DNA from: Verrucomicrobiales bacterium
GTDB lineage: Bacteria; Verrucomicrobiota; Verrucomicrobiia; Verrucomicrobiales; DEV007
Reading direction: 5' to 3'
Length of the DNA: 64,000 nucleotides
Assembly: GCA_029233965.1 (NCBI GenBank)
Contig: JARGOP010000001.1
Coordinates: 62,001 to 126,000 of the forward strand
A program made the translations under genes and the position numbers. Below are positions 1 to 64,000 of this stretch, in pieces; the first letter of the stretch is position 1, and each line of letters begins with the position of its first letter. Under the pieces are notes generated by a model. That model had not been told where the DNA came from. It was given only the letters and a program-made list of their open reading frames with translations, and made no database searches.

Positions 1-1
1 A

Positions 2-913
2 GCACTCCATCCCTTCTCTGAGGATCTTCCGAAGAATCGACTTGGCCTTGCGAAGTGGCTCGTTGACCCGGCGAATCCGCTGGTGGCGCGAACCTTTGTG
101 AACCGGCTCTGGATGGAAGTGTTCGGTCAGGGGATTGTCACGACGCCGGAAGACTTCGGGACGCAGGGAGAACTCCCTTCGCACCCTCAGTTGCTCGATT
201 GGCTCGCGGTCACCTTTGTCGAGAAGGATCAGTGGTCGCTGAAAAAATCGCTTCGCCGGATTCTTCTTTCCGCTACCTACCGCCAGTCGGTTTCGTTGAA
301 GGATGACTTTGCGAAAACAGATCCACGGAATCAGCTCCTCTGGCGCCACCCGGGGCATCGCATTCACGCAGAAATGATCCGGGACCAGGCCCTTGTCTTC
401 AGCGGCCTTCTGTCCGGGCGGATGTTCGGAGTGCATTCCCGCCCCTACCAGCCGGCCGGAGTCTGGACCAAGACCGCCGGAGCTTCGGAGACCTTTTACA
501 TCCCCTCCGAAGGCGAGGATGCCTACCGGCGCGGTGTTTACACGATTCTGCGGAGGAACAATCCATATCCCAGTTTCGTGAACTTTGATGCCACAGACCG
601 CAGCACCTGCACGTTCAAGCGCGATGTCTCCAATACGCCCCTGCAGGCACTGACTCTTCTCAATGACCCGGTCTACGTTGAGTTCGCGGAGGCCTTTGGA
701 AAACGGATCGCGAGGGAAGGTGGCGAAAGTCTCGACGAAAAACTGGTCTGGGCCTTTCGTATCGCCCTCGCCCGTCATCCGCGCGAACCGGAATTGCAGT
801 TGCTGCACTCCGCCTTCACGTCGGTGCTCGGTGAATCGGCCTCTGAGGATCGAGCCTATTTTGAGGTCGCGACGATTCTTCTCAACCTTCACGAAACGAT
901 CAACCGAAGCTAG
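2..913 (+). CDS. DUF1549/DUF1553 domain protein, C-terminal part (5' end lies outside the window)
   Basis: Frame is open to the window edge; upstream of 83 it reads ...DLPKNRLGLAKWLVDPANPLVARTFVNRLW, then FGTQGELPSHPQLLDWLA and SNTPLQALTLLNDPVYVE, typical of DUF1553. Confidence 0.9.
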   Translation, partial: ALHPFSEDLPKNRLGLAKWLVDPANPLVARTFVNRLWMEVFGQGIVTTPEDFGTQGELPSHPQLLDWLAVTFVEKDQWSLKKSLRRILLSATYRQSVSLKDDFAKTDPRNQLLWRHPGHRIHAEMIRDQALVFSGLLSGRMFGVHSRPYQPAGVWTKTAGASETFYIPSEGEDAYRRGVYTILRRNNPYPSFVNFDATDRSTCTFKRDVSNTPLQALTLLNDPVYVEFAEAFGKRIAREGGESLDEKLVWAFRIALARHPREPELQLLHSAFTSVLGESASEDRAYFEVATILLNLHETINRS

Positions 914-949
914 CGGAGGCGCTGGCGCGTACCTTCAACTTTCCACGAC

Positions 950-2347
950 ATGAATCCTTCCTTTCAAGATCTCATGAATCGCCGGAAATTTCTGGCGCGG
1001 GGTGGTGTCGGCGTCGGCGCGCTGGCACTTGGCTCGCTCCTGAAAGATTCGGCGCAGGCTGCTGCGGTGCCGGATGAGTTTCAGCGAATCGCCCCGAAGG
1101 CGAAGAGTGTGATCTTCTTTCATTTCACCGGGGCACCTTCCCATCTCGATCTCTTTGATGACAAGCCGGTCCTGAGAAAATACGACCGTCAGCTTGCTCC
1201 TGAGGAATTGTTTGAAGGAAAGCGCTTCTCGTTCCTTCGCGGCCATCCCAAATTACTCGGGTCGCCCTATCAATTCACAAAACATGGTCAGGGCGGAGTG
1301 GAACTCTCCGAGTTACTTCCGAATCTGGGAACGGTCGCGGACGAGATGTGTGTCATCAAATCGATGCACACGACCGAGTTCAATCACGCGCCGGCGCAGT
1401 TGTTCTTTCACACCGGGTTGAATCGGCAGGGATCCCCTTCGATCGGGTCCTGGACAACTTATGGTCTCGGCAGTGAGTCGGACAACCTGCCCTCATACGT
1501 CGTTTTCATGAAAGGCAATATGCCCGGGGCCGGCGCGAACCTCTGGAAGTCCGGCTATCTCCCGAGCGTTCACCAGGGTGTGCGATTGCGGGGCCGGGGA
1601 GATCCGGTCTTGTATCTGAACAATCCGGAGGGAATCACCCGAGAGGAACGTCGCCGCACTCTCGACAGCATCGAGGCGCTGAACCGGCAGAACTACCGGT
1701 TGGTCGGTGATCCTGAAATTCAGACCCGCATCGAACAGTATGAAATGGCCTACCGGATGCAGGCTTCGGTGCCGGATCTGATCGACCTCTCAAGCGAATC
1801 AGAGGCGACGATGGAGATGTACGGCAGCGGTGAATTCGCCGGGCAGTGCCTCCAGGCACGCCGCCTCGTCGAGCGCGGCGTTCGTTTTGTCGAACTGTTC
1901 CATGGAGACTGGGACACGCACTCCAACCAGAACGGCCGACTTGCCGCCAACTGCAGGGAGGTTGACCAGCCCATTGCGGCCTTGATCAAAGACTTGAAGC
2001 AACGCGGATTGCTGGACCAGACTCTCATCGTCTGGGGGGCCGAGTTCGGCCGGACGCCGATGCTGCAGGGAAGCGAAGAGCCCGAAAAGTGCGGGCGCGA
2101 TCACCAAAAAGACGCCTTCAGCATCTGGATGGCGGGCGGCGGGATCAAAGGCGGCGTGACCTACGGGAAGACGAACGACCTCGGCAATGAAGTCGTCGAA
2201 AATCCCACCGAAGTCCGCGACCTTCACGCCACGATTCTGCATCAGCTAGGAATCGATCACGAGAAATTGACCTATCGATACCAAGGCTTCGACCAACGCC
2301 TCACCGGGGTGGAAGAGGCGACGGTGCTGAAGGATGTACTGCTCTAG
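950..2347 (+). CDS. DUF1501 domain-containing protein (twin-arginine-type N-terminus)
   Basis: MNRRKFLARGGVGVGALALGSLL leader, HFTGAPSHLDLFDDKP, GWGAEFGRTP-like motif; directly follows the DUF1553 gene. Confidence 0.92.
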   Translation: MNPSFQDLMNRRKFLARGGVGVGALALGSLLKDSAQAAAVPDEFQRIAPKAKSVIFFHFTGAPSHLDLFDDKPVLRKYDRQLAPEELFEGKRFSFLRGHPKLLGSPYQFTKHGQGGVELSELLPNLGTVADEMCVIKSMHTTEFNHAPAQLFFHTGLNRQGSPSIGSWTTYGLGSESDNLPSYVVFMKGNMPGAGANLWKSGYLPSVHQGVRLRGRGDPVLYLNNPEGITREERRRTLDSIEALNRQNYRLVGDPEIQTRIEQYEMAYRMQASVPDLIDLSSESEATMEMYGSGEFAGQCLQARRLVERGVRFVELFHGDWDTHSNQNGRLAANCREVDQPIAALIKDLKQRGLLDQTLIVWGAEFGRTPMLQGSEEPEKCGRDHQKDAFSIWMAGGGIKGGVTYGKTNDLGNEVVENPTEVRDLHATILHQLGIDHEKLTYRYQGFDQRLTGVEEATVLKDVLL

Positions 2348-2364
2348 CCCCTGGCACGTCGGGG

Positions 2365-3609
2365 TTACCCCCGAATGGCATAGAGTGTCGTTCCCGAACG
2401 GATCAGGAGCTGTCCGCCTGTCGGGGTGATGGTGGCGCGGAAGGTCTCGTCTTTCGCCCTGTCGCCGAGGGAATTGACTGACACGATATCCAGTTCCTTC
2501 CCGGGACGAATCACGACGACGTCGCCGCCTTTTACCGTCTGCAGGTAAATCAATCCGTTGGCGACCAGCGGAGCGGCGGCGATTTCGACGGCACCGGGGT
2601 CGACAAGTCGTTCCGTGTAAAAAGCTTTACCGGTTTCGGCATCGTAGCAGGTCGCGATCCCGCTCATGCTGGTGACGAAGAGATACCCGTCAACGACGAC
2701 AGGCGATGGGAGGTCGCGTCCCCCTTTGCGAGAGGAGTTCCAGAGTCGATGAGAGCTGGTCACGTTTCCGGAACCGCCGGGTTTCACGCAGTAGGTGTCC
2801 CCCGGCTTGCCGTTGACGACGAACAGCTTGCCGTCGGCGTAATCAGGCATGGGCGCGCCGCGACCGTTAAAGCCCTCGCAGAACCATAATTCCTTGCCGC
2901 TTTCCGGGTCGTAGCCGCGAACTCCGAACTCTCCGTTGAGGACGAGTTCCTTTCTCTCGCCGGTATCGATCAGAACCGGAGTACTCCATCCTCCCCGGGG
3001 TTTCTCCTCACGCGGCGTGCTCCAGACCGTCGTGCCGTCTTCGATATTCAGCGCGACGAGTCGGGATTCTCCCATCGAATCGCAGTTCTGGATGACCTTG
3101 CCGTCCATGATGATCGGAGAAGCGGCGATTCCCCAGGATCCGGCAAAAATACCGAGATCGACAGACCAGCGCTTTTCTCCCGAGGTTGTGAAGCAGTGAA
3201 TTCCAGCCGGTCCGAAAAAAGCGACGACGTTCTTCCCGTCGGTCGCGCAGCTGGGGGTGGCGCGGCTGTTCATAGCATGAATTTCCTCGGGGGAGTCACT
3301 CGCAACCGTCTCGCTCCAGAGAGGGCTTCCATCCTTTTTTGAGTAAGCCATGACATACCGTTCCGTTCCGTCATCAGAGGCACCGGTGAGGAAAATCTGA
3401 TCGCCCCAGACGACCGGAGAAGACTGCCCGGTTCCCTGCAGGTCCGCTTTCCAGATAATCTTCGACGGGTCCCATGATTTGGGAACGTTGGTGGCATCCG
3501 TGTGTCCCCGTCCGGTGGGGCCGCGGAACTGCGGCCAGTTGTCATCGGCAAAAAGGTCGCCGGTGAGGGCACAGGTGAGAACGAGAGCAAGGATACGGTG
3601 GGTTTTCAT
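2365..3609 (-). CDS. PQQ-binding-like beta-propeller repeat protein, secreted
   Basis: Signal peptide, WPQFRGPTGRGHTD, repeated blade motifs (W..DL, G..V.NC). Confidence 0.88.
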   Translation of the reverse strand: MKTHRILALVLTCALTGDLFADDNWPQFRGPTGRGHTDATNVPKSWDPSKIIWKADLQGTGQSSPVVWGDQIFLTGASDDGTERYVMAYSKKDGSPLWSETVASDSPEEIHAMNSRATPSCATDGKNVVAFFGPAGIHCFTTSGEKRWSVDLGIFAGSWGIAASPIIMDGKVIQNCDSMGESRLVALNIEDGTTVWSTPREEKPRGGWSTPVLIDTGERKELVLNGEFGVRGYDPESGKELWFCEGFNGRGAPMPDYADGKLFVVNGKPGDTYCVKPGGSGNVTSSHRLWNSSRKGGRDLPSPVVVDGYLFVTSMSGIATCYDAETGKAFYTERLVDPGAVEIAAAPLVANGLIYLQTVKGGDVVVIRPGKELDIVSVNSLGDRAKDETFRATITPTGGQLLIRSGTTLYAIRG

Positions 3610-4325
3610 GGATTATTGGAAGGTTTCCGGTAAACGAGGAAATGCTGGATGGGAAGAAAGTCACGGACTTCAACAAACTCCATCCCGACGGCTTTCATTT
3701 CGGCGGTGACTTGTTTGATCGTCATCTTGTGCAGCGGTTTGATTGGCACCGAGGGATCTTCGCCGCGGTATTCGAGAAAGACGATCCGTCCGCCCGGCTT
3801 TAACCCTTCGACGATGGATTCCGCCATCTCGCGGGGATAGGAAAACTCGTGGTAGGCATCGACCATAATCGCGAGATCGACAGTCGCGGCTTCCAGTTTT
3901 GTGTCCTCGATCGTACCCAGATGGGTTTCGATATTCCCGACCTTCTTCAACTTTTTCTTGGCCTCGATGAAGTCGAGCATCTCCTGTTGAATATCGACCG
4001 CAACGACTTTCCCCTCAGGGACGAGAGGTGCGAGGAGAAAGGAAAAGTAGCCGGACCCCGCCCCGATATCTGCGACGACCGCATCGGGGGCGAGTTCGAG
4101 GTTTTCAATCACAAGCGAGGGCTTTTCCTCGCCTTCCCGATCGCGACGCTCAAGCCATCCAATTGCATGCTGGCTCACGACCTGAGAGATTTCGCGCCCC
4201 ATGTAGACTTTGCCGATGCCGTCCCGGGAAGGCTCCTTCGTCGAATAATGCGCTGCCTCGTCAGCGTGGCTGAAGTGACCGGTGGCGAGAATGCTGAGAC
4301 ACAGGAGGGCGAAAATTCGAAGCAT
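3606..4325 (-). CDS. Class I SAM-dependent methyltransferase, exported
   Basis: VVADIGAGSGYFSFLLAPLVPEGKVVAVDIQQEML; the ATG at 4325 precedes a signal peptide (MLRIFALLCLSILATGHFSHA), so the ORF extension to 4685 is probably not used. Confidence 0.85.
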   Translation of the reverse strand: MLRIFALLCLSILATGHFSHADEAAHYSTKEPSRDGIGKVYMGREISQVVSQHAIGWLERRDREGEEKPSLVIENLELAPDAVVADIGAGSGYFSFLLAPLVPEGKVVAVDIQQEMLDFIEAKKKLKKVGNIETHLGTIEDTKLEAATVDLAIMVDAYHEFSYPREMAESIVEGLKPGGRIVFLEYRGEDPSVPIKPLHKMTIKQVTAEMKAVGMEFVEVRDFLPIQHFLVYRKPSNNP

Positions 4326-4449
4326 GGGGAAAAGATGATCGAAGGCGATGAAAAACAAAAGACGGAATGTGCCCCATTTGCGCATCTTGGAGTGCGCTCT
4401 TTTGAGCATTGCCTGAATGTCTCGAAAGGCGTAACGTTGCTCCAGATTT

Positions 4450-5790
4450 ATGGGTGAAGAAGACGATTCAAAGAAACAGCACGTGATTTTCGGGAGCGCC
4501 GGGATGGCCGCGTCCGGAATGATGCCGGGCGCGAAGACGAAGCCGAAGCCGAAAGAGAAGCCGGTCGAGCCCGAAGTCGATTTAGAGCCGGCGGTTGATT
4601 TCGAGGAAGAGTCTGCGGGAATCGGGGCGGAAGCGGAGGAGGTCATTGCGGAAGCCCCTTCCCTGCCTGAACCACCTCCATTCACCGATCTGAAAGCAGC
4701 TGTGGTCGGACAATCCGGCGCCGGAGACTTTGGTCACGGACTGGACACGGTCTTCCAGCGTCTCGATGGAGTTCGTCTTTTTGCGCTGGCCGATCTCAAT
4801 GCGGAAACGGTTGATGATTCTACGGTGCACGCAGGTGCTCCGGCTGGATGCAGTGACTTTGCGGAGATGCTGGAGAAGGAATCGCCGGATCTCGTCTGCA
4901 TCGCCTCGCTCCACACCGAGAAGCGGTTTGAGCAGATCAAGGCCGCTCTGGAAGCCGGGAGTCATGTCTTGAGTGAAGCCCCCCTCGCGAGGACCCTCAG
5001 GGAGTCGGACGAGTTGCTGTCTCTAGCAAAATCATCGGACCGGAAACTGGCGGTGCGTCATCCCATGCGGGTCGATCCCTATTTGATGCGTTTTCATGCC
5101 GAAAGGGAGAGTCTCATCGGGGAGCTTTGTCAGATTCGTGTCTGGGGTGCGTGTGATGAATCCGCCGGAGGTGAAGATATGCTGCGGAACGGAATGCCTC
5201 TCTTTGATCTCGTGCGCTGGTTTGCCGGGGAGGTCAGCTATTGCACCGCGAGTATTTCCAAAGGTGGCATCGCTGCGATCGCGGAAGATTTCCACGAGTC
5301 CGAAGCGGGAGATTTCGGACCTCTCCTCGGTGACACAATTCATGCCGAGTTCGAAATGGATTCCGGTGTTCGTGTTTCCTTTGTCTCCGATCAGAAGTTT
5401 CAGTCCATTCTTGGACCCTCCGGGATTGAGTTCGTCGGGACGAAATCGAAAATGTGTCTCACCGCAGGGGCGCCGGTGACGATGTCCTACCTGATCAATC
5501 CTGATCCATACTCGGCGACGAGAACCGAAACCTGGGAGCACTGGCCGAAGATCAATGGAGACTACCACGCCCCGGTCGATCATCTCACGGGGAACGACGC
5601 AGCCAACCGTCTCGTCGTGAAGGACTGGCTTGCAGCGTCGGCACAGGGGGCTGAGCCGACCTGCTCCGGAAGCAACGCCGCAAAAGCTCTTGAGATGGCG
5701 CACGGGATCTGGCAGGCCGGGGTGACGATGAAGCGCGCTTACTTCCCGCTCGCAAATCGCCTCCACCCCTTGAGCGAAGAATCTCAGTAA
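4450..5790 (+). CDS. Gfo/Idh/MocA family oxidoreductase with an extra acidic/Pro-rich N-terminal region
   Basis: LKAAVVGQSGAGDFGHG Rossmann start after ~80 aa low-complexity; EAGSHVLSEAPLARTLRES. Confidence 0.85.
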   Translation: MGEEDDSKKQHVIFGSAGMAASGMMPGAKTKPKPKEKPVEPEVDLEPAVDFEEESAGIGAEAEEVIAEAPSLPEPPPFTDLKAAVVGQSGAGDFGHGLDTVFQRLDGVRLFALADLNAETVDDSTVHAGAPAGCSDFAEMLEKESPDLVCIASLHTEKRFEQIKAALEAGSHVLSEAPLARTLRESDELLSLAKSSDRKLAVRHPMRVDPYLMRFHAERESLIGELCQIRVWGACDESAGGEDMLRNGMPLFDLVRWFAGEVSYCTASISKGGIAAIAEDFHESEAGDFGPLLGDTIHAEFEMDSGVRVSFVSDQKFQSILGPSGIEFVGTKSKMCLTAGAPVTMSYLINPDPYSATRTETWEHWPKINGDYHAPVDHLTGNDAANRLVVKDWLAASAQGAEPTCSGSNAAKALEMAHGIWQAGVTMKRAYFPLANRLHPLSEESQ

Positions 5791-5900
5791 TTTGGCAGTT
5801 GAGTGGCGGAAGTCTTTTCGCTTTCATGGCCGCCGGAGCCTATGGCCACGCTACTGCTGTGGCCTGAGCGGAGAGTTGGTGAAGAAACAGGAACCGGTCC

Positions 5901-7127
5901 ATGAAACAGCGTAAGCCGGCTCTTATTTTCATCTTCATCACGCTATTTCTCGATATTCTCGGGATCGGTCTCATTGTGCCGATCCTCCCCCGGCTCATTG
6001 AGCATCTGGGTGACGGGCGGGTCGATTCAGCCTCCTTTGTCTATGGATGGCTGGTCGGGCTCTACTCGCTGATGCAGTTCATCTTCGCGCCGATCATCGG
6101 AAGTCTTTCGGATCGTTTCGGGCGCCGCCCCGTGATTCTGCTCTCTCTCTTTGGAACCGGTCTGGATTATTTTCTCCTCGCCTGGGCTCCTTCACTGGCC
6201 TGGTTCTTCGTCGGACGCCTCATCTCCGGGATCACCGGCGCGAACTACTCGGCGGCCGCGGCCTATGTGGCCGACGTGAGCCCGCCGGAAAAGCGGTCCG
6301 CCAATTTCGGGATCATCGGGGCTGCATTCGGACTCGGGTTCATTTTCGGGCCGGCCCTCGGAGGATGGCTCGGGAATTACGGCTTGCGCGTGCCTTTCAT
6401 TGTCGCCGGTATCTTGACGCTCGTGAACTGGCTCTACGGCTTCCTCATTCTGCCCGAATCCCTGAAAAAGGAAAACGCCCGCAAATTTGATCTCGAGCGG
6501 GCCAATCCCATCGGAGCCCTGCTGGAACTGAAGCGGCAACCGCTCATTCTTGGACTTTCATGCAGCTACTTCATCAGCAGCATTGCGCACCAGGTCTATC
6601 CCAGCATCTGGGTACTTTACACGGCCTTTCGCTACCAGTGGGACACAAAGCAGACGGGCCTTTCCCTGGCGCTCGTCGGTCTCATGGCGGCGATCGTGCA
6701 GGGAGGTCTGGCCCGATATATCATTCCCAAAATCGGTGAGAGGAACTCCGCCGTGGGCGGATTGACCGTCATGGCGCTGGCTCTGACCGGATACAGCCTC
6801 GCGACTGAGGGCTGGATGGTCTATGTCATCATCGTCTTCGGCTCGCTCTCCGGAGTCGCTGTTCCGGCGATTCAGGGGATGGTTTCCAGGTCGGTCGGTG
6901 ACAACGAACAGGGCGCGATTCAGGGGTCGCTCACGAGTCTGCAAAGTGTGGCCGGCTTCGTCGGGCCGCTCATCGCGACTTCGATCTTCGGGTTTTTCAT
7001 CAGCGAAAGAGCCCCCTTTGTCCTTCCCGGGGCCTCTTTCTACTTCAGTGCCGGGCTCAGTCTGATCGCAGCCGTTCTTGCGGCGGTGAGTTTTCGGGAC
7101 GCCTCCCGCCGGAGTCCGGCTCGATAG
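5901..7127 (+). CDS. MFS transporter, TetA/TCR-like
   Basis: 12-TM-type hydrophobic protein, LGIGLIVPILPRLI, GSLSDRFGRRPVILLSL. Confidence 0.9.
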   Translation: MKQRKPALIFIFITLFLDILGIGLIVPILPRLIEHLGDGRVDSASFVYGWLVGLYSLMQFIFAPIIGSLSDRFGRRPVILLSLFGTGLDYFLLAWAPSLAWFFVGRLISGITGANYSAAAAYVADVSPPEKRSANFGIIGAAFGLGFIFGPALGGWLGNYGLRVPFIVAGILTLVNWLYGFLILPESLKKENARKFDLERANPIGALLELKRQPLILGLSCSYFISSIAHQVYPSIWVLYTAFRYQWDTKQTGLSLALVGLMAAIVQGGLARYIIPKIGERNSAVGGLTVMALALTGYSLATEGWMVYVIIVFGSLSGVAVPAIQGMVSRSVGDNEQGAIQGSLTSLQSVAGFVGPLIATSIFGFFISERAPFVLPGASFYFSAGLSLIAAVLAAVSFRDASRRSPAR

Positions 7128-7213
7128 ACCGCCGAGCCTTCTGCCTGGCATCAGGCATGCTATAGTAATCAATCCAGCAGCTTGATTCGTAACGGGTCAC
7201 GATTGTTTCTCCC

Positions 7214-9877
7214 ATGAGTCTCCCTCCGCCATTCTCAACCTCCGACCCGGAATCGAAACGCCTTCGCGAAGACCCTGTAAAGCGTACTAACTGGAAGCTC
7301 TGGGGGCCATATTTGTCTGAGCGCCAATGGGGCACAGTCCGGGAGGATTACTCGGCAAATTCAGATGCCTGGCAGAGCTTTCCCCGCGAGCATGCTCCGT
7401 CCCGCGCCTACCGGTGGGGTGAAGACGGGCTTCTCGGGTGGTCGGATCGATACGGGCGCCTCTGCTTCTCCGTCTCCCTTTGGAATGGAAAAGACAAAAT
7501 CCTGAAGGAGCGTCTCTTCGGAGTCACCAATCACGAGGGCAATCACGGAGAGGACGTCAAAGAACTCTACTACTACCTCGACTCGACCCCGACGCATTCC
7601 TTTGCCCGCAGCCTCTACAAATATCCGCAGAAGGAGTTTCCCTACGAGGATCTCATCGAAATCAATGGAAAGCGCTCCCGAACCGAACCGGAGTATGAAA
7701 TCGAAGATACCGGCGTCTTTGACGAAGATCGATTCTTTGATGTCGAAGTCAGCTATGCTAAAGGCGGGCCGGAGGATCTCCTCATCGTCGTTTCCGTGAC
7801 CAATCGCGGACCGGAAGCGGCTGAATTGACTTTGCTGCCGACGATCTGGTTTCGGAACACCTGGTCTTGGGGCCGCGAGGGAGAGGACATGACCTCAAAG
7901 CCTGCGATCCGGCTTGAGAATGGCGTGCTCGTGACGAGGCATGACACTCTTCCCCCCTACCAGTTTGCAATCGAGGGAGAGGCCGAACTCTGGTTTACCG
8001 ACAATGAAACGAATCCCGCCCTCTGGGGAAAAAAGCCGAAGCCGGGCGGCCCGACCCATTTTAAAGATGCCTTTGCGGAAGCGCTCATCGGAGGGAAGAA
8101 GTCAGCGCTCAAGAAGAACGGCGAGGGTACCAAGGCCGCCGCCGTTTTCAGTCAAATCCTTGCGGCGGGTGAATCCCGTGAATTTCGTCTCCGCCTCACT
8201 CGTTGTTCAGAGGCGCCCGAAGCCGGGGCACTGTTCGGAGATGCGTTCACCGAAATCTATGAGGAGCGTCTCAGTGACGCGGATCAGTTTTATGACCAGC
8301 GACATTCGAGCGAACTCCCGGACGAAGAGTCCATGATTCTCCGCCAGTCCTACGCCGGGCTGATGTGGACCAAGCAATTCTATCATTTCATTGTGAATGA
8401 CTGGCTCGACGGCGATCCGGACAACCCTGCGCCTCCACAGCGTCGGCATGGAAGAAACAGCGAGTGGGGCCACCTCTTCAATCGCGACATTATTTCGATG
8501 CCTGACAAGTGGGAGTATCCCTGGTATGCCGCCTGGGATCTTGCCTTCCACACCCTGCCCATCGCCGAGATTGATCCCCACTTCGCGAAGCGGCAGTTGA
8601 GCCTCTTCCTGCGGGAGTGGTACATGCACCCGAACGGTCAGATCCCGGCTTACGAATGGAATTTCAGCGACGTGAACCCTCCCGTTCATGCCTGGGCCGT
8701 CTGGAGGGTCTACAAAATCGCAGCCGAAAGAGGTGACCGCGACCTTTCCTTTCTCGCTTCCGCCTTCCAGAAACTGCTCATGAACTTCACCTGGTGGGTG
8801 AACAGAAAGGACGAGAATGGAAACAGCCTCTTTGCCGGTGGATTTCTCGGGCTCGATAACATCGGCGTCTTTGATCGCTCCGAAGGCCTGCCCTTCGGAG
8901 CCAGCCTCGAACAGGCTGACGGCACCGGATGGATGGCCTTTTACTGCACGACGATGATGGCGATGGCGATCGAGTTGGCCGAGGAGGACAAAGCCTACGA
9001 GGATCTTGCCTCAAAGTTTTTCGAACACTTCGTCACCATCACCCTCGCGATCAATGGTCACGGACGCCACAATGGACTTTGGTGCCAGGAAGAGAACTTC
9101 TACTATGACTGGCTGACCAAAGACGGAAAACGGAATCCGCTTTCGGTGCGCTCCCTCGTCGGGCTCCTGCCCATGATTGCCGTGGAAATTCTCGACCGGG
9201 AGCACATCGAGCCGCTCCTCGGCTTCAGCGAACGCACGAACTGGTTTGTCGAGCATCGGCCTCACCTCGCAGATTCCGTTTCTTCACTGAATGAAAACGG
9301 TGAGATGCGGCTGCTTTCCTGCTGCTCGAAAGAGCGCCTCAAGTTCCTCCTCGGGTTTCTCTTCGACGAAGAGGAATTTCTTTCGCCCTTCGGGATTCGA
9401 TCTCTGTCCAAGTATCACGGGAAACACCCGTTTTCTGTAAAACTGGAAACGGGTGTCCACACTATTCAATTCACGCCCGGAGAGTCCGACTCGCCCATGT
9501 TCGGGGGAAATTCAAACTGGCGCGGGCCGATCTGGTTCCCGATGAATTACCTCCTTCTCGAAGCCCTAGAACGATATCACCATTTTTACGGAGATGACTT
9601 CCTGGTCGAATTCCCGACCGGCTCCGGCGAGTTGGTGAATCTCCGCGAGGCGGCCCGTCGGATCGGTCTGCGACTCATCTCCCTCTTCAAAGTGGACGAT
9701 GCGAAAAGCGGTCGTCCGGCCCATGGAGGATCGCCCCTTCACAGACCCGCTCGCCGGGAGAAAGGGTTGATTCACTTTTATGAGTATTTCCATGCTGAAA
9801 CCGGAGAAGGACTGGGCGCTTCGCACCAAACCGGCTGGACTTCGCTGGTTAGTCGTCTCATTAAAAAGTATGACTAA
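7214..9877 (+). CDS. MGH1/GH63-like glucosidase
   Basis: ESKRLREDPVKRTNWKLWGPYLSERQWGTVREDYS...; GNSNWRGPIWFPMNYLLLEAL; HQTGWTSLV C-terminus. Confidence 0.88.
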   Translation: MSLPPPFSTSDPESKRLREDPVKRTNWKLWGPYLSERQWGTVREDYSANSDAWQSFPREHAPSRAYRWGEDGLLGWSDRYGRLCFSVSLWNGKDKILKERLFGVTNHEGNHGEDVKELYYYLDSTPTHSFARSLYKYPQKEFPYEDLIEINGKRSRTEPEYEIEDTGVFDEDRFFDVEVSYAKGGPEDLLIVVSVTNRGPEAAELTLLPTIWFRNTWSWGREGEDMTSKPAIRLENGVLVTRHDTLPPYQFAIEGEAELWFTDNETNPALWGKKPKPGGPTHFKDAFAEALIGGKKSALKKNGEGTKAAAVFSQILAAGESREFRLRLTRCSEAPEAGALFGDAFTEIYEERLSDADQFYDQRHSSELPDEESMILRQSYAGLMWTKQFYHFIVNDWLDGDPDNPAPPQRRHGRNSEWGHLFNRDIISMPDKWEYPWYAAWDLAFHTLPIAEIDPHFAKRQLSLFLREWYMHPNGQIPAYEWNFSDVNPPVHAWAVWRVYKIAAERGDRDLSFLASAFQKLLMNFTWWVNRKDENGNSLFAGGFLGLDNIGVFDRSEGLPFGASLEQADGTGWMAFYCTTMMAMAIELAEEDKAYEDLASKFFEHFVTITLAINGHGRHNGLWCQEENFYYDWLTKDGKRNPLSVRSLVGLLPMIAVEILDREHIEPLLGFSERTNWFVEHRPHLADSVSSLNENGEMRLLSCCSKERLKFLLGFLFDEEEFLSPFGIRSLSKYHGKHPFSVKLETGVHTIQFTPGESDSPMFGGNSNWRGPIWFPMNYLLLEALERYHHFYGDDFLVEFPTGSGELVNLREAARRIGLRLISLFKVDDAKSGRPAHGGSPLHRPARREKGLIHFYEYFHAETGEGLGASHQTGWTSLVSRLIKKYD

Positions 9878-9962
9878 TTGATAGCAAGAATTTTACGAAA
9901 GTTTTAGTCCTTTCAGCGTAGAAAGCAAGTTGATCCAATCGGCACCCCCTGCCCGCATCGCA

Positions 9963-9978
9963 AAACAATATGTTGTGG
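9963..9978. promoter_or_regulatory. Candidate NrdR box upstream of nrdR
   Basis: aaacaatatgttgtgg matches the published-type consensus ACACWATATATWGTGT at 13/16 positions by eye; 75 bp upstream of nrdR. Confidence 0.45.
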
Positions 9979-10052
9979 TGTTTTTCAGATTGACACCCCT
10001 ACATCTAGTTGCAACGCTGATAAAAGTGTCACAAATGTGACCTTTATTCGAG

Positions 10053-10556
10053 ATGCGGTGTGTCAAGTGCAGTAGCCTGGAAGACAAGGTGATTGATTCG
10101 AGATTGTCGAAGGATGGGTTTTCCATCCGTCGTCGTCGCGAATGTCTGGACTGTTCACACCGTTTCACCACCTATGAGCAGGTGGAAAGGCGCGACGTGC
10201 TGGTCATCAAACGCGATGGCACACGCGAGCCATTCAAACGTGAGAAACTGCTCTCAGGCCTGATCAAGGCCTGTGAGAAGCGTCCTGTTTCCCTTGAGGT
10301 TCTTGAGAACGCAGTCGAAGAAATCGTGAACGATCTGACCGCCGAGGGACTCAAGGAGGTTCCGAGCCGGATGATGGGCCCCAAAGTAATGGCCCGACTC
10401 CAGCAGATCGATCCCGTGGCCTTTGTCCGCTACGCGTCGGTTTACCGTCAGTTTCAGGACGTGGGCGAGTTCAACGAGGTCATCGAATCTCTTGAAAATG
10501 CTCCCGTCGACAGCCTGCTCCAACCGGACCTCTTTGAGGCCGGGAAGGTGCCTTGA
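10053..10556 (+). CDS. nrdR: Transcriptional repressor NrdR
   Basis: MRCVKCSSLEDKVIDSR...RRRRECLDCSHRFTTYE zinc ribbon plus ATP-cone VIKRDGTREPFKREKL. Confidence 0.96.
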   Translation: MRCVKCSSLEDKVIDSRLSKDGFSIRRRRECLDCSHRFTTYEQVERRDVLVIKRDGTREPFKREKLLSGLIKACEKRPVSLEVLENAVEEIVNDLTAEGLKEVPSRMMGPKVMARLQQIDPVAFVRYASVYRQFQDVGEFNEVIESLENAPVDSLLQPDLFEAGKVP

Positions 10557-10627
10557 GAAAGCCCCTTCAGTTCCCTCCCATTCCAACACAAAACACCCAA
10601 ACACCGCACTTACAGACCACCACCACC

Positions 10628-11544
<917 letters not shown>

Positions 11545-11642
11545 AGAGCTAAAGTGTCAGGATTTTCCGGGCAAATCGTGGGAAACGGTTTGATTCCGCC
11601 CCGGCAAACGGGCCGAAATTTCCCCATTAACTGTTTGGGGAT

Positions 11643-12134
11643 TTGCCGATTCTCCTTATATGGTGCGGGGTGAGTTCAGATTCAGAAAACTATCCGGTTC
11701 TCGGTTGGCGGGAATGGTTGTCGATCCCATCTTTGAACATCCCGCACATCAAGGCGAAGGTGGACACAGGGGCCCGCACCTCGGCATTACACACCTTTGA
11801 CCTGGAAACCTACGAGACCGACACCGGGCAGGAAAGGGTGCGTTTTCTCGTGCATCCGTTCCAGGATGACACGGACACGGTAGTCCCCTGCGATTGTGCG
11901 GTGATCGGAAACCGATCAGTCCGCGACTCGGGCGGGCACGAGCAGGTCCGCCCCTTCATCTGCCTCCCTGTCGTTCTCGGAGACCACACCTGGGAGATCG
12001 AGTTCAGTCTCACGAACCGTGACAACATGAAATTTCGAATGCTTCTCGGTCGAACCGCAATGGAAGATCGCTTCCTCGTCAATCCTGCTTTATCCTACCA
12101 ACAAAGTAAGCCGTATCGATGGCTTCCCTCTTAA
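11643..12134 (+). CDS. RimK-associated retropepsin-like / ATP-dependent zinc protease family (Pfam Zn_protease type)
   Basis: LGWREWLSIPSLNIPHIKAKVDTGARTSALHTFD; LLGRTAMEDRFLVNP. Confidence 0.88.
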   Translation: MPILLIWCGVSSDSENYPVLGWREWLSIPSLNIPHIKAKVDTGARTSALHTFDLETYETDTGQERVRFLVHPFQDDTDTVVPCDCAVIGNRSVRDSGGHEQVRPFICLPVVLGDHTWEIEFSLTNRDNMKFRMLLGRTAMEDRFLVNPALSYQQSKPYRWLPS

Positions 12135-12140
12135 TCCTAC

Positions 12141-13055
12141 ATGAAACTTGCTATCCTGTCGCGAAACAAGCGGCTTTACTCGACCAACTCTCTCTACGAA
12201 GCGGCACTCAAACGCGGTCACGAAGTTCGCGTCATCGACTATGTGAAATGCCACATGGAGATCACCTCGATGCGACCCAGCATTTATCTCGGTGAAGAAA
12301 AACTGACTGGTTTTGATGCCATCATTCCCCGGATCGGAGCGACCTACACCTTTTTCGGTTGTGCCGTCGTGCGGCAGTTCGAGATGATGAATGTCTACAG
12401 TCTCAATGAGTCGGTTGCGATCTCCCGTTCCCGCGACAAGCTGCGAAGTCTGCAGCTTCTCGCCCGAAAAGGAATCGGTCTTCCCGTCACCACCTTTGCA
12501 CACGATCCCCGTGCAACCGGACAGCTCGTGAAACAGGTTGGCGGCGCGCCTGTCGTGATCAAACTGCTCGAGGGAACCCAGGGAGTCGGTGTGGTCCTTG
12601 CGGAAACAAACAAAGCAGCCGAGTCCGTCATCGAAGCCTTTCGTGGTCTCAATGCGAATATTCTCGCTCAGGAATTCATCAAAGAAGCCGGCGGTGCTGA
12701 CATCCGTTGTTTCGTCGTCGGCGGAAAAGTCGTTGCCGCGATCAAGCGCCAGGGCAAAGAAGGAGAGTTTCGATCCAACCTTCATCGCGGTGGCTCGGCT
12801 TCTGTGGTGAAGATCACTCCGGAGGAGCGATCCACGGCGGTGCGTGCGGCCAAGATCATGGGCCTCAACGTCGCGGGCGTTGATTTGCTGCGTTCGAATC
12901 ATGGACCCGTCGTCATGGAGGTGAATTCCTCTCCGGGACTGGAAGGAATCGAAAAGGCGACGGGGAAAGATGTCGCTGGATTGATCATTGATTTGATCGA
13001 AAGTCAGATCAGCAAGCCGACCGTTAACCGAACGAAAACCAAAGGGACAGGCTGA
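12141..13055 (+). CDS. rimK: RimK-type alpha-L-glutamate ligase
   Basis: [25 protein letters not shown]-grasp [31 protein letters not shown]. Confidence 0.93.
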
Positions 13056-13070
13056 ATTTTTGACACCCGC

Positions 13071-14108
13071 ATGAATCACAGTGATTCCCTCAAAATCGGG
13101 GACCAGACTTTTGGACCCGGCGATAGAGGAGAAGTCAGCCTTCCGATTGGTTCGCTGATCGATTATCAACCGGTGACGATGAACATTCAGGTTCGTCGCG
13201 GGAAGCAGGAAGGTCCGGTTCTCCTGCTGACTGCCGGGATTCATGGTGATGAACTCGTCGGCGTTGAGGTCCTGCGCCGTCTTCTCAAGTCCAGACGACT
13301 CCAGAGCATTCGGGGAAGCCTTGTCGTTGTGCCTGTTGTCTGCATGCCGGCTTTTCTGGCCCGCACCCGCTACCTTCCTGACCGCCGTGATCTGAACCGT
13401 CTTTTCCCCGGTTCCCGGGATGGATCGCTGGGAGGTCGCCTCGCCGCCACCTTTGCCGATGAGATTGTGACGAAGGCGGATTACGCGATCGATTTCCACA
13501 CCGGAGCGAGTGGACGTCCCAATCTTCCGCAGATCCGGATTTCCCCCGGAGACGAGAGAGCGCTGGAATTGGCCAAAGCCTTCAAGCCCCCGGTCATCAT
13601 GGAGACTTCACAGCGCGATGGATCGCTTAGGAGTCTCTTTGCGAAAGAGAACATCCCTTCCCTGCTTTATGAAGCCGGCGAGGCTTATCGTCTGGATACA
13701 GCTGCGGTTCGATATGGTCTTCGTGGTATCTTTTCAGTGATGCAACATCTGGAAATGCTGCCTCCGCCGCGGAGCGTGAAGGAACCGAGAACGCGCACCG
13801 TCGTTGCTTCAGGGACGACCTGGGTCCGGGCACCGCAGGGCGGGATTTTTACTCCTCTCGTCGATCTAGGAAAAGGCGTAACTCCCTCCACCAAGCTTGG
13901 ACTCGTTGGTGATCCCTTCGGAAGGCATGAGACTCCGGTAACGAGTGGCATCGACGGTGTTGTCATCGGGCTGAACCGTGAAGCGACGGCGGACGAGGGG
14001 GATGCCCTCTTCCACATTGCGAACTTTGCCGCTACCGCGGAGAAAGTGGAAGCACATATTCAGCACAGCGACAACGTTCTCGAAGAGCATACTGCGCCCC
14101 TGGAGTAG
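13071..14108 (+). CDS. Succinylglutamate desuccinylase/aspartoacylase family protein
   Basis: LTAGIHGDELVGVEVLRRLL; DRRDLNRLFPG; IDFHTG zinc-carboxypeptidase-like motifs. Confidence 0.9.
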   Translation: MNHSDSLKIGDQTFGPGDRGEVSLPIGSLIDYQPVTMNIQVRRGKQEGPVLLLTAGIHGDELVGVEVLRRLLKSRRLQSIRGSLVVVPVVCMPAFLARTRYLPDRRDLNRLFPGSRDGSLGGRLAATFADEIVTKADYAIDFHTGASGRPNLPQIRISPGDERALELAKAFKPPVIMETSQRDGSLRSLFAKENIPSLLYEAGEAYRLDTAAVRYGLRGIFSVMQHLEMLPPPRSVKEPRTRTVVASGTTWVRAPQGGIFTPLVDLGKGVTPSTKLGLVGDPFGRHETPVTSGIDGVVIGLNREATADEGDALFHIANFAATAEKVEAHIQHSDNVLEEHTAPLE

Positions 14109-14170
14109 CCGGAGCAAGCGCCGCGACTGCGTCATTGTCAATTCGACAGGAAGCTGGTCTCATCACCCCG

Positions 14171-15595
14171 ATGATGAACCGTTTTACTTTTTACACACTT
14201 GTCGTTTCGACACTCCTCTCACCTCTTGCCTATTCACAAAAAGAGAAAAAGCCGGATCCGGCTTTGATCGAAGGCAAGGCCACCCTCGAGCGCCTCGAGC
14301 AGGTTTCGAACTGGACCAGCCTTTTCAATGGTAAAGATCTCACGAACTGGCAGGGCGATACCGAAAAGTATGTCGTCGAAAATGGAGTGTTGGTTTGTCA
14401 GGCCGGGGGCAAGGTTCTTGAGACCGAAAAGCAGTATTCGGATTTCGTGTTCAAGTTTGAGTTTAAGCTGACCGAATCGGGCAACAACGGTCTTGGTATC
14501 CGGGTTCCCTCAGGAGGCCATGCTGCCTACGATGGAATGGAGCTGCAGATCCTCGATCATCGCGGAGATCGTTATCACAAGAAGACGGCAGACGGAGGTC
14601 GCGTTATGACGCTCAAGGAGTGGCAGGTCCACGGCTCCATCTACGGTGTTTTTCCCGCCAAAACCGGCTACCTCAAGCCGCTCGATGAGTGGAATGAGCA
14701 GACCGTGATTTGCATCGAAGATCATGTGAAGATCATCCTCAACGGAGCGGTCATTCTGGACGCTTATCTGGATGATTTGACCCCCGTCGATCACAAGGAC
14801 CATCCCGGACTCAAAAGCAGAACCGGTCACATTCAGTTCGCGGGCCACAACGATCACATTGAGTTCCGGAACATCCATGTCGCGGATTTTGCTCCCAGTG
14901 CACCGACGATTGAGGTGAAAGAGGACAACACTCCACCGGAAGGTTTCACCGCCCTTTTCAACGGAAAGGATCTGAGCGGATGGAAAGGCCTTGCGCACAA
15001 AGATGCGAGCAAGCGCCGTGAGTTGACCGGTGACGCCCTCGCCGAAGCGCAGAAAATTGCTGATGGCATCATGAACGAGCACTGGTCGGTTAAGGAAGGC
15101 GTTCTCACCTACTCCGGCGAGGGACAATCTCTCGCCACGGCGAAAGACTACGGCGACTTCGAATTCTACATCGACTGGAAGATCCCGCCCGGTGCCGACA
15201 GCGGCATCTACCTGCGCGGCACGCCGCAAATTCAGATCTGGGATCCCTGGGATCTTCGCGATGCCCGCGCTGATGATCTTGTCGGAGCCTACCGGACAGG
15301 GCGGAACCTCGGATCCGGCGGCCTTTGGAACAACAAGCGGGCCAGCAATCGTCCGCTCGTCATGGCCGACAAAAAACCCGGTGAATGGAACCAGTTCCTG
15401 ATTCGCATGGTCGGAGACAAAGTCTCGATCTGGTTGAACGGGAAGCTCGTCGTCGATCGCACCGAGTTGGAGAATTACTGGGACCGCGAAGGCGACCGCG
15501 ACATTCCCCTGCCCCGCGCTGACCAGATCGAGCTGCAACACCACGGCAGCGAGCTCTTCTTCAAGAATCTCTTCATCCGCGAGCTGCCTTACTAG
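14171..15595 (+). CDS. Tandem DUF1080 (3-keto-disaccharide hydrolase-like) protein
   Basis: Two LFNGKDL.(N/G)W modules (FNGKDLTNWQG, FNGKDLSGWKG) in one ORF; signal peptide. Confidence 0.88.
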   Translation: MMNRFTFYTLVVSTLLSPLAYSQKEKKPDPALIEGKATLERLEQVSNWTSLFNGKDLTNWQGDTEKYVVENGVLVCQAGGKVLETEKQYSDFVFKFEFKLTESGNNGLGIRVPSGGHAAYDGMELQILDHRGDRYHKKTADGGRVMTLKEWQVHGSIYGVFPAKTGYLKPLDEWNEQTVICIEDHVKIILNGAVILDAYLDDLTPVDHKDHPGLKSRTGHIQFAGHNDHIEFRNIHVADFAPSAPTIEVKEDNTPPEGFTALFNGKDLSGWKGLAHKDASKRRELTGDALAEAQKIADGIMNEHWSVKEGVLTYSGEGQSLATAKDYGDFEFYIDWKIPPGADSGIYLRGTPQIQIWDPWDLRDARADDLVGAYRTGRNLGSGGLWNNKRASNRPLVMADKKPGEWNQFLIRMVGDKVSIWLNGKLVVDRTELENYWDREGDRDIPLPRADQIELQHHGSELFFKNLFIRELPY

Positions 15596-15625
15596 CATTC
15601 CAGAGCCCTGCGTAGGTCCCGGTGT

Positions 15626-15656
15626 AACAGGGTTGGGTCAGAGAGCTAACCCTGTT
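15626..15656. repeat. 31-bp palindromic element (family B, copy 1)
   Basis: aacagggtt-gggtcagagagct-aaccctgtt, perfect 9-bp arms, between convergent genes. Confidence 0.75.
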
Positions 15657-15684
15657 GAGTCCCGGCCCGTCACGCGTTGAGATT

Positions 15685-16539
15685 TCAGTCTTCCCCACGC
15701 CATCCATTTGCCTCGAGGTAGCGGAGCGTTTCCTGAGGCTTGTTCGTGTGTAACATCCTCACGCCAGCCTGTGCGAGTATCTCCCAGAATCCGGGATTTT
15801 CGAACGAGTGTGCTTCCACAAGAATACCAAGACTCCGTGCCGCCTCAATGGCTCCCTTTTCGCCTGCACTTAGCGGCAACTCTCCCGTCACTTTGATGTC
15901 GACTGTCTTCGGCTGAAACTCCCGGTGAATCTGCTCAACCTGCTTTGCGCTGCTGAGCTTAAACATCACTTCCACCCCTGGGGTGCCGCCCTGAAAAAAA
16001 TCGTGAATCGTTTCGGCATCCCGGTAGAAAGTTCGAAGGAAAACCTCGTCCTGCATTTCAAGCCGGACAATGAGGCGGGCAAGCTCATCAAAGTGCTCAA
16101 TGACCCCCGGCTTGAGGTCTGGCTTAAAAAGGATCCTGTCCTTTCCGGCGAGGAGCAGTTCTTCCAGTGTCGCGACAGTCTCCTCTGAAACGGTGCCGTC
16201 CCGATACCGTTTCTTCAGTGCTTTCAGCTCCTCAAGAGACAGATCTTCCGCTTTTCCCGTTCCAGTCGTTTCGCGCTCGATGGTAGGATCATGAACGATG
16301 ACGAACACCCCGTCGGCGGTCCGTTGAATATCGGTTTCAAAAACGTCGTAGCCTTTTTGAATCGCCACGGTGACTGCCGCAACGGAGTTCTCCGGAGCCT
16401 GATCCTCCTTATCGGTCTCATACCCTCCCCGGTGCGCCGCGACATAGACATGGGACTCCGGAGCGCTCAGTGAGGATGGTTCTGCTTGGAGAAGCGGAAC
16501 GAGAATCGTAGAGAGGATCAGAGTCCGGAAAGGGGTCAT
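15685..16539 (-). CDS. Glycerophosphodiester phosphodiesterase family protein
   Basis: AAHRGGYETDKEDQAPENSVAAVTVAIQKGYDVFETDIQRTADGVFVIVHDPTIERETTGTG. Confidence 0.93.
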   Translation of the reverse strand: MTPFRTLILSTILVPLLQAEPSSLSAPESHVYVAAHRGGYETDKEDQAPENSVAAVTVAIQKGYDVFETDIQRTADGVFVIVHDPTIERETTGTGKAEDLSLEELKALKKRYRDGTVSEETVATLEELLLAGKDRILFKPDLKPGVIEHFDELARLIVRLEMQDEVFLRTFYRDAETIHDFFQGGTPGVEVMFKLSSAKQVEQIHREFQPKTVDIKVTGELPLSAGEKGAIEAARSLGILVEAHSFENPGFWEILAQAGVRMLHTNKPQETLRYLEANGWRGED

Positions 16540-16614
16540 GTCAGATGAACGTGAAAGGAGGGTCGCGGTGATAACAGGGAAAAATCGGCGATCCGCGGGA
16601 CGATGAGTTGACGG

Positions 16615-19230
16615 TTATCCTCTTCCGAAGACCCGGCCAAGCTGCTCAGTGACTCCGAGGGCATTCTCCCAACGCCTGACAAAAAGATCGAGAAGATAGA
16701 TCACGATGAAAGCCATGAGAATCCACGGCCAGAGTTCTTCGTGACGGGAGACATCGGTTCCGGTGAGCTCAAGACCATCCTCCGGAGTTTCGATGAAGGT
16801 TCCCCCGGTGATTTCGCAGACCTGGCGGAGAAGCGCTTCATCAACCTGACCGGTCGCCACCTCCGTGGAGGGGTTGTGGACGTAGCCGGCGGAGACGAGT
16901 TGAGATCCGGATCGGGCGCGGACGAGATAGACGCCCGGTTCGACGGGGCGAAACGAGGAGGCATACCACCCCGGTCCCTCCTGCTCCAGCTTGAGGGTGG
17001 AGACCGCGTTCATTCCCGACCCGAGCGCGTTGGCGGGAACGTGAAAGATATCCGCTTCGACGGTGGCTCCGTTTCGACGGGTCCCGGCGTCTTCGGCAAG
17101 ATCCACCGCGATGGAGACGTTTTCTCCCTGCTCTTCGAGACGCAGGTCCATGTTCAGCCCCTGCGGTGCACGGGCCGTTTCGCGGAGAATTTGTGACCAG
17201 AGCTGGCTGTATCCATTCCAGTCGGTCACCCACAGTGCAGCCCAGCGTGATTTACAATCCGAGGTGAAGGCGGTGACCTTGCCGAGCCCGAACCGCCAGT
17301 GCGCGAGAAGTGGATCTCCGGTGTCGGTCACGAGAGGCACTTGCGCGGTCGCTTTGCGGTTCGTCTTCACATAGCCAAGGAGCGGCGGCGCCTCCCCGTC
17401 AGCCCAGTCCCGCAACATGGGATGGGCTTCGACAAGCCGCGGCTCAAAGGCATCTTCACGAATCATGCGCCCGGTGTGGGTCATCGTGTCCTGGGTGAAA
17501 ATCCGGGTGATCGCAGTCGGATCCATCGTGACGTAACTCTGTCCCCCACCCGCTGCGGCGATTCCCTGCAAGAGTCCGACCTGCGCCCCGGCCCCAACCG
17601 CAACAGTTGAGATCGTGATCCCCTCGGCGTGGCACTGGCTCGCGAGAGCCTGGTATCCCTGGCCCGAAGTCTGTCCGTCGGTGAGGACAATCATGTGTTT
17701 GATCTTGGTTTTGACGCCGTTCAATTCCTCACGGGCCATGACCATACCGGGGTAGATGTTCGTGCCTCCCCCGGAACCCAGCAGCGAGATCTGATTCGCG
17801 ATTGCACTGGTGGAGGTGACCTTGGTCATCGGGACAATCTCATGAACCTGGGAATCGAAGGCGTAGATGCCGATGTAGTCATCCGTCGATAGCAGTTCGG
17901 CAGTGGCGATGGCGGCGCTCTTGCAAATCTCAATTTTCTGGCCGGCCATCGAGCCGGAGCGGTCCATCACGAGCGCGAGGGCGGAACTCTGCATCTCCTC
18001 CTGGTCGGGAGCTTTGAGTTTGACGGGGAGGATCTCTTCGATCGGGGTGCGGTAATAGCCCCCGACTCCGAAAGAATTCATGCCGCCGGCCATGACAAAT
18101 CCGCCGCCCAGATTCTCGACGTAGTCGCGAATCGCGCTCATGCGGGTTTCCCCGATGCGGTGGGCGGGAATGTCGGAAAGGATGATCCCGTCGTAGCCGG
18201 CGAGCTGCTGCAGTGACTCCGGCAGGCCTTCCGGCGAGCGGACGTCAAGGCGGATTCCTTCGCGCTCCATCGCGCCGGCGAGGTAGCGGCTCTCCCCTTC
18301 CTCGCCTTCCACGTAAAGCCAGAGCGGCTTACCGCGGACATCAACGATGCTGAGAGCCTCGTTGTTCTCGGGGATACGGTCTCTACCTTCGAATCCCTCA
18401 ATGACAACGCGATAGTTGTAGATGTTCCGCTGCTCGGGAACCCGTTTGAAGCGATGGATCAGGGTTTCGCCGGGAACCAGATCGACCTCGACCGCATCGA
18501 CTTCCACTCCATTCTCAAAAAGGCGGAGCCTTCCGGGGCCCTCCAGGGATCCGTCGACTGTCGCTTCGAGTTCGAGGCTGGCTCCCTCATTGAGACGGGA
18601 CTGTGAACTGGTGAGCCTGGTGACACGAACATCCGGCTGGATATCGCCGGCAATGCCCGCGGCGTGGATTTTAATTCCTGAAATGGCCGCCTCTTCGGCA
18701 GCGGCGAGGAGGCTGCCTCCTGTCTCGACCCCGTCACCGACGAGGACAATGTGCTTTGAGGTTCCTGTCGGAAAGAGTCCCCGCGCGAGAGTGACGGCCC
18801 GTTCGTAGTTGGAGGAAGCGCCGATCGCTTCCGCAAGACGGGCCCGCTCTTCCGGGAGCACTTCTTCGGCACTGCGATCAGGGTAGCTGATGAGTTCCGG
18901 TGAGGTTCCGGCGGCGATGTATCCGACTGGTGGATTCCCGTTGAGCGAGGAACGAATCGTTTCCGCCGCCGAGTAGACCGAACTGATCCCCGCTTCGCCT
19001 TCGCTCCGGCTGTGATCGAGCACAAACATCACGGCCTGCTCACGACTCGTGAGAATTCGCGCCGGCGACGCAATCGCAAGAATCCCGAGAATGACAAGGA
19101 GGGCCCGCAGGACAAAGAGGACCCGGCGGCGCTGCGGTCCCATGGGGTGAGTTGATTTCAGGTCACACCACCACAACAACGCAAGCGCAGGCAAAATCAG
19201 GAAAAGGGCATGAGGAAACAACCAGTCCAT
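16615..19230 (-). CDS. VWA domain / glutamine-amidotransferase-like membrane protein
   Basis: N-terminal TM helices, LVMDRSGSMAGQKIEICKSAA MIDAS motif, GGFVMAGGMNSFGVGGY. Confidence 0.88.
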   Translation of the reverse strand: MDWLFPHALFLILPALALLWWCDLKSTHPMGPQRRRVLFVLRALLVILGILAIASPARILTSREQAVMFVLDHSRSEGEAGISSVYSAAETIRSSLNGNPPVGYIAAGTSPELISYPDRSAEEVLPEERARLAEAIGASSNYERAVTLARGLFPTGTSKHIVLVGDGVETGGSLLAAAEEAAISGIKIHAAGIAGDIQPDVRVTRLTSSQSRLNEGASLELEATVDGSLEGPGRLRLFENGVEVDAVEVDLVPGETLIHRFKRVPEQRNIYNYRVVIEGFEGRDRIPENNEALSIVDVRGKPLWLYVEGEEGESRYLAGAMEREGIRLDVRSPEGLPESLQQLAGYDGIILSDIPAHRIGETRMSAIRDYVENLGGGFVMAGGMNSFGVGGYYRTPIEEILPVKLKAPDQEEMQSSALALVMDRSGSMAGQKIEICKSAAIATAELLSTDDYIGIYAFDSQVHEIVPMTKVTSTSAIANQISLLGSGGGTNIYPGMVMAREELNGVKTKIKHMIVLTDGQTSGQGYQALASQCHAEGITISTVAVGAGAQVGLLQGIAAAGGGQSYVTMDPTAITRIFTQDTMTHTGRMIREDAFEPRLVEAHPMLRDWADGEAPPLLGYVKTNRKATAQVPLVTDTGDPLLAHWRFGLGKVTAFTSDCKSRWAALWVTDWNGYSQLWSQILRETARAPQGLNMDLRLEEQGENVSIAVDLAEDAGTRRNGATVEADIFHVPANALGSGMNAVSTLKLEQEGPGWYASSFRPVEPGVYLVRARSGSQLVSAGYVHNPSTEVATGQVDEALLRQVCEITGGTFIETPEDGLELTGTDVSRHEELWPWILMAFIVIYLLDLFVRRWENALGVTEQLGRVFGRG

Positions 19231-19252
19231 TCAGGAGGGGCGGAAAAATCGA

Positions 19253-21145
19253 TCAGTAGACGGCATGGCGGTGAAAGAGCCAGCTCTCGAGGAGGAGGAT
19301 GAAAACGAGGGCGGAGAGAATCCAGAGTTTGAGCTTCCCGCCGACACCACCAACGGCGGTGAAATAGCTTTCATCGGTAGCGGCGGTGGCCTCCGGTTGA
19401 ATCGGGATATCGCTTTCAGCGGCGGATAAAATATGGGAGGTGCCCTGCTGCTCGAGGTCACCCTCTACGTTGAATGTTTTCCAAACGCCAATGCGATCCA
19501 TTTCGATGACATCCGCTTCGAGGGGACGTCGTCGCACCGCCATCTCACGTCCCTCCCACTGGGACCATTCAATGGTTTCCCCACGAACCCGTGCGAGATC
19601 CCCGGTCGAGAGCAACTCAACTCCGGTCGAACTCAGATCCGCCCGGTCAACACACCAGAGCAGGGCATTGCCCATGAGGAGTGGAAACGAAGCGGTGAGC
19701 GGAAGTCTTTCGGATGCTCCGGGCGAGAATCCCATGATAACCAGTCGCTGCCCCTTCACTTCCCCGGCCGCGAGGATCGGGTCCTGACCGGCGAGCCAGA
19801 GAGGTTCGAGGGATCCCGCACTCTGGAATACGGAGGTCTGCGTGAGGGCGACGCGGCTGCTGCTGACCCGGAAGAGAACGGGGTGCGAATCGTTGCCGAC
19901 ACGGATTGAGTCGTAGGGAATCGGATTGGCGAGAGCGCGAGCCAGGACCGGACCGGAACTCCCCGGCGGGTTGATGACCACGGCGGGTATATCTTCGGGC
20001 CACTCCTCCGGAAGCCACCCGTCAAAAATGACTGCGTCGACCTCGTCGGCGAGTGGCCAGGCGCTCGGCGAACCTTTGAGCAGTTCGAAGCGTCCGGACT
20101 CCTGAATCGATGAAAGCGCGAACCTCGTGTAAGGGTCCTCCTTATCGTCCGGACGGATCCACGCTGCGAGAACCGGCTGCACGTCCGGCAACGGGATCGT
20201 GATGGTGTCATCAAGCGGGAAGACGTCGTTTTCAGTCTTTAGATGAAGTCTCAACAATTGATCGCTCACGCCGTTGAGGCGGAACGTCAGTCCGACTCGT
20301 TCTCCGGGGCTCAAATCGATTTCGCGATGCTGATTCGGGATGCCTCCAACACTGACCTCGAGCCGCGACGTGAGCGGCGTGGCGGCGGCCTCATTCATCG
20401 ACAGTTGGACGTAGACTTCGTACCGTGAGTATTCGAGGGGGACGGGCCGAATCTGAAAGGCGGTGATGCCGGTGTTCGTTGCGGTCTCCCGCGCGAGGAT
20501 GAGTTCACGAATCGCAATCTCCGGTTCGTTTCCAGGGCGGGATTCGTCCTCCTTGAAGGAATGATCTGAGAGATGCCAGATCGCGGCCGGTTTCTCCAGT
20601 CCGGCGATGAGGCGGGCAACTTCAAAAGCGGCTTCGGTCTTTTCAACCATGGGACGCAAGGTCACCAACTCGAGTTGCGAGATGAGTTCGCGTCGTTTGA
20701 AGGTGCGTGGCTGGAGGACTTCCGCGCGGACATCGTAGGCAATCAGGGCAACGCCGACTTCGTCCGGAACTTTTTCAAGACGCTCCCGGAGAATCCGTTT
20801 GGCGGCGTCGAGCCGGGACTCCCCTTCGTCATCGGTCACCGCCATGGAGGCGGACCGGTCGAGAAGGATCACGACAGTCCGGTATTGGTCCGGGTCATCC
20901 TGCGTCGCGATGAGCCGGGAAAGAACAAACACCGCGAGGCTCAGCATCAGAATCGTAAGAACGAAAGAGATCCATTTCTTCAGTCTCCTCAGCCAGGCCG
21001 ACTCCTGATGCTCTCTCGCAAGCGTCTTGAAAAACACGAGCGTGGCAACATTGACGGTCTTCGACTTTCTCCGAAAGAGGTAGAGCATCAGCGGGATGAT
21101 CCCGAGAAGCAGCAACCAGAGAAATTGAGGCGTCAAAAACTGCAT
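19253..21145 (-). CDS. BatA/VWA domain membrane protein
   Basis: MQFLTPQFLWLLLLGIIPLMLYLFRRK BatA N-terminus; VVILLDRSASMAVTDDEGESRLDAAK. Confidence 0.9.
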   Translation of the reverse strand: MQFLTPQFLWLLLLGIIPLMLYLFRRKSKTVNVATLVFFKTLAREHQESAWLRRLKKWISFVLTILMLSLAVFVLSRLIATQDDPDQYRTVVILLDRSASMAVTDDEGESRLDAAKRILRERLEKVPDEVGVALIAYDVRAEVLQPRTFKRRELISQLELVTLRPMVEKTEAAFEVARLIAGLEKPAAIWHLSDHSFKEDESRPGNEPEIAIRELILARETATNTGITAFQIRPVPLEYSRYEVYVQLSMNEAAATPLTSRLEVSVGGIPNQHREIDLSPGERVGLTFRLNGVSDQLLRLHLKTENDVFPLDDTITIPLPDVQPVLAAWIRPDDKEDPYTRFALSSIQESGRFELLKGSPSAWPLADEVDAVIFDGWLPEEWPEDIPAVVINPPGSSGPVLARALANPIPYDSIRVGNDSHPVLFRVSSSRVALTQTSVFQSAGSLEPLWLAGQDPILAAGEVKGQRLVIMGFSPGASERLPLTASFPLLMGNALLWCVDRADLSSTGVELLSTGDLARVRGETIEWSQWEGREMAVRRRPLEADVIEMDRIGVWKTFNVEGDLEQQGTSHILSAAESDIPIQPEATAATDESYFTAVGGVGGKLKLWILSALVFILLLESWLFHRHAVY

Positions 21146-21157
21146 GCGATTCCGGAA

Positions 21158-22081
21158 TCAGGAAGCTCCCCCGGCGAGAGCGGAGCCGCGTGAGAGAAGA
21201 TCGAGAAAGAGTTCATCGAACGGATTGTCCGTTCGCCACCGTTGGTAGTCGATTTGACGGGACTGACATGACTTTTCGATATCGGTCAGGAATGCTTCGT
21301 AGCGCTCTTCGTAGCGTTTGCGGTCACGCGGGGTAATCCAGAGTCGCCGGTGCTCCTGCGTCTCGACATCGACCAGTTCGATTTCCCCGTCGAGATCCGG
21401 CTTCGCCTCTCCGGGATGAAACACCTGAATGAAGTGGACTTCACCGGGCCACTTCGCAGCATGGCGAACCGCCTCTCTCGCCTCGTCGACATCCTGTCCG
21501 TAGAGGTCGGAAATGACAAAGATGATCCCATAGCGACGGCGGCTTGGTTGAAAGTTTGCAAAACACTTCTCCAGGTCTGTGATTCCCCCGAACTCCAATC
21601 CTCCGGCAAAATCGAGGACGCGCTGGAGACTTCCCTGCCCTTTCAGCGGCGGTGGCGGATCTCCCACCGTATCCCCCATCGAATAAAGACTGACGCGGTG
21701 ATGACCGACCAGCCCCATGTAGGCGAGGGCGACGGCGAGCTTCAGGGCGGTGCTGCGCTTTTCGTCATGTGGAGCTTGCATCGAGGCGCTCGTGTCGACC
21801 ACAACATGGACGTGAAACTCCTGAATCTCTTCGTAGAGCCGGATAAAGAGGCGGTCGAGACGGGCGTAGAGGCGCCAGTCGATCGCCCGATAGTCGTCGC
21901 GGGGCGTGTAGTGACGAAAGTCTTTGAACTCGCGGGTGAAGCCGGTCGCGGGAGTCGACTGCAAGCCTTTCCGCCGGAGCTGTTTTCTTTTCCTCAAGCG
22001 CAGGAAAAGGGCCCGGAGCCGATCGAGGAAATCGGCGTCAAAGAGTTCGTCCTGCGAATTTGCTGGCGGAGAGACGGCCAT
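21158..22081 (-). CDS. DUF58 domain-containing protein
   Basis: GFTREFKDFRHYTPRDDYRAIDWRLYARLDRLFIRLYEEI; VVVDTSASM. Confidence 0.93.
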   Translation of the reverse strand: MAVSPPANSQDELFDADFLDRLRALFLRLRKRKQLRRKGLQSTPATGFTREFKDFRHYTPRDDYRAIDWRLYARLDRLFIRLYEEIQEFHVHVVVDTSASMQAPHDEKRSTALKLAVALAYMGLVGHHRVSLYSMGDTVGDPPPPLKGQGSLQRVLDFAGGLEFGGITDLEKCFANFQPSRRRYGIIFVISDLYGQDVDEAREAVRHAAKWPGEVHFIQVFHPGEAKPDLDGEIELVDVETQEHRRLWITPRDRKRYEERYEAFLTDIEKSCQSRQIDYQRWRTDNPFDELFLDLLSRGSALAGGAS

Positions 22082-22083
22082 GA

Positions 22084-25000
22084 TTATTCGTCGGTATTCC
22101 CTCCGGTTGAAGCGACGGGCTCAGCGAGTGATTTGAAAGAGACGAGGACGTTGCCACCGAACTGCGTCACATAGCTGTCTTCCGAGATCGAATCCTGAAT
22201 GGGAAGGCAGTATCTGGGCTCGCCGTTTTCGGGCAGGAAAACTGAGCCACGCCAGAGCGATTCCGCGCGGGCCTCATAGGGACGGACCTCGGTTACCGCC
22301 TTGAGGTGAGCCAGCAACTCAGGAGGAAACGCATGCGTGCCGATCACGCTTCCGGTGAGAGCATTCACCACCTTCGCGCCGACCTGCCCGCGAACGACGA
22401 GTTGGTTTCCGGAGAGGACGGCACGGAGGCTTGAACCTAAATCGCTGAGATTGATTTGCGACACCCTCTCCGTATTAAAATCCAGATGATGGAGAGTTTG
22501 CCCGTCGAGGAACCAGGCATGATTCTTCACGACACCAAGAAAGGTCCCGCTTGCAGGAAGATGACGGGAGGCAACCGGAAGCCGGAGTGAGAGACGGCGA
22601 AGTGCTTTGTCCTGCATGAGCCAGAGAAATCCGTCGGCGATCACGGCGTAGGATTCGGTGCCCTCCTGGAGGCGCTCCCGGGTCCAGTGAACCGCCGGGC
22701 TGACCATGGAAAGCCTTTCATTCTCCAGCGATGAGAGGAAACCGGAAGTCAGGTCGGAACGGGTGAAATCAACGAGGCGATTCACCGTGGGTGTCCCCGA
22801 TTCCACGGGGATCTCCTCACCGGGGTTCTCTCCCCTTTCCTTGCGCAAGGTCACCGGAAATGTCGTGGCAAAGGACCGGTCGAATCCCCAGAAAGGCTGC
22901 CCGGTGGCGACATCGAGGACTACGGATTGCCAACCATAGGCGAAGACACGATCCGCGGTGACATCGAGTCCGGCATTGAGCGAGGTGAGAAGGCCTTCGG
23001 GTTGCTCCTTCCACACGCGGGATTCCCAAAGCTGTTTCCCTGATTCGCTGTCGAAGGAGAAGACCGCGCCTTCGTCGGGTCGGAAAACGACGAGTTTTCC
23101 GTCAGCCATGTCCATGAGAGTATCCGGGCGGGCCCCTTCTGAAGGCGGAGCTTCCGCAGGAGGCCCGGCCTTCAGCTGGGCGGACCAGATCAGTTCCCCC
23201 TCGAGGCTTGAAAAGGCCTTCAAGTGATTCCCTGTGAGAATGAAGAAACGATCATCACCGACAAGAAAAGGACGAACATTTTTCACCTCCATGGAGTCGT
23301 TTCGCGGCGCGTCCGGTCGCGTGATGAATAGCCCGGGACGTGATCTTCCGGCGTCCTGCTCGCGCTGAACGAGGCGTTCGCGCCAGAGGAGTTTTCCGCT
23401 CTTTTGATCCAGTGAGTAGACCGTTCCCCGGTTGTCCAGCACGAGGATAAGATCACCGCTCCTGGCGAATTGTTCGATGCGTGCGCCGGGCTCGACTTCG
23501 AAGGCCCAGCCGAGCCCGGACTGAGTGAGGAGGCTTGTCGCGTTGAATCCCGGCTGAGGGCGGGATTCAGCCCGCGTCTGCATGACCAGGGCGGAGGCAT
23601 TGCTACCGTCGAGGGTGAGTCCGTCGGGGAATTCGATCAGAGCAATTTTCTGCTCCTCCAGCAAACCGTTGAGCCGGTTCAGCGCCTCGGAGGCCTCTTC
23701 CTCCCGTCCGAGAGTGCGCAAAACGATCGATCTCGTCCACTCGGTCCACGCCGCGTGTGTCAGGCTTTGGTCCTCACGGTCTACCGAAGCGAGAAGTGGA
23801 AGCGTTTCCTCGAAACGATTGGGGTCGCCGGTGGCAATCAGGCGGGAGACGGACCGCCAGAAGGAGGCCTGCAAATGATCGTCCAGCATCGTAAGGGAGT
23901 CTTCCCGGAGCGTAACCGGGGCGTCTTCACCCCGGAGTTGCCTGACGACGGCACGAAAATCAGATTCCCGGTTGAGCGACGCGAGGAGGGTAAGCCTCCG
24001 CTCCCAGCTGAAGACGTCCTCCGGAAGCAGCTTGTTCACGACGGCGAGCGCTTCCGCCGCCTGCCTGAGATACCCATACCCGACGAGGATTTCGATCGCC
24101 TCCTGAAGAATCTTCGGGGACTGAATTTCGGAGAAAGCGATGGTCGTGAGGAGAGACTGGGAGAGGTCAATGCGCTGTGTTCGATGGTAAAGAAGGGCCC
24201 GTTGGAGATCATACTCGGGCCGGTTCGCGGGATCTTCCTCTGCCAGGGCTTTCAATTGGGTTTCAACCTCAAGGGATGCCGCCGGAGCAACCTCCAGCAT
24301 GCCGACAAGAAATTTCCGGAGCCGGGTCTTCAGGGCAGTATCAAAGGTTCCGCTCTCGAGTTGGGTGCGGACCGCAAGAGCGATGGTTTCGACCTGAAGT
24401 TTCAACTTCCCCGCTTCGCAGAGGAGGACAAACTTCTCGACCTTGTCTTCGGGCCACTCGCCGCTGTCGAAAGAAAACCGTGCCTGTTCATTGGTGAAAA
24501 AGCGATCCAAGGTCTCCAGTTGCGTGTTCGCTGTCACGGTTGCTTCCAGCCATCGTGCGTATCGTTCCGGACTGTCCGCGATCTCGCGCATCCTCGGCGC
24601 AAAGGAAAGGGTCGCGTCTTCATCTCCGAGTTCTCCATACACTTCGATCAACATGAGGCCGAGTTCGAAATTGAAGGGCTCAGCTGCGATTCGCTTGGAA
24701 AGGACGGACCGCGCTGAGGCAAAGAACCCCTCGCTGATAAGAAATCCGGCGAGATCAGCGACCGATTCCGAAGTCGCGGAAGTGACGTCGAGCGTCGCGA
24801 TGAGTGGATCCACCGCCTCGTGATTCTCCCTTGAAACAAAAACCTCGGCGAGTTCCCGGGCGACATCGAGACGGTCCGGGTAATTGCGGACATAGCGTTC
24901 CAGGTAGACTCCCGCCGCCTCGACCCGGTCAATGCTCCGGAGATAGCGCTGCAGCTCGAGGATCCGGTCCGAGAGCTCAGCGGGTTCGAGGCCGGCGACG

Positions 25001-26220
25001 ACCACTTTGAAATCCTGCTCCGCCCCGGCATCCTTGCCCAGGGCGTAGCGGACTTTCACGAGCTGAAACCTGAGGTCAGCCCGTTCCGGATCCACCTCGA
25101 GACGCTCTTCGAGAAACGCCTCGAGCGCCCTGGGATCGTTCCCGGAGAGGAGCAACTCCAGGGCCCGGCTTTCGATAAGGCGCGAAGAGGACAGTTTGGT
25201 CGCGGCATTGAGAATGATGCGAATGGCTTCGGACTGCTTTTCGCTGGCGATCAGGATTTCAGCGTAGTCGAGCGCCGCGGTTTCGCTTTCCGGCTGTTCA
25301 TCATGGGCTTTCTTGAATTTCGCGATAATCTCTTCCCGCTCCGGAGCAGTCGCGACGACGGAGAGTCTCATCGAGAGTATTTCCCGCCTCCGCCAGTGGT
25401 CTCCGGCCAGCTTGCCCAGTAATTGATCAAGAACAGCTGCCGCTTCTCCTCCCCGTCCAATTTCGAGCAGGGCTGTCGCCTGCATCACCGACGCCTCGAT
25501 TTCACCGTCGGGCGTGAGGCCTCCGGCTGAAGCCTGTTTGATGGCCTCAAGGGAAAGGTCCCAGAAGAGGTAGCGCTGCATCAGTTTGGCGAGGGTGAGG
25601 TAGTTCGCCGATGACTGCCCTTCGATCGCGAGGAGCTTCGTGAGTTGCGTCCCGGCGAGTTTGCGGGCCTCGTCGCCCTCGGAGAGTTGGAGCAGCTCTT
25701 CGAGCCACTGACTCCGCCTCGCAACATTGGTTTCGAGGTCGATCGCCCGCGAGAGTGAGTCGAGAGCCCGCTCATCTCCCTTTCCTTCCAGAAAACGAAA
25801 CTGCAAATACTGGAGGGCTGGAAACTGCGGGTGCAGGGTCACTGCTGAAGTCACGAGTTCTCCGGCTCCTTCGCGTTTGTCACGATTCAAAATCTGAATG
25901 AGAACTGACTTGGCGCCGGCGTCGTCGGAATATTGCTCGATGTGGCTGCGGTAGAGACCGACCAGCTCATCCATTCGATCCGCTTCCCGATAAAGTCGGA
26001 TCAGTCCATCGAGCGGTGCCTCCAGCAAAGGATCATAATGAAGCGCTGTCCGATACTGGAGGGAAGCGTCTTCAAACTGCTCGACCGTGAGCGTCCGTTC
26101 CTGCGCAGCAGCCTCCCGGGATAGCAAGGGGGCGACCAACAGAGCCAGAGCCAGAGCCAGAGAAGAGCGTATGGCAGAACTCGGAAATGTCGGCAGACGA
26201 AGCATTCGCAAAGATCTCAA
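22084..26220 (-). CDS. Large exported TPR + PQQ-like beta-propeller protein (1378 aa)
   Basis: Signal peptide, helical TPR-like N-terminal two-thirds, C-terminal VYSLDQKSGKLLWRERL / VFSFDSESGKQLWESRV propeller blades. Confidence 0.85.
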   Translation of the reverse strand: MRSLRMLRLPTFPSSAIRSSLALALALLVAPLLSREAAAQERTLTVEQFEDASLQYRTALHYDPLLEAPLDGLIRLYREADRMDELVGLYRSHIEQYSDDAGAKSVLIQILNRDKREGAGELVTSAVTLHPQFPALQYLQFRFLEGKGDERALDSLSRAIDLETNVARRSQWLEELLQLSEGDEARKLAGTQLTKLLAIEGQSSANYLTLAKLMQRYLFWDLSLEAIKQASAGGLTPDGEIEASVMQATALLEIGRGGEAAAVLDQLLGKLAGDHWRRREILSMRLSVVATAPEREEIIAKFKKAHDEQPESETAALDYAEILIASEKQSEAIRIILNAATKLSSSRLIESRALELLLSGNDPRALEAFLEERLEVDPERADLRFQLVKVRYALGKDAGAEQDFKVVVAGLEPAELSDRILELQRYLRSIDRVEAAGVYLERYVRNYPDRLDVARELAEVFVSRENHEAVDPLIATLDVTSATSESVADLAGFLISEGFFASARSVLSKRIAAEPFNFELGLMLIEVYGELGDEDATLSFAPRMREIADSPERYARWLEATVTANTQLETLDRFFTNEQARFSFDSGEWPEDKVEKFVLLCEAGKLKLQVETIALAVRTQLESGTFDTALKTRLRKFLVGMLEVAPAASLEVETQLKALAEEDPANRPEYDLQRALLYHRTQRIDLSQSLLTTIAFSEIQSPKILQEAIEILVGYGYLRQAAEALAVVNKLLPEDVFSWERRLTLLASLNRESDFRAVVRQLRGEDAPVTLREDSLTMLDDHLQASFWRSVSRLIATGDPNRFEETLPLLASVDREDQSLTHAAWTEWTRSIVLRTLGREEEASEALNRLNGLLEEQKIALIEFPDGLTLDGSNASALVMQTRAESRPQPGFNATSLLTQSGLGWAFEVEPGARIEQFARSGDLILVLDNRGTVYSLDQKSGKLLWRERLVQREQDAGRSRPGLFITRPDAPRNDSMEVKNVRPFLVGDDRFFILTGNHLKAFSSLEGELIWSAQLKAGPPAEAPPSEGARPDTLMDMADGKLVVFRPDEGAVFSFDSESGKQLWESRVWKEQPEGLLTSLNAGLDVTADRVFAYGWQSVVLDVATGQPFWGFDRSFATTFPVTLRKERGENPGEEIPVESGTPTVNRLVDFTRSDLTSGFLSSLENERLSMVSPAVHWTRERLQEGTESYAVIADGFLWLMQDKALRRLSLRLPVASRHLPASGTFLGVVKNHAWFLDGQTLHHLDFNTERVSQINLSDLGSSLRAVLSGNQLVVRGQVGAKVVNALTGSVIGTHAFPPELLAHLKAVTEVRPYEARAESLWRGSVFLPENGEPRYCLPIQDSISEDSYVTQFGGNVLVSFKSLAEPVASTGGNTDE

Positions 26221-27221
26221 ACTGCGGCCGCGGCAGGAATTGATTCAATTACACTTGTGACCAGTGAGTCGATGTCACGGCTTTCCGCTTCGCCCTGAAA
26301 GTTGAGAATGACGCGGTGCCGAAGGGCGGGCAGGGCGACACGTTTGATGTCCTCGATCGAGACGGCAGTGCGGTCGTCGAGCGCGCAGTGGATTCTGGCT
26401 CCGCGAATGAGAGCCTGCATGCCGCGCGGGCTCGCCCCGTAGCTCACGTAGGTCCCGACTTCCCCGAGTGCGTCCGAACCTTCGGGATGGGTCGCGAGAA
26501 TCAATCGTGCCGCATACTCGGTGACATGATCGGCTACCGGGATTTGCGCGACGATTTTCTGAAACTCAATCAGTTCATCTCCGCCCACAATCTGATTCAA
26601 TTCCGCAGTCTCGAAGCCGGAGGTCCGCTTCGAGATTTCGACGAGGGTTGCCTGATCAGGAAAAGGCACCTTCAACTTGAAGAGAAAACGGTCGGCCTGA
26701 GCTTCAGGGAGCGGGTAGGTTCCTTCCATCTCCATCGGGTTCTGCGTTGCCATGACGAAGAAAGGCTGAGGCAGTTTCATCGTTTCCCCGCCTGCAGTGA
26801 CGGCACCTTCCTGCATCACTTCAAGGAGTGCTGCCTGGGTTTTCGGCGTCGCCCGGTTGATTTCGTCGACAAGGATCAGGTTGGCGAAAACGGGGCCGCG
26901 CTCGAAGTGCATAACACGTCTCCCCTCCTCATTCTCATTCACGATGTGAGTACCGAGAATATCCGCCGGCATCAGATCGGGAGTACACTGGACGCGGCCG
27001 GGATTTAATCCCATTACCTTCGACAGCGTTTGCACGAGAAAGGTCTTACCCAGCCCGGGGACACCTTCGAGGAGGATGTGGCCCCGGGAAAAAACAGCGC
27101 TGAGGGTATCAACGAGAAGGTCGTCGTAGCCCACAATGGCTTTTTGGATCTCGGCTTTCATCTCGGCGAAGGTCGCCTGAAAGCGTTTCAGATCGTTTTC
27201 TAGATCGTTAGGAGTGCTCAT
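26217..27221 (-). CDS. MoxR-family AAA+ ATPase
   Basis: LLEGVPGLGKTFLVQTLSKVM Walker A, LILVDEINRATPKTQAALLEVMQE Walker B. Confidence 0.95.
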   Translation of the reverse strand: MSTPNDLENDLKRFQATFAEMKAEIQKAIVGYDDLLVDTLSAVFSRGHILLEGVPGLGKTFLVQTLSKVMGLNPGRVQCTPDLMPADILGTHIVNENEEGRRVMHFERGPVFANLILVDEINRATPKTQAALLEVMQEGAVTAGGETMKLPQPFFVMATQNPMEMEGTYPLPEAQADRFLFKLKVPFPDQATLVEISKRTSGFETAELNQIVGGDELIEFQKIVAQIPVADHVTEYAARLILATHPEGSDALGEVGTYVSYGASPRGMQALIRGARIHCALDDRTAVSIEDIKRVALPALRHRVILNFQGEAESRDIDSLVTSVIESIPAAAAV

Positions 27222-27243
27222 TTGGTAAATTCGGGAAAGGATC

Positions 27244-27274
27244 AGGAGGGTTGGGTCGCGGACTTAACGGGATT
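27244..27274. repeat. 31-bp element (family B, degenerate copy)
   Basis: aggagggtt-gggtcgcggactt-aacgggatt aligns without gaps to the other three 31-bp copies. Confidence 0.45.
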
Positions 27275-27288
27275 CAATGCATCTGCCT

Positions 27289-29250
27289 TCAGGGAGAGGC
27301 CTCCGCTTCTTCAAACTGACGGCGGATCTCGGAAAAGTAGCGGATGACGTGCTCACGACGGGAAAGCGGGAGAGCCTGCCCGTCGAGGGCCTGCTCCTCG
27401 GCCGCAATGAAGTCCGCCATGATTTCCTGACGGGAGCGGTTTGCCTTTTCGGGACGTGCCTGCCCTTCGACGGCGCGAACGGCGGAGTCTCCGTCGTCAT
27501 TGATTTGTGCAACGACTTCGGAATCTTTGGCGGCAGCAAGAGCGTCGCTTTCGCTGTCAATGAGTTCGGCGGTCCCGGTTCCGGCCTCGTTGCCTCCCTG
27601 TCCGGATTGGTTGCCCGATCCCCCGGACATGGCGACATCGCCGCTTTGACCCGAATTTTCCGGCTCCTGCCCCGGGACCGGTGCGCTGAGCATGCCACCT
27701 TCCCCTTCGCCCGGCTGAGACTGTTCCGATTGCCCCATGCCCTGGCCCGAGCCCTGTCCCTCCTCCTGCGGTTGGCCCGGAACGGGTGCTTTCATGGCGA
27801 GTGATTCGCCGTTTTGGGGGGCTCTCTCGGAGTTTTCCCGTTGCTCGCCGGGAATGGGAGTGTTCGCCTGCCCCTCCCGGCCGCCTTCCCCGGCCTGGCC
27901 CGGTTCCTGATTTTGCTGCTGCTGACCGACGCCGCTCTGTGCCATTTGCGGGGCGAGCATCTTTTGGAGATCCTCGGGCATTGCCCCCTCATTGATCGAC
28001 TGGAGTCCTTCCGGTGCTCCATCACCGGGGCGGGATTCGCTCGCGATCTTTTCCATTTGCTGAAGCTCACTACCGCTGATCTCGCTGCCGGCGTCGCGGA
28101 GAGAATTGGCGAGGTTTTCCAACTTCTCGCGGGCTTCCTCACGGGAGCCGAGGAATCGGAAGTGCTTTGCCAATTCCTCAAACTCCCGGGCTGCCGTGAT
28201 CGGTTGCTGGTCGAGCATCTTGGTGGAAGCGTTTCCGACGCGCTCCCCGACAGGGCGCTCGAAATCCTCGTCGACGGCTGCCGCGATAATTTGATCGAGC
28301 GCATCGGTAAGACGATCAACCGTCTCGCGGGTGATCCCCGTGTTTTCGAGAACCCCCTGCAACTTCTCAGCTTCCACTGCTGCCGGTTCGGCGGCCTTGT
28401 CTTTGATCGAAAGGGAAAGGTCGGCGGTGTCGGGGTGAACCGCCATCTCGGCGAGCATCTCTTCGGATGCCCACGCATCGTCGCTCAATCCCATCTTTTC
28501 GGCGAGTCTTTCCGCGGCGCGTGCCCTCGCTTCAAGCGCGTCGAGCATTTCCCCGGCGGTGAGTTCTTCGGCATTTGCGAGAGTGTCAGCGACGTCCTCA
28601 ACCTCAACACGAAGGCGTTCCAGTTCCTCCTTCTCCTCTTCACTGAGAGACTCCATCCCCTTCATCTGGTCGGCGGATTTTTTCAGCCCGGAGGCCTGTT
28701 CTTCCGCCGCCGTTCTCATTTCATCGGTGAGGACGAGATCTCCGGCCTCGGGCGCGACTCTTCCCAGCGGGGTCATGGCGAAGAGGATCGCAAGGAGAGG
28801 CAGGATCCAGACATAGCGGAGGCTCGGAACCGGGAGTGATGCCGGAAGGCTGCTTACCGCTTCGTTCACCCGTGCCACCGCCTTTTGAAGATGAAGCTCC
28901 TCTCCGGGGCTTTTTTGCTCCTGCCGTAAAAACTCCCATGCGGAGGAAAACTGATCTTTCCACCCTCCCCGGGTATCGAGCGTGAGCAGTGATTCCATCA
29001 CGCCGGGACGTCGCAGAAGCGCGATGGCTCCGCCAATCAGCAGCCAGGAGCCGAGGAAGGCCGCGACGACCAGGATTTCCCCGCTGCGCCATTCCTGAAA
29101 ACGTCGCCCCAGCAGCACGACGAGCAGAGCAAGTCCGCCGATGATCCAATGACTACGGCGAAGCCACCGGGAGAAGGCGATCAAACCGAGGCGACGCCGC
29201 ACTTGTTGCGCCGCCTGTTCGAAGAGAGTTGATGTGATTGGGGATTCCAA
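27289..29250 (-). CDS. DUF4175-like membrane/coiled-coil protein with Gln/Gly/Pro-rich linker
   Basis: Two N-terminal TM segments, long acidic coiled coil, QQQQNQEPGQAGEGG... linker; position in MoxR operon. Confidence 0.7.
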   Translation of the reverse strand: MESPITSTLFEQAAQQVRRRLGLIAFSRWLRRSHWIIGGLALLVVLLGRRFQEWRSGEILVVAAFLGSWLLIGGAIALLRRPGVMESLLTLDTRGGWKDQFSSAWEFLRQEQKSPGEELHLQKAVARVNEAVSSLPASLPVPSLRYVWILPLLAILFAMTPLGRVAPEAGDLVLTDEMRTAAEEQASGLKKSADQMKGMESLSEEEKEELERLRVEVEDVADTLANAEELTAGEMLDALEARARAAERLAEKMGLSDDAWASEEMLAEMAVHPDTADLSLSIKDKAAEPAAVEAEKLQGVLENTGITRETVDRLTDALDQIIAAAVDEDFERPVGERVGNASTKMLDQQPITAAREFEELAKHFRFLGSREEAREKLENLANSLRDAGSEISGSELQQMEKIASESRPGDGAPEGLQSINEGAMPEDLQKMLAPQMAQSGVGQQQQNQEPGQAGEGGREGQANTPIPGEQRENSERAPQNGESLAMKAPVPGQPQEEGQGSGQGMGQSEQSQPGEGEGGMLSAPVPGQEPENSGQSGDVAMSGGSGNQSGQGGNEAGTGTAELIDSESDALAAAKDSEVVAQINDDGDSAVRAVEGQARPEKANRSRQEIMADFIAAEEQALDGQALPLSRREHVIRYFSEIRRQFEEAEASP

Positions 29251-29320
29251 GAGGATTAAATGATTCCTGAATACTGATCAATACGAGCCGCTCCGGAACG
29301 GAGGCTCGACCGGACCGGGG

Positions 29321-31357
29321 TTAATTCAGTCCAGCCAAGATGCGCTCTATCCTTCGCGACACTTCAGGGTCTTCAGTTTCGCGAAGTTGGCGGCGGAGAA
29401 CAGAATTCGCAAGATACCCGAAAGCGCCGAGTTCCCTTGTCGCATTCTCACGAACATCCCACTCGGGAGCTCCGAGCTGATTGATCAGTTCTGAAATTTG
29501 CTGCAATGCCTCCGGAGTCAACTCCGGTGACGGAGTTTCCACCCGGACGATATCCCGGAGAGGAATGGTCCAATTCTGATCCCGAACCTTGAATGAAAGC
29601 AGGTCGAGATCGATCAGGCCGATGATGATTCCCCCGTCCCACCGTTCGATCTGGAAGGACGGAGTCGGTTCAGGAAGACCGCCGGCGAGAACGCTCACAT
29701 CGCTGATTCGTTCGATGCGTCGAATTCTTGAGCTGGCAAGATCAAGTCGCACCCCTTCGCTGACGACGGGAAGGGAGCTGTCTCCGATGTCCCCCACCAG
29801 TGTCTGAGAGCCGGAGAGATGAAGCAGGGTTCGGATCCCGACCTCTGAATTCCAGTGCCCGCCGGATTGATCGTTCGGCGTGAGAATACAGCGCAGTTCC
29901 CGGGGTTCCACCTTGATATCTCCCAATGTCAACGAATCGAGCGGGATTTCATCGCCAGTGAGATAGACGAGACAGCGCGTTCCGTCTTTCAGTTCGACGA
30001 GGTGTCCATTCAACTTGGACGCAGCGGGTTGAATCCGGATGATTTCATTCAGCGGAATGGGAAGTCGGCCCCACGGAGTGATACCCTGAACGGCCATAGC
30101 GTCGGAGGCCGCCACGTTGATCCGATCGCCCCGATGGGTTTCCACGAGAATGATAGAGCTGTTAGCGGTCGAAGGTGACTCCGTCGACTTTGCCATGACA
30201 AGTCTGTCGAGGGATTCGGTGCTCAACTCCAACGTATCCCCCGCGATCTGTGTGAACTGAAAATCCGCAATTTCCACTTCAGCGGAGAACACCTGGCCGT
30301 CTTTCAGAAAGAGTCTCGTGGAATTCAATGGGTTCCCCCGCTTGCCTTCGATTCCGGCGAGCGCATTGAACGGAATCACTCCTCTTCCGTAGGGCGTCAC
30401 GAACTCCGCACTCCCGCCCGAGGCTTCCCCCACAAGGCGGGTCTTTTCACCGAGAGCGAGTATGTCACGGTTTTCCACTTCGATCCCGAGCGACGAGAGA
30501 CCAAAAGACTCCCGGTCCGGGAGGACGGATTCACTTTCCCTCGAACCGAGGTTCGCGAGGTGAGGCAGCCAGTCGTCGGGAAGTTGCGACTCTGTTTCCT
30601 CAAATGAAAGCGGGCGGAAAAGCTTGATCAAGGTGGGCCGGTCGAAGTTCTGCGGAATGATGACCTGGGAAACCTGGTGAACGACGATATGCGTTTCCCC
30701 GGGGGCGAGCGTTAACGGATACTGAAAGCCGAGGCCGTATCGATTCTGCGCTGAAATGGTCGGTTTGATCGCGCTATCGGCTCCTGCGAGCGTGAAGAGA
30801 AACGCCCGGGTCGATTGGGCGACACCGGGAAGAACCACAATCCCGCTCTCCCCCTGCTCGAGCAGAACCGGCTCTGTCCGGCCCCGATTTGTGAGGAATG
30901 TCTGGTAGTTCCCGGAGAAGTTGGTGTTCAGTGAGAGGGTCACGGTGAGAGGGTCCGTGGAGCCGTTGTAGAGCATCTCGGCATACCGGAGGATTCCCTC
31001 CTCCTCAAGAAGGCGGATGCGACGTTGAACCTGAAGACCCGGATAATTCGAGAAAGGTCTCCCCGGGATCACAAATTCCCTGCCGTCCGGAGTCATCATC
31101 GGCTGATAGCCGGCAAAGGATTCCCCATCGAGACTCAGCGCGAGCCCACTGTTGACCATCGTACTCCCGATGCGACCGATCGTGCCGTTCGGTTCGACAT
31201 TCCAAGAAGTGCCTTTCCGGTCCGTGCGGATGCCCAGGGCCGCAGGGACAAGACGCGTATTCACTTCCTCCTGTGCCGACGCACTCCCCGTCGGGGGCAT
31301 TGCCAGAGTAAACGCAGCCACGAATCCCGGGAGAAGACGATGAAGTTGTAGGTTCAT
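29321..31357 (-). CDS. Large secreted hypothetical protein, paralogue of the upstream gene
   Basis: Signal peptide at ATG 31357 (MNLQLHRLLPGFVAAFTLAMPPTGSASA); domain order parallels 31366..33267. Confidence 0.75.
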   Translation of the reverse strand: MNLQLHRLLPGFVAAFTLAMPPTGSASAQEEVNTRLVPAALGIRTDRKGTSWNVEPNGTIGRIGSTMVNSGLALSLDGESFAGYQPMMTPDGREFVIPGRPFSNYPGLQVQRRIRLLEEEGILRYAEMLYNGSTDPLTVTLSLNTNFSGNYQTFLTNRGRTEPVLLEQGESGIVVLPGVAQSTRAFLFTLAGADSAIKPTISAQNRYGLGFQYPLTLAPGETHIVVHQVSQVIIPQNFDRPTLIKLFRPLSFEETESQLPDDWLPHLANLGSRESESVLPDRESFGLSSLGIEVENRDILALGEKTRLVGEASGGSAEFVTPYGRGVIPFNALAGIEGKRGNPLNSTRLFLKDGQVFSAEVEIADFQFTQIAGDTLELSTESLDRLVMAKSTESPSTANSSIILVETHRGDRINVAASDAMAVQGITPWGRLPIPLNEIIRIQPAASKLNGHLVELKDGTRCLVYLTGDEIPLDSLTLGDIKVEPRELRCILTPNDQSGGHWNSEVGIRTLLHLSGSQTLVGDIGDSSLPVVSEGVRLDLASSRIRRIERISDVSVLAGGLPEPTPSFQIERWDGGIIIGLIDLDLLSFKVRDQNWTIPLRDIVRVETPSPELTPEALQQISELINQLGAPEWDVRENATRELGAFGYLANSVLRRQLRETEDPEVSRRIERILAGLN

Positions 31358-31365
31358 GAAAGGAT

Positions 31366-33267
31366 TCACGGAACTGGCAATTGGAAAGCGATGAGGGACT
31401 CGACGGGAACCTGAATGGTTCTCCCCTGCCAAACGAGAGCGATGAACGGATCGCTCAAAACGCCGCGAAGAATCTCGCCATTGAGTAACTCGATGGTGAG
31501 TTCCTCCGGCGTCGACGGAATTGAGGAAAGGTCTCTCTGAATCGATTGAACGGAGTCGGAGTTGACTTGGATTTCCGCCCCTGAATCCTCAAGTCGCATC
31601 GTCCCGTCAGCGAGAGTAGCGCAGAGAAAAGCGTTCCCCCGGAAAAGAAAGCCTCCGGATTCATTTCCGGGCACTTCGTCGAGGCTGAGCCATTCGTTCG
31701 CGCTGCTCGAAATCATCATTGCCGTTGCCCCTGCCTTCCAGATGCGATCAATGAGGTGGGCCGGAATCCTCAAAGAATCGCCTCCCGGTCGCGGCAGGTC
31801 AAGGGTGAGGTCATCGAGAAATCCGGAGAAGAGGGAACCCTTTTCGGTGAGAAAGCGGTGGGTCGGGAACGGCCTCGAAACGTGCGCGACCTCAAGGAGA
31901 GCGGAGACGGCGGGCTCAAATTGCCCCCACGGAGTGAGAAGCGGGAGGGTCAGCTCCGAGGTCGAAGCGAGCGCGAAAACGCTCTGATCCATGAGCTGGG
32001 CCATGCCGGTGGCACCGTCAGGAGCCGTGCCGTCCAGGGATGAGGTGCGCATCATGAGCAGGTTCGCGGCCGCCGGATCGATCGGTTGCGCTTCACTGGA
32101 GCCACTGGCGGTGATGGTGAGTGAACCTGAGAGAACCTCCCCGACCCGGACCTCCCCGTTTCTCAGAAAAAAGACAGGCTTGCGACCGACCCCGCCTCCG
32201 CCGCGAATTGCTGCGAGGTCGGAGAGGGGGAGCGAAATTTCGCCGACGTGATTCGCGAGGATCTTGAAAGGTTCGGGCGATTCGATTGTCCCGGAGACCC
32301 GGTTCGATGAACTCACCCAGTGAATGTCCTCATTCCGGCGTACGATTCCCAAAGAATCCAGAATCTGATTGAGAGGGAGAAGCGTCCCAAGTCCTCCCGG
32401 TGCAGCTGCCTCGCGCGGGAAAGCCGAGGCCGGAATGTTGACGATGCCCACCTTCTCCTGAGATGAGACACCGGGAGCGACGAGCTCATTCTTTGCATAC
32501 CACGCCGAAAACGCCTCTGAAGTCGCGTCCATTCCGGGAAGGGATCGTTGCCCGATCCAGTGGAGCAGCGACTGGGATCCCCCGGGAGGAATCACCAGCT
32601 GGTAGGTCAGGGAGAGTTCACGCCGATTGTTGGATGCGGAAAGGCGCGGACGAAGTGCCTCCCCTTCGCCCCCCACGACCAGGAAGGTGTCATGCCTTCC
32701 CTCCGCGGCGCTGAAATGGACGACGAGACCGAAGTCACGATCATCGAGATTCAGGACTGGTTCCTTCGAAAGCAGTTCCCCATCGACTCCATGCAGGCTC
32801 TGCCAGGCGAACGGGTAGGTTGTGCGCAGGACCACTTCGAGGGAGACGGCTGCCCCTCCCGTATTCAGAATCGTGTCGAGAGACCTGACGCCCCCGCGCT
32901 CGCGGTCGATCCAAAGGTCGCGTTTCAGGGTGAGGGATTCGCGCGATTCCTCCAGCGTGACCCCTGCGTTGTCGGGGAACTCATCCGGTGATCGTACACG
33001 GGCGGAAGTAGGCACGAAGGCCATCCCGTTGACGATCCAGTTCAGGCCTGACTGCAGATACTGCGTCTCGCCTGAGGTAACCGCTCCGTTCCCGGCGGCC
33101 TGCCAGAAAAACCCGTTGGCATCCTGCGTTTGGAAAAAGCGGGCGGGAATCTCCGAAACGCTTTCACCTGCAGTCTCCTGAGCCGAAAGAACACAAGCAA
33201 ATCCCAGGCAAATGGCGCCCCATAACCCCGGGGAAAGGGTGGAAGAAGAGCAAACGGGGGGCACCAT
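31366..33267 (-). CDS. Large secreted hypothetical protein
   Basis: Signal peptide, intact 633-aa ORF, parallel segments with the downstream gene (FFLRNGEVRVGEVLSG vs LFLKDGQVFSAEVEIA). Confidence 0.75.
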   Translation of the reverse strand: MVPPVCSSSTLSPGLWGAICLGFACVLSAQETAGESVSEIPARFFQTQDANGFFWQAAGNGAVTSGETQYLQSGLNWIVNGMAFVPTSARVRSPDEFPDNAGVTLEESRESLTLKRDLWIDRERGGVRSLDTILNTGGAAVSLEVVLRTTYPFAWQSLHGVDGELLSKEPVLNLDDRDFGLVVHFSAAEGRHDTFLVVGGEGEALRPRLSASNNRRELSLTYQLVIPPGGSQSLLHWIGQRSLPGMDATSEAFSAWYAKNELVAPGVSSQEKVGIVNIPASAFPREAAAPGGLGTLLPLNQILDSLGIVRRNEDIHWVSSSNRVSGTIESPEPFKILANHVGEISLPLSDLAAIRGGGGVGRKPVFFLRNGEVRVGEVLSGSLTITASGSSEAQPIDPAAANLLMMRTSSLDGTAPDGATGMAQLMDQSVFALASTSELTLPLLTPWGQFEPAVSALLEVAHVSRPFPTHRFLTEKGSLFSGFLDDLTLDLPRPGGDSLRIPAHLIDRIWKAGATAMMISSSANEWLSLDEVPGNESGGFLFRGNAFLCATLADGTMRLEDSGAEIQVNSDSVQSIQRDLSSIPSTPEELTIELLNGEILRGVLSDPFIALVWQGRTIQVPVESLIAFQLPVP

Positions 33268-33430
33268 CGGTAAAGGTAACGAATATCAACGGCTTGAAAA
33301 CCCAATTTTCATGACTTTAGACCGTTTCGATGGCGGTGATACGTTGCTTTGATTTCGTTTTAGGCGTTGAAAGGAGGACGGAATCATCGGAATGGTTCCC
33401 CCACCCTTTTGACCCTGCCCCTTTTTCCTT

Positions 33431-33769
33431 TTGAGCGACTCCCCCAAGAAGATCCTGTATTGCCGCTGCGCCTTTGCTCAAGTCGTCGCTGAAGGCGTAA
33501 AAAACGAGGTTCTGGAGCGGCTTTGCGACTCAGGCGTCAGCTTCGAAACGGTCTCTGATCTCTGTGAAATGTCGGCTCGAAAAGATCCCCGGCTTGAAAA
33601 GATGATCGCTGGCGAGGCTCCCGTTCAAATCGCGGCCTGCTATCCCCGCGCTGTGAAGTGGCTCTTTCACCAGGCCGGGGTTCCTTTTCCCGACGAAGAG
33701 AAAGTCGAGGTCCTGAATATGCGGGAAGAAACCGCTGAAGAAATTTCCAACAAGCTTCTCAACAAATGA
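33431..33769 (+). CDS. Small cysteine-containing protein, HdrA-fragment-like
   Basis: TTG start; [10 protein letters not shown] ... [15 protein letters not shown]; stop overlaps the next start (ATGA). Confidence 0.65.
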
Positions 33770-34638
33770 AAAACGAGATTCACCCCATTCAGGTCATTCT
33801 TTTCGAGGGTAACGGTGCCTCGGCGTGGGAATCTGCGGATCGCCTCTCCGTGACAAGCCGCCTTCTCGATCAGGGATTCTCCGTGATGCGCGTCACCGAA
33901 GAGGCTCAAGCCTCCGTTTTCACGGATGTGTCCAGTGATGCTCAGGTCATCGTTCTCGGTCAATTTGAGGGCGGGACACCGGAGATCTCCGATGCCGCAG
34001 GCGAGCTGAAAATTGAGACCCGTGACACGAGCGGACTGGATGCCGGGTCCATCGTCAGTCTTGTCGACGAAGTGAGGTCGGAATGGAGTGCCGATCTTAA
34101 CCAGCCCGGACAGACCGGCGCATGGAAGCCCTGGTTTCCGGTGATCGACTACGACCGCTGCACGAACTGCATGCAGTGTCTCAGTTTCTGTCTCTTCGAT
34201 GTCTATGGTGTCGATGAAGACAAGCAGATTCAGGTTCAGAACAACGACAACTGCAAGACGAACTGCCCCGCCTGCTCCCGCGTCTGCCCCGAGGTCGCGA
34301 TCATGTTTCCGAAATACAAGAGCGGCCCCATCAATGGTGAGCCGGTGAAACAGGCTGATATTGAGCGCGAGAGCATGAAGGTCGATATCACGGCTCTCCT
34401 CGGAGGCGATATTTACTCCAGCCTCCGGACCCGCAGTGAGAAGGCAAAGTCACGCTTCTCGAAAGAGCGCAGTCCTGACAAAGCCCTCGATGAAAGAAAG
34501 CGCTGTCTCACGAAGCTTCAGCAGTCCGGGATCATCCCGGCGGAAGTGCTCGCCGATCTGGATTTGGCATCACTTCCGTCTCCGGAAGAGATTCAGCGGA
34601 AGGCGGCTGAGATCGCAAAGATGCAGGCGGAGTCGTAG
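33766..34638 (+). CDS. 4Fe-4S ferredoxin-domain protein with unknown N-terminal domain
   Basis: [21 protein letters not shown] ... [20 protein letters not shown]. Confidence 0.85.
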
Positions 34639-34702
34639 GACTCAAGGAGCGGCGGTGTCCCATCGCCTGCGATTCGGGCAATTCGTGTTGCCTTCGTGGG
34701 CC

Positions 34703-34721
34703 GGGCGATAGAAAATCGCCC
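34703..34721. terminator. Possible bidirectional terminator hairpin
   Basis: gggcgat-agaaa-atcgccc between convergent genes. Confidence 0.4.
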
Positions 34722-34739
34722 CTCCTTGTTCTCCCGTGT

Positions 34740-35141
34740 TCAGCTGCATTCTGCGGCAAGCGCTTCGACTTCCTCGTCGGCAAAAACCGTCTCGAGCGTC
34801 TCTCTCGCCCAGGCCTGTGAATCTTCCTGACGTTTCAACAGCCTAAGCGCCAGTGCCTGCACGGCGGGAACTTCGCTCCACACCGTTTGCGCGAGGCAGC
34901 GCCAGTGATCTCCTGCCCTGAATTTCTTTGGTTCACGAACCGCCGTCGCGCAGGCTTCGCAAAGCATGACGCACCGCTCGACTTCAGGACCGCGTGGCTC
35001 CGGCGGGACTTCGACGACCAGGAGCTTCTCCCCGGCCACTTCACAAAGCTCGCACTTAGACTTGGCCCGTCGCGCCAGCTCTTTCCCGAAAGAATTGAGG
35101 TGAGCGACCCGTGCCTGATGTTCCTCCCTGCCCTTGGCCAT
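34740..35141 (-). CDS. PhnA-family (COG2824-like) zinc-ribbon protein, N-terminal half only
   Basis: SKCELCEVAGEKLLVVEVPPEP..CVMLCEACATAV, DHWRCLAQTVWSEVPAVQALALRLL. Confidence 0.75.
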   Translation of the reverse strand: MAKGREEHQARVAHLNSFGKELARRAKSKCELCEVAGEKLLVVEVPPEPRGPEVERCVMLCEACATAVREPKKFRAGDHWRCLAQTVWSEVPAVQALALRLLKRQEDSQAWARETLETVFADEEVEALAAECS

Positions 35142-35146
35142 AAAAA

Positions 35147-36619
35147 TCAGCGGGTGACTTCAGGAATCGGCGCACCTTCGGGAATGTCCTCCCCTTCCCA
35201 GTTCACCTTCCCGTTTTCATAGATCAGAATCCGGGAAGCACTGTTGGGCGCGGGAGGAAGATCTCCCGTCGGCATCCACTTCTTATGCTCAGCGATGACA
35301 TCCGCATATTTCGGATCCCCTGCGAGATTGGTCCATTCGTTAGGATCATTGACCATGTCGTAAAGCTCCTCGGAACCGTCCGCATAAATGATAAAGCGCC
35401 AGTTTTCCGAACGAATCCCGTGATTGCCCGCATTGTGCGTTGTGATCGCAGGTCGGTCGCGCTTCGTCGCCGCGTCCTTGAGCTGGGGCATGAGCGAGAT
35501 CCCTTCAACGCCCTCTTTTGCAGGAAGTCCGGCGAGATCGAGCAGGGTCGGATAAATATCGAGCAACTCAGCCGGCTGCTTGCAGATCTGGCCGTCGACG
35601 ACTCCGGGACCGGCGAAGATCAGGGGGACGCGGGTGCCGTCATCCCAGAGGGTGTTTTTTCCGGTGATCTCCTTTTCACCAATGTGCCAACCATGGTCGG
35701 ACCAGAGAACGATAATCGTGTTTTCGCGCAGGCCGTTGCGGTCGACCGCCTCCATGACCCGACGAACCTGGTCATCGACAAAGGTGGTGCAGGCAAGGTA
35801 GGAGCGGGTCAGATTCATCCACTCGTTGGTATCCTCGAGAAACTCAAGGCGGGGCTCGGGGAGCTTCCAGTGCAAATACCAGGAAAAACGGGGCGTGTCC
35901 TTGCGGTCGTCCCGCTGAATGATCGGCAACGCGGTCGTCTCGATCGGATGCAGGTCGAACCACTTCTGTGTCGCAAAGCACGGGACATGAGGGAGGAAGA
36001 ACCCGCAGGAAAGAAAGAAGGGCTCGTCCTTCGGCATGTTGTCGAGTTTCTCTTCGGTCCAGGAGGCAATCTTGTAGTCGCTTTTGTCCTCATCCTTGTG
36101 AGGGAACAGCCCCCAATCGACGAGCTTCATGTCAGACGGCGTCTTGACCAGCTTTTCTTTCGGGAAAGGCGCGCCTCCCGCCGGAGGTCCGATTTCATCC
36201 CACTCTTCCCCGGGCTTTCGTCCGTAGCCGCCGTGATAAATCTTCCCGGCGGTGTAGGTCCGGTAGCCATGACGGCTGAGATACTTCTGGAGCGGCTCTA
36301 TTTCCGCCAACTCCGGAACATCGCGAAACCAGGGCTTCAGTCCGTAAATTCCGGTCGAGCCGGGGCGCTTCGAAAGCATCAGGCTCGTCCGCGAGGGATT
36401 GCACAAAGGGGACTGACAATGGGCATTCGTAAAAGCCGTCCCCGAGGCAGCGAGCGCATCGATGTGCGGGGTAATCGCATTGGGATGTCCTCCCATGTAG
36501 CCGATCCAGTCATTCTGATCGTCGATCGCGATCATGAGAATGTTGGGCTTATCGGCGGCCGTCGTCACGGAGGCGCAGAGCCCGAGAAGGGAAAAGAAAA
36601 GGGTCTTGAAACTGGACAT
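35147..36619 (-). CDS. Sulfatase (alkaline-phosphatase fold)
   Basis: KPNILMIAIDDQNDWIGYMGGHP; CNPSRTSLM sulfatase signature; signal peptide from ATG at 36619. Confidence 0.93.
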   Translation of the reverse strand: MSSFKTLFFSLLGLCASVTTAADKPNILMIAIDDQNDWIGYMGGHPNAITPHIDALAASGTAFTNAHCQSPLCNPSRTSLMLSKRPGSTGIYGLKPWFRDVPELAEIEPLQKYLSRHGYRTYTAGKIYHGGYGRKPGEEWDEIGPPAGGAPFPKEKLVKTPSDMKLVDWGLFPHKDEDKSDYKIASWTEEKLDNMPKDEPFFLSCGFFLPHVPCFATQKWFDLHPIETTALPIIQRDDRKDTPRFSWYLHWKLPEPRLEFLEDTNEWMNLTRSYLACTTFVDDQVRRVMEAVDRNGLRENTIIVLWSDHGWHIGEKEITGKNTLWDDGTRVPLIFAGPGVVDGQICKQPAELLDIYPTLLDLAGLPAKEGVEGISLMPQLKDAATKRDRPAITTHNAGNHGIRSENWRFIIYADGSEELYDMVNDPNEWTNLAGDPKYADVIAEHKKWMPTGDLPPAPNSASRILIYENGKVNWEGEDIPEGAPIPEVTR

Positions 36620-36650
36620 AACAGGGATGGGTGTTTGATCTAACCCTATT
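36620..36650. repeat. 31-bp element (family B, copy 2)
   Basis: aacagggat-gggtgtttgatct-aaccctatt; abuts the sulfatase start codon. Confidence 0.65.
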
Positions 36651-36685
36651 GACTCGAACGAATCCATCAAGAACCGTATTGCGTC

Positions 36686-37393
36686 ATGCGTGCCTCTCTT
36701 TGTGTCTTTTTCTGCCTCTGGATCTTCACGGTTTCCGCAGAGGAGACGCCGACGGTGGCGACTTTTTCGATCGTTGCGGTGGATCCGGCAACCGGCGAAA
36801 TCGGCGTCGCAGTGCAGTCGAAGATTGTCGGTGTCGGTTCCGTGGTCCCCTTTGCGAAGGCCGGCGTCGGAGCGGTGGCAACGCAGGCCTATGCGAATGT
36901 CGGCTACGGTCCTCTCGGACTCATGGCACTGGAAGCCGGGATGACACCGGAGGACGTTCTCGAACTCCTCACCCGTGATGACCCTCTGCGTGAGATGCGA
37001 CAGGTCGGCGTCATCTCCGCAGACGGAACAAGCGCGAATTTCACGGGAAGAGAGTGCCTGAGCTGGGCCGGCGGGATCACCGGGGTAAACTTTGCCGTTC
37101 AGGGAAATATTCTCACGGGAAGAGAAGTGGTTGAGTCCATGGCCGCCGCTTTCGAAACGAGTGAGGGCGTCCTTGCAGTCCGGCTCATTGCCGCCCTCCA
37201 TGCCGGACAGGAAGCGGGGGGGGATTCGCGTGGTCGGCAGTCCGCAGCTCTCCTCGTCGTTCGCGAAGGCTGGGGTTACGGTGGGTTGAATGATCGTTTT
37301 CGTGACATCCGCGTCGATGAGCATGAGACACCGATCCTGGAACTGGAGCGGGTCTACTGGAAGCATCGTGCGCTCTTCGGGCGACCGAAGTGA
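36686..37393 (+). CDS. DUF1028 domain-containing protein
   Basis: TFSIVAVDPATGEIGVAVQSKIVGVGSVVPFAKAGVGAVATQAYANVGYG. Confidence 0.93.
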   Translation: MRASLCVFFCLWIFTVSAEETPTVATFSIVAVDPATGEIGVAVQSKIVGVGSVVPFAKAGVGAVATQAYANVGYGPLGLMALEAGMTPEDVLELLTRDDPLREMRQVGVISADGTSANFTGRECLSWAGGITGVNFAVQGNILTGREVVESMAAAFETSEGVLAVRLIAALHAGQEAGGDSRGRQSAALLVVREGWGYGGLNDRFRDIRVDEHETPILELERVYWKHRALFGRPK

Positions 37394-37491
37394 TCCTTCA
37401 CCCTCCTCTTCCCACGCTCTCTTCTTCTCAACTTTAGAGGCTCGACCGGGAAGAGGAAGAAGAGTAGGATGCTGAAGAAGACGTTTCAGAA

Positions 37492-38742
37492 ATGCTTGAG
37501 TTTTCCGACGCCCCCTACCAATTCTTCGAAGCGAAGCCGTCGAAGCCGATCATCTGGCTGGCGCGCACCGCGAACCGGCATTTCGTTCTCCCCCGGAAAA
37601 ACCATCGCATCGATGAAATCAAGATCGAGGGGGCGCTCGACGAACTCGCTCACTTACGGGCGGAAGGATGTCGCCTCCTTTTCGTGATCAATCATCCGAG
37701 CCACAGTGATCCTCAGGTCATCACGGAGGTCCATCGGATGCTGGGGATTCCCTCCTGCTTCATGGCCGCTTACGATGTCTACCTGCGCAGCAAATGTGCG
37801 GCCTGGACGATGCAACGTCTCGGAAATTTCTCCATCGACCGGGAAGGCAGCGATCGCAAAGCCATGAGCGCTGCCATTGAGGTTCTCAAGCAGGGAAGTC
37901 AGGCACTCAATATCTATCCGGAGGGGAATGTTTATCTCACGAATGACAGGGTCACGCCCTTTCTCGACGGGACGGCGTTCATCGCCGCTAAGGCGCAGGC
38001 AGCGTTGAAGGACAGGAAGCTGAAGATCATTCCGATCAGTTTGAAATTCACCCATCTTACCGCTCCGCGGGAATCGGTCACGGAGCGAATGCTGCAACTT
38101 GGAGCGGACAGCGGCTACCTTTTTCCTGATGGATCGACGAAGGACCCGATGGGTGCCGTGTTAGGACTCGGTCAACACATTGTGAAGGGATACCTCAACG
38201 ATCATGGCTATGCTGAGGCCCTTTCACATGAGGAAGGCTCTCTCTACGAAATGCTCAAAGGATTTGCAGACCATCTCGTGGATGAATTGGAGAGGGCTCT
38301 TACTCTTTCTCCAGGCGGGGAGCCGTCACTGGTGGATCGCATCCGGAAAATTCGTTCCACAATTCACCAGATCCGAACTGATGAGAAAACGGAAACTCCC
38401 CCTGAGATCTACGGTCTCGCCGACAAGGCAATTCTGGCTTTCCGCATCCATGGTCATCTCACGCCCTACCTCACCGAACACCCGACGATTGATCGCTACG
38501 ATGAAACGGTGGAAAGGATCGCCGAGGATTTCTATTCCAGAGCCATGCCGAGAACCGGCCCCCGCCGCGCCATCGCCCGGTTCGGAACTCCACTTGATGT
38601 GGGCAGCTATCTCGAAGCCGCCGGAGGCAAAGCCCGCGATGCGGTGCGTGCGATGACGCGGGATATGGAGTCGGCGGTTCAATCAGGGATCGACACGATC
38701 AACAAGTCGAATGATACCCCCGGAGCGACGGTGATCGGGTGA
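37492..38742 (+). CDS. PlsC-like 1-acyl-glycerol-3-phosphate acyltransferase domain protein
   Basis: INHPSHSDPQV (HX4D) and NIYPEGNVY motifs. Confidence 0.82.
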   Translation: MLEFSDAPYQFFEAKPSKPIIWLARTANRHFVLPRKNHRIDEIKIEGALDELAHLRAEGCRLLFVINHPSHSDPQVITEVHRMLGIPSCFMAAYDVYLRSKCAAWTMQRLGNFSIDREGSDRKAMSAAIEVLKQGSQALNIYPEGNVYLTNDRVTPFLDGTAFIAAKAQAALKDRKLKIIPISLKFTHLTAPRESVTERMLQLGADSGYLFPDGSTKDPMGAVLGLGQHIVKGYLNDHGYAEALSHEEGSLYEMLKGFADHLVDELERALTLSPGGEPSLVDRIRKIRSTIHQIRTDEKTETPPEIYGLADKAILAFRIHGHLTPYLTEHPTIDRYDETVERIAEDFYSRAMPRTGPRRAIARFGTPLDVGSYLEAAGGKARDAVRAMTRDMESAVQSGIDTINKSNDTPGATVIG

Positions 38743-38748
38743 TGTTCC

Positions 38749-38872
38749 GGAGTGCGACGGCATGATGCCGCGTTGGGAGTGGCAAGGGTCACCAGATCCC
38801 CGCAGTCGCGTAATCACTCCGGGATCGCCATCCCGAAGGCCCTGCGAAAGCGGTGTCGAGCCACCGCACTCC
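38749..38872. repeat. Composite palindromic intergenic repeat (three internal hairpins, 8-bp terminal inverted repeat)
   Basis: ggagtgcg...cgcactcc ends; cggcat-g-atgccg, gggat-cgcc-atccc, gcggtg-tcgagc-caccgc inside; sits between convergent genes. Confidence 0.7.
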
Positions 38873-38879
38873 AAATGGC

Positions 38880-41800
38880 TCACTCTTTCATCAGATAAGC
38901 AAAGAGATCGCGAAGTTCCTCATCGGACATGCCACTCAGCAAACCGGGTGGCATCAGCGAGACCTTGGAGGCTTCGAGTTTCCCGATCTCATTGCGATTC
39001 AGAAGGAGATGCTGTCCCGCCATGTCACGCAGGGTGACCGTATTCGGCGCCTGTTCATGCATGAAGCCGGCCGCGACGCGACCGTCCTTCATCGTCGCAA
39101 CATAGTTGATGTAACCCTCCCGTAATTCGAGTCCGGGGTCGACGATTGCGGGAAGCCAGAATTCAAGATTCTGGCGCTCATATCCAGTGAGGTCGGGCCC
39201 GATGACCCGGCCCTCTCCGAAGAGTTGATGGCAACTTGCGCAGCGGGTTTTAAAATGAAGACTCCCCTGCTCTGCGTTGCCCGTTCCACCGGTGATCGCC
39301 TTTCTGATCCGGGCGATCTCGGCGTCGTTCTCCGACGAAGAACCCGCGACTTGATCCGGCCAATGCTTTTTGATTCCCGCGTCGATCTCAGGATCGCCGT
39401 GGCGGGCAAGCAACTGCACGACGTCAGGCGCGACATTCCGCGCCTTGATCTCAGCCACGTCGATTTTCCCGAGGAAAAGCTTCGCCCACTCCGGGCGGCT
39501 CGCGAGAACCCGATGAGCCGTCGAGCGAACCCCGTGCTCCGCAGGAAGGGTCGATCCATGCCGGGCGAGAATCGTCGTGGCAATGGACTCCGAATCGTAA
39601 CTCGCGAGCGACAACAGGGCGACGCGCTTCAGGGTGCTCTCCTGATCAAGCCCGAGGAGCCGGAGCAAAACCGGGACCACGGAAGGATCGCCGATCTCTC
39701 CGAAGAGCGTTGCCAGTTCGACCCGCTCAATCGGGTCCGACTGGCTGCTCGCGACAACGGCGAGCGCCTTTTTGAGAGCCTCGGGATTCCCCTGCTGAAG
39801 TTGCAGGACCAAATCATTGGCCCCGACCGTTTCTGCGTAGGATTCCATCTCAGCTTTCAGAGTATCCGGGAGTTCCGGGATTGCGGTCCCCTGGAAGGCG
39901 AGCTGCAAGCCGGTCATGAGACGCTTCTTGGCATCGTCGTCAGGCGCGGCCTGGAGAAGCTTGGCAGCACTCAGGTAGTTCGCTTCCCCGCCCGCCATCG
40001 CATAGCGACGGATGAGTCGCTCCGCGATGAATTTGCGGAAGAGGGCTGAGTTCCAGGTTTCCGGATCGCTCGCGAGGGCTACGATTTCGGTGCGGCCGGA
40101 CTCCGCATGGGCCTCGATTGCCCACCAGAGGAGGAGCGGGATGTGCGGGTCGGTGAGGTCTTCGTCGTGGGTGATCTGGCTTTGAATGAGATTTACTGCT
40201 GCTTTCGTTGGGATCCGCTTAGCGGTGCTCAATACTTGTGCTCTTAGCGAGGGCGTAGATACTTCAGGGGGCTGAATCTTTTCCGAACCGAAATCGAACA
40301 TCTCGGATTGCATCTGGATGAGAGCTTTTCTTACGTCGGGCGGCAGGTCACCTTGTTCCTTCCCTGAAAGAAGTTTCGCGAAGCGATCCCAGTCTGCGTC
40401 ACCCAAGCTTTTCATGTTCGAAACTATTGCTTCGTGATGCTTTCCGCGGTCGTTTAGCAACTCTTGGATCAGATGCCAATTGTAGCCAGTGATTGAATCC
40501 TCAGAAACCTCGACCCATCTCTGGGCATCGGGGAGCGCACTGAGTTCGGCTTTCGAAGGATTCATCCAATCAAATTCAAGGATAGCCCGTTTTCCAACCA
40601 CCCAGTTTGGAGACTTAGTCGCTGACAGCGCTTCACTTGCGGACATTTCACTCAAGTCCCCATGCGCCACCTTCGGCATCGTCCCCTTCGGCTTGATCCG
40701 GTAAATCCGGCCGCTTCCTTTGTGCCAGTCATCGACGGGCCTGACATGACTCAAGCGGCTGTCATACCAATCCGCAAGATAAACACAGCCATCCGGCCCG
40801 ACTCCGCAGAAGACGGGGCGAAACCAGCGGTCATCCGTTTCCAGTAAGGGTTCTTCATCGACGGTTCGAAAGGTGGATCCATCGGGCAGGAGTTCACTGA
40901 CCCAGACAATGTTGTGCAGGGAATTCGCGGCGATGATTTTGCGATTCCATGAATCAGGGAAAAGACCACCTTCGTAAATGCAGAAGGCCTGGGCGAAGCG
41001 TCGCTCATCACCCTCGTGCGCCATGTGGTCGATGTAGCCAAAGGCGTAAGGATTGGTGAGCGGGCCATGCTTGCCCCAGGATTTCTTTCCATACGCACCC
41101 TGCGGGTAATACATGCCACGGGTCTTGCCGTTGTTGGTTCCCGAGAAAACCCGGCCCGCCGAATCGATCTCGAGGGAAAAGGTATTCCCGCCGCCCTCAG
41201 CGTAGAGTTCAAACTGCTTCGTCGTCGGGTGATACCGCCATACTGCCTGCCCCTGCCATTCCACCAATTCCCCGGTCGCCGGATTTTCAACCGCCGCGGT
41301 CGTCGTGCTGCCGGTCACGCCATAGAGCCAGCCATCGGGGCCCCATTTGAGACTGTTGGCGACGGCATGTGTGTCTTCGATGCCAAAGCCGGAGAGGATC
41401 ACTTCCGGGTCGCTGTCAGGATCGGCATCGCCGTCCGCATCCGGGTAAAACAGCAGATAAGGCGGATTGGTGACCCAGATTCCTCCGGCTCCGGTTTCCA
41501 CCGAGGTCGCGATATTCAGGCCGGTGATGACATCCCGATGGGAGTCATAAATTCCGTCGCCGGTCGTGTCTTCAAACACGGTAATCTTGTCCGCGCCCTT
41601 TACCCCGTGCGGCGGAGGCTCCGGGACTTTGTCGAACTGAGCCCTCAGGTGATTGTCGTATTCGATGATCTTGAGGCCGGCGGGGAATTGATATTGCAGA
41701 TACTGCGTGACCCACATGCGCCCCTTTGAATCCCAGCTCAAATGGAGCGGCTGGCCGATGACGGGCTCACTTGCGACGAGTTCGATCTCAAATCCGTCCC

Positions 41801-41984
41801 GTATGCGGAACTGTTTCAGTGCCTCTTCGGGTGGGGTTGGCCTGGACCCGTCCGCGAGGGCGCCACGACCTTCGTAGTTTTCGATGATTTCGGCGACCTG
41901 TTCGGTGCCGGCGACTGGTGGCACCTCTTCGCCATGAAGCAATGAGACAAGAAAAATCAGCAACCATGGAGCGATCCTTTGCAT
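38880..41984 (-). CDS. PVC-type heme-binding CxxCH protein / membrane-bound dehydrogenase-like with HEAT-like repeats and C-terminal cytochrome c
   Basis: PEEALKQFRIRDGFEIELVASEPVIGQPLHLSWDSKGRMWVTQYLQY; RCASCHQLFGEGRVIGPDLTGYER. Confidence 0.92.
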   Translation of the reverse strand: MQRIAPWLLIFLVSLLHGEEVPPVAGTEQVAEIIENYEGRGALADGSRPTPPEEALKQFRIRDGFEIELVASEPVIGQPLHLSWDSKGRMWVTQYLQYQFPAGLKIIEYDNHLRAQFDKVPEPPPHGVKGADKITVFEDTTGDGIYDSHRDVITGLNIATSVETGAGGIWVTNPPYLLFYPDADGDADPDSDPEVILSGFGIEDTHAVANSLKWGPDGWLYGVTGSTTTAAVENPATGELVEWQGQAVWRYHPTTKQFELYAEGGGNTFSLEIDSAGRVFSGTNNGKTRGMYYPQGAYGKKSWGKHGPLTNPYAFGYIDHMAHEGDERRFAQAFCIYEGGLFPDSWNRKIIAANSLHNIVWVSELLPDGSTFRTVDEEPLLETDDRWFRPVFCGVGPDGCVYLADWYDSRLSHVRPVDDWHKGSGRIYRIKPKGTMPKVAHGDLSEMSASEALSATKSPNWVVGKRAILEFDWMNPSKAELSALPDAQRWVEVSEDSITGYNWHLIQELLNDRGKHHEAIVSNMKSLGDADWDRFAKLLSGKEQGDLPPDVRKALIQMQSEMFDFGSEKIQPPEVSTPSLRAQVLSTAKRIPTKAAVNLIQSQITHDEDLTDPHIPLLLWWAIEAHAESGRTEIVALASDPETWNSALFRKFIAERLIRRYAMAGGEANYLSAAKLLQAAPDDDAKKRLMTGLQLAFQGTAIPELPDTLKAEMESYAETVGANDLVLQLQQGNPEALKKALAVVASSQSDPIERVELATLFGEIGDPSVVPVLLRLLGLDQESTLKRVALLSLASYDSESIATTILARHGSTLPAEHGVRSTAHRVLASRPEWAKLFLGKIDVAEIKARNVAPDVVQLLARHGDPEIDAGIKKHWPDQVAGSSSENDAEIARIRKAITGGTGNAEQGSLHFKTRCASCHQLFGEGRVIGPDLTGYERQNLEFWLPAIVDPGLELREGYINYVATMKDGRVAAGFMHEQAPNTVTLRDMAGQHLLLNRNEIGKLEASKVSLMPPGLLSGMSDEELRDLFAYLMKE

Positions 41985-42211
41985 GACTTCGAGGGTGCCA
42001 AAAAGAGACGATGCGTGAACCCAAAAAATCGCCGTATTCAGGGGACTTCGGCAGGACGCGTTGCCCGATCCGGTTGCCGATTTCAGTGACGGGTTGCTCC
42101 AGTGAAGGCTTCGACAACCCGTCCTGCTTTTCGGTGGATTCGCGGGACACGAAAAAACCGGCGGTCCAGGACACGCCGGTTTGTCAGGGGAAGGAAAGAA
42201 AACGCGAATTT

Positions 42212-42778
42212 CTAGAACGGGAATCTCATGCCTGCGCGGATCTGCGTGAAGTCCGGAAGTGTCTGATCGACCCAGTTGTAGGAAAAGTCAGCGAAGACAC
42301 CGAGGCAACCCCAGGATTCAAAACGAACGTCGACGCCACCACCGAGGTTCCACATGAACTCGGAAGTATTTGCACTCACCACACCGGGTCCGCCGAACAC
42401 GTAAGGAGCAATCGTGCTGCAGCACTCACCGCCGAGAGGGAAACGATAGACGGCATTCATTTTTCCGACATGCTCCGCATCACCGCCGCCGTGCAGCGCG
42501 TAGCTGCCTTCGATCCCGAAGTTGTGACCGAAGAAGTAGCCCAGAGCGAAACCTCCTCCGAGCTCATTTGAAAGGTTGCTGGGGCTTTCGGGCCAATAGC
42601 CTGACATGAAAATGCTGAACTCGAAGCCGGTGTCGTAGCAGTAGCTGGGACTGGTCACGGTCTGCTCGACCATCGGCGACTTGGCACTGTGAAACTTCTG
42701 CTTATCCCATCCCCATCCGGCCTGAGCGACGGAAACGAGGAAAAAAGTAGCGAGAAAAAAGACGGAAAGGATTTTCAT
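42212..42778 (-). CDS. Outer-membrane beta-barrel domain protein
   Basis: Signal peptide from ATG at 42778 (MKILSVFFLATFFLVSVAQAG), alternating hydrophobic strands, terminal RAGMRFPF. Confidence 0.75.
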   Translation of the reverse strand: MKILSVFFLATFFLVSVAQAGWGWDKQKFHSAKSPMVEQTVTSPSYCYDTGFEFSIFMSGYWPESPSNLSNELGGGFALGYFFGHNFGIEGSYALHGGGDAEHVGKMNAVYRFPLGGECCSTIAPYVFGGPGVVSANTSEFMWNLGGGVDVRFESWGCLGVFADFSYNWVDQTLPDFTQIRAGMRFPF

Positions 42779-42894
42779 GTCACTGCGTGGTTGAAAAATC
42801 CTAGCGAGAAAGTTCAGGGAGACAAACCTTTTTTTCACTATCTCAAGAGCCACTGCTCTGTTGAAAACAAAGGCCTTGAGCGGTTTGGGCCCGA

Positions 42895-43764
42895 CTATTC
42901 GCCCTCGTAGCTCTCATCCATCATGATGAGCTCGGAGACGGTCACAAACCGATATCCTTTTGCGAGAAGTTGATCGAGCGTCGACGGCATTGCATCGACA
43001 GTCGAAGCGTGGAGATCGTGCACGAGGAGAATTCCTCCCGGCTTGGCTCCGTTTACGAGGCGGCTCGTGACGACAGATGCTCCCGGCTTCTTCCAGTCTT
43101 CAGGATCAACCGACCAAAGGATGGTCGGATAACCGAATTCCTTCAGCATGAGTTTTTTCTGATCGTTCTTGATTGCTCCACCGGGTGGCCGCATGGAGCG
43201 CGGCGCAACGCCGGTTTCCGCGACAATCATATCGTGCGCATCCTGCAATTCCTTGCGAAGAGCGGCATCGGACATTTTCGAGAGCGTCCCGTGCGTCACG
43301 GTGTGGTTTCCGATCTCGTGCCCCTCAGCGATCATGCGGCGAAGAAGCTGGGGATTGTATTTCACCATGTTGCCGACCACGTAGAAAGTCGCCTTCACAT
43401 TCCGCTTTTTCAGCATGTCGAGAAGACGGGGAGTGTTGACTCCATGAGGCCCGTCATCAAACGTGATTGCGATCACCTTCTCGCTCGTTTGAATCTTGAA
43501 GTAGGTCGCGTCAATGTCCCGGTCCCATCCCGGGATCGTCGATGTTTTCGTTTTCACAGAATCCCAGGTCGGCGCTTCGAGCCCCACCGGAATGCGGATC
43601 ACCGCCGAAAGATTCGTCTGCTCCAACGGCAGCGGTTCACGGGAAATCGCGCCGGGCATCTGACACGAGCTGAGGGCGCAGGCGGCCGCCAGTAACGGCA
43701 ACAGTGATTTGAGTGAAAAACCCATGAACGGGGAAATTCTGCGCTGAGGTGCCCGCTTTTTCAA
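42895..43764 (-). CDS. Polysaccharide deacetylase family lipoprotein
   Basis: VIAITFDDGPHGVNTPRLLDMLKKRNVKATFYVVGN; HEIGNHTVTH; MRPPGG. Confidence 0.95.
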   Translation of the reverse strand: MKKRAPQRRISPFMGFSLKSLLPLLAAACALSSCQMPGAISREPLPLEQTNLSAVIRIPVGLEAPTWDSVKTKTSTIPGWDRDIDATYFKIQTSEKVIAITFDDGPHGVNTPRLLDMLKKRNVKATFYVVGNMVKYNPQLLRRMIAEGHEIGNHTVTHGTLSKMSDAALRKELQDAHDMIVAETGVAPRSMRPPGGAIKNDQKKLMLKEFGYPTILWSVDPEDWKKPGASVVTSRLVNGAKPGGILLVHDLHASTVDAMPSTLDQLLAKGYRFVTVSELIMMDESYEGE

Positions 43765-43792
43765 GGGGCAACTGTCATCATGTCGCGCTTTC

Positions 43793-44608
43793 CTACGGGA
43801 GGGAAACTGCGATGGATGTCTTCAAATTCGAAGGAATCTCAAGCGTGCCGAGTTCGCCTACCGGGATCTGAATCAGAACCGGCGCGGCCTCAAGATGCAA
43901 CCAGCGAAGGAGGCGCTTGATCCCGGCTTTTTCCATCGCAGTGCAGCCGATTGTCGATTTTCCGGGACTAGACCACGAGTGCATGAAAATAGCGCTCCCC
44001 CGCCCCGGGACCGTTGGCCGGCGGTTGTGGCCGACGACGATGACATAGTCGTAAATACCATCCGGTCGTTTCATGACTTCGGCAGAGGACCAGTCTCGCG
44101 GAAAACGGGGATCGTTCAGGACGGTCCATTGGTTGTAGAATCGGGAGGTGGGATCATCGACCCAGCGATCCCGTTCAGAGACCTGGCGAAAGGGAAATTT
44201 TCTTTCTTTGAAAGGCAAGGCGCCGAATCCGAATTCAAGGAGGAAAATGCCGGCCGGGGCCCGCCTGTCTCCCTCGGTTTTCATGGGATTCGACTTCCTT
44301 TCGCCATGGAGGCCCACCCCCCAACCGAGCCCCTTGTGCCCCACGGTGACGGGAATGGTCTCTCCTGTGGCCCGCCATTCAGCTCCCTGAAGATCAAAGG
44401 CCGCGAGGCTTCCCTCGCGAGCCGTCCAGTCGGCAGTGAGAACGACCACGGCCTGCCGACATGACTCCGGCCAACTCCCCCCTGCTTCGCTGACCGGAAG
44501 GAGAAGGGCACAGACTGCGCAGAGGCACTTTGCCGCTTCCGGGAGAAGCAGGCGGAAACGCCCTGATCCGGACATTTTGATTTTTCCTTGCGAAGCTTTC
44601 ATTTTCAA
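43793..44608 (-). CDS. L,D-transpeptidase family protein
   Basis: KTEGDRRAPAGIFLLEFGFG; GSAIFMHSWSSPGKSTIGCTAM catalytic HX..SxGC-type motif. Confidence 0.85.
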   Translation of the reverse strand: MKMKASQGKIKMSGSGRFRLLLPEAAKCLCAVCALLLPVSEAGGSWPESCRQAVVVLTADWTAREGSLAAFDLQGAEWRATGETIPVTVGHKGLGWGVGLHGERKSNPMKTEGDRRAPAGIFLLEFGFGALPFKERKFPFRQVSERDRWVDDPTSRFYNQWTVLNDPRFPRDWSSAEVMKRPDGIYDYVIVVGHNRRPTVPGRGSAIFMHSWSSPGKSTIGCTAMEKAGIKRLLRWLHLEAAPVLIQIPVGELGTLEIPSNLKTSIAVSLP

Positions 44609-44640
44609 GCACTGTATCCGCTCGCACTTTCGCGCGTAAA

Positions 44641-44730
44641 GGACAGATGTCTGAGCGGTTTAAGGAGCACGCTTGGAAAGCGTGTGTAGGGGTAACTCTA
44701 CCGTGGGTTCGAATCCCACTCTGTCCGCCA
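44641..44730 (+). tRNA. tRNA-Ser (anticodon GGA), CCA encoded
   Basis: GGACAGA...TCTGTCC acceptor stem, CACGC-TTGGAAA-GCGTG anticodon arm, long class II variable arm, GGTTCGAATCC T-arm, GCCA end. Confidence 0.97.
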
Positions 44731-44774
44731 TCATAAAACCAGAGCCCCGTTTTACCGGGGCTCTGGTTTTATGA
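44731..44774 (+). terminator. Perfect 19-bp hairpin directly after tRNA-Ser
   Basis: tcataaaaccagagccccg-ttttac-cggggctctggttttatga. Confidence 0.85.
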
Positions 44775-44906
44775 TTTACAGGACCGGGTTCGAACCGGGA
44801 GGCCGGCCCCGTTGAGTTCGACTCGGAGCGGGTAGAGCGAGCGCAGAAATCTCATGAAGCGCAGCGACTGAGATCATCCCCCTCTGTTAGCCATTCATGC
44901 GGCCGA

Positions 44907-45560
44907 TCACACCTCCTCGACATACATCCGGCCCGCCATTTCAAGGCCCAGTTGCAGGGCAGCTTCGCCGCCTCGTTGAATCTCCAGTATCCCGGCAGCA
45001 CGATCTTTCCGGCTCACGGTGAATTCCCCACCGATCTTCAGGCCCTTTTGGTTCAACCACTCAAGCAGCGCTGAATTCTCGTCTGAAACCCTGACAACAC
45101 GATAATCCCCCTCTTCGACTTCGGCGAGGGAAGAGGAGTCAACCAGAGTCAGCTTTCCATTCCGGTCCGGGATCGGATCTCCGTGCGGGTCATGAGTGGG
45201 CCGACCGAGCATTTCATCCATGCGATCAAGAAGCAGGTCGGAGACGACGTGCTCCAAGTCTTCGGCCTCGTCGTGAACTTCGGACCAGTCGAACTTCATG
45301 ATCTCGACGAGGAAAAGTTCGATGAGACGGTGGCGACGTACTACCTTGAGGGCGGCGAGACGACCATGCCTGCGAAGTTTCAAGCCGCGTCTGGGAACAT
45401 AATCGATGAGGCCTTTTTCGCTGAGATGCTGCATCATCGTGGTCACGGTCCCGGAGGTCAGCTCCAATTCGGCGGCGATATCCCCTACCGTGGCGGCACC
45501 TTTCGTGTCCTCGAGATGGAGGATCGCTTTCAGGTAGTTCTCTTCTGTGCTCGTCGCCAT
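44907..45560 (-). CDS. DtxR/MntR-family metal-dependent transcriptional regulator
   Basis: TSTEENYLKAILHLEDTKGAATVGDIAAELELTSGTVTTMMQHLSEKGLIDYVPRRGLKL; C-terminal FeoA/SH3-like domain. Confidence 0.93.
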   Translation of the reverse strand: MATSTEENYLKAILHLEDTKGAATVGDIAAELELTSGTVTTMMQHLSEKGLIDYVPRRGLKLRRHGRLAALKVVRRHRLIELFLVEIMKFDWSEVHDEAEDLEHVVSDLLLDRMDEMLGRPTHDPHGDPIPDRNGKLTLVDSSSLAEVEEGDYRVVRVSDENSALLEWLNQKGLKIGGEFTVSRKDRAAGILEIQRGGEAALQLGLEMAGRMYVEEV

Positions 45561-45589
45561 TGCAGAGAGAGTAAATGAGGTTCTTTGCT

Positions 45590-45621
45590 TATCAAGAAGT
45601 TTATCTTGAGTTATCAAGATA
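45590..45621. promoter_or_regulatory. Candidate DtxR/MntR operator with three half-sites
   Basis: TATCAAGAagttTATCTTGAgttaTCAAGATA between the divergent regulator and transporter genes. Confidence 0.75.
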
Positions 45622-45638
45622 GTGGGTAATTTTAGACT

Positions 45639-46664
45639 ATGAGTTCTGTATTCATGTTCATTCGTTCCGTCGCTGAGAATCCTGCCCGGCGATTTCGTGC
45701 CTTCGTCGGCTCGCTTCTGATTGCGCTTTCCGCGCTGCTCACGTCCTGCACCGGCGAGCCGAAGGAGAAGTCGGCGGAAATTCCCTTCCAGGCTACCGCG
45801 ACGATAGCCATGATCGCCGATGTCGTTCGCGAGGTGGCCGGGGAACGGGCCAAGGTGAATGGAATGATCGGTTCCGGAGTGGATCCCCACCTCTACAAAC
45901 CGACAAGCACCGACATCAAAGCGCTACAAGCCTCGGATGTGATTTTTTACAACGGCTTGAACCTTGAGGGGAAAATGGGCGATGTCCTTGTTCGCATGGC
46001 CCGTTCCGGAAAGTCGGTTTATGCCGTGACGGAGGAGATTCTTAATTCCGGGGACTTTGTCATTACGGATGAAGAGGATCACTATGACCCCCATGTCTGG
46101 ATGGATGTCACAGGCTGGATTCGGGCGGTTGATGTCATTGCCGGGGGTCTCGCCGCTTATGATCCGGCAGGAGAGTCGGTCTATCTTGAAAATGCATCGT
46201 CCTACAAAGCAGAGTTGGTGAAGCTCGATACCTATGCAAAAAAGGCGATCGCATCGATTCCGGAACAACAGCGTGTCCTTGTCACGGCTCACGATGCGTT
46301 TGGATACATGGCACGGGCCTACGGACTTGAGGTAAGGGGCATCCAGGGGATCAGCACGGAGTCGGAGGCGGGCGTCAAAGATATTGAGAATCTCGTGACC
46401 CACCTCGTTGAAAGGAGTATTCCGGCGGTTTTTGTGGAGACCTCGGTTTCGGATAAAAACGTGAGAGCGTTGGTCGAAGGGGCGGCTGCAAAGGACCATC
46501 CCGTCGTCATCGGGGGCGAACTTTTTTCCGATGCGATGGGAGCTGAAGGCACCTACGAGGGCACCTACATCGGAATGCTCGATCACAACATCACAACGAT
46601 TGCCCGTGCGCTCGGGGGGGAGGCACCGGAAGGAGGCCTGAACGGAAAGCTTTCTCCTCAGTGA
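45639..46664 (+). CDS. Metal (Mn/Zn) ABC transporter substrate-binding protein, TroA/ZnuA-type
   Basis: Lipoprotein-type leader, [56 protein letters not shown]. Confidence 0.94.
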
Positions 46665-46683
46665 TTCGAGAACGGAACGGACT

Positions 46684-47514
46684 ATGCACAACGAATCTCT
46701 AAAAAGTCAGGCGACTTTTCCTCCGAAATCGACCGAGCCGAGGCCGGAGCATCCGCCGGAGGTTCCGCTCGCGATCCACGACCTGACGGTTGCGTATCAT
46801 CGCAAGCCGGTCCTGTGGGACATCGAGCTCAATATCCCCGAGGGCAAGCTGGTCGGAATCGTCGGCCCGAACGGTGCGGGCAAAAGCACATTGCTGAAAG
46901 CGTGTCTTGACCTCATTCCAAAGACTTCGGGTTGGGCACACATTTACGGCAAACCTTACAAGAAGGCGCGGCACCTCGTCGCCTATGTCCCCCAGCGCGA
47001 GAGTGTCGACTGGGATTTCCCGGTCAGTGCTCTCGATGTCGTTGCGATGGGCGCCTACCGGCGTCTCGGCTGGTTCCGCCGGGTCACGAAGGAGGAATCA
47101 GCGAAAGCGCTCCATTGTCTTGAGCAGGTCGGGATTGATCACCTTGCGGACCGGCAGATCAGTCAGCTTTCCGGGGGGCAGCAGCAGCGGGTTTTTCTCG
47201 CGCGAGCTCTCATGCAGGACGCGGAACTGTATCTCATGGATGAGCCTTTCGCTGCGGTCGATGCCGCCACCGAGGAGGCTATTGTCGCGCTTCTCCGCAA
47301 ACTGAGCGATCAGGGCAAGACCTGCCTCGTCGTGCATCATGACCTCGCCACCGTCACGACTTACTTTGACTGGCTTGTCCTCCTCAACATGCGAGTCGTT
47401 GCCGACGGGCCCGCTGAGACCACCTTCACGCGGGAGAATCTTCAGAAGACTTACGGCGGAAAGCTGAACCTTCTCGAGAAAGCGGCGGAAGCTCTCCGTC
47501 ATACCATCAACTAG
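46684..47514 (+). CDS. Metal ABC transporter ATP-binding protein
   Basis: [18 protein letters not shown] Walker [17 protein letters not shown] signature. Confidence 0.95.
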
Positions 47515-47517
47515 CGT

Positions 47518-48858
47518 ATGCCTCCCTTTCAGGACATCCTTGAGGTGATTCTCCTGCAGAATTACAATACGCGTCTTGTCGTTCTCAGCACAACGATGCT
47601 CGGAATCGCGGCGGGATTGATCGGGTCGTTCCTTCTCCTTCGAAAGCGCTCCCTCATGGGTGACGCGCTCTCGCATGCCACCCTTCCCGGAGTCGCGATT
47701 GCCTTTGCGGTGATGGTTTCGTTAGGGGGAACCGGGAAATCGCTTCCCGGTCTCCTCCTTGGCGCGACGCTCTCCGGGGTCGCCGGTATTCTCACGATGC
47801 TCCTGATCCGCAACACGACCCGGCTTCGTGATGATGTCGCGATGGGCTTTGTCTTGAGTGTCTTCTTTGGCGTCGGCGTCGCGAGTCTGCAAATGGTCCA
47901 GAGCCTTCCCGGCGCGAGCGCAGCGGGGTTAGAGTCCTTCATTTATGGAAAAACCGCTTCGATGGTGCAGTCTGACTTTCTCCTCATCGCGATTGTCGCG
48001 GGAGTTGCTTCGCTGATCTCGCTGGCACTGTTGAAAGAGTTTCTCCTCCTTTGCTTCGACGATGCCTACGCTTCGGCGCAGGGATGGCCCACTCTGGCAC
48101 TCGATATCCTTTTGTTAGGGCTCGTCACGGCTGTCACTGTGATCGGACTGCAGTCGGTCGGCCTGATTCTCGTGATCGCATTTCTCATCACCCCGGCGAC
48201 GGCCGCCCGCTTCTGGACGCAGCGCCTCCTCCCCATGCTTCTGCTCTCGGCCGTTATCGGAGGAATCAGCGGCTGGCTTGGCGCTTCGATCAGTGCCCTC
48301 ACGCCGAATCTTCCTGCCGGGGCAGTCATTGTTCTTGTCGCCGCCACCCTGTTTCTCATCAGCATGCTGTTCGCTCCGGAGCGCGGCGTGTTTCCCCGAA
48401 TTTTTCGTCATGCGAGGCTTCGGAAAAAAGTGGATCGGCAGCATTTTCTCCGGGCTGCCTACGAGGTTCTCGAGTCGACCGCTGACGGGGAAAAGGTCGC
48501 GAATGTCCCCTTTGATCTCTCCCGCCTTCTCGACAAGCGCACCTGGACTCCGCATCAACTGAAGCAGATTCTCCGCACGGCCCGGCGGGAGGATCATATT
48601 GAGTCAACCGGTCCCGGAAAGATCCTCCTTTCTGAACCCGGTTTCGGCGAAGCGGCGCGGGTGACGCGGAATCACCGCCTCTGGGAAACCTATCTCATCA
48701 ATTACGCGGACATCGCCCCGAGCCATGTGGATCGTGATGCCGACCTCGTTGAGCACATCCTCGGAGCCGAGCTCGTCCACGAGCTGGAGAAGTATCTCGA
48801 CGATCCGCATCTCTCACCCCCGGTTCCGCCAAGCCCCCACCCCCTCGCCGACGCATGA
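47518..48858 (+). CDS. Metal ABC transporter permease fused to C-terminal DtxR-like region
   Basis: ABC-3 type TM domain (LLRKRSLMGDALSHATLPGVAIAF) followed by ~150 aa: ...VTRNHRLWETYLINYADIAPSHVDRDADLVEHILGAELVHELEKYL. Confidence 0.9.
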   Translation: MPPFQDILEVILLQNYNTRLVVLSTTMLGIAAGLIGSFLLLRKRSLMGDALSHATLPGVAIAFAVMVSLGGTGKSLPGLLLGATLSGVAGILTMLLIRNTTRLRDDVAMGFVLSVFFGVGVASLQMVQSLPGASAAGLESFIYGKTASMVQSDFLLIAIVAGVASLISLALLKEFLLLCFDDAYASAQGWPTLALDILLLGLVTAVTVIGLQSVGLILVIAFLITPATAARFWTQRLLPMLLLSAVIGGISGWLGASISALTPNLPAGAVIVLVAATLFLISMLFAPERGVFPRIFRHARLRKKVDRQHFLRAAYEVLESTADGEKVANVPFDLSRLLDKRTWTPHQLKQILRTARREDHIESTGPGKILLSEPGFGEAARVTRNHRLWETYLINYADIAPSHVDRDADLVEHILGAELVHELEKYLDDPHLSPPVPPSPHPLADA

Positions 48859-49781
48859 ACTGGACTTCTTTCGATACCTGGATCGTGGTGATCGGTGCGC
48901 TCTGTGCGATGGCCTGTGCTTTGCCGGGGTGTTTTCTCGTCCTCAGAAAAATGAGCATGATGGGAGATGCAATCAGCCATGCGGTGCTTCCCGGGCTCGC
49001 CATTGCGTTCCTCATCACAGGAACGAGAGCGAGTGTGCCGATGTTTTTCGGTGCGGCGATTGCCGGTGTCCTCACGGCTCTTTTCACCCAGTGGATCAGC
49101 CGGTTTGGAAATGTGGATCGTGGCGCGGCGATGGGGATCGTCTTCACGACCCTGTTTGCGATCGGGCTGATCATGATTCGACAGGCGGCGGACAATGTCG
49201 ACCTGGATCCGGGATGCGTCCTCTACGGGGCCATCGAACTGACGCCGCTGGACACGGTTGGCTCGACCGGGATTCCCCGCGCCGCGCTCGTGAACGGGGG
49301 CGTGCTCCTTGCCAACCTCGTCATCATTTTGGTGTTGTTTAAGGAATTCAAACTCGGTGCCTTTGATTCGGCCCTTGCTGACACGCTAGGGTTTTCCTCG
49401 CAGTTTCTCCACTACCTGCTCATGACCATGGTCGCAGTGACGACGGTTGCCGCCTTCGAATCCGTGGGAAGCATCATTGTCATCGCAATGTTAATCGTGC
49501 CGCCGGCAACGGCTCTGCTCCTGACCCGGAAATTGCCTGCGATGCTCCTCATTGCCACAGTCACGGCGGCCCTCTCCGCCCTTCTCGGTCATCTCGGCGC
49601 CATCATCGTCCCTCCCTGGTTCGGGTTTCAGACAACGACCACTTCCGGCATGATTGCCCTCGCGGCCGGGGTTCTCTTCACCCTCGCGTGGTTGTTCAGT
49701 CCGATCGAGGGAATCCTCGTGAAACGTTGGCACCGAAACCATTCTGAGCCTGAAGAGGTGCCTGAACCGGGCGGCGCGTAG
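48855..49781 (+). CDS. Metal ABC transporter permease, ABC-3 type
   Basis: CFLVLRKMSMMGDAISHAVLPGLAIAFLI; start overlaps stop of previous gene. Confidence 0.93.
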   Translation: MNWTSFDTWIVVIGALCAMACALPGCFLVLRKMSMMGDAISHAVLPGLAIAFLITGTRASVPMFFGAAIAGVLTALFTQWISRFGNVDRGAAMGIVFTTLFAIGLIMIRQAADNVDLDPGCVLYGAIELTPLDTVGSTGIPRAALVNGGVLLANLVIILVLFKEFKLGAFDSALADTLGFSSQFLHYLLMTMVAVTTVAAFESVGSIIVIAMLIVPPATALLLTRKLPAMLLIATVTAALSALLGHLGAIIVPPWFGFQTTTTSGMIALAAGVLFTLAWLFSPIEGILVKRWHRNHSEPEEVPEPGGA

Positions 49782-49813
49782 TCGGGAATGAAGACTCCTG
49801 CGAAAAAGCGTTT

Positions 49814-50881
49814 CTAACCGGCCGAAGGCTGCTGCTGCGAAATGCAGTGAATCGCACCACCTTCTTTCACGATGTCGAGGACGTTGATCGGAATCACCTT
49901 CCGGTCCGGAAAGACTTCCCCGAGTACTCCTGCAGCTTCCCGGTCCTGCGCACCCTGCCCGAAGGTCGGCATGAGAACCGCTCCGTTGAGAATCAGAAAG
50001 TTCACATAGCTTGCGGGCAGAACCGGAAGCCGCCAGTCGGGGGCGTGGCAGGCTTTCGGCAGGTCGAGCCGGATGATCTCCGGCCTTGATCCGTCGGGGA
50101 GGCGGAAATCCTGAATGCGTTCGAAATTTTCGTCGAGCACCCGCCGGTTCGGACTGGAAGGGTCCGGCTCCTTCGAAATGAGGATCGTGGCGTCATTCAC
50201 GAAACGTGCCAGATCGTCGATGTGTCCGTCCGTATCATCCCCTTCGATGCCCTGACCGAGCCAGAAGATATCCTTCACGCCAAGGTAGTCGCGGAGGCGA
50301 CTCTCGATCTCTCCCTGGCTGAGATCGGGGTTCCGGTTGGGATTCAGAAGCACCGCCTCGGTGGTGAGAAGCTGGCCGAGACTGTTCACTTCGATTGATC
50401 CCCCTTCGAGAATCATGCCGGCATCAACGAGCGGGAGTCCGAGCGACTCCGCCATACAGGCCGGAATGCGGTTATCGAGATCGTAGGGAGTGAACTTGTC
50501 TCCCCAGCCGTTGAATCCCCAGTTGGTTGCCGCGATCCCGCCGGTCTTGTCGTTCTTCAGGAAAATTGCCCCGTGGTCACGGCACCAGACATCATTGTTC
50601 GGGTGGTCGAAAAGCTCGATCTGATCGAAGTCAGCGCAGGCCACATTCAGGGCATTCCCGATCGACTCATGGATTTCGCCGGGCGCGTTGATTCGCACGG
50701 TCTCGTAGTGACTTGCCGCGGAAATGATTTCCGCAAAGACCGCCTCGACCCGGTCCACCGTGCCGGGCCAGTTTTCCCCGTGGGGCGACGGCCACGAAAA
50801 CCAGACCGCCTCCTGGGGCTCCCACTCCGCGGGCATTCGATAGCCCTGAGCGGCCGGGGAAAGATTCGGATCGTCACTCAT
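49814..50881 (-). CDS. aguA: Agmatine deiminase
   Basis: YRMPAEWEPQEAVWFSWPSPHGENWPG; WCRDHGAIF; GIEGDDTDGHIDDLARFV. Confidence 0.94.
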   Translation of the reverse strand: MSDDPNLSPAAQGYRMPAEWEPQEAVWFSWPSPHGENWPGTVDRVEAVFAEIISAASHYETVRINAPGEIHESIGNALNVACADFDQIELFDHPNNDVWCRDHGAIFLKNDKTGGIAATNWGFNGWGDKFTPYDLDNRIPACMAESLGLPLVDAGMILEGGSIEVNSLGQLLTTEAVLLNPNRNPDLSQGEIESRLRDYLGVKDIFWLGQGIEGDDTDGHIDDLARFVNDATILISKEPDPSSPNRRVLDENFERIQDFRLPDGSRPEIIRLDLPKACHAPDWRLPVLPASYVNFLILNGAVLMPTFGQGAQDREAAGVLGEVFPDRKVIPINVLDIVKEGGAIHCISQQQPSAG

Positions 50882-50884
50882 TCA

Positions 50885-51757
50885 TCAGGGAGCGTCATCA
50901 ATCCAGCGTTCTCCGATCTGCCCGTAGCTGTCGATGCGCCGATCGCGGAAGAAGGGCCAGATCCGGCGAAACTCCTCCAGCTTTTCGAGATCGATCTCAG
51001 CGGTGAGAATCGCTTCCTCATTCTCCGGGGCCCGCCCCACGACTTCGCCGTAGGGATTCGCGACAAAAGACTGACCCCAGAATTCTGTTTCCCCCTCGGT
51101 TCCGATGCGGTTCGCGGCTGCGATGTAGCAACCGTTCGCGACGGCATGACCGCGTTGCACGGTTTCCCAGGCTGTGTGCTGCGCGGCTCCCAGAGTCGGC
51201 TTTTCTTCGGGGAGCCAGCCGATCGCGGTGGGGTAAAAAATGACATTCGCTCCCTGCATTGCCGTGAGGCGTGCCGCTTCGGGATACCACTGATCCCAGC
51301 AGATGAGCACCCCGATTTTTCCGAAGGCGGTGTCCCAGGCCCGGTAGCCGAGATCGCCGGGGGTGAAGTAGAATTTTTCATGGAATCCGGGATCTTCCGG
51401 GATGTGCATTTTGCGATACTTCCCGAGAAAGGTGCCGTCCGCATCAATCACGGCCGCCGTGTTGTGATAGAGCCCTGTTGCCCGCTTCTCAAAGAGCGGC
51501 AGGACGAGAACGATTCCCAACTCCTTCGCGATGGAGGCAAAACGATCCGTCGTCGCACCGGGGATGGATTCCGCGAGAGAGAAGTGCGCGGGATCTTCGG
51601 TGCGGCAGAAATAGAGCGTCGAAACCATCTCCTGCAGACAGATCACGTTCGCGCCCGCGCCGGCCGCCTCGCGGACCTGCCGCTCTGCGAGATCGAGATT
51701 CGAGGCGACGAATTCGCCCGCCGCGAACTGAGTCAGACCAATGGTGAAAGATTTCAT
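50885..51757 (-). CDS. aguB: N-carbamoylputrescine amidase (carbon-nitrogen hydrolase)
   Basis: VICLQEMVSTLYFCRTEDPAHF; KYRKMHIPEDPGFHEKFYFTPGD; GVLICWDQWYPEAARL. Confidence 0.93.
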   Translation of the reverse strand: MKSFTIGLTQFAAGEFVASNLDLAERQVREAAGAGANVICLQEMVSTLYFCRTEDPAHFSLAESIPGATTDRFASIAKELGIVLVLPLFEKRATGLYHNTAAVIDADGTFLGKYRKMHIPEDPGFHEKFYFTPGDLGYRAWDTAFGKIGVLICWDQWYPEAARLTAMQGANVIFYPTAIGWLPEEKPTLGAAQHTAWETVQRGHAVANGCYIAAANRIGTEGETEFWGQSFVANPYGEVVGRAPENEEAILTAEIDLEKLEEFRRIWPFFRDRRIDSYGQIGERWIDDAP

Positions 51758-51771
51758 GTGAGGGGCTGAAA

Positions 51772-53202
51772 TTGGTCTCTGGCGCGAAAAATCGCAAGAG
51801 AAAGGACGCTGCCGGTGCCATGTTTGAAGGGATGGTTTTTCACCGGATCATTTTCTGCCTCTGCTCCTTGATCGCGACACTTTCTGTCGCCGATGAAGAG
51901 TTGAGCGGTGGAGCGACGACCGTGTTTCAGGACGGACAAAACGCCTTCTCCCTCCCTCTTGCCAACATTTCCCGCGAGAACCGGCGCGCCCATGTCATCG
52001 GGAATTCTTTTTTCAACAAAAACTGGGTCATCGCTCCTGCTTCGACGACAGCCCGCGACGGTCTTGGTCCGCTCTTCAATGCCCGGTCCTGCTCAGAGTG
52101 CCACCTGAGAGACGGGCGCGGAGCGCCTCCGCAGGGTGACGAGCCGCCCGTGGGACTGCTTTTCCGATTGAGCGTTCCCGGGACGGGAGCCCACGGCGCC
52201 CCTTTGCCGCATCCTGATTTCGGACACCAGCTCGGCGTCCGGGCGATCCCGGGGCTCGAGCCGGAAGGACGGGTGAAAATCCGCTATGAGGAAATCCCGG
52301 GAACGTTTGCCGATGGCACTCCCTATTCTCTGCGAAGGCCCACTTATGAAATTCTCACAGGAGCATCATCGCTGCCATCAGGGGAGGACATTCTCATCAG
52401 TCCCCGTGTCGCGCTGCCGGTTTTCGGTCTCGGACTGCTGGAGGCGGTGCCTGAGGAATCCATCCTCGCTCTTGCTGATCCTCAAGACCTCGATGGGGAC
52501 GGGATTTCCGGTCGTCCGAACCGCGTCTGGAACGCGGAGTCCGGAAGCGTCGAGCTCGGGCGCTTCGGCTGGAAGGCGAACCAACCGGATCTGAGACAAC
52601 AAACCGCGAGCGCTTTTCATGGCGACATCGGAATCACCTCGTCGATCCATCCGGAGCAGGCCCTCACGGCGCGTCAATGGGCAGCCCTCAGCGGGGTTTA
52701 TCTCGACCCGGAGCCCGAACTCGACGAAAAGACGCTCGACCGTGTCGTCGTCTATCAACAGACGCTCGCCCCTCCGGGGAGAAGAATGATCGATGACCCG
52801 AAGGTGATTCAGGGAAAGGCGCTTTTCGCGAAGGCCAACTGCACGGCCTGTCATCTTCCGGAGATGAAAACCGGCGCGGAGGTATCCGGCATTCCTGAAC
52901 TCGCCAATCAAACGATCCGGGCCTACACCGATCTACTGCTGCATGACATGGGGCCGGAACTCGCCGACGGACGTCCTGATTTTGAAGCCAGCGGCAGCGA
53001 GTGGAGAACTCCGCCGCTGTGGGGCATCGGCCTCACCGAAGCGGTCAACGGGCATACTTTCTTCCTCCATGACGGTCGGGCCCGGAACCTCGAGGAGGCG
53101 ATCCTCTGGCACGGAGGCGAAGCGGAAGCGGCACGGGAGATTTACCGGAGCTTCAGCGCGGAAGAGCGGGCCGCAGTCCTCGCGTTTCTCGAGTCGCTGT
53201 GA
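51772..53202 (+). CDS. Di-heme thiol oxidoreductase-like protein (DUF1111 type)
   Basis: GPLFNARSCSECHLRDGRG and NCTACHLPEM heme sites, FFLHDGRARNLEEAILWHGGEAE. Confidence 0.92.
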   Translation: MVSGAKNRKRKDAAGAMFEGMVFHRIIFCLCSLIATLSVADEELSGGATTVFQDGQNAFSLPLANISRENRRAHVIGNSFFNKNWVIAPASTTARDGLGPLFNARSCSECHLRDGRGAPPQGDEPPVGLLFRLSVPGTGAHGAPLPHPDFGHQLGVRAIPGLEPEGRVKIRYEEIPGTFADGTPYSLRRPTYEILTGASSLPSGEDILISPRVALPVFGLGLLEAVPEESILALADPQDLDGDGISGRPNRVWNAESGSVELGRFGWKANQPDLRQQTASAFHGDIGITSSIHPEQALTARQWAALSGVYLDPEPELDEKTLDRVVVYQQTLAPPGRRMIDDPKVIQGKALFAKANCTACHLPEMKTGAEVSGIPELANQTIRAYTDLLLHDMGPELADGRPDFEASGSEWRTPPLWGIGLTEAVNGHTFFLHDGRARNLEEAILWHGGEAEAAREIYRSFSAEERAAVLAFLESL

Positions 53203-53253
53203 CGGGTGCTGCCTGAGGGCCGGGATCGAACCTTCAACACTGGCCCTTCGCCG

Positions 53254-53289
53254 TTGAAATTTGGACGTTCCTAAGTTGGACGTTGAAAT
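53254..53289. repeat. Degenerate 7-bp periodic array (heptad array H1)
   Basis: ttgaaat ttggacg ttcctaag ttggacg ttgaaat. Confidence 0.5.
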
Positions 53290-53318
53290 CCCTCCTCCCT
53301 TCTGCCAACCTCTTTTTC

Positions 53319-53594
53319 ATGCAACGACGATGGATTGACCGGCTTTTACTGGATCGGGGAGACACGTTTCCCTCAGGTCTTGAAGCCGGATTCGGAGCGA
53401 GCGTGCTCGCCCGGGCAAAGCAATTCAAAGCTGCGTTGCTCCGTCATCGCCGGTGGCTCATGGTTTCTTCGCTCATTGCGCTGGCGCTCGCGGTTTTGAT
53501 TTCTGTCAGGATGGGAAATGAGGTGGAAGTCATCCCTCCACCGCTCGACGCCTTTCGCGCCCCGGCCTTTTCCGCTCCGCAACCGAATCTATGA
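53319..53594 (+). CDS. Small single-TM protein, candidate anti-sigma (CnrY-like by position)
   Basis: MQRRWIDRLLLDRGD... then WLMVSSLIALALAVLISV; immediately upstream of CnrX-like and ECF genes with overlapping ATGA. Confidence 0.55.
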   Translation: MQRRWIDRLLLDRGDTFPSGLEAGFGASVLARAKQFKAALLRHRRWLMVSSLIALALAVLISVRMGNEVEVIPPPLDAFRAPAFSAPQPNL

Positions 53595-54052
53595 AGCCGC
53601 TGAACTCACGCGCCTGGAGCATCGGAACGATTGTCGTCGCTGCGCTCGTCTCCTGGGGGGTTGCCAGGTATACGCTGAAGCACGGGCATTCCCATCCGCA
53701 CAGTGAAACCGGGAACGCCGACCTGCACCACTGGTTGCATGAGAATCTGGGGATCAGTGCGGAGCAGGAGGCTCTTCTCCTTCCCATTGAGTTGGCATTC
53801 GAGAAGGAGTCTGCGCAGTGTCAGGGGGAAATCGAAGCCGCCGGACTGGCCCTCGCGGAAGCGATCCGGAACGATCCCGAAGATTCCGGTGAAATCGAAG
53901 CCTCAAGACTGAGGCTTCACGCTGCCAAGGGTGAGTTGGAAGAACTCACCCTCCAACACTTTTTCGCGATGAAGAAGCATCTCAGTCCCGAGCAGGGCGA
54001 AAAGCTTCTTCAATGGACCCACGACAGTCTCCTCCATGGAAACCACCGCTGA
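53591..54052 (+). CDS. Periplasmic heavy-metal sensor, CnrX/Spy-like
   Basis: TM anchor, DLHHWLHENLGIS (HxxxH) and LQHFFAMKKHLSPEQ (HxxxM). Confidence 0.75.
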   Translation: MKPLNSRAWSIGTIVVAALVSWGVARYTLKHGHSHPHSETGNADLHHWLHENLGISAEQEALLLPIELAFEKESAQCQGEIEAAGLALAEAIRNDPEDSGEIEASRLRLHAAKGELEELTLQHFFAMKKHLSPEQGEKLLQWTHDSLLHGNHR

Positions 54053-54668
54053 TTCTTCCAACGACTGGCCGATCCCCTTCGCGCTGAGGTCCCGATCTGC
54101 TCCGATTTCTTTCGAATCCGGGGAGGATCTCGATCTCGCCGCCGCCGCCGACGGGGACGACGATGCCTTTGTCCGGCTTGTAGAACGCCATCAGGAGAAA
54201 GTCTTCCGCTTCTGCTGCCAGTGGCTCCCAAATGCGGAGGACGCCCGCGAGGCGACACAGGACACCTTTATCCGGGCCTACCTCGCGCTGGAACGATACC
54301 GGAGGGAGGGACGCTTCTCGACCTGGCTTTTTCAAATCGCCCTGAATCAGTGTCGTGACCGGCTCAAATCAAAAGCAGGATCACAAAGCAGGCATACAGA
54401 TTCACTGGTCAAAGGAGGAAAAAGCGATGACCTGATCTGTCCGGCTCCGGCTCCGGACGAGGCGGTCGCTTTGTCAGGTGATCAGGAGCGACTTGGAGAA
54501 GCGATCGAAAAGCTGCCTATGAAGCTGCGGGCCGTGGTCATCATTTGCGGGGTTGAAGGCATGAGTCAGGAAACCTGCGCCGAGATTTTGAATATTTCGG
54601 TCCGCGCGGTTGAGGGACGATTTTATCGGGCGAGGCGGCAGCTCGAAGCCTTCCTGCGGGAAGGGTAG
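54036..54668 (+). CDS. RNA polymerase ECF-type sigma factor
   Basis: FVRLVERHQEKVFRFCCQWLPNAEDAREATQDTFIRAYLALERY; sigma-70 region 4 AVVIICGVEGMSQETCAEILNISVRAVEGRFYRARRQL. Confidence 0.94.
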   Translation: METTADSSNDWPIPFALRSRSAPISFESGEDLDLAAAADGDDDAFVRLVERHQEKVFRFCCQWLPNAEDAREATQDTFIRAYLALERYRREGRFSTWLFQIALNQCRDRLKSKAGSQSRHTDSLVKGGKSDDLICPAPAPDEAVALSGDQERLGEAIEKLPMKLRAVVIICGVEGMSQETCAEILNISVRAVEGRFYRARRQLEAFLREG

Positions 54669-54774
54669 CGGGAGCCTGCGTCTTTGCTGACTTCGGCCGC
54701 GCTTCGGAAAGTATTACGTTCCGCCACTTTTTCCGTGGGGTCGGGAAAGGAATCTCGTTTCACGTCATGAACCG

Positions 54775-56964
54775 ATGGTTCTATTCATGCGTTTCCCTGT
54801 ATTTCTTCTCTACTTTTTCGCGGCCCTCCCCACCTTTGCTCAGGAAAGCCTCGTCCTCGACGACGCCGTCCCCTCGCCTGCTGATTCCGTCGAAGTCGAC
54901 ACCCTCGATGTTACTGTCTTTACCGCTGCCCCGCCCCCCGCGCAACGTCCGGCTCCGACGGGTGCCACCGGCGTTTCCGCTCCCACGGTGGCGACCTTCG
55001 ATTCTGAAATCGCCCCCGGAAAACCGGAGAACCTTCTCGGAGTCGCTCCCAGTGCTTCGGCCGGGCGCGCCAGTGGAATCGAATTGCTGGACCGTCCTTT
55101 TCTCCGTCGCGGCGAACTTCTCGAGGTCGTCCCCGGCCTCATCGTGACGCAGCACAGTGGCGGGGGCAAAGCGAACCAGTATTTCCTGCGGGGCTTCAAT
55201 CTCGATCATGGCACCGATTTCGCCATTTTTGTCGACAACATGCCGGTGAACAACCGGACCCATGGACACGGCCAGGGCTATGCGGACATCAATTTTCTCA
55301 TCCCGGAACTGGTCGAGGAACTGGAGTATGTCAAAGGCCCCTATTTTGCCCGCTTCGGGGATTTCAGCACCGCCGGTGCCGCGAGATTCCGACTCTATCG
55401 CGAGCTGCCGGAGGCGATCGCCTCCTTTTCAATCGGGTCGAACAACTTTTACCGCGGGTTGCTCGCGGACTCCGCGCAGGCGGGGAACGGCGTCGCGACC
55501 TATGCCTTTGAATACAACTACTACGACGGTCCCTGGGTCATGCCCGACGAACTGAACCGCTGGAACGGATTCGTCCGCTATGTCCTCGGGCACGACGAGG
55601 ATTACACCTCCTTCACTGTAATGGGCTTCGACTCGTCGTGGAATGCGACCGATCAGGTGCCGCAGCGACTCATCAACAACGGCACGATTGATCGCCTCGG
55701 CTTTGTCGACCCGACGGTGGGAGGAGAATCCTACCGCTACAGCGCCTCGATGGATTTTCGTCGCACCCGCGACAGCGGAGTCACCGTGGGTTCGGTCTAC
55801 GCGGGCACCTACGAACTGGATCTTTTCTCCAACTTCACGCTTTTTCTCAACGATCCGGTGAACGGCGATCAGTTCAATCAGTTCGACAATCGCTGGTTCG
55901 CCGGGGCCACCCTCGATCACACCTTTGATTCGCTGAACTGGTTTGACCGCGATTCGACTCTCGCCGTCGGGGTGCAGACTCATCACGACTGGATTCAGGG
56001 CATCGGCCTGCACCAAACCCGCAACCGCGAACGAGTTTCCACGGTGCGCGAGGACGATGTCTACGAGGCGAGCTTCGCCGCGCACGGCACCCTTGAAGTG
56101 CCCTGGAATGACTGGATCCGCACCCAGACGGGAATCCGTGGCGATCTCTATCATTTCGATGTCGATTCGCGGTCCAACCCGCTGAACTCGGGGCAGGAAT
56201 GGGACGGGATCGTCAGTCCCAAGGCCGGGATTGTTTTCGGCCCGTGGAATGAGACCGAGTTCTACCTGAACGGCGGGTTCGGATTCCACAGCAACGACGC
56301 CCGCGGCGTCACCATCTCGGTGGATCCGGTCACGGGCGCTCCGCTTGAGCAGATCCCCGGCCTTGTCCGAACACGTGGTTCGGAGTTCGGGGTGCGTAGT
56401 CAAATCGTTCCCGCACTGACCTCGACTGCAGCGCTCTGGTATATCCACAGCGACTCGGAACTCGTCTATGTCGGGGACGCGGGCAATATTGAGGCCGGCG
56501 GTGCAAGCGAACGCTACGGTTTCGAATGGTCAAATTACTGGCGTCCGGAGTCCTGGCTCATAATTGATACCGAACTTGCCATTACCGAAGGTCGCTTCCT
56601 CGATACCGGAGAGGAGATCGAAAACGCGGTTCCTGTCAGCTTCTCCGGTGGCATCACCGCAGGAGATGAGTTCGGTCCCTTCGCGAGTCTCCGTGCCCGC
56701 TATTTCTCCCCCCGCCCTCTCAACGGTGACGGGAGTGTGAAGTCGCAGGATTCCTTCCAGCTGAATTCGCGATTCGGCTATCGAACCCGCTCGAATCTGG
56801 AGATCGCGCTGGAAGTCATCAATCTCCTCGATGCCGAGGATAACGATATCGAGTATTTCTACGAGTCGAGGCTCCCCGGCGAACCCCTTGCCGGAATCGA
56901 AGACCGGCACGTGCATCCCTACGAGCCGAGACAGGTACGGCTCAGCGTCACGAAGCGGTGGTAG
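54775..56964 (+). CDS. TonB-dependent receptor
   Basis: RGELLEVVPGLIVTQHSGGGKANQYFLRGFNLDHGTDFAIFVDNMPVN plug; C-terminal beta-barrel ending QVRLSVTKRW. Confidence 0.93.
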   Translation: MVLFMRFPVFLLYFFAALPTFAQESLVLDDAVPSPADSVEVDTLDVTVFTAAPPPAQRPAPTGATGVSAPTVATFDSEIAPGKPENLLGVAPSASAGRASGIELLDRPFLRRGELLEVVPGLIVTQHSGGGKANQYFLRGFNLDHGTDFAIFVDNMPVNNRTHGHGQGYADINFLIPELVEELEYVKGPYFARFGDFSTAGAARFRLYRELPEAIASFSIGSNNFYRGLLADSAQAGNGVATYAFEYNYYDGPWVMPDELNRWNGFVRYVLGHDEDYTSFTVMGFDSSWNATDQVPQRLINNGTIDRLGFVDPTVGGESYRYSASMDFRRTRDSGVTVGSVYAGTYELDLFSNFTLFLNDPVNGDQFNQFDNRWFAGATLDHTFDSLNWFDRDSTLAVGVQTHHDWIQGIGLHQTRNRERVSTVREDDVYEASFAAHGTLEVPWNDWIRTQTGIRGDLYHFDVDSRSNPLNSGQEWDGIVSPKAGIVFGPWNETEFYLNGGFGFHSNDARGVTISVDPVTGAPLEQIPGLVRTRGSEFGVRSQIVPALTSTAALWYIHSDSELVYVGDAGNIEAGGASERYGFEWSNYWRPESWLIIDTELAITEGRFLDTGEEIENAVPVSFSGGITAGDEFGPFASLRARYFSPRPLNGDGSVKSQDSFQLNSRFGYRTRSNLEIALEVINLLDAEDNDIEYFYESRLPGEPLAGIEDRHVHPYEPRQVRLSVTKRW

Positions 56965-57056
56965 CCTTTGCCGTGAAACTGGTGACAGTTTCGGAGGGTG
57001 AGGAAAATCGGATCATCTGAGCGAACTCGATGGAAGAGTTGAAATAGGTTCAATTC

Positions 57057-57560
57057 GTGATGACCTTTCCCCGGGAGAGGAACTTCATCACGATGGGCTT
57101 GCAAGACAATCAGAAAGGTGAGGTGAAAGACTCGAAAGTCGCCCGGGTCCGGGTCGGCTTTGACGGGAGGGTTCACAAATGGTTTCGCGGTCCCCTCGCG
57201 AAAGAGCGTTTCGAGAATGAGCGCCGCGTCCTGCAGTATCTCGAAGCGAAGGGCTGCGACTTCGTGCCGCGGGTCCTTTCGGACGAACCGGAAGAACTCT
57301 ATCTCGTGACGAGCAATTGCGGGAGCCGACCTTCCCGCTTGAGCAGGGGAAAGGCGCAGGAGCTTTTCGACTCCCTGGAGAAGTTCGGAGTCCGGCACAA
57401 TGACCAGGCGGATCGCAACATCACCTATGATTCGCACCGGGGTTTTTTTTGCGTGATTGATTTTGAGTTTGCGACCATTCTCGAGACCGGAGAGGGTCTC
57501 GAAATCGAAGATGCCGACAAAGAGCTGAAACGATTGAGGGCGGCGGGAGAGCCCTATTGA
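57057..57560 (+). CDS. Small protein-kinase-like protein
   Basis: HKWFRGPLAKERFENERRVLQYL; GVRHNDQADRNITYD; FFCVIDFEFA (HxDxxxxN and DFE). Confidence 0.75.
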   Translation: MMTFPRERNFITMGLQDNQKGEVKDSKVARVRVGFDGRVHKWFRGPLAKERFENERRVLQYLEAKGCDFVPRVLSDEPEELYLVTSNCGSRPSRLSRGKAQELFDSLEKFGVRHNDQADRNITYDSHRGFFCVIDFEFATILETGEGLEIEDADKELKRLRAAGEPY

Positions 57561-58444
57561 AATCCATCTCCCCTACTATTCCCATGGCAGAACGAGGTGA
57601 AACGAACGACAGCGGAGCCGAAGAAACTCCGGCGACCGGGGTTTCCTGGTCCGCCGTCACCGATGTCGGGCGATTCCGCAGGGAGAATGAAGATGCCTTC
57701 CTTGCGCTGGAGATGAATCACCGCGAGGTCATCCGGCTCGGGAAATACGGCGAGGCTTCCTTTGCGGATGGCGATTTCATCTTCGCGGTCAGCGACGGGA
57801 TGGGCGGGCACAACGCCGGCGAGTTCGCGAGCCGGATCGCGGTCGAGAAAATCACGGAACTCCTTCCGACCGCTTTTCGTCTTGAAGCCCAGGGATTGCA
57901 ACGTGGCGCCTCTGATCTCCTTGAACAGTTGATCCAGGAAATTCACACGGAGATCCAGGAGCTCGGACAGGCCTACGAGGAACTCGATGGGATGGGCGCG
58001 ACCCTGAGCCTCTGCTGGTTTTCCCCGGGGTGGATGCATTTTTGCCACGTCGGAGACAGCCGGGTCTACCTCCTTCCCGAGTCAGGAGGGATCAAACAGG
58101 TCACCGAGGATCACACCCACGTCGGCTGGCTTTTGCGAAACGGAAAGATCAGCGCGGCGCAGGCAAGGGTTCATCCCGCAAGGAATCAGCTGAGTCAGGC
58201 GCTCAGTGCGAATCCGCGAACGATCGCCCCCCAGCTCGGCGCGGTCGGATGCGACCCCGGAGATCGGATTGTGATCTGTTCTGACGGACTCTACGAAGGC
58301 CTTTCCGACAACAATGTGGAGTATTTTGTGCGGACCGGGGGGAAGGTCGAGGACGGCTTAACCGCTGCGGAAACCCTCGTGAAAACGAGCGTGCAGAATT
58401 CGGGGAAGGACAACACCACGGCGGTGGTGGTTGAGGTGGTGTGA
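57557..58444 (+). CDS. PP2C-family serine/threonine protein phosphatase
   Basis: DVGRFRRENEDAF; AVSDGMGGHNAGEFAS; VGDSRVYLL; ICSDGLYEGL; GKDNTTAVVVEV. Confidence 0.93.
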   Translation: MKSISPTIPMAERGETNDSGAEETPATGVSWSAVTDVGRFRRENEDAFLALEMNHREVIRLGKYGEASFADGDFIFAVSDGMGGHNAGEFASRIAVEKITELLPTAFRLEAQGLQRGASDLLEQLIQEIHTEIQELGQAYEELDGMGATLSLCWFSPGWMHFCHVGDSRVYLLPESGGIKQVTEDHTHVGWLLRNGKISAAQARVHPARNQLSQALSANPRTIAPQLGAVGCDPGDRIVICSDGLYEGLSDNNVEYFVRTGGKVEDGLTAAETLVKTSVQNSGKDNTTAVVVEVV

Positions 58445-58462
58445 GGGAGGTGGGGCTCCGAG

Positions 58463-58483
58463 CGTTCAACGTCCAAGGTTGAG
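58463..58483. repeat. Heptad array H2
   Basis: cgttcaa cgtccaa ggttgag. Confidence 0.4.
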
Positions 58484-58487
58484 CGCC

Positions 58488-58507
58488 CGAAACTCTCACG
58501 AGTTTCG
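58488..58507. repeat. GTAG-type REP-like hairpin core (copy A)
   Basis: cgaaactc-tcac-gagtttcg. Confidence 0.75.
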
Positions 58508-58530
58508 CGACGGAGAGGACGAACGATGTA

Positions 58531-58564
58531 GGTGTAGCGAAACTCGTGAGAGTTTCGCTACACC
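58531..58564. repeat. GTAG-type REP-like hairpin (copy B), perfect 15-bp arms
   Basis: ggtgtagcgaaactc-gtga-gagtttcgctacacc; overlaps the methyltransferase stop codon. Confidence 0.85.
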
Positions 58565-58936
58565 TGTCCCAGGCTCGCTAAGACTTCCAGCACTTCGCTG
58601 ATCTGCTCTTCGCGCTTTACTGATTGGCGGCCGAAGGCGGTGGAGAGGGCTTCGGGATCTGGGCCGGTTTCGGGGAGGAGGGTTCGGATCGCGGTGACTT
58701 GATCGGGCAAACGATCGGGCCAGGTGAGTTTCTTTGCCTTGGTTGCGGCCTTCTTTTTCGCGGCGGGCAGGGCGAGCTCGGATTGAGTCGAGGTCGCGTC
58801 GTTCGCATCACCGTCGGGATTCTGGAAATCGGGGCGGAGCCAGCGGATCCGGCCGGCCTTCTCCTCGGCGGCGCGTTCGTGATTGAGAGCGACGAGGCGT
58901 TCGAGGAGTTCGTTTTCCCAGGCGTCCTGATCGAGC

Positions 58937-58960
58937 GTAGCGAAAGTGGTGACACTCTCG
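58937..58960. repeat. GTAG-type REP-like hairpin (copy C), inside coding sequence
   Basis: gtag-cgaaagtg-gtga-cactctcg (one stem mismatch). Confidence 0.55.
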
Positions 58961-58987
58961 GCGTTGGCCTCTGAGGCGGCATCGGGT

Positions 58988-59011
58988 GTAGCGGAAGCGG
59001 CCACGCTTCCG
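58988..59011. repeat. GTAG-type REP-like hairpin (copy D), inside coding sequence
   Basis: gtag-cggaagcg-gcca-cgcttccg, preceded by ggt as in copy B. Confidence 0.7.
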
Positions 59012-59037
59012 ACAAGCGGGCTCGCGGGTTCGGCGGT

Positions 59038-59061
59038 CGGAACGGTGGCCCGTTCCGCTAC
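59038..59061. repeat. GTAG-type REP-like hairpin (copy E, inverted), inside coding sequence
   Basis: cggaacgg-tggc-ccgttccg-ctac. Confidence 0.7.
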
Positions 59062-61826
59062 GGGGTTTCCGGCGTTTCCGGGGCGCTTTGCCCAGAGATC
59101 ATCCCAGCCGTAGGCGTGGAAGACCGCTTCGTCGAGGTCGTCGTGGATTTGCTTGAGGACGGAGACGAGGCCGTCGTCGTGGATTTTGCGTTCCTTCGGG
59201 GTGAGCGGTTCGCCCGAGCGCAGTTTTTCGAGGACGTTGTAGATCCCCGTCAGGGTCAGGTCGGGGTGGAGTTCCTGCTGCCGCTTGCGGTGGGCGTCGA
59301 GACGTTCCCCGAGGTCGCGGATGCGTTCGCGCGTGGCGGCGTCCGGGTCGGGGAATGGGAAGGTTTCGAAGCAGCGGGTTTTATTGTAGCGGGGATCGTT
59401 TCCAACGCCAAGCCTTCCGCCGGAACTCAGCGCCCACTTTTCGTGTACTGCGGATGATAAAGTTCCCAGAAAGAAAGGATCATCGAGCGCGATAACAACG
59501 ATTGTTCCTTCCGCAATCGTTGTTTTTGGTTCGAAAGCAAAAAAGCGAAACTTTGAGGTTTCTGGCGTTACGATCTGCAGCGAAACACCTCGCAGCGCTT
59601 TTCTGAAAGACTTTCTCGGCTCGCCAAACATCCACCATTTTTCCCTGTAGGATTCACGATTGTTTTGATCTCTCTCCGGTTTAACGGCAATCAGCAGATG
59701 TTGGTAGACGCCCGGATAGCGTTGAGCTAATTCTCGCTCTTCGAGATGTGAACAATCAATGACCTTACGATATTTGCGATTTTGAGTTAATTCACGTGCC
59801 GTCAGATAAGGACAGGTTATTTCCTCTGCGTCGCGCGGATGAGTCGCTGGGTCATCGCCTAAAACAAAGCCTTGTCCAAACAGCTTTACGCCGGGGCACG
59901 ATATCCCACGATTAGCTTGCAGCTTCTGCGCTCCACTGAGGCTCGCTCCGATTGTTAGCGCTGGAGTTATGATTCCGGCATCCTGACCGAATTCGACAAT
60001 TACCTCTCCATCACCTATCTGATTTTCGCGAGTCACTTGGGCCAAATTTCCAACACTTGCATTTCGAACTCCAACCGTCATTGCGATGCGAACACTCGCT
60101 CCATCTTTCGAATCAACCCAAGGATGATCGGGTATAGCGAATCCAAGACTAATTCCCCCTTCGGACAAGTGCTTCGCAATCGTTCTCTGATTGAATCCTT
60201 GTTTGATGCTATTCGTCGAAATAAGTCCGAAACGTGAAATTTGTTTGTCGGCCAGAAGCTCAGCTGAGATGTGCCACCAATAGATCACAAAATCGGACGA
60301 GTGACTGAGTTCTGGATAGGCCGCCCTAAGTGCCTTTGTATAGCCATCGCCGAGTGCTTCCCGCATTACCTTATCCCCCACAAACGGCGGATTCCCCACC
60401 ACATAATCCGCTTCGGGCCATTCCGGCCGCCTTGGGTTTGTGTAATCATAGAGCACTTTCTTCGCGCTCTCGTCGGGCACTTCTTTCCCGGTCACGGGAT
60501 GCGGCCTCGTCGTGATGCCGTCCCAGATTTGCACGACCTTCCCCTCCGCATCGCGGCGCGGGATCTTTTCATCGTAGGCGAGGACGGCGTCCTGATGCAG
60601 GATCGTGTTTTGCTTCGGCAGGAGCGGGCGGTCGTTCGTGTCGGCCTTACCGGTCGTTTTGAAATGCCACTGAAAGTAGCCGATCCACAAGACGAGTTGA
60701 GCGATGGAAACGGCGGAGGGATTCAGCTCCATCCCGAAGAACTGATCGGGACGGACCTTGAAGCTGTCCATCTCCAGGGTCCGGTCGCCGCCGATGCGCT
60801 CGAAGAAGTCCAGCACCTCCGCCTCCAACTGCTTGAGGTGCTCGAGCGTCACGTAGAGGAAGTTCCCCGAGCCACAGGCTGGATCGAGGATCCTGAGCCG
60901 GCAGAGCTCGTGGTGAAACTGCTCCACCTCGGCGCGGGCTTTTGACTCTTTCTCCTGCTCCAGCAAGAGGACGGCAGCGGCCTTGACCGACTCCCACTGC
61001 TCGCGGAGCGGTTCGATCACGGTCGGCTCGATGAGGCGCTCCACGTACGAACGCGGCGTGTAATGCGCCCCGAGCTTGTGTCGCTCGCGCGGGTCGAGAG
61101 CGCGCTCGAGCAGGGTCCCGAAGATCGCCGGGTCGACCTCGGTCCAGTCCGCCTTCGCCGCATCGATGAGGAGATCGACCTGTTCTTTCGTCAAGGGCAG
61201 CGCGGTCGCATTTTCAAACAGCCCGCCGTTGAAGTGAGCAATCTTTGAAAAAGCAGCGCCGAGTAATCGGTCCCGGTCGACATTTCCTTCCACAGGGTCG
61301 TGACGAGGGTGGGAAAGCTCGCGGGGTTTTCATCGACCTTTTTCAGGAGCTCAAGGAAGCCATGCTCCGGCAAGAGCCCGATGTCCTCCGCGAACATGGT
61401 GAAGAGACAGCGCTGGAGGAAGACCGCGACGACTTCGGGATCGTGCTGTTCCGCTTCGAGCGATTTCGCGAGCTTCGCGAGCCGGTCCGCGATGTCGCGG
61501 GTGACCTTGGCAATGCGCTTCGACGGGTCGAGCGAATGCGGATCGGTCCAGATCGCACGGAAGAGCTCGCGAACCTCCGGCTTACGCAGGTCTTCGAGGG
61601 AGATCCGGTGATTTTTCGGATCGGGGAAGCGCTGGTAGCGTCCTCCGGAGACGGTGAACTCGGCGTAGAGTTCGAAAACATAGCCGATGTCGCAGACGAT
61701 GAGAAAAGGCGGTCTCCCCTCACCCGCGGGAAGATCGCGGATGTAGCCCTCGGCCTGGGCGTGGGCGCGCGTCATCGCTTTATCATAGCCCGCCGTGCCG
61801 CGCTTCCCGTGGCCAAGCGCTGACTT

Positions 61827-61857
61827 CACAGGGTTGGATGCCTGACTTAACCCTGTC
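61827..61857. repeat. 31-bp palindromic element (family B, copy 3) inside the methyltransferase gene
   Basis: cacagggtt-ggatgcctgactt-aaccctgtc. Confidence 0.65.
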
Positions 61858-62179
61858 TGGTCGGCCTTCGCCGCCGCCTCGACGCCCTGTTTCGTCTCGA
61901 GGACAAAGTGTCCGGCTCTATACAGATCGATGAAGCGTGCCGCTGAGGAACCGTCGGCTTTATGATGCGTGATTGCCCGGTCGAAGGTGTAGACATTTGC
62001 CGAGGCGCGGCCTGCGCCGGTTCCGGATGCGGGAGGTCGAGAAGGTCGCACAGCTCCGTCAGAAAAATCTGGTAGTTCGCCCGCTCCCGCCCACCACTCG
62101 GACTCCAGCGGGTGATGAAGTCATCGATCTCAGATTCCAGTACGTCGGGCATGAAAAGGAGTAAGAGAAAGGGAGGGAA

Positions 62180-62214
62180 TTTTCAACTTCCAAGGTTCAA
62201 CCCTCAAGGTCGAA
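62180..62214. repeat. Heptad array H3
   Basis: ttttcaa cttccaa ggttcaa ccctcaa ggtcgaa. Confidence 0.5.
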
Positions 62215-62252
62215 GTGGGCCTTGGCTGATCCTCTGCCCGAACTTCTCACGA

Positions 62253-62395
62253 GCCTGTTGCAAAAGGAGTCCGCAAGGAGCCAATCCATGTCTATCCTCA
62301 AAATCCATGTTGAATCCATGCAGAGAATTCAGGAGGCATGGGTTGTAACGGATGGAACATGCCTTTCACGGATTAGGTTAGGATCTGCAACAGGC
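62253..62395. mobile_element. 143-bp MITE-like non-coding element with terminal inverted repeats and target duplication
   Basis: Ends gcctgttgca...tgcaacaggc; flanked by tctcacga at 62245-62252 and 62396-62403 (alternatively 12-bp TIR gagcctgttgca with TSD tcac). Confidence 0.75.
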
Positions 62396-62442
62396 TCTCA
62401 CGAAGTTCGCTACCGGTTGCGAATGGGCGCGACTTCCGGGAC

Positions 62443-62484
62443 TTGAGCGTTGAAGGTTGAATGTTCGGCGTTGACCGTTAGCGC
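62443..62484. repeat. Heptad array H4
   Basis: ttgagcg ttgaagg ttgaatg ttcggcg ttgaccg ttagcgc. Confidence 0.55.
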
Positions 62485-62605
62485 CCGGCGCGTCACTCTC
62501 CCCGCAGTCCGATCCCGCGCGTGGTGCCGTCGCTGAACCGGGCCGTTCCGCTCCAGGAATGCTGGAAGCCGTGATGAAGCTTCTCGGGACGCGCTGAGCG
62601 GTGAA

Positions 62606-64000
62606 TCAGCTTGTCGCAAGCGACTCGGCCTCCTCGACTTCCCAGCGGTGGTAGGCGTCGGCATACTCCGGGCAGGTGGAGACGAGGAGATCGTGCGAGC
62701 CGTCCCCGACGAGTTTGCCGTTTTCGAGGAAAAGGATGCGGGGAGCCTGTCTGAGCAGGTCGATTCGGTGAGTCACCAACAGCGTCGTCCCCTCTCCGTC
62801 GCGGGTGCGCTCGAGAATAGAGTCGTGGATGAGGGATTCGCTCTCCGGCTCGACCGAGGCAGTTGGTTCATCGAGAAGAAGAATTGTCGGCACGGTAAGG
62901 AAAGCCCGCGCCAGGCTGAGACGCTGGCGCTGGCCGCCGGAAAGTTTTACGCCGTTTTGCCCGACTTCGGTATCATAGCCTTGCGGGAGATTTTCGATGA
63001 AGTCGTGGGCATTGGCCGAGCGGGCCGCTTTGATGACTTCGGCCTCATCCGCCTCCGGGTGGCCGTAGCGCAGATTGTCGCGTACGGTTCCGTTGAAGAG
63101 GTAGTTGTCCTGTCCCACATACCCGATGGGATGGCGAAGCGATGACAGATCGAATTCGCGAACGTCCGTTCCGTCGAGTTCGAGATGACCTGAAATGACG
63201 TCGTAGAAACGCGGGATCAGGTTCAACAGAGTGCTCTTCCCGGAGCCACTTCCGCCGGCAATGGCGACAAACTCGCCCTTCGCGATCTCGAAGGAGACTC
63301 CGTTGAGAATGGGCTTTCCGGTAACGTAGTGAAACTCGACCTCGCGGAAAGTGATCTGTCCCGCGGGATGGTTCCATCGTTTTGCGTCCCGCTTCGACTC
63401 GATCGTGACGGGCTCCTGCAGCAATTCCATGACACGGGAGGCGGCTGCTCTTGCCCGCTGCAGAATGTCGCTTGTCTGCGCGATCGTCCGGATCGGGCTC
63501 TGGAGACGCCACCAGAATCCACGGTAGGCGATGAGAGCGCCGAGAGTGAACCATTCACTCCCCCGCATGATGAGCCAGGCCCCGACGCCGAGCATGATGA
63601 GATTGTTGATGAAGCCAAAGGTGGAAACGATCGGGAAGTAGGTGTTGCGGAGTCGGCTTGCTTTCACGCTCGTTTCGTAAAATCCATCGGCACGCTCTTT
63701 GAAATCGTCGATCTCCGCTTTCTCTCGGGAAAACGACTGGGTCACTTGAATGCCGGCGAGACGGTCCTGGAGAAATGATCCGATGTTCCCGAGTTTCTTC
63801 CGAACTCCTTCGTAGATGGCTTTGACGCGGCGGTTGTATTTCCGGATGAAGATGAAAGCGAACGCCAGCGGAATGATCGAGGCGGCTCCGACAACGGGGC
63901 TGAGCCAGAGCACCATGCCGGCGACGACGAGGAATGTGACCACCTCCTCGAGGAGGCTGGTGAGTCCCTGGAGAACCGATTGTTCCATCGCATCGATATC
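62606..64000 (-). CDS. ABC exporter (TM domain + ATPase), N-terminus outside window
   Basis: GGSGSGKSTLLNLIPRFYD Walker A, LSGGQRQRLSLARAFLTVPTILLLDEPTASVEPESE; TM domain continues to the window edge. Confidence 0.92.
   Translation of the reverse strand, partial: DIDAMEQSVLQGLTSLLEEVVTFLVVAGMVLWLSPVVGAASIIPLAFAFIFIRKYNRRVKAIYEGVRKKLGNIGSFLQDRLAGIQVTQSFSREKAEIDDFKERADGFYETSVKASRLRNTYFPIVSTFGFINNLIMLGVGAWLIMRGSEWFTLGALIAYRGFWWRLQSPIRTIAQTSDILQRARAAASRVMELLQEPVTIESKRDAKRWNHPAGQITFREVEFHYVTGKPILNGVSFEIAKGEFVAIAGGSGSGKSTLLNLIPRFYDVISGHLELDGTDVREFDLSSLRHPIGYVGQDNYLFNGTVRDNLRYGHPEADEAEVIKAARSANAHDFIENLPQGYDTEVGQNGVKLSGGQRQRLSLARAFLTVPTILLLDEPTASVEPESESLIHDSILERTRDGEGTTLLVTHRIDLLRQAPRILFLENGKLVGDGSHDLLVSTCPEYADAYHRWEVEEAESLATS

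Follow-up and report, generated by a model that had tools for sequence, protein, structure and literature searches.

Known GTAG-tagged repeats

GTAG repeats were described in Verrucomicrobia, including Opitutus terrae, by Di Nocera et al. (2013; PMC3733652). The available text of that paper reports complementary stem changes between GTAG subfamilies, RAYT genes flanked by GTAG repeats and intragenic REPs; a cognate RAYT is presented there as usual, without being obligatory in every GTAG-REP genome. The window analyzed here, a 64,000-nucleotide stretch of a Verrucomicrobiales draft genome, carries hairpins that agree with GTAG-tagged REPs as portrayed in that text: GTAG lies directly at the stem (6-9 bp there), the loop is short, and copies form head-to-head and tail-to-tail dimers and arrays, fall into subfamilies with complementary stems, occur within genes and are linked to RAYTs. 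They differ in the loop, which in the repeats described there has mostly 2-3 nt (TY or CMA) and is here a 4-nt GNNA (GTGA, GCCA); the same text does not name the families of this lineage. The kind of repeat is therefore already known (Di Nocera et al. 2013), and what is new is the Verrucomicrobial family, which comes with a testable recognition rule.

RAYT-REP recognition is only partly understood, and bench work on three systems has shown it to differ among them. Among these purified systems, group 3 enzymes need particular bases in the loop (for Sm, G13; for Mb, T12, T13 and A15) and tolerate most changes in the stem, which is mostly less critical (PMC8266576). Our repeats share the perfect palindromes and the GTAG head of the group 3 TnpAREP/REP systems of Stenotrophomonas and Marinomonas, unlike which they carry GNNA rather than a 3-nt GCT or 4-nt TTTA loop (PMC8266576). 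As far as sequence comparison reaches, the Verrucomicrobial hairpins behave as predicted for group 3 (subclass 2.5), with a GNNA loop, but the RAYTs differ, having L-Q where the Stenotrophomonas and Marinomonas groups have W-Q. The y/z REPs and BIMEs of E. coli (group 2) likewise consist of two REP subtypes alternating in inverted pairs, and their TnpAREP is also a Y1 HUH transposase; unlike the repeats here, those of E. coli depend on a bulge, have longer stems and are not read at the loop (PMC8266576). Dozens of aligned natural REP systems, with a fixed head and loop, variable stems and unequal wings, predict which bases matter.

Hairpins in the window

A first-pass annotation made from the sequence alone had listed six palindromes in the window, and all six were recovered at, or a few bases from, the places where it had put them (Table 1). 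Copy F (CGAACTTC) deviates from the CGRAANNN consensus that it wrote for them. It also read the hairpins as GTAG-headed REPs mobilized by a RAYT, and this reading is supported by RAYTs flanked by matching hairpins in congeners and by the GTAG heads found at 39 of 68 RAYT loci (see below). We put the probability at about 0.9 that these hairpins are GTAG-type REPs, that is, non-autonomous single-stranded DNA mobile repeats, many of them organized as REPINs, spread by a small HUH/Y1 RAYT.

Table 1. Coordinates of the REPs and associated features, counted from the first nucleotide of the window.
Feature	Position	Strand	Description
REP A	58488..58511	-	GTCG-CGAAACTC-GTGA-GAGTTTCG; stem and loop 58488-58507; degenerate minus-strand head GTCG at 58508-58511; DNA fold -7.8 kcal/mol
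REP B	58530..58565	.	36-bp perfect palindrome AGGTGTAGCGAAACTC-GTGA-GAGTTTCGCTACACCT; GTAG...CTAC part 58534-58561, DNA fold -12.6 kcal/mol, z -7.1
REP C	58937..58960	+	GTAG-CGAAAGTG-GTGA-CACTCTCG; one stem mismatch; within MmeI-like ORF
REP D	58988..59011	+	GTAG-CGGAAGCG-GCCA-CGCTTCCG; G-type wing; within MmeI-like ORF
REP E	59038..59061	-	GTAG-CGGAACGG-GCCA-CCGTTCCG; C-type wing; within MmeI-like ORF
REP F, split by MITE	62239..62413	-	empty site GTAG-CGAACTTC-GTGA-GAAGTTCG; arms 62239-62246 and 62402-62409; head CTAC 62410-62413
MITE, 143 bp	62253..62395	+	terminal inverted repeats GCCTGTTGCA/TGCAACAGGC
MmeI-like methyltransferase/restriction ORF	58558-61293	-	domain search
In-frame insert of about 45 residues (about aa 737-787)	58935..59085	-	contains REPs C, D and E; homologue alignment

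REP B has GTAG heads at either side (a "double foot") and reaches into the last bases of the MmeI-like gene. REP A is intergenic; the ends of the MmeI-like gene and of a gene that is PP2C-like, from reading its sequence, converge on A and B. Folding as DNA gives copies A, B, D and E a stability far above that of their shuffles, and C, with its one mismatch, is weaker. The window holds the word GTAGCGRAA 7 times, where 0.41 would be expected; its occurrences at 268 and 6627 have no hairpin and were set aside as chance.

A genome-wide family with covarying stems

The genome is a 4.83-Mb draft MAG of Akkermansiaceae type that is 96% complete. The pattern GTAGCGRAA-N10-TTYCG matches it 59 times, and a reversed-pattern control does not match at all. 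The covariance-model scan that the first-pass annotation had proposed as a check returned ~88 matches at E < 0.02, and a rule-based scan of fetched stretches gave 86 copies. The annotation had said that few further copies, or a head that is not conserved, would speak against it; copies are many and the head is kept. The family thus shows the features by which GTAG-REPs are recognized: GTAG (or GTGG) 5' of a short palindrome, and a high copy number (about 86-88) with a mostly extragenic location.

Since neither the loop nor the inner 3 bp is constrained by the search pattern, the inner triplets are a fair test of covariation. Pairing is perfect in 52 of the 59, which represent 17 different triplets, whereas shuffles give a mean of 5.8 and a maximum of 15; the compensating stem changes claimed for the window copies are thus borne out genome-wide. 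When distinct sequences only are counted, 20 of 26 inner triplets pair (shuffle mean 1.6). The loops of the 59 matches are GCCA in 44 and GTGA in 7, with a few variants. In an alignment of 18 distinct copies, 99.3% of cells are paired and 38 changes are two-sided, against 14.5 in shuffles, and slid controls collapse; these copies were preselected as clear members, so the cell count is illustrative and the 59-triplet result is the test. Few stem cells hold G.T pairs (6 of 472), 3 hold A.C and 4 other mismatches.

Covariation of this kind could in principle come from mutation rather than selection, if template switching at the replication fork rewrites one arm from the other (quasipalindrome correction). 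The nearly perfect pairing and the small number of single-arm intermediates would fit such a process, which by itself fixes neither the head and loop nor the opposite G/C wings described below. We consider it an unlikely source of the pattern, and one that may act alongside transposition.

Arrangement of copies and contig ends

Copies are solitary, paired head to head or tail to tail, or arranged in arrays, which is the inverted-pair/BIME or REPIN organization of GTAG-REPs. In the GCCA class, G stands opposite C at stem position 6 in all 28 close inverted pairs, which gives every pair one G-type wing (CGGAAG.. or CGGATG..) and one C-type wing (CGGAAC..); arrays inflate the number 28, but each separate locus still fits. 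Copies D and E of the window are the partners of one such tail-to-tail pair. Among the seven non-GCCA pairs five have the same base at this position, and since the GTGA class thus fails the rule, we claim it in this genome for the GCCA class only, and at RAYT loci (see below) as a general inequality of the wings.

Of the REP clusters, 13% lie within ORFs of at least 300 aa; for random positions drawn from the same stretches the share is 64%. Tandem REP arrays with near-identical spacers occur on three contigs (C8, C13 and C120), and identical copies occur at unrelated loci. Additionally, a REP is found within about 120 nt of 16 of the 302 contig ends, where simple arithmetic predicts ~0.7; therefore, the assembly breaks at REPs. 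For this genome, REPs explain the scattered hairpins, many of the breaks between contigs and the in-frame insert that a restriction-modification-type gene carries.

RAYT genes in this genome and in congeners

The first-pass annotation predicted a RAYT elsewhere in the genome and suggested comparing the flanks of Y1_Tnp/RAYT genes with the hairpin consensus. The genome itself, a 96%-complete draft that breaks at REPs, yielded no RAYT with these REPs as flanks, and the Y1/RAYT-like genes that it does have are of other classes, without such hairpins beside them. In congeners the prediction held, since there small RAYTs of about 190-220 aa are located between hairpins of this family. Four congeners have RAYTs (L071-L074; L091-L094) with GTAG or GTAA heads and CGAAnnn-GTGA (or GTCA, GTAA) hairpins on both sides, which resemble the GTGA class of the window. 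The RAYT of L075 is flanked by CGGAACTC/AGGAAAAC-CCCA hairpins and that of L078 by CCACGCTT/CCCCGCTG hairpins. The RAYT of L097 lies in arrays of GTAG-CGGAACTT-GCCAA and GTAG-CGGAATTT-GCGAA, which are close to the GCCA class of the window but have a 5-nt loop; the exact 4-nt GCCA/CGGAA class stands beside no RAYT that we found, L097 being the nearest.

The congener RAYTs carry the HUH motif PDHxH and Y-NP-R, match the NCBIfam family REP_Tyr_transpos, and have a sole relative in the PDB, the E. coli TnpAREP 4ER8 (E = 2e-7). By sequence they qualify as members of the Y1_Tnp superfamily with an HUH and catalytic Tyr core. W94-Q95 is conserved in the REP-associated subclasses 2.2, 2.4, 2.5 and 2.7 (PMC6006769); the congener RAYTs have L-Q at this place (alignment A1, by eye), and because L-Q replaces W-Q we do not assign them to any of these subclasses.

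Of 34 genomes belonging to the genus, 12 have strong RAYT members, but not this one; across the order, the threshold applied gave strong members in 35 of 289 genomes. Three congeners (G015, G032 and G031) also have REPs and no such RAYT, which weighs against the RAYT explanation, and REP counts do not correlate cleanly with RAYT presence across congeners. The family could be a fossil in the present genome, its RAYT lost and its copies persisting through local tandem amplification and vertical descent. This is a sub-question of the RAYT explanation and compatible with it, and the draft without a cognate RAYT, the tandem arrays with their near-identical spacers, and E. coli strains that are reported, in the available text of PMC3733652, to have lost the RAYT and retained REPs are all in its favor. 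It has to be set against the identical copies at unrelated loci and against the REPs near 16 of 302 contig ends, which make a REP-bounded RAYT exactly what an assembly would drop. We regard the fossil state as possible, at somewhat less than even odds; because the assembly breaks at REPs, the cognate RAYT may be either lost or absent from the draft.

The genome's own Y1/RAYT-like genes (L001-L007) were considered as cognate transposases and rejected, as no such GTAG hairpin adjoins them. One of them, an IS200-like Y1 gene (L002, about 1153-1965, contig C126), lies amid long tandem repeats, translated RWLRNNATAFRERAGLMIGGHASDAEGIPAIS, which may represent a further REP-like family served by a transposase of its own. 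At L097 (1495-2169, minus strand) the start of the RAYT frame crosses its own flanking REP, and REP sequence may be translated there as the N-terminus of the protein.

A head-and-loop rule across related RAYT loci

A scan of named genomes yielded 68 usable RAYT loci, nearly all from Verrucomicrobiota and Planctomycetota; close relatives among them are UBA5020, UBA2367 and UBA2381 (Akkermansiaceae). When one stem mismatch is allowed, GTAG is the top pre-hairpin head among the 256 tetranucleotides, occurring at 39 loci (33 with at least two), whereas its shifted readings reach 19 and 11, no unrelated head exceeds 9, and the median is 2. With strict stems the lead of GTAG is small (11 loci), and the one-mismatch tally is clearer because many of the relatives' REPs mismatch once at the stem foot. 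Of the 29 loci in a second set, drawn from the order and partly overlapping the first, 21 have GTAG hairpins. Among hairpins of the strict 24-nt form, taken from 33 loci, the loop begins with G in 91% and ends with A in 97%, its third base is a pyrimidine in 43%, and stem positions 2, 5, 6 and 7 are near-random (0.1-0.3 bits). A GNNA loop closed by a C-G pair would correspond to a very stable DNA tetraloop motif, a lead only, as a literature search did not bring that motif up.

Inverted partners differ on average at 2.0 of 8 stem bases and are identical in 11% of cases, against 0.7 bases and 70% for copies in the same orientation; the inverted partners are the more unlike at 25 of 31 RAYT loci, and the opposite is seen at 2. 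A quick tree shows a tendency for sister RAYTs to have similar REP stems, and one part of it holds most CGRAA-type REPs. RAYT loci of Limisphaerales (e.g. L179, L181-L184, L190-L192), a large sister clade, have no GTAG hairpin in their flanks and may use other ends.

Such hairpins might instead act mainly as RNA, as terminators or mRNA 3'-end stabilizers, so that the covariation would reflect RNA pairing under selection on transcripts. Roles of this sort appear for REPs in the available text of PMC3733652, copies A and B sit between convergent gene ends, and REPs are mostly extragenic. A transcript-level function, however, would leave unexplained the conservation of a GTAG head that is outside the hairpin, the scarcity of G.T pairs and the transposase genes flanked by the same hairpins; nor is the loop an RNA GNRA loop, given the frequent pyrimidine at position 3 and the predominance of GCCA in this genome. 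We therefore judge a mainly RNA role very improbable.

Under the REP/RAYT reading, we infer cutting, transfer and recognition as follows. A REP exposed as single-stranded DNA would fold, and the RAYT would be expected to bind its head and loop, cut beside the hairpin and move the REP pair elsewhere, recognizing the GTAG head, the length of the perfect 8-bp stem and the GNNA loop while leaving most bases of the stem unread. The stem would drift as compensated pairs, since pairing would be required while the inner base pairs are hardly read. Inverted partners retain unequal inner stems (the G-type and C-type wings), which might block their annealing into one long hairpin or mark left and right ends. 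That a RAYT clade spread over Verrucomicrobiota and Planctomycetota reads a GTAG head and a GNNA single-stranded loop on an 8-bp stem, with most stem bases free and two unequal wings obligatory in each system, has in our estimate about an even chance. If it does, the sequence of a REP stem would amount to a barcode of copy lineage, neutral and self-compensating.

REPs within the MmeI-like gene

Copies C, D and E lie in a segment at which the alignment with homologues stops (at about residue 737) and restarts (at about 788). The segment is absent from the seven homologues that span the region, which are only about 50-60% identical to the window protein. No precise pair of empty and occupied REP sites from close strains was found, the congeners being too distant for clean empty sites. 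Homologues are single ORFs of about 1180-1296 aa, and the window gene (58558-62152, minus strand) is split into overlapping frames (61847-62152, 61191-62051 and 58558-61293); it is frameshifted or mis-sequenced, and because the frame breaks near the 5' end the gene may already be inactive. In one congener, the homologue of this gene is followed ~300 bp downstream by a RAYT that has GTAG hairpins of its own (L096; G004:C87 205764-209281), so that one species has REPs and another a RAYT at the same genomic place.

A MITE in REP F

The first-pass annotation reconstructed copy F as the empty site of a MITE, and the element is indeed there, splitting the REP into two arms. It is bounded by an 8-bp target duplication, TCTCACGA (62245-62252 and 62396-62403), centred on the REP F loop. 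Four copies of the MITE occur in this genome, two of them degraded; the copies that keep both ends (the one in the window and L123) each interrupt a GTGA-type REP at its loop, and these two cases suggest that the MITE targets REPs. Some insertion sequences have been described as targeting REPs (Tobes and Pareja 2006, PMC1525189; ISPpu9, PMC8450116). The MITE resembles them in sitting in a REP palindrome and is unlike them in being a 143-bp MITE with an 8-bp target duplication in a GTGA loop, and we regard it as a new instance of known REP targeting. Short matches to its AATCCATG-rich core (about positions 30-122) are found in five congeners (L258-L276; G005, G025, G030, G032 and G004), and the core may be an older and wider repeat.
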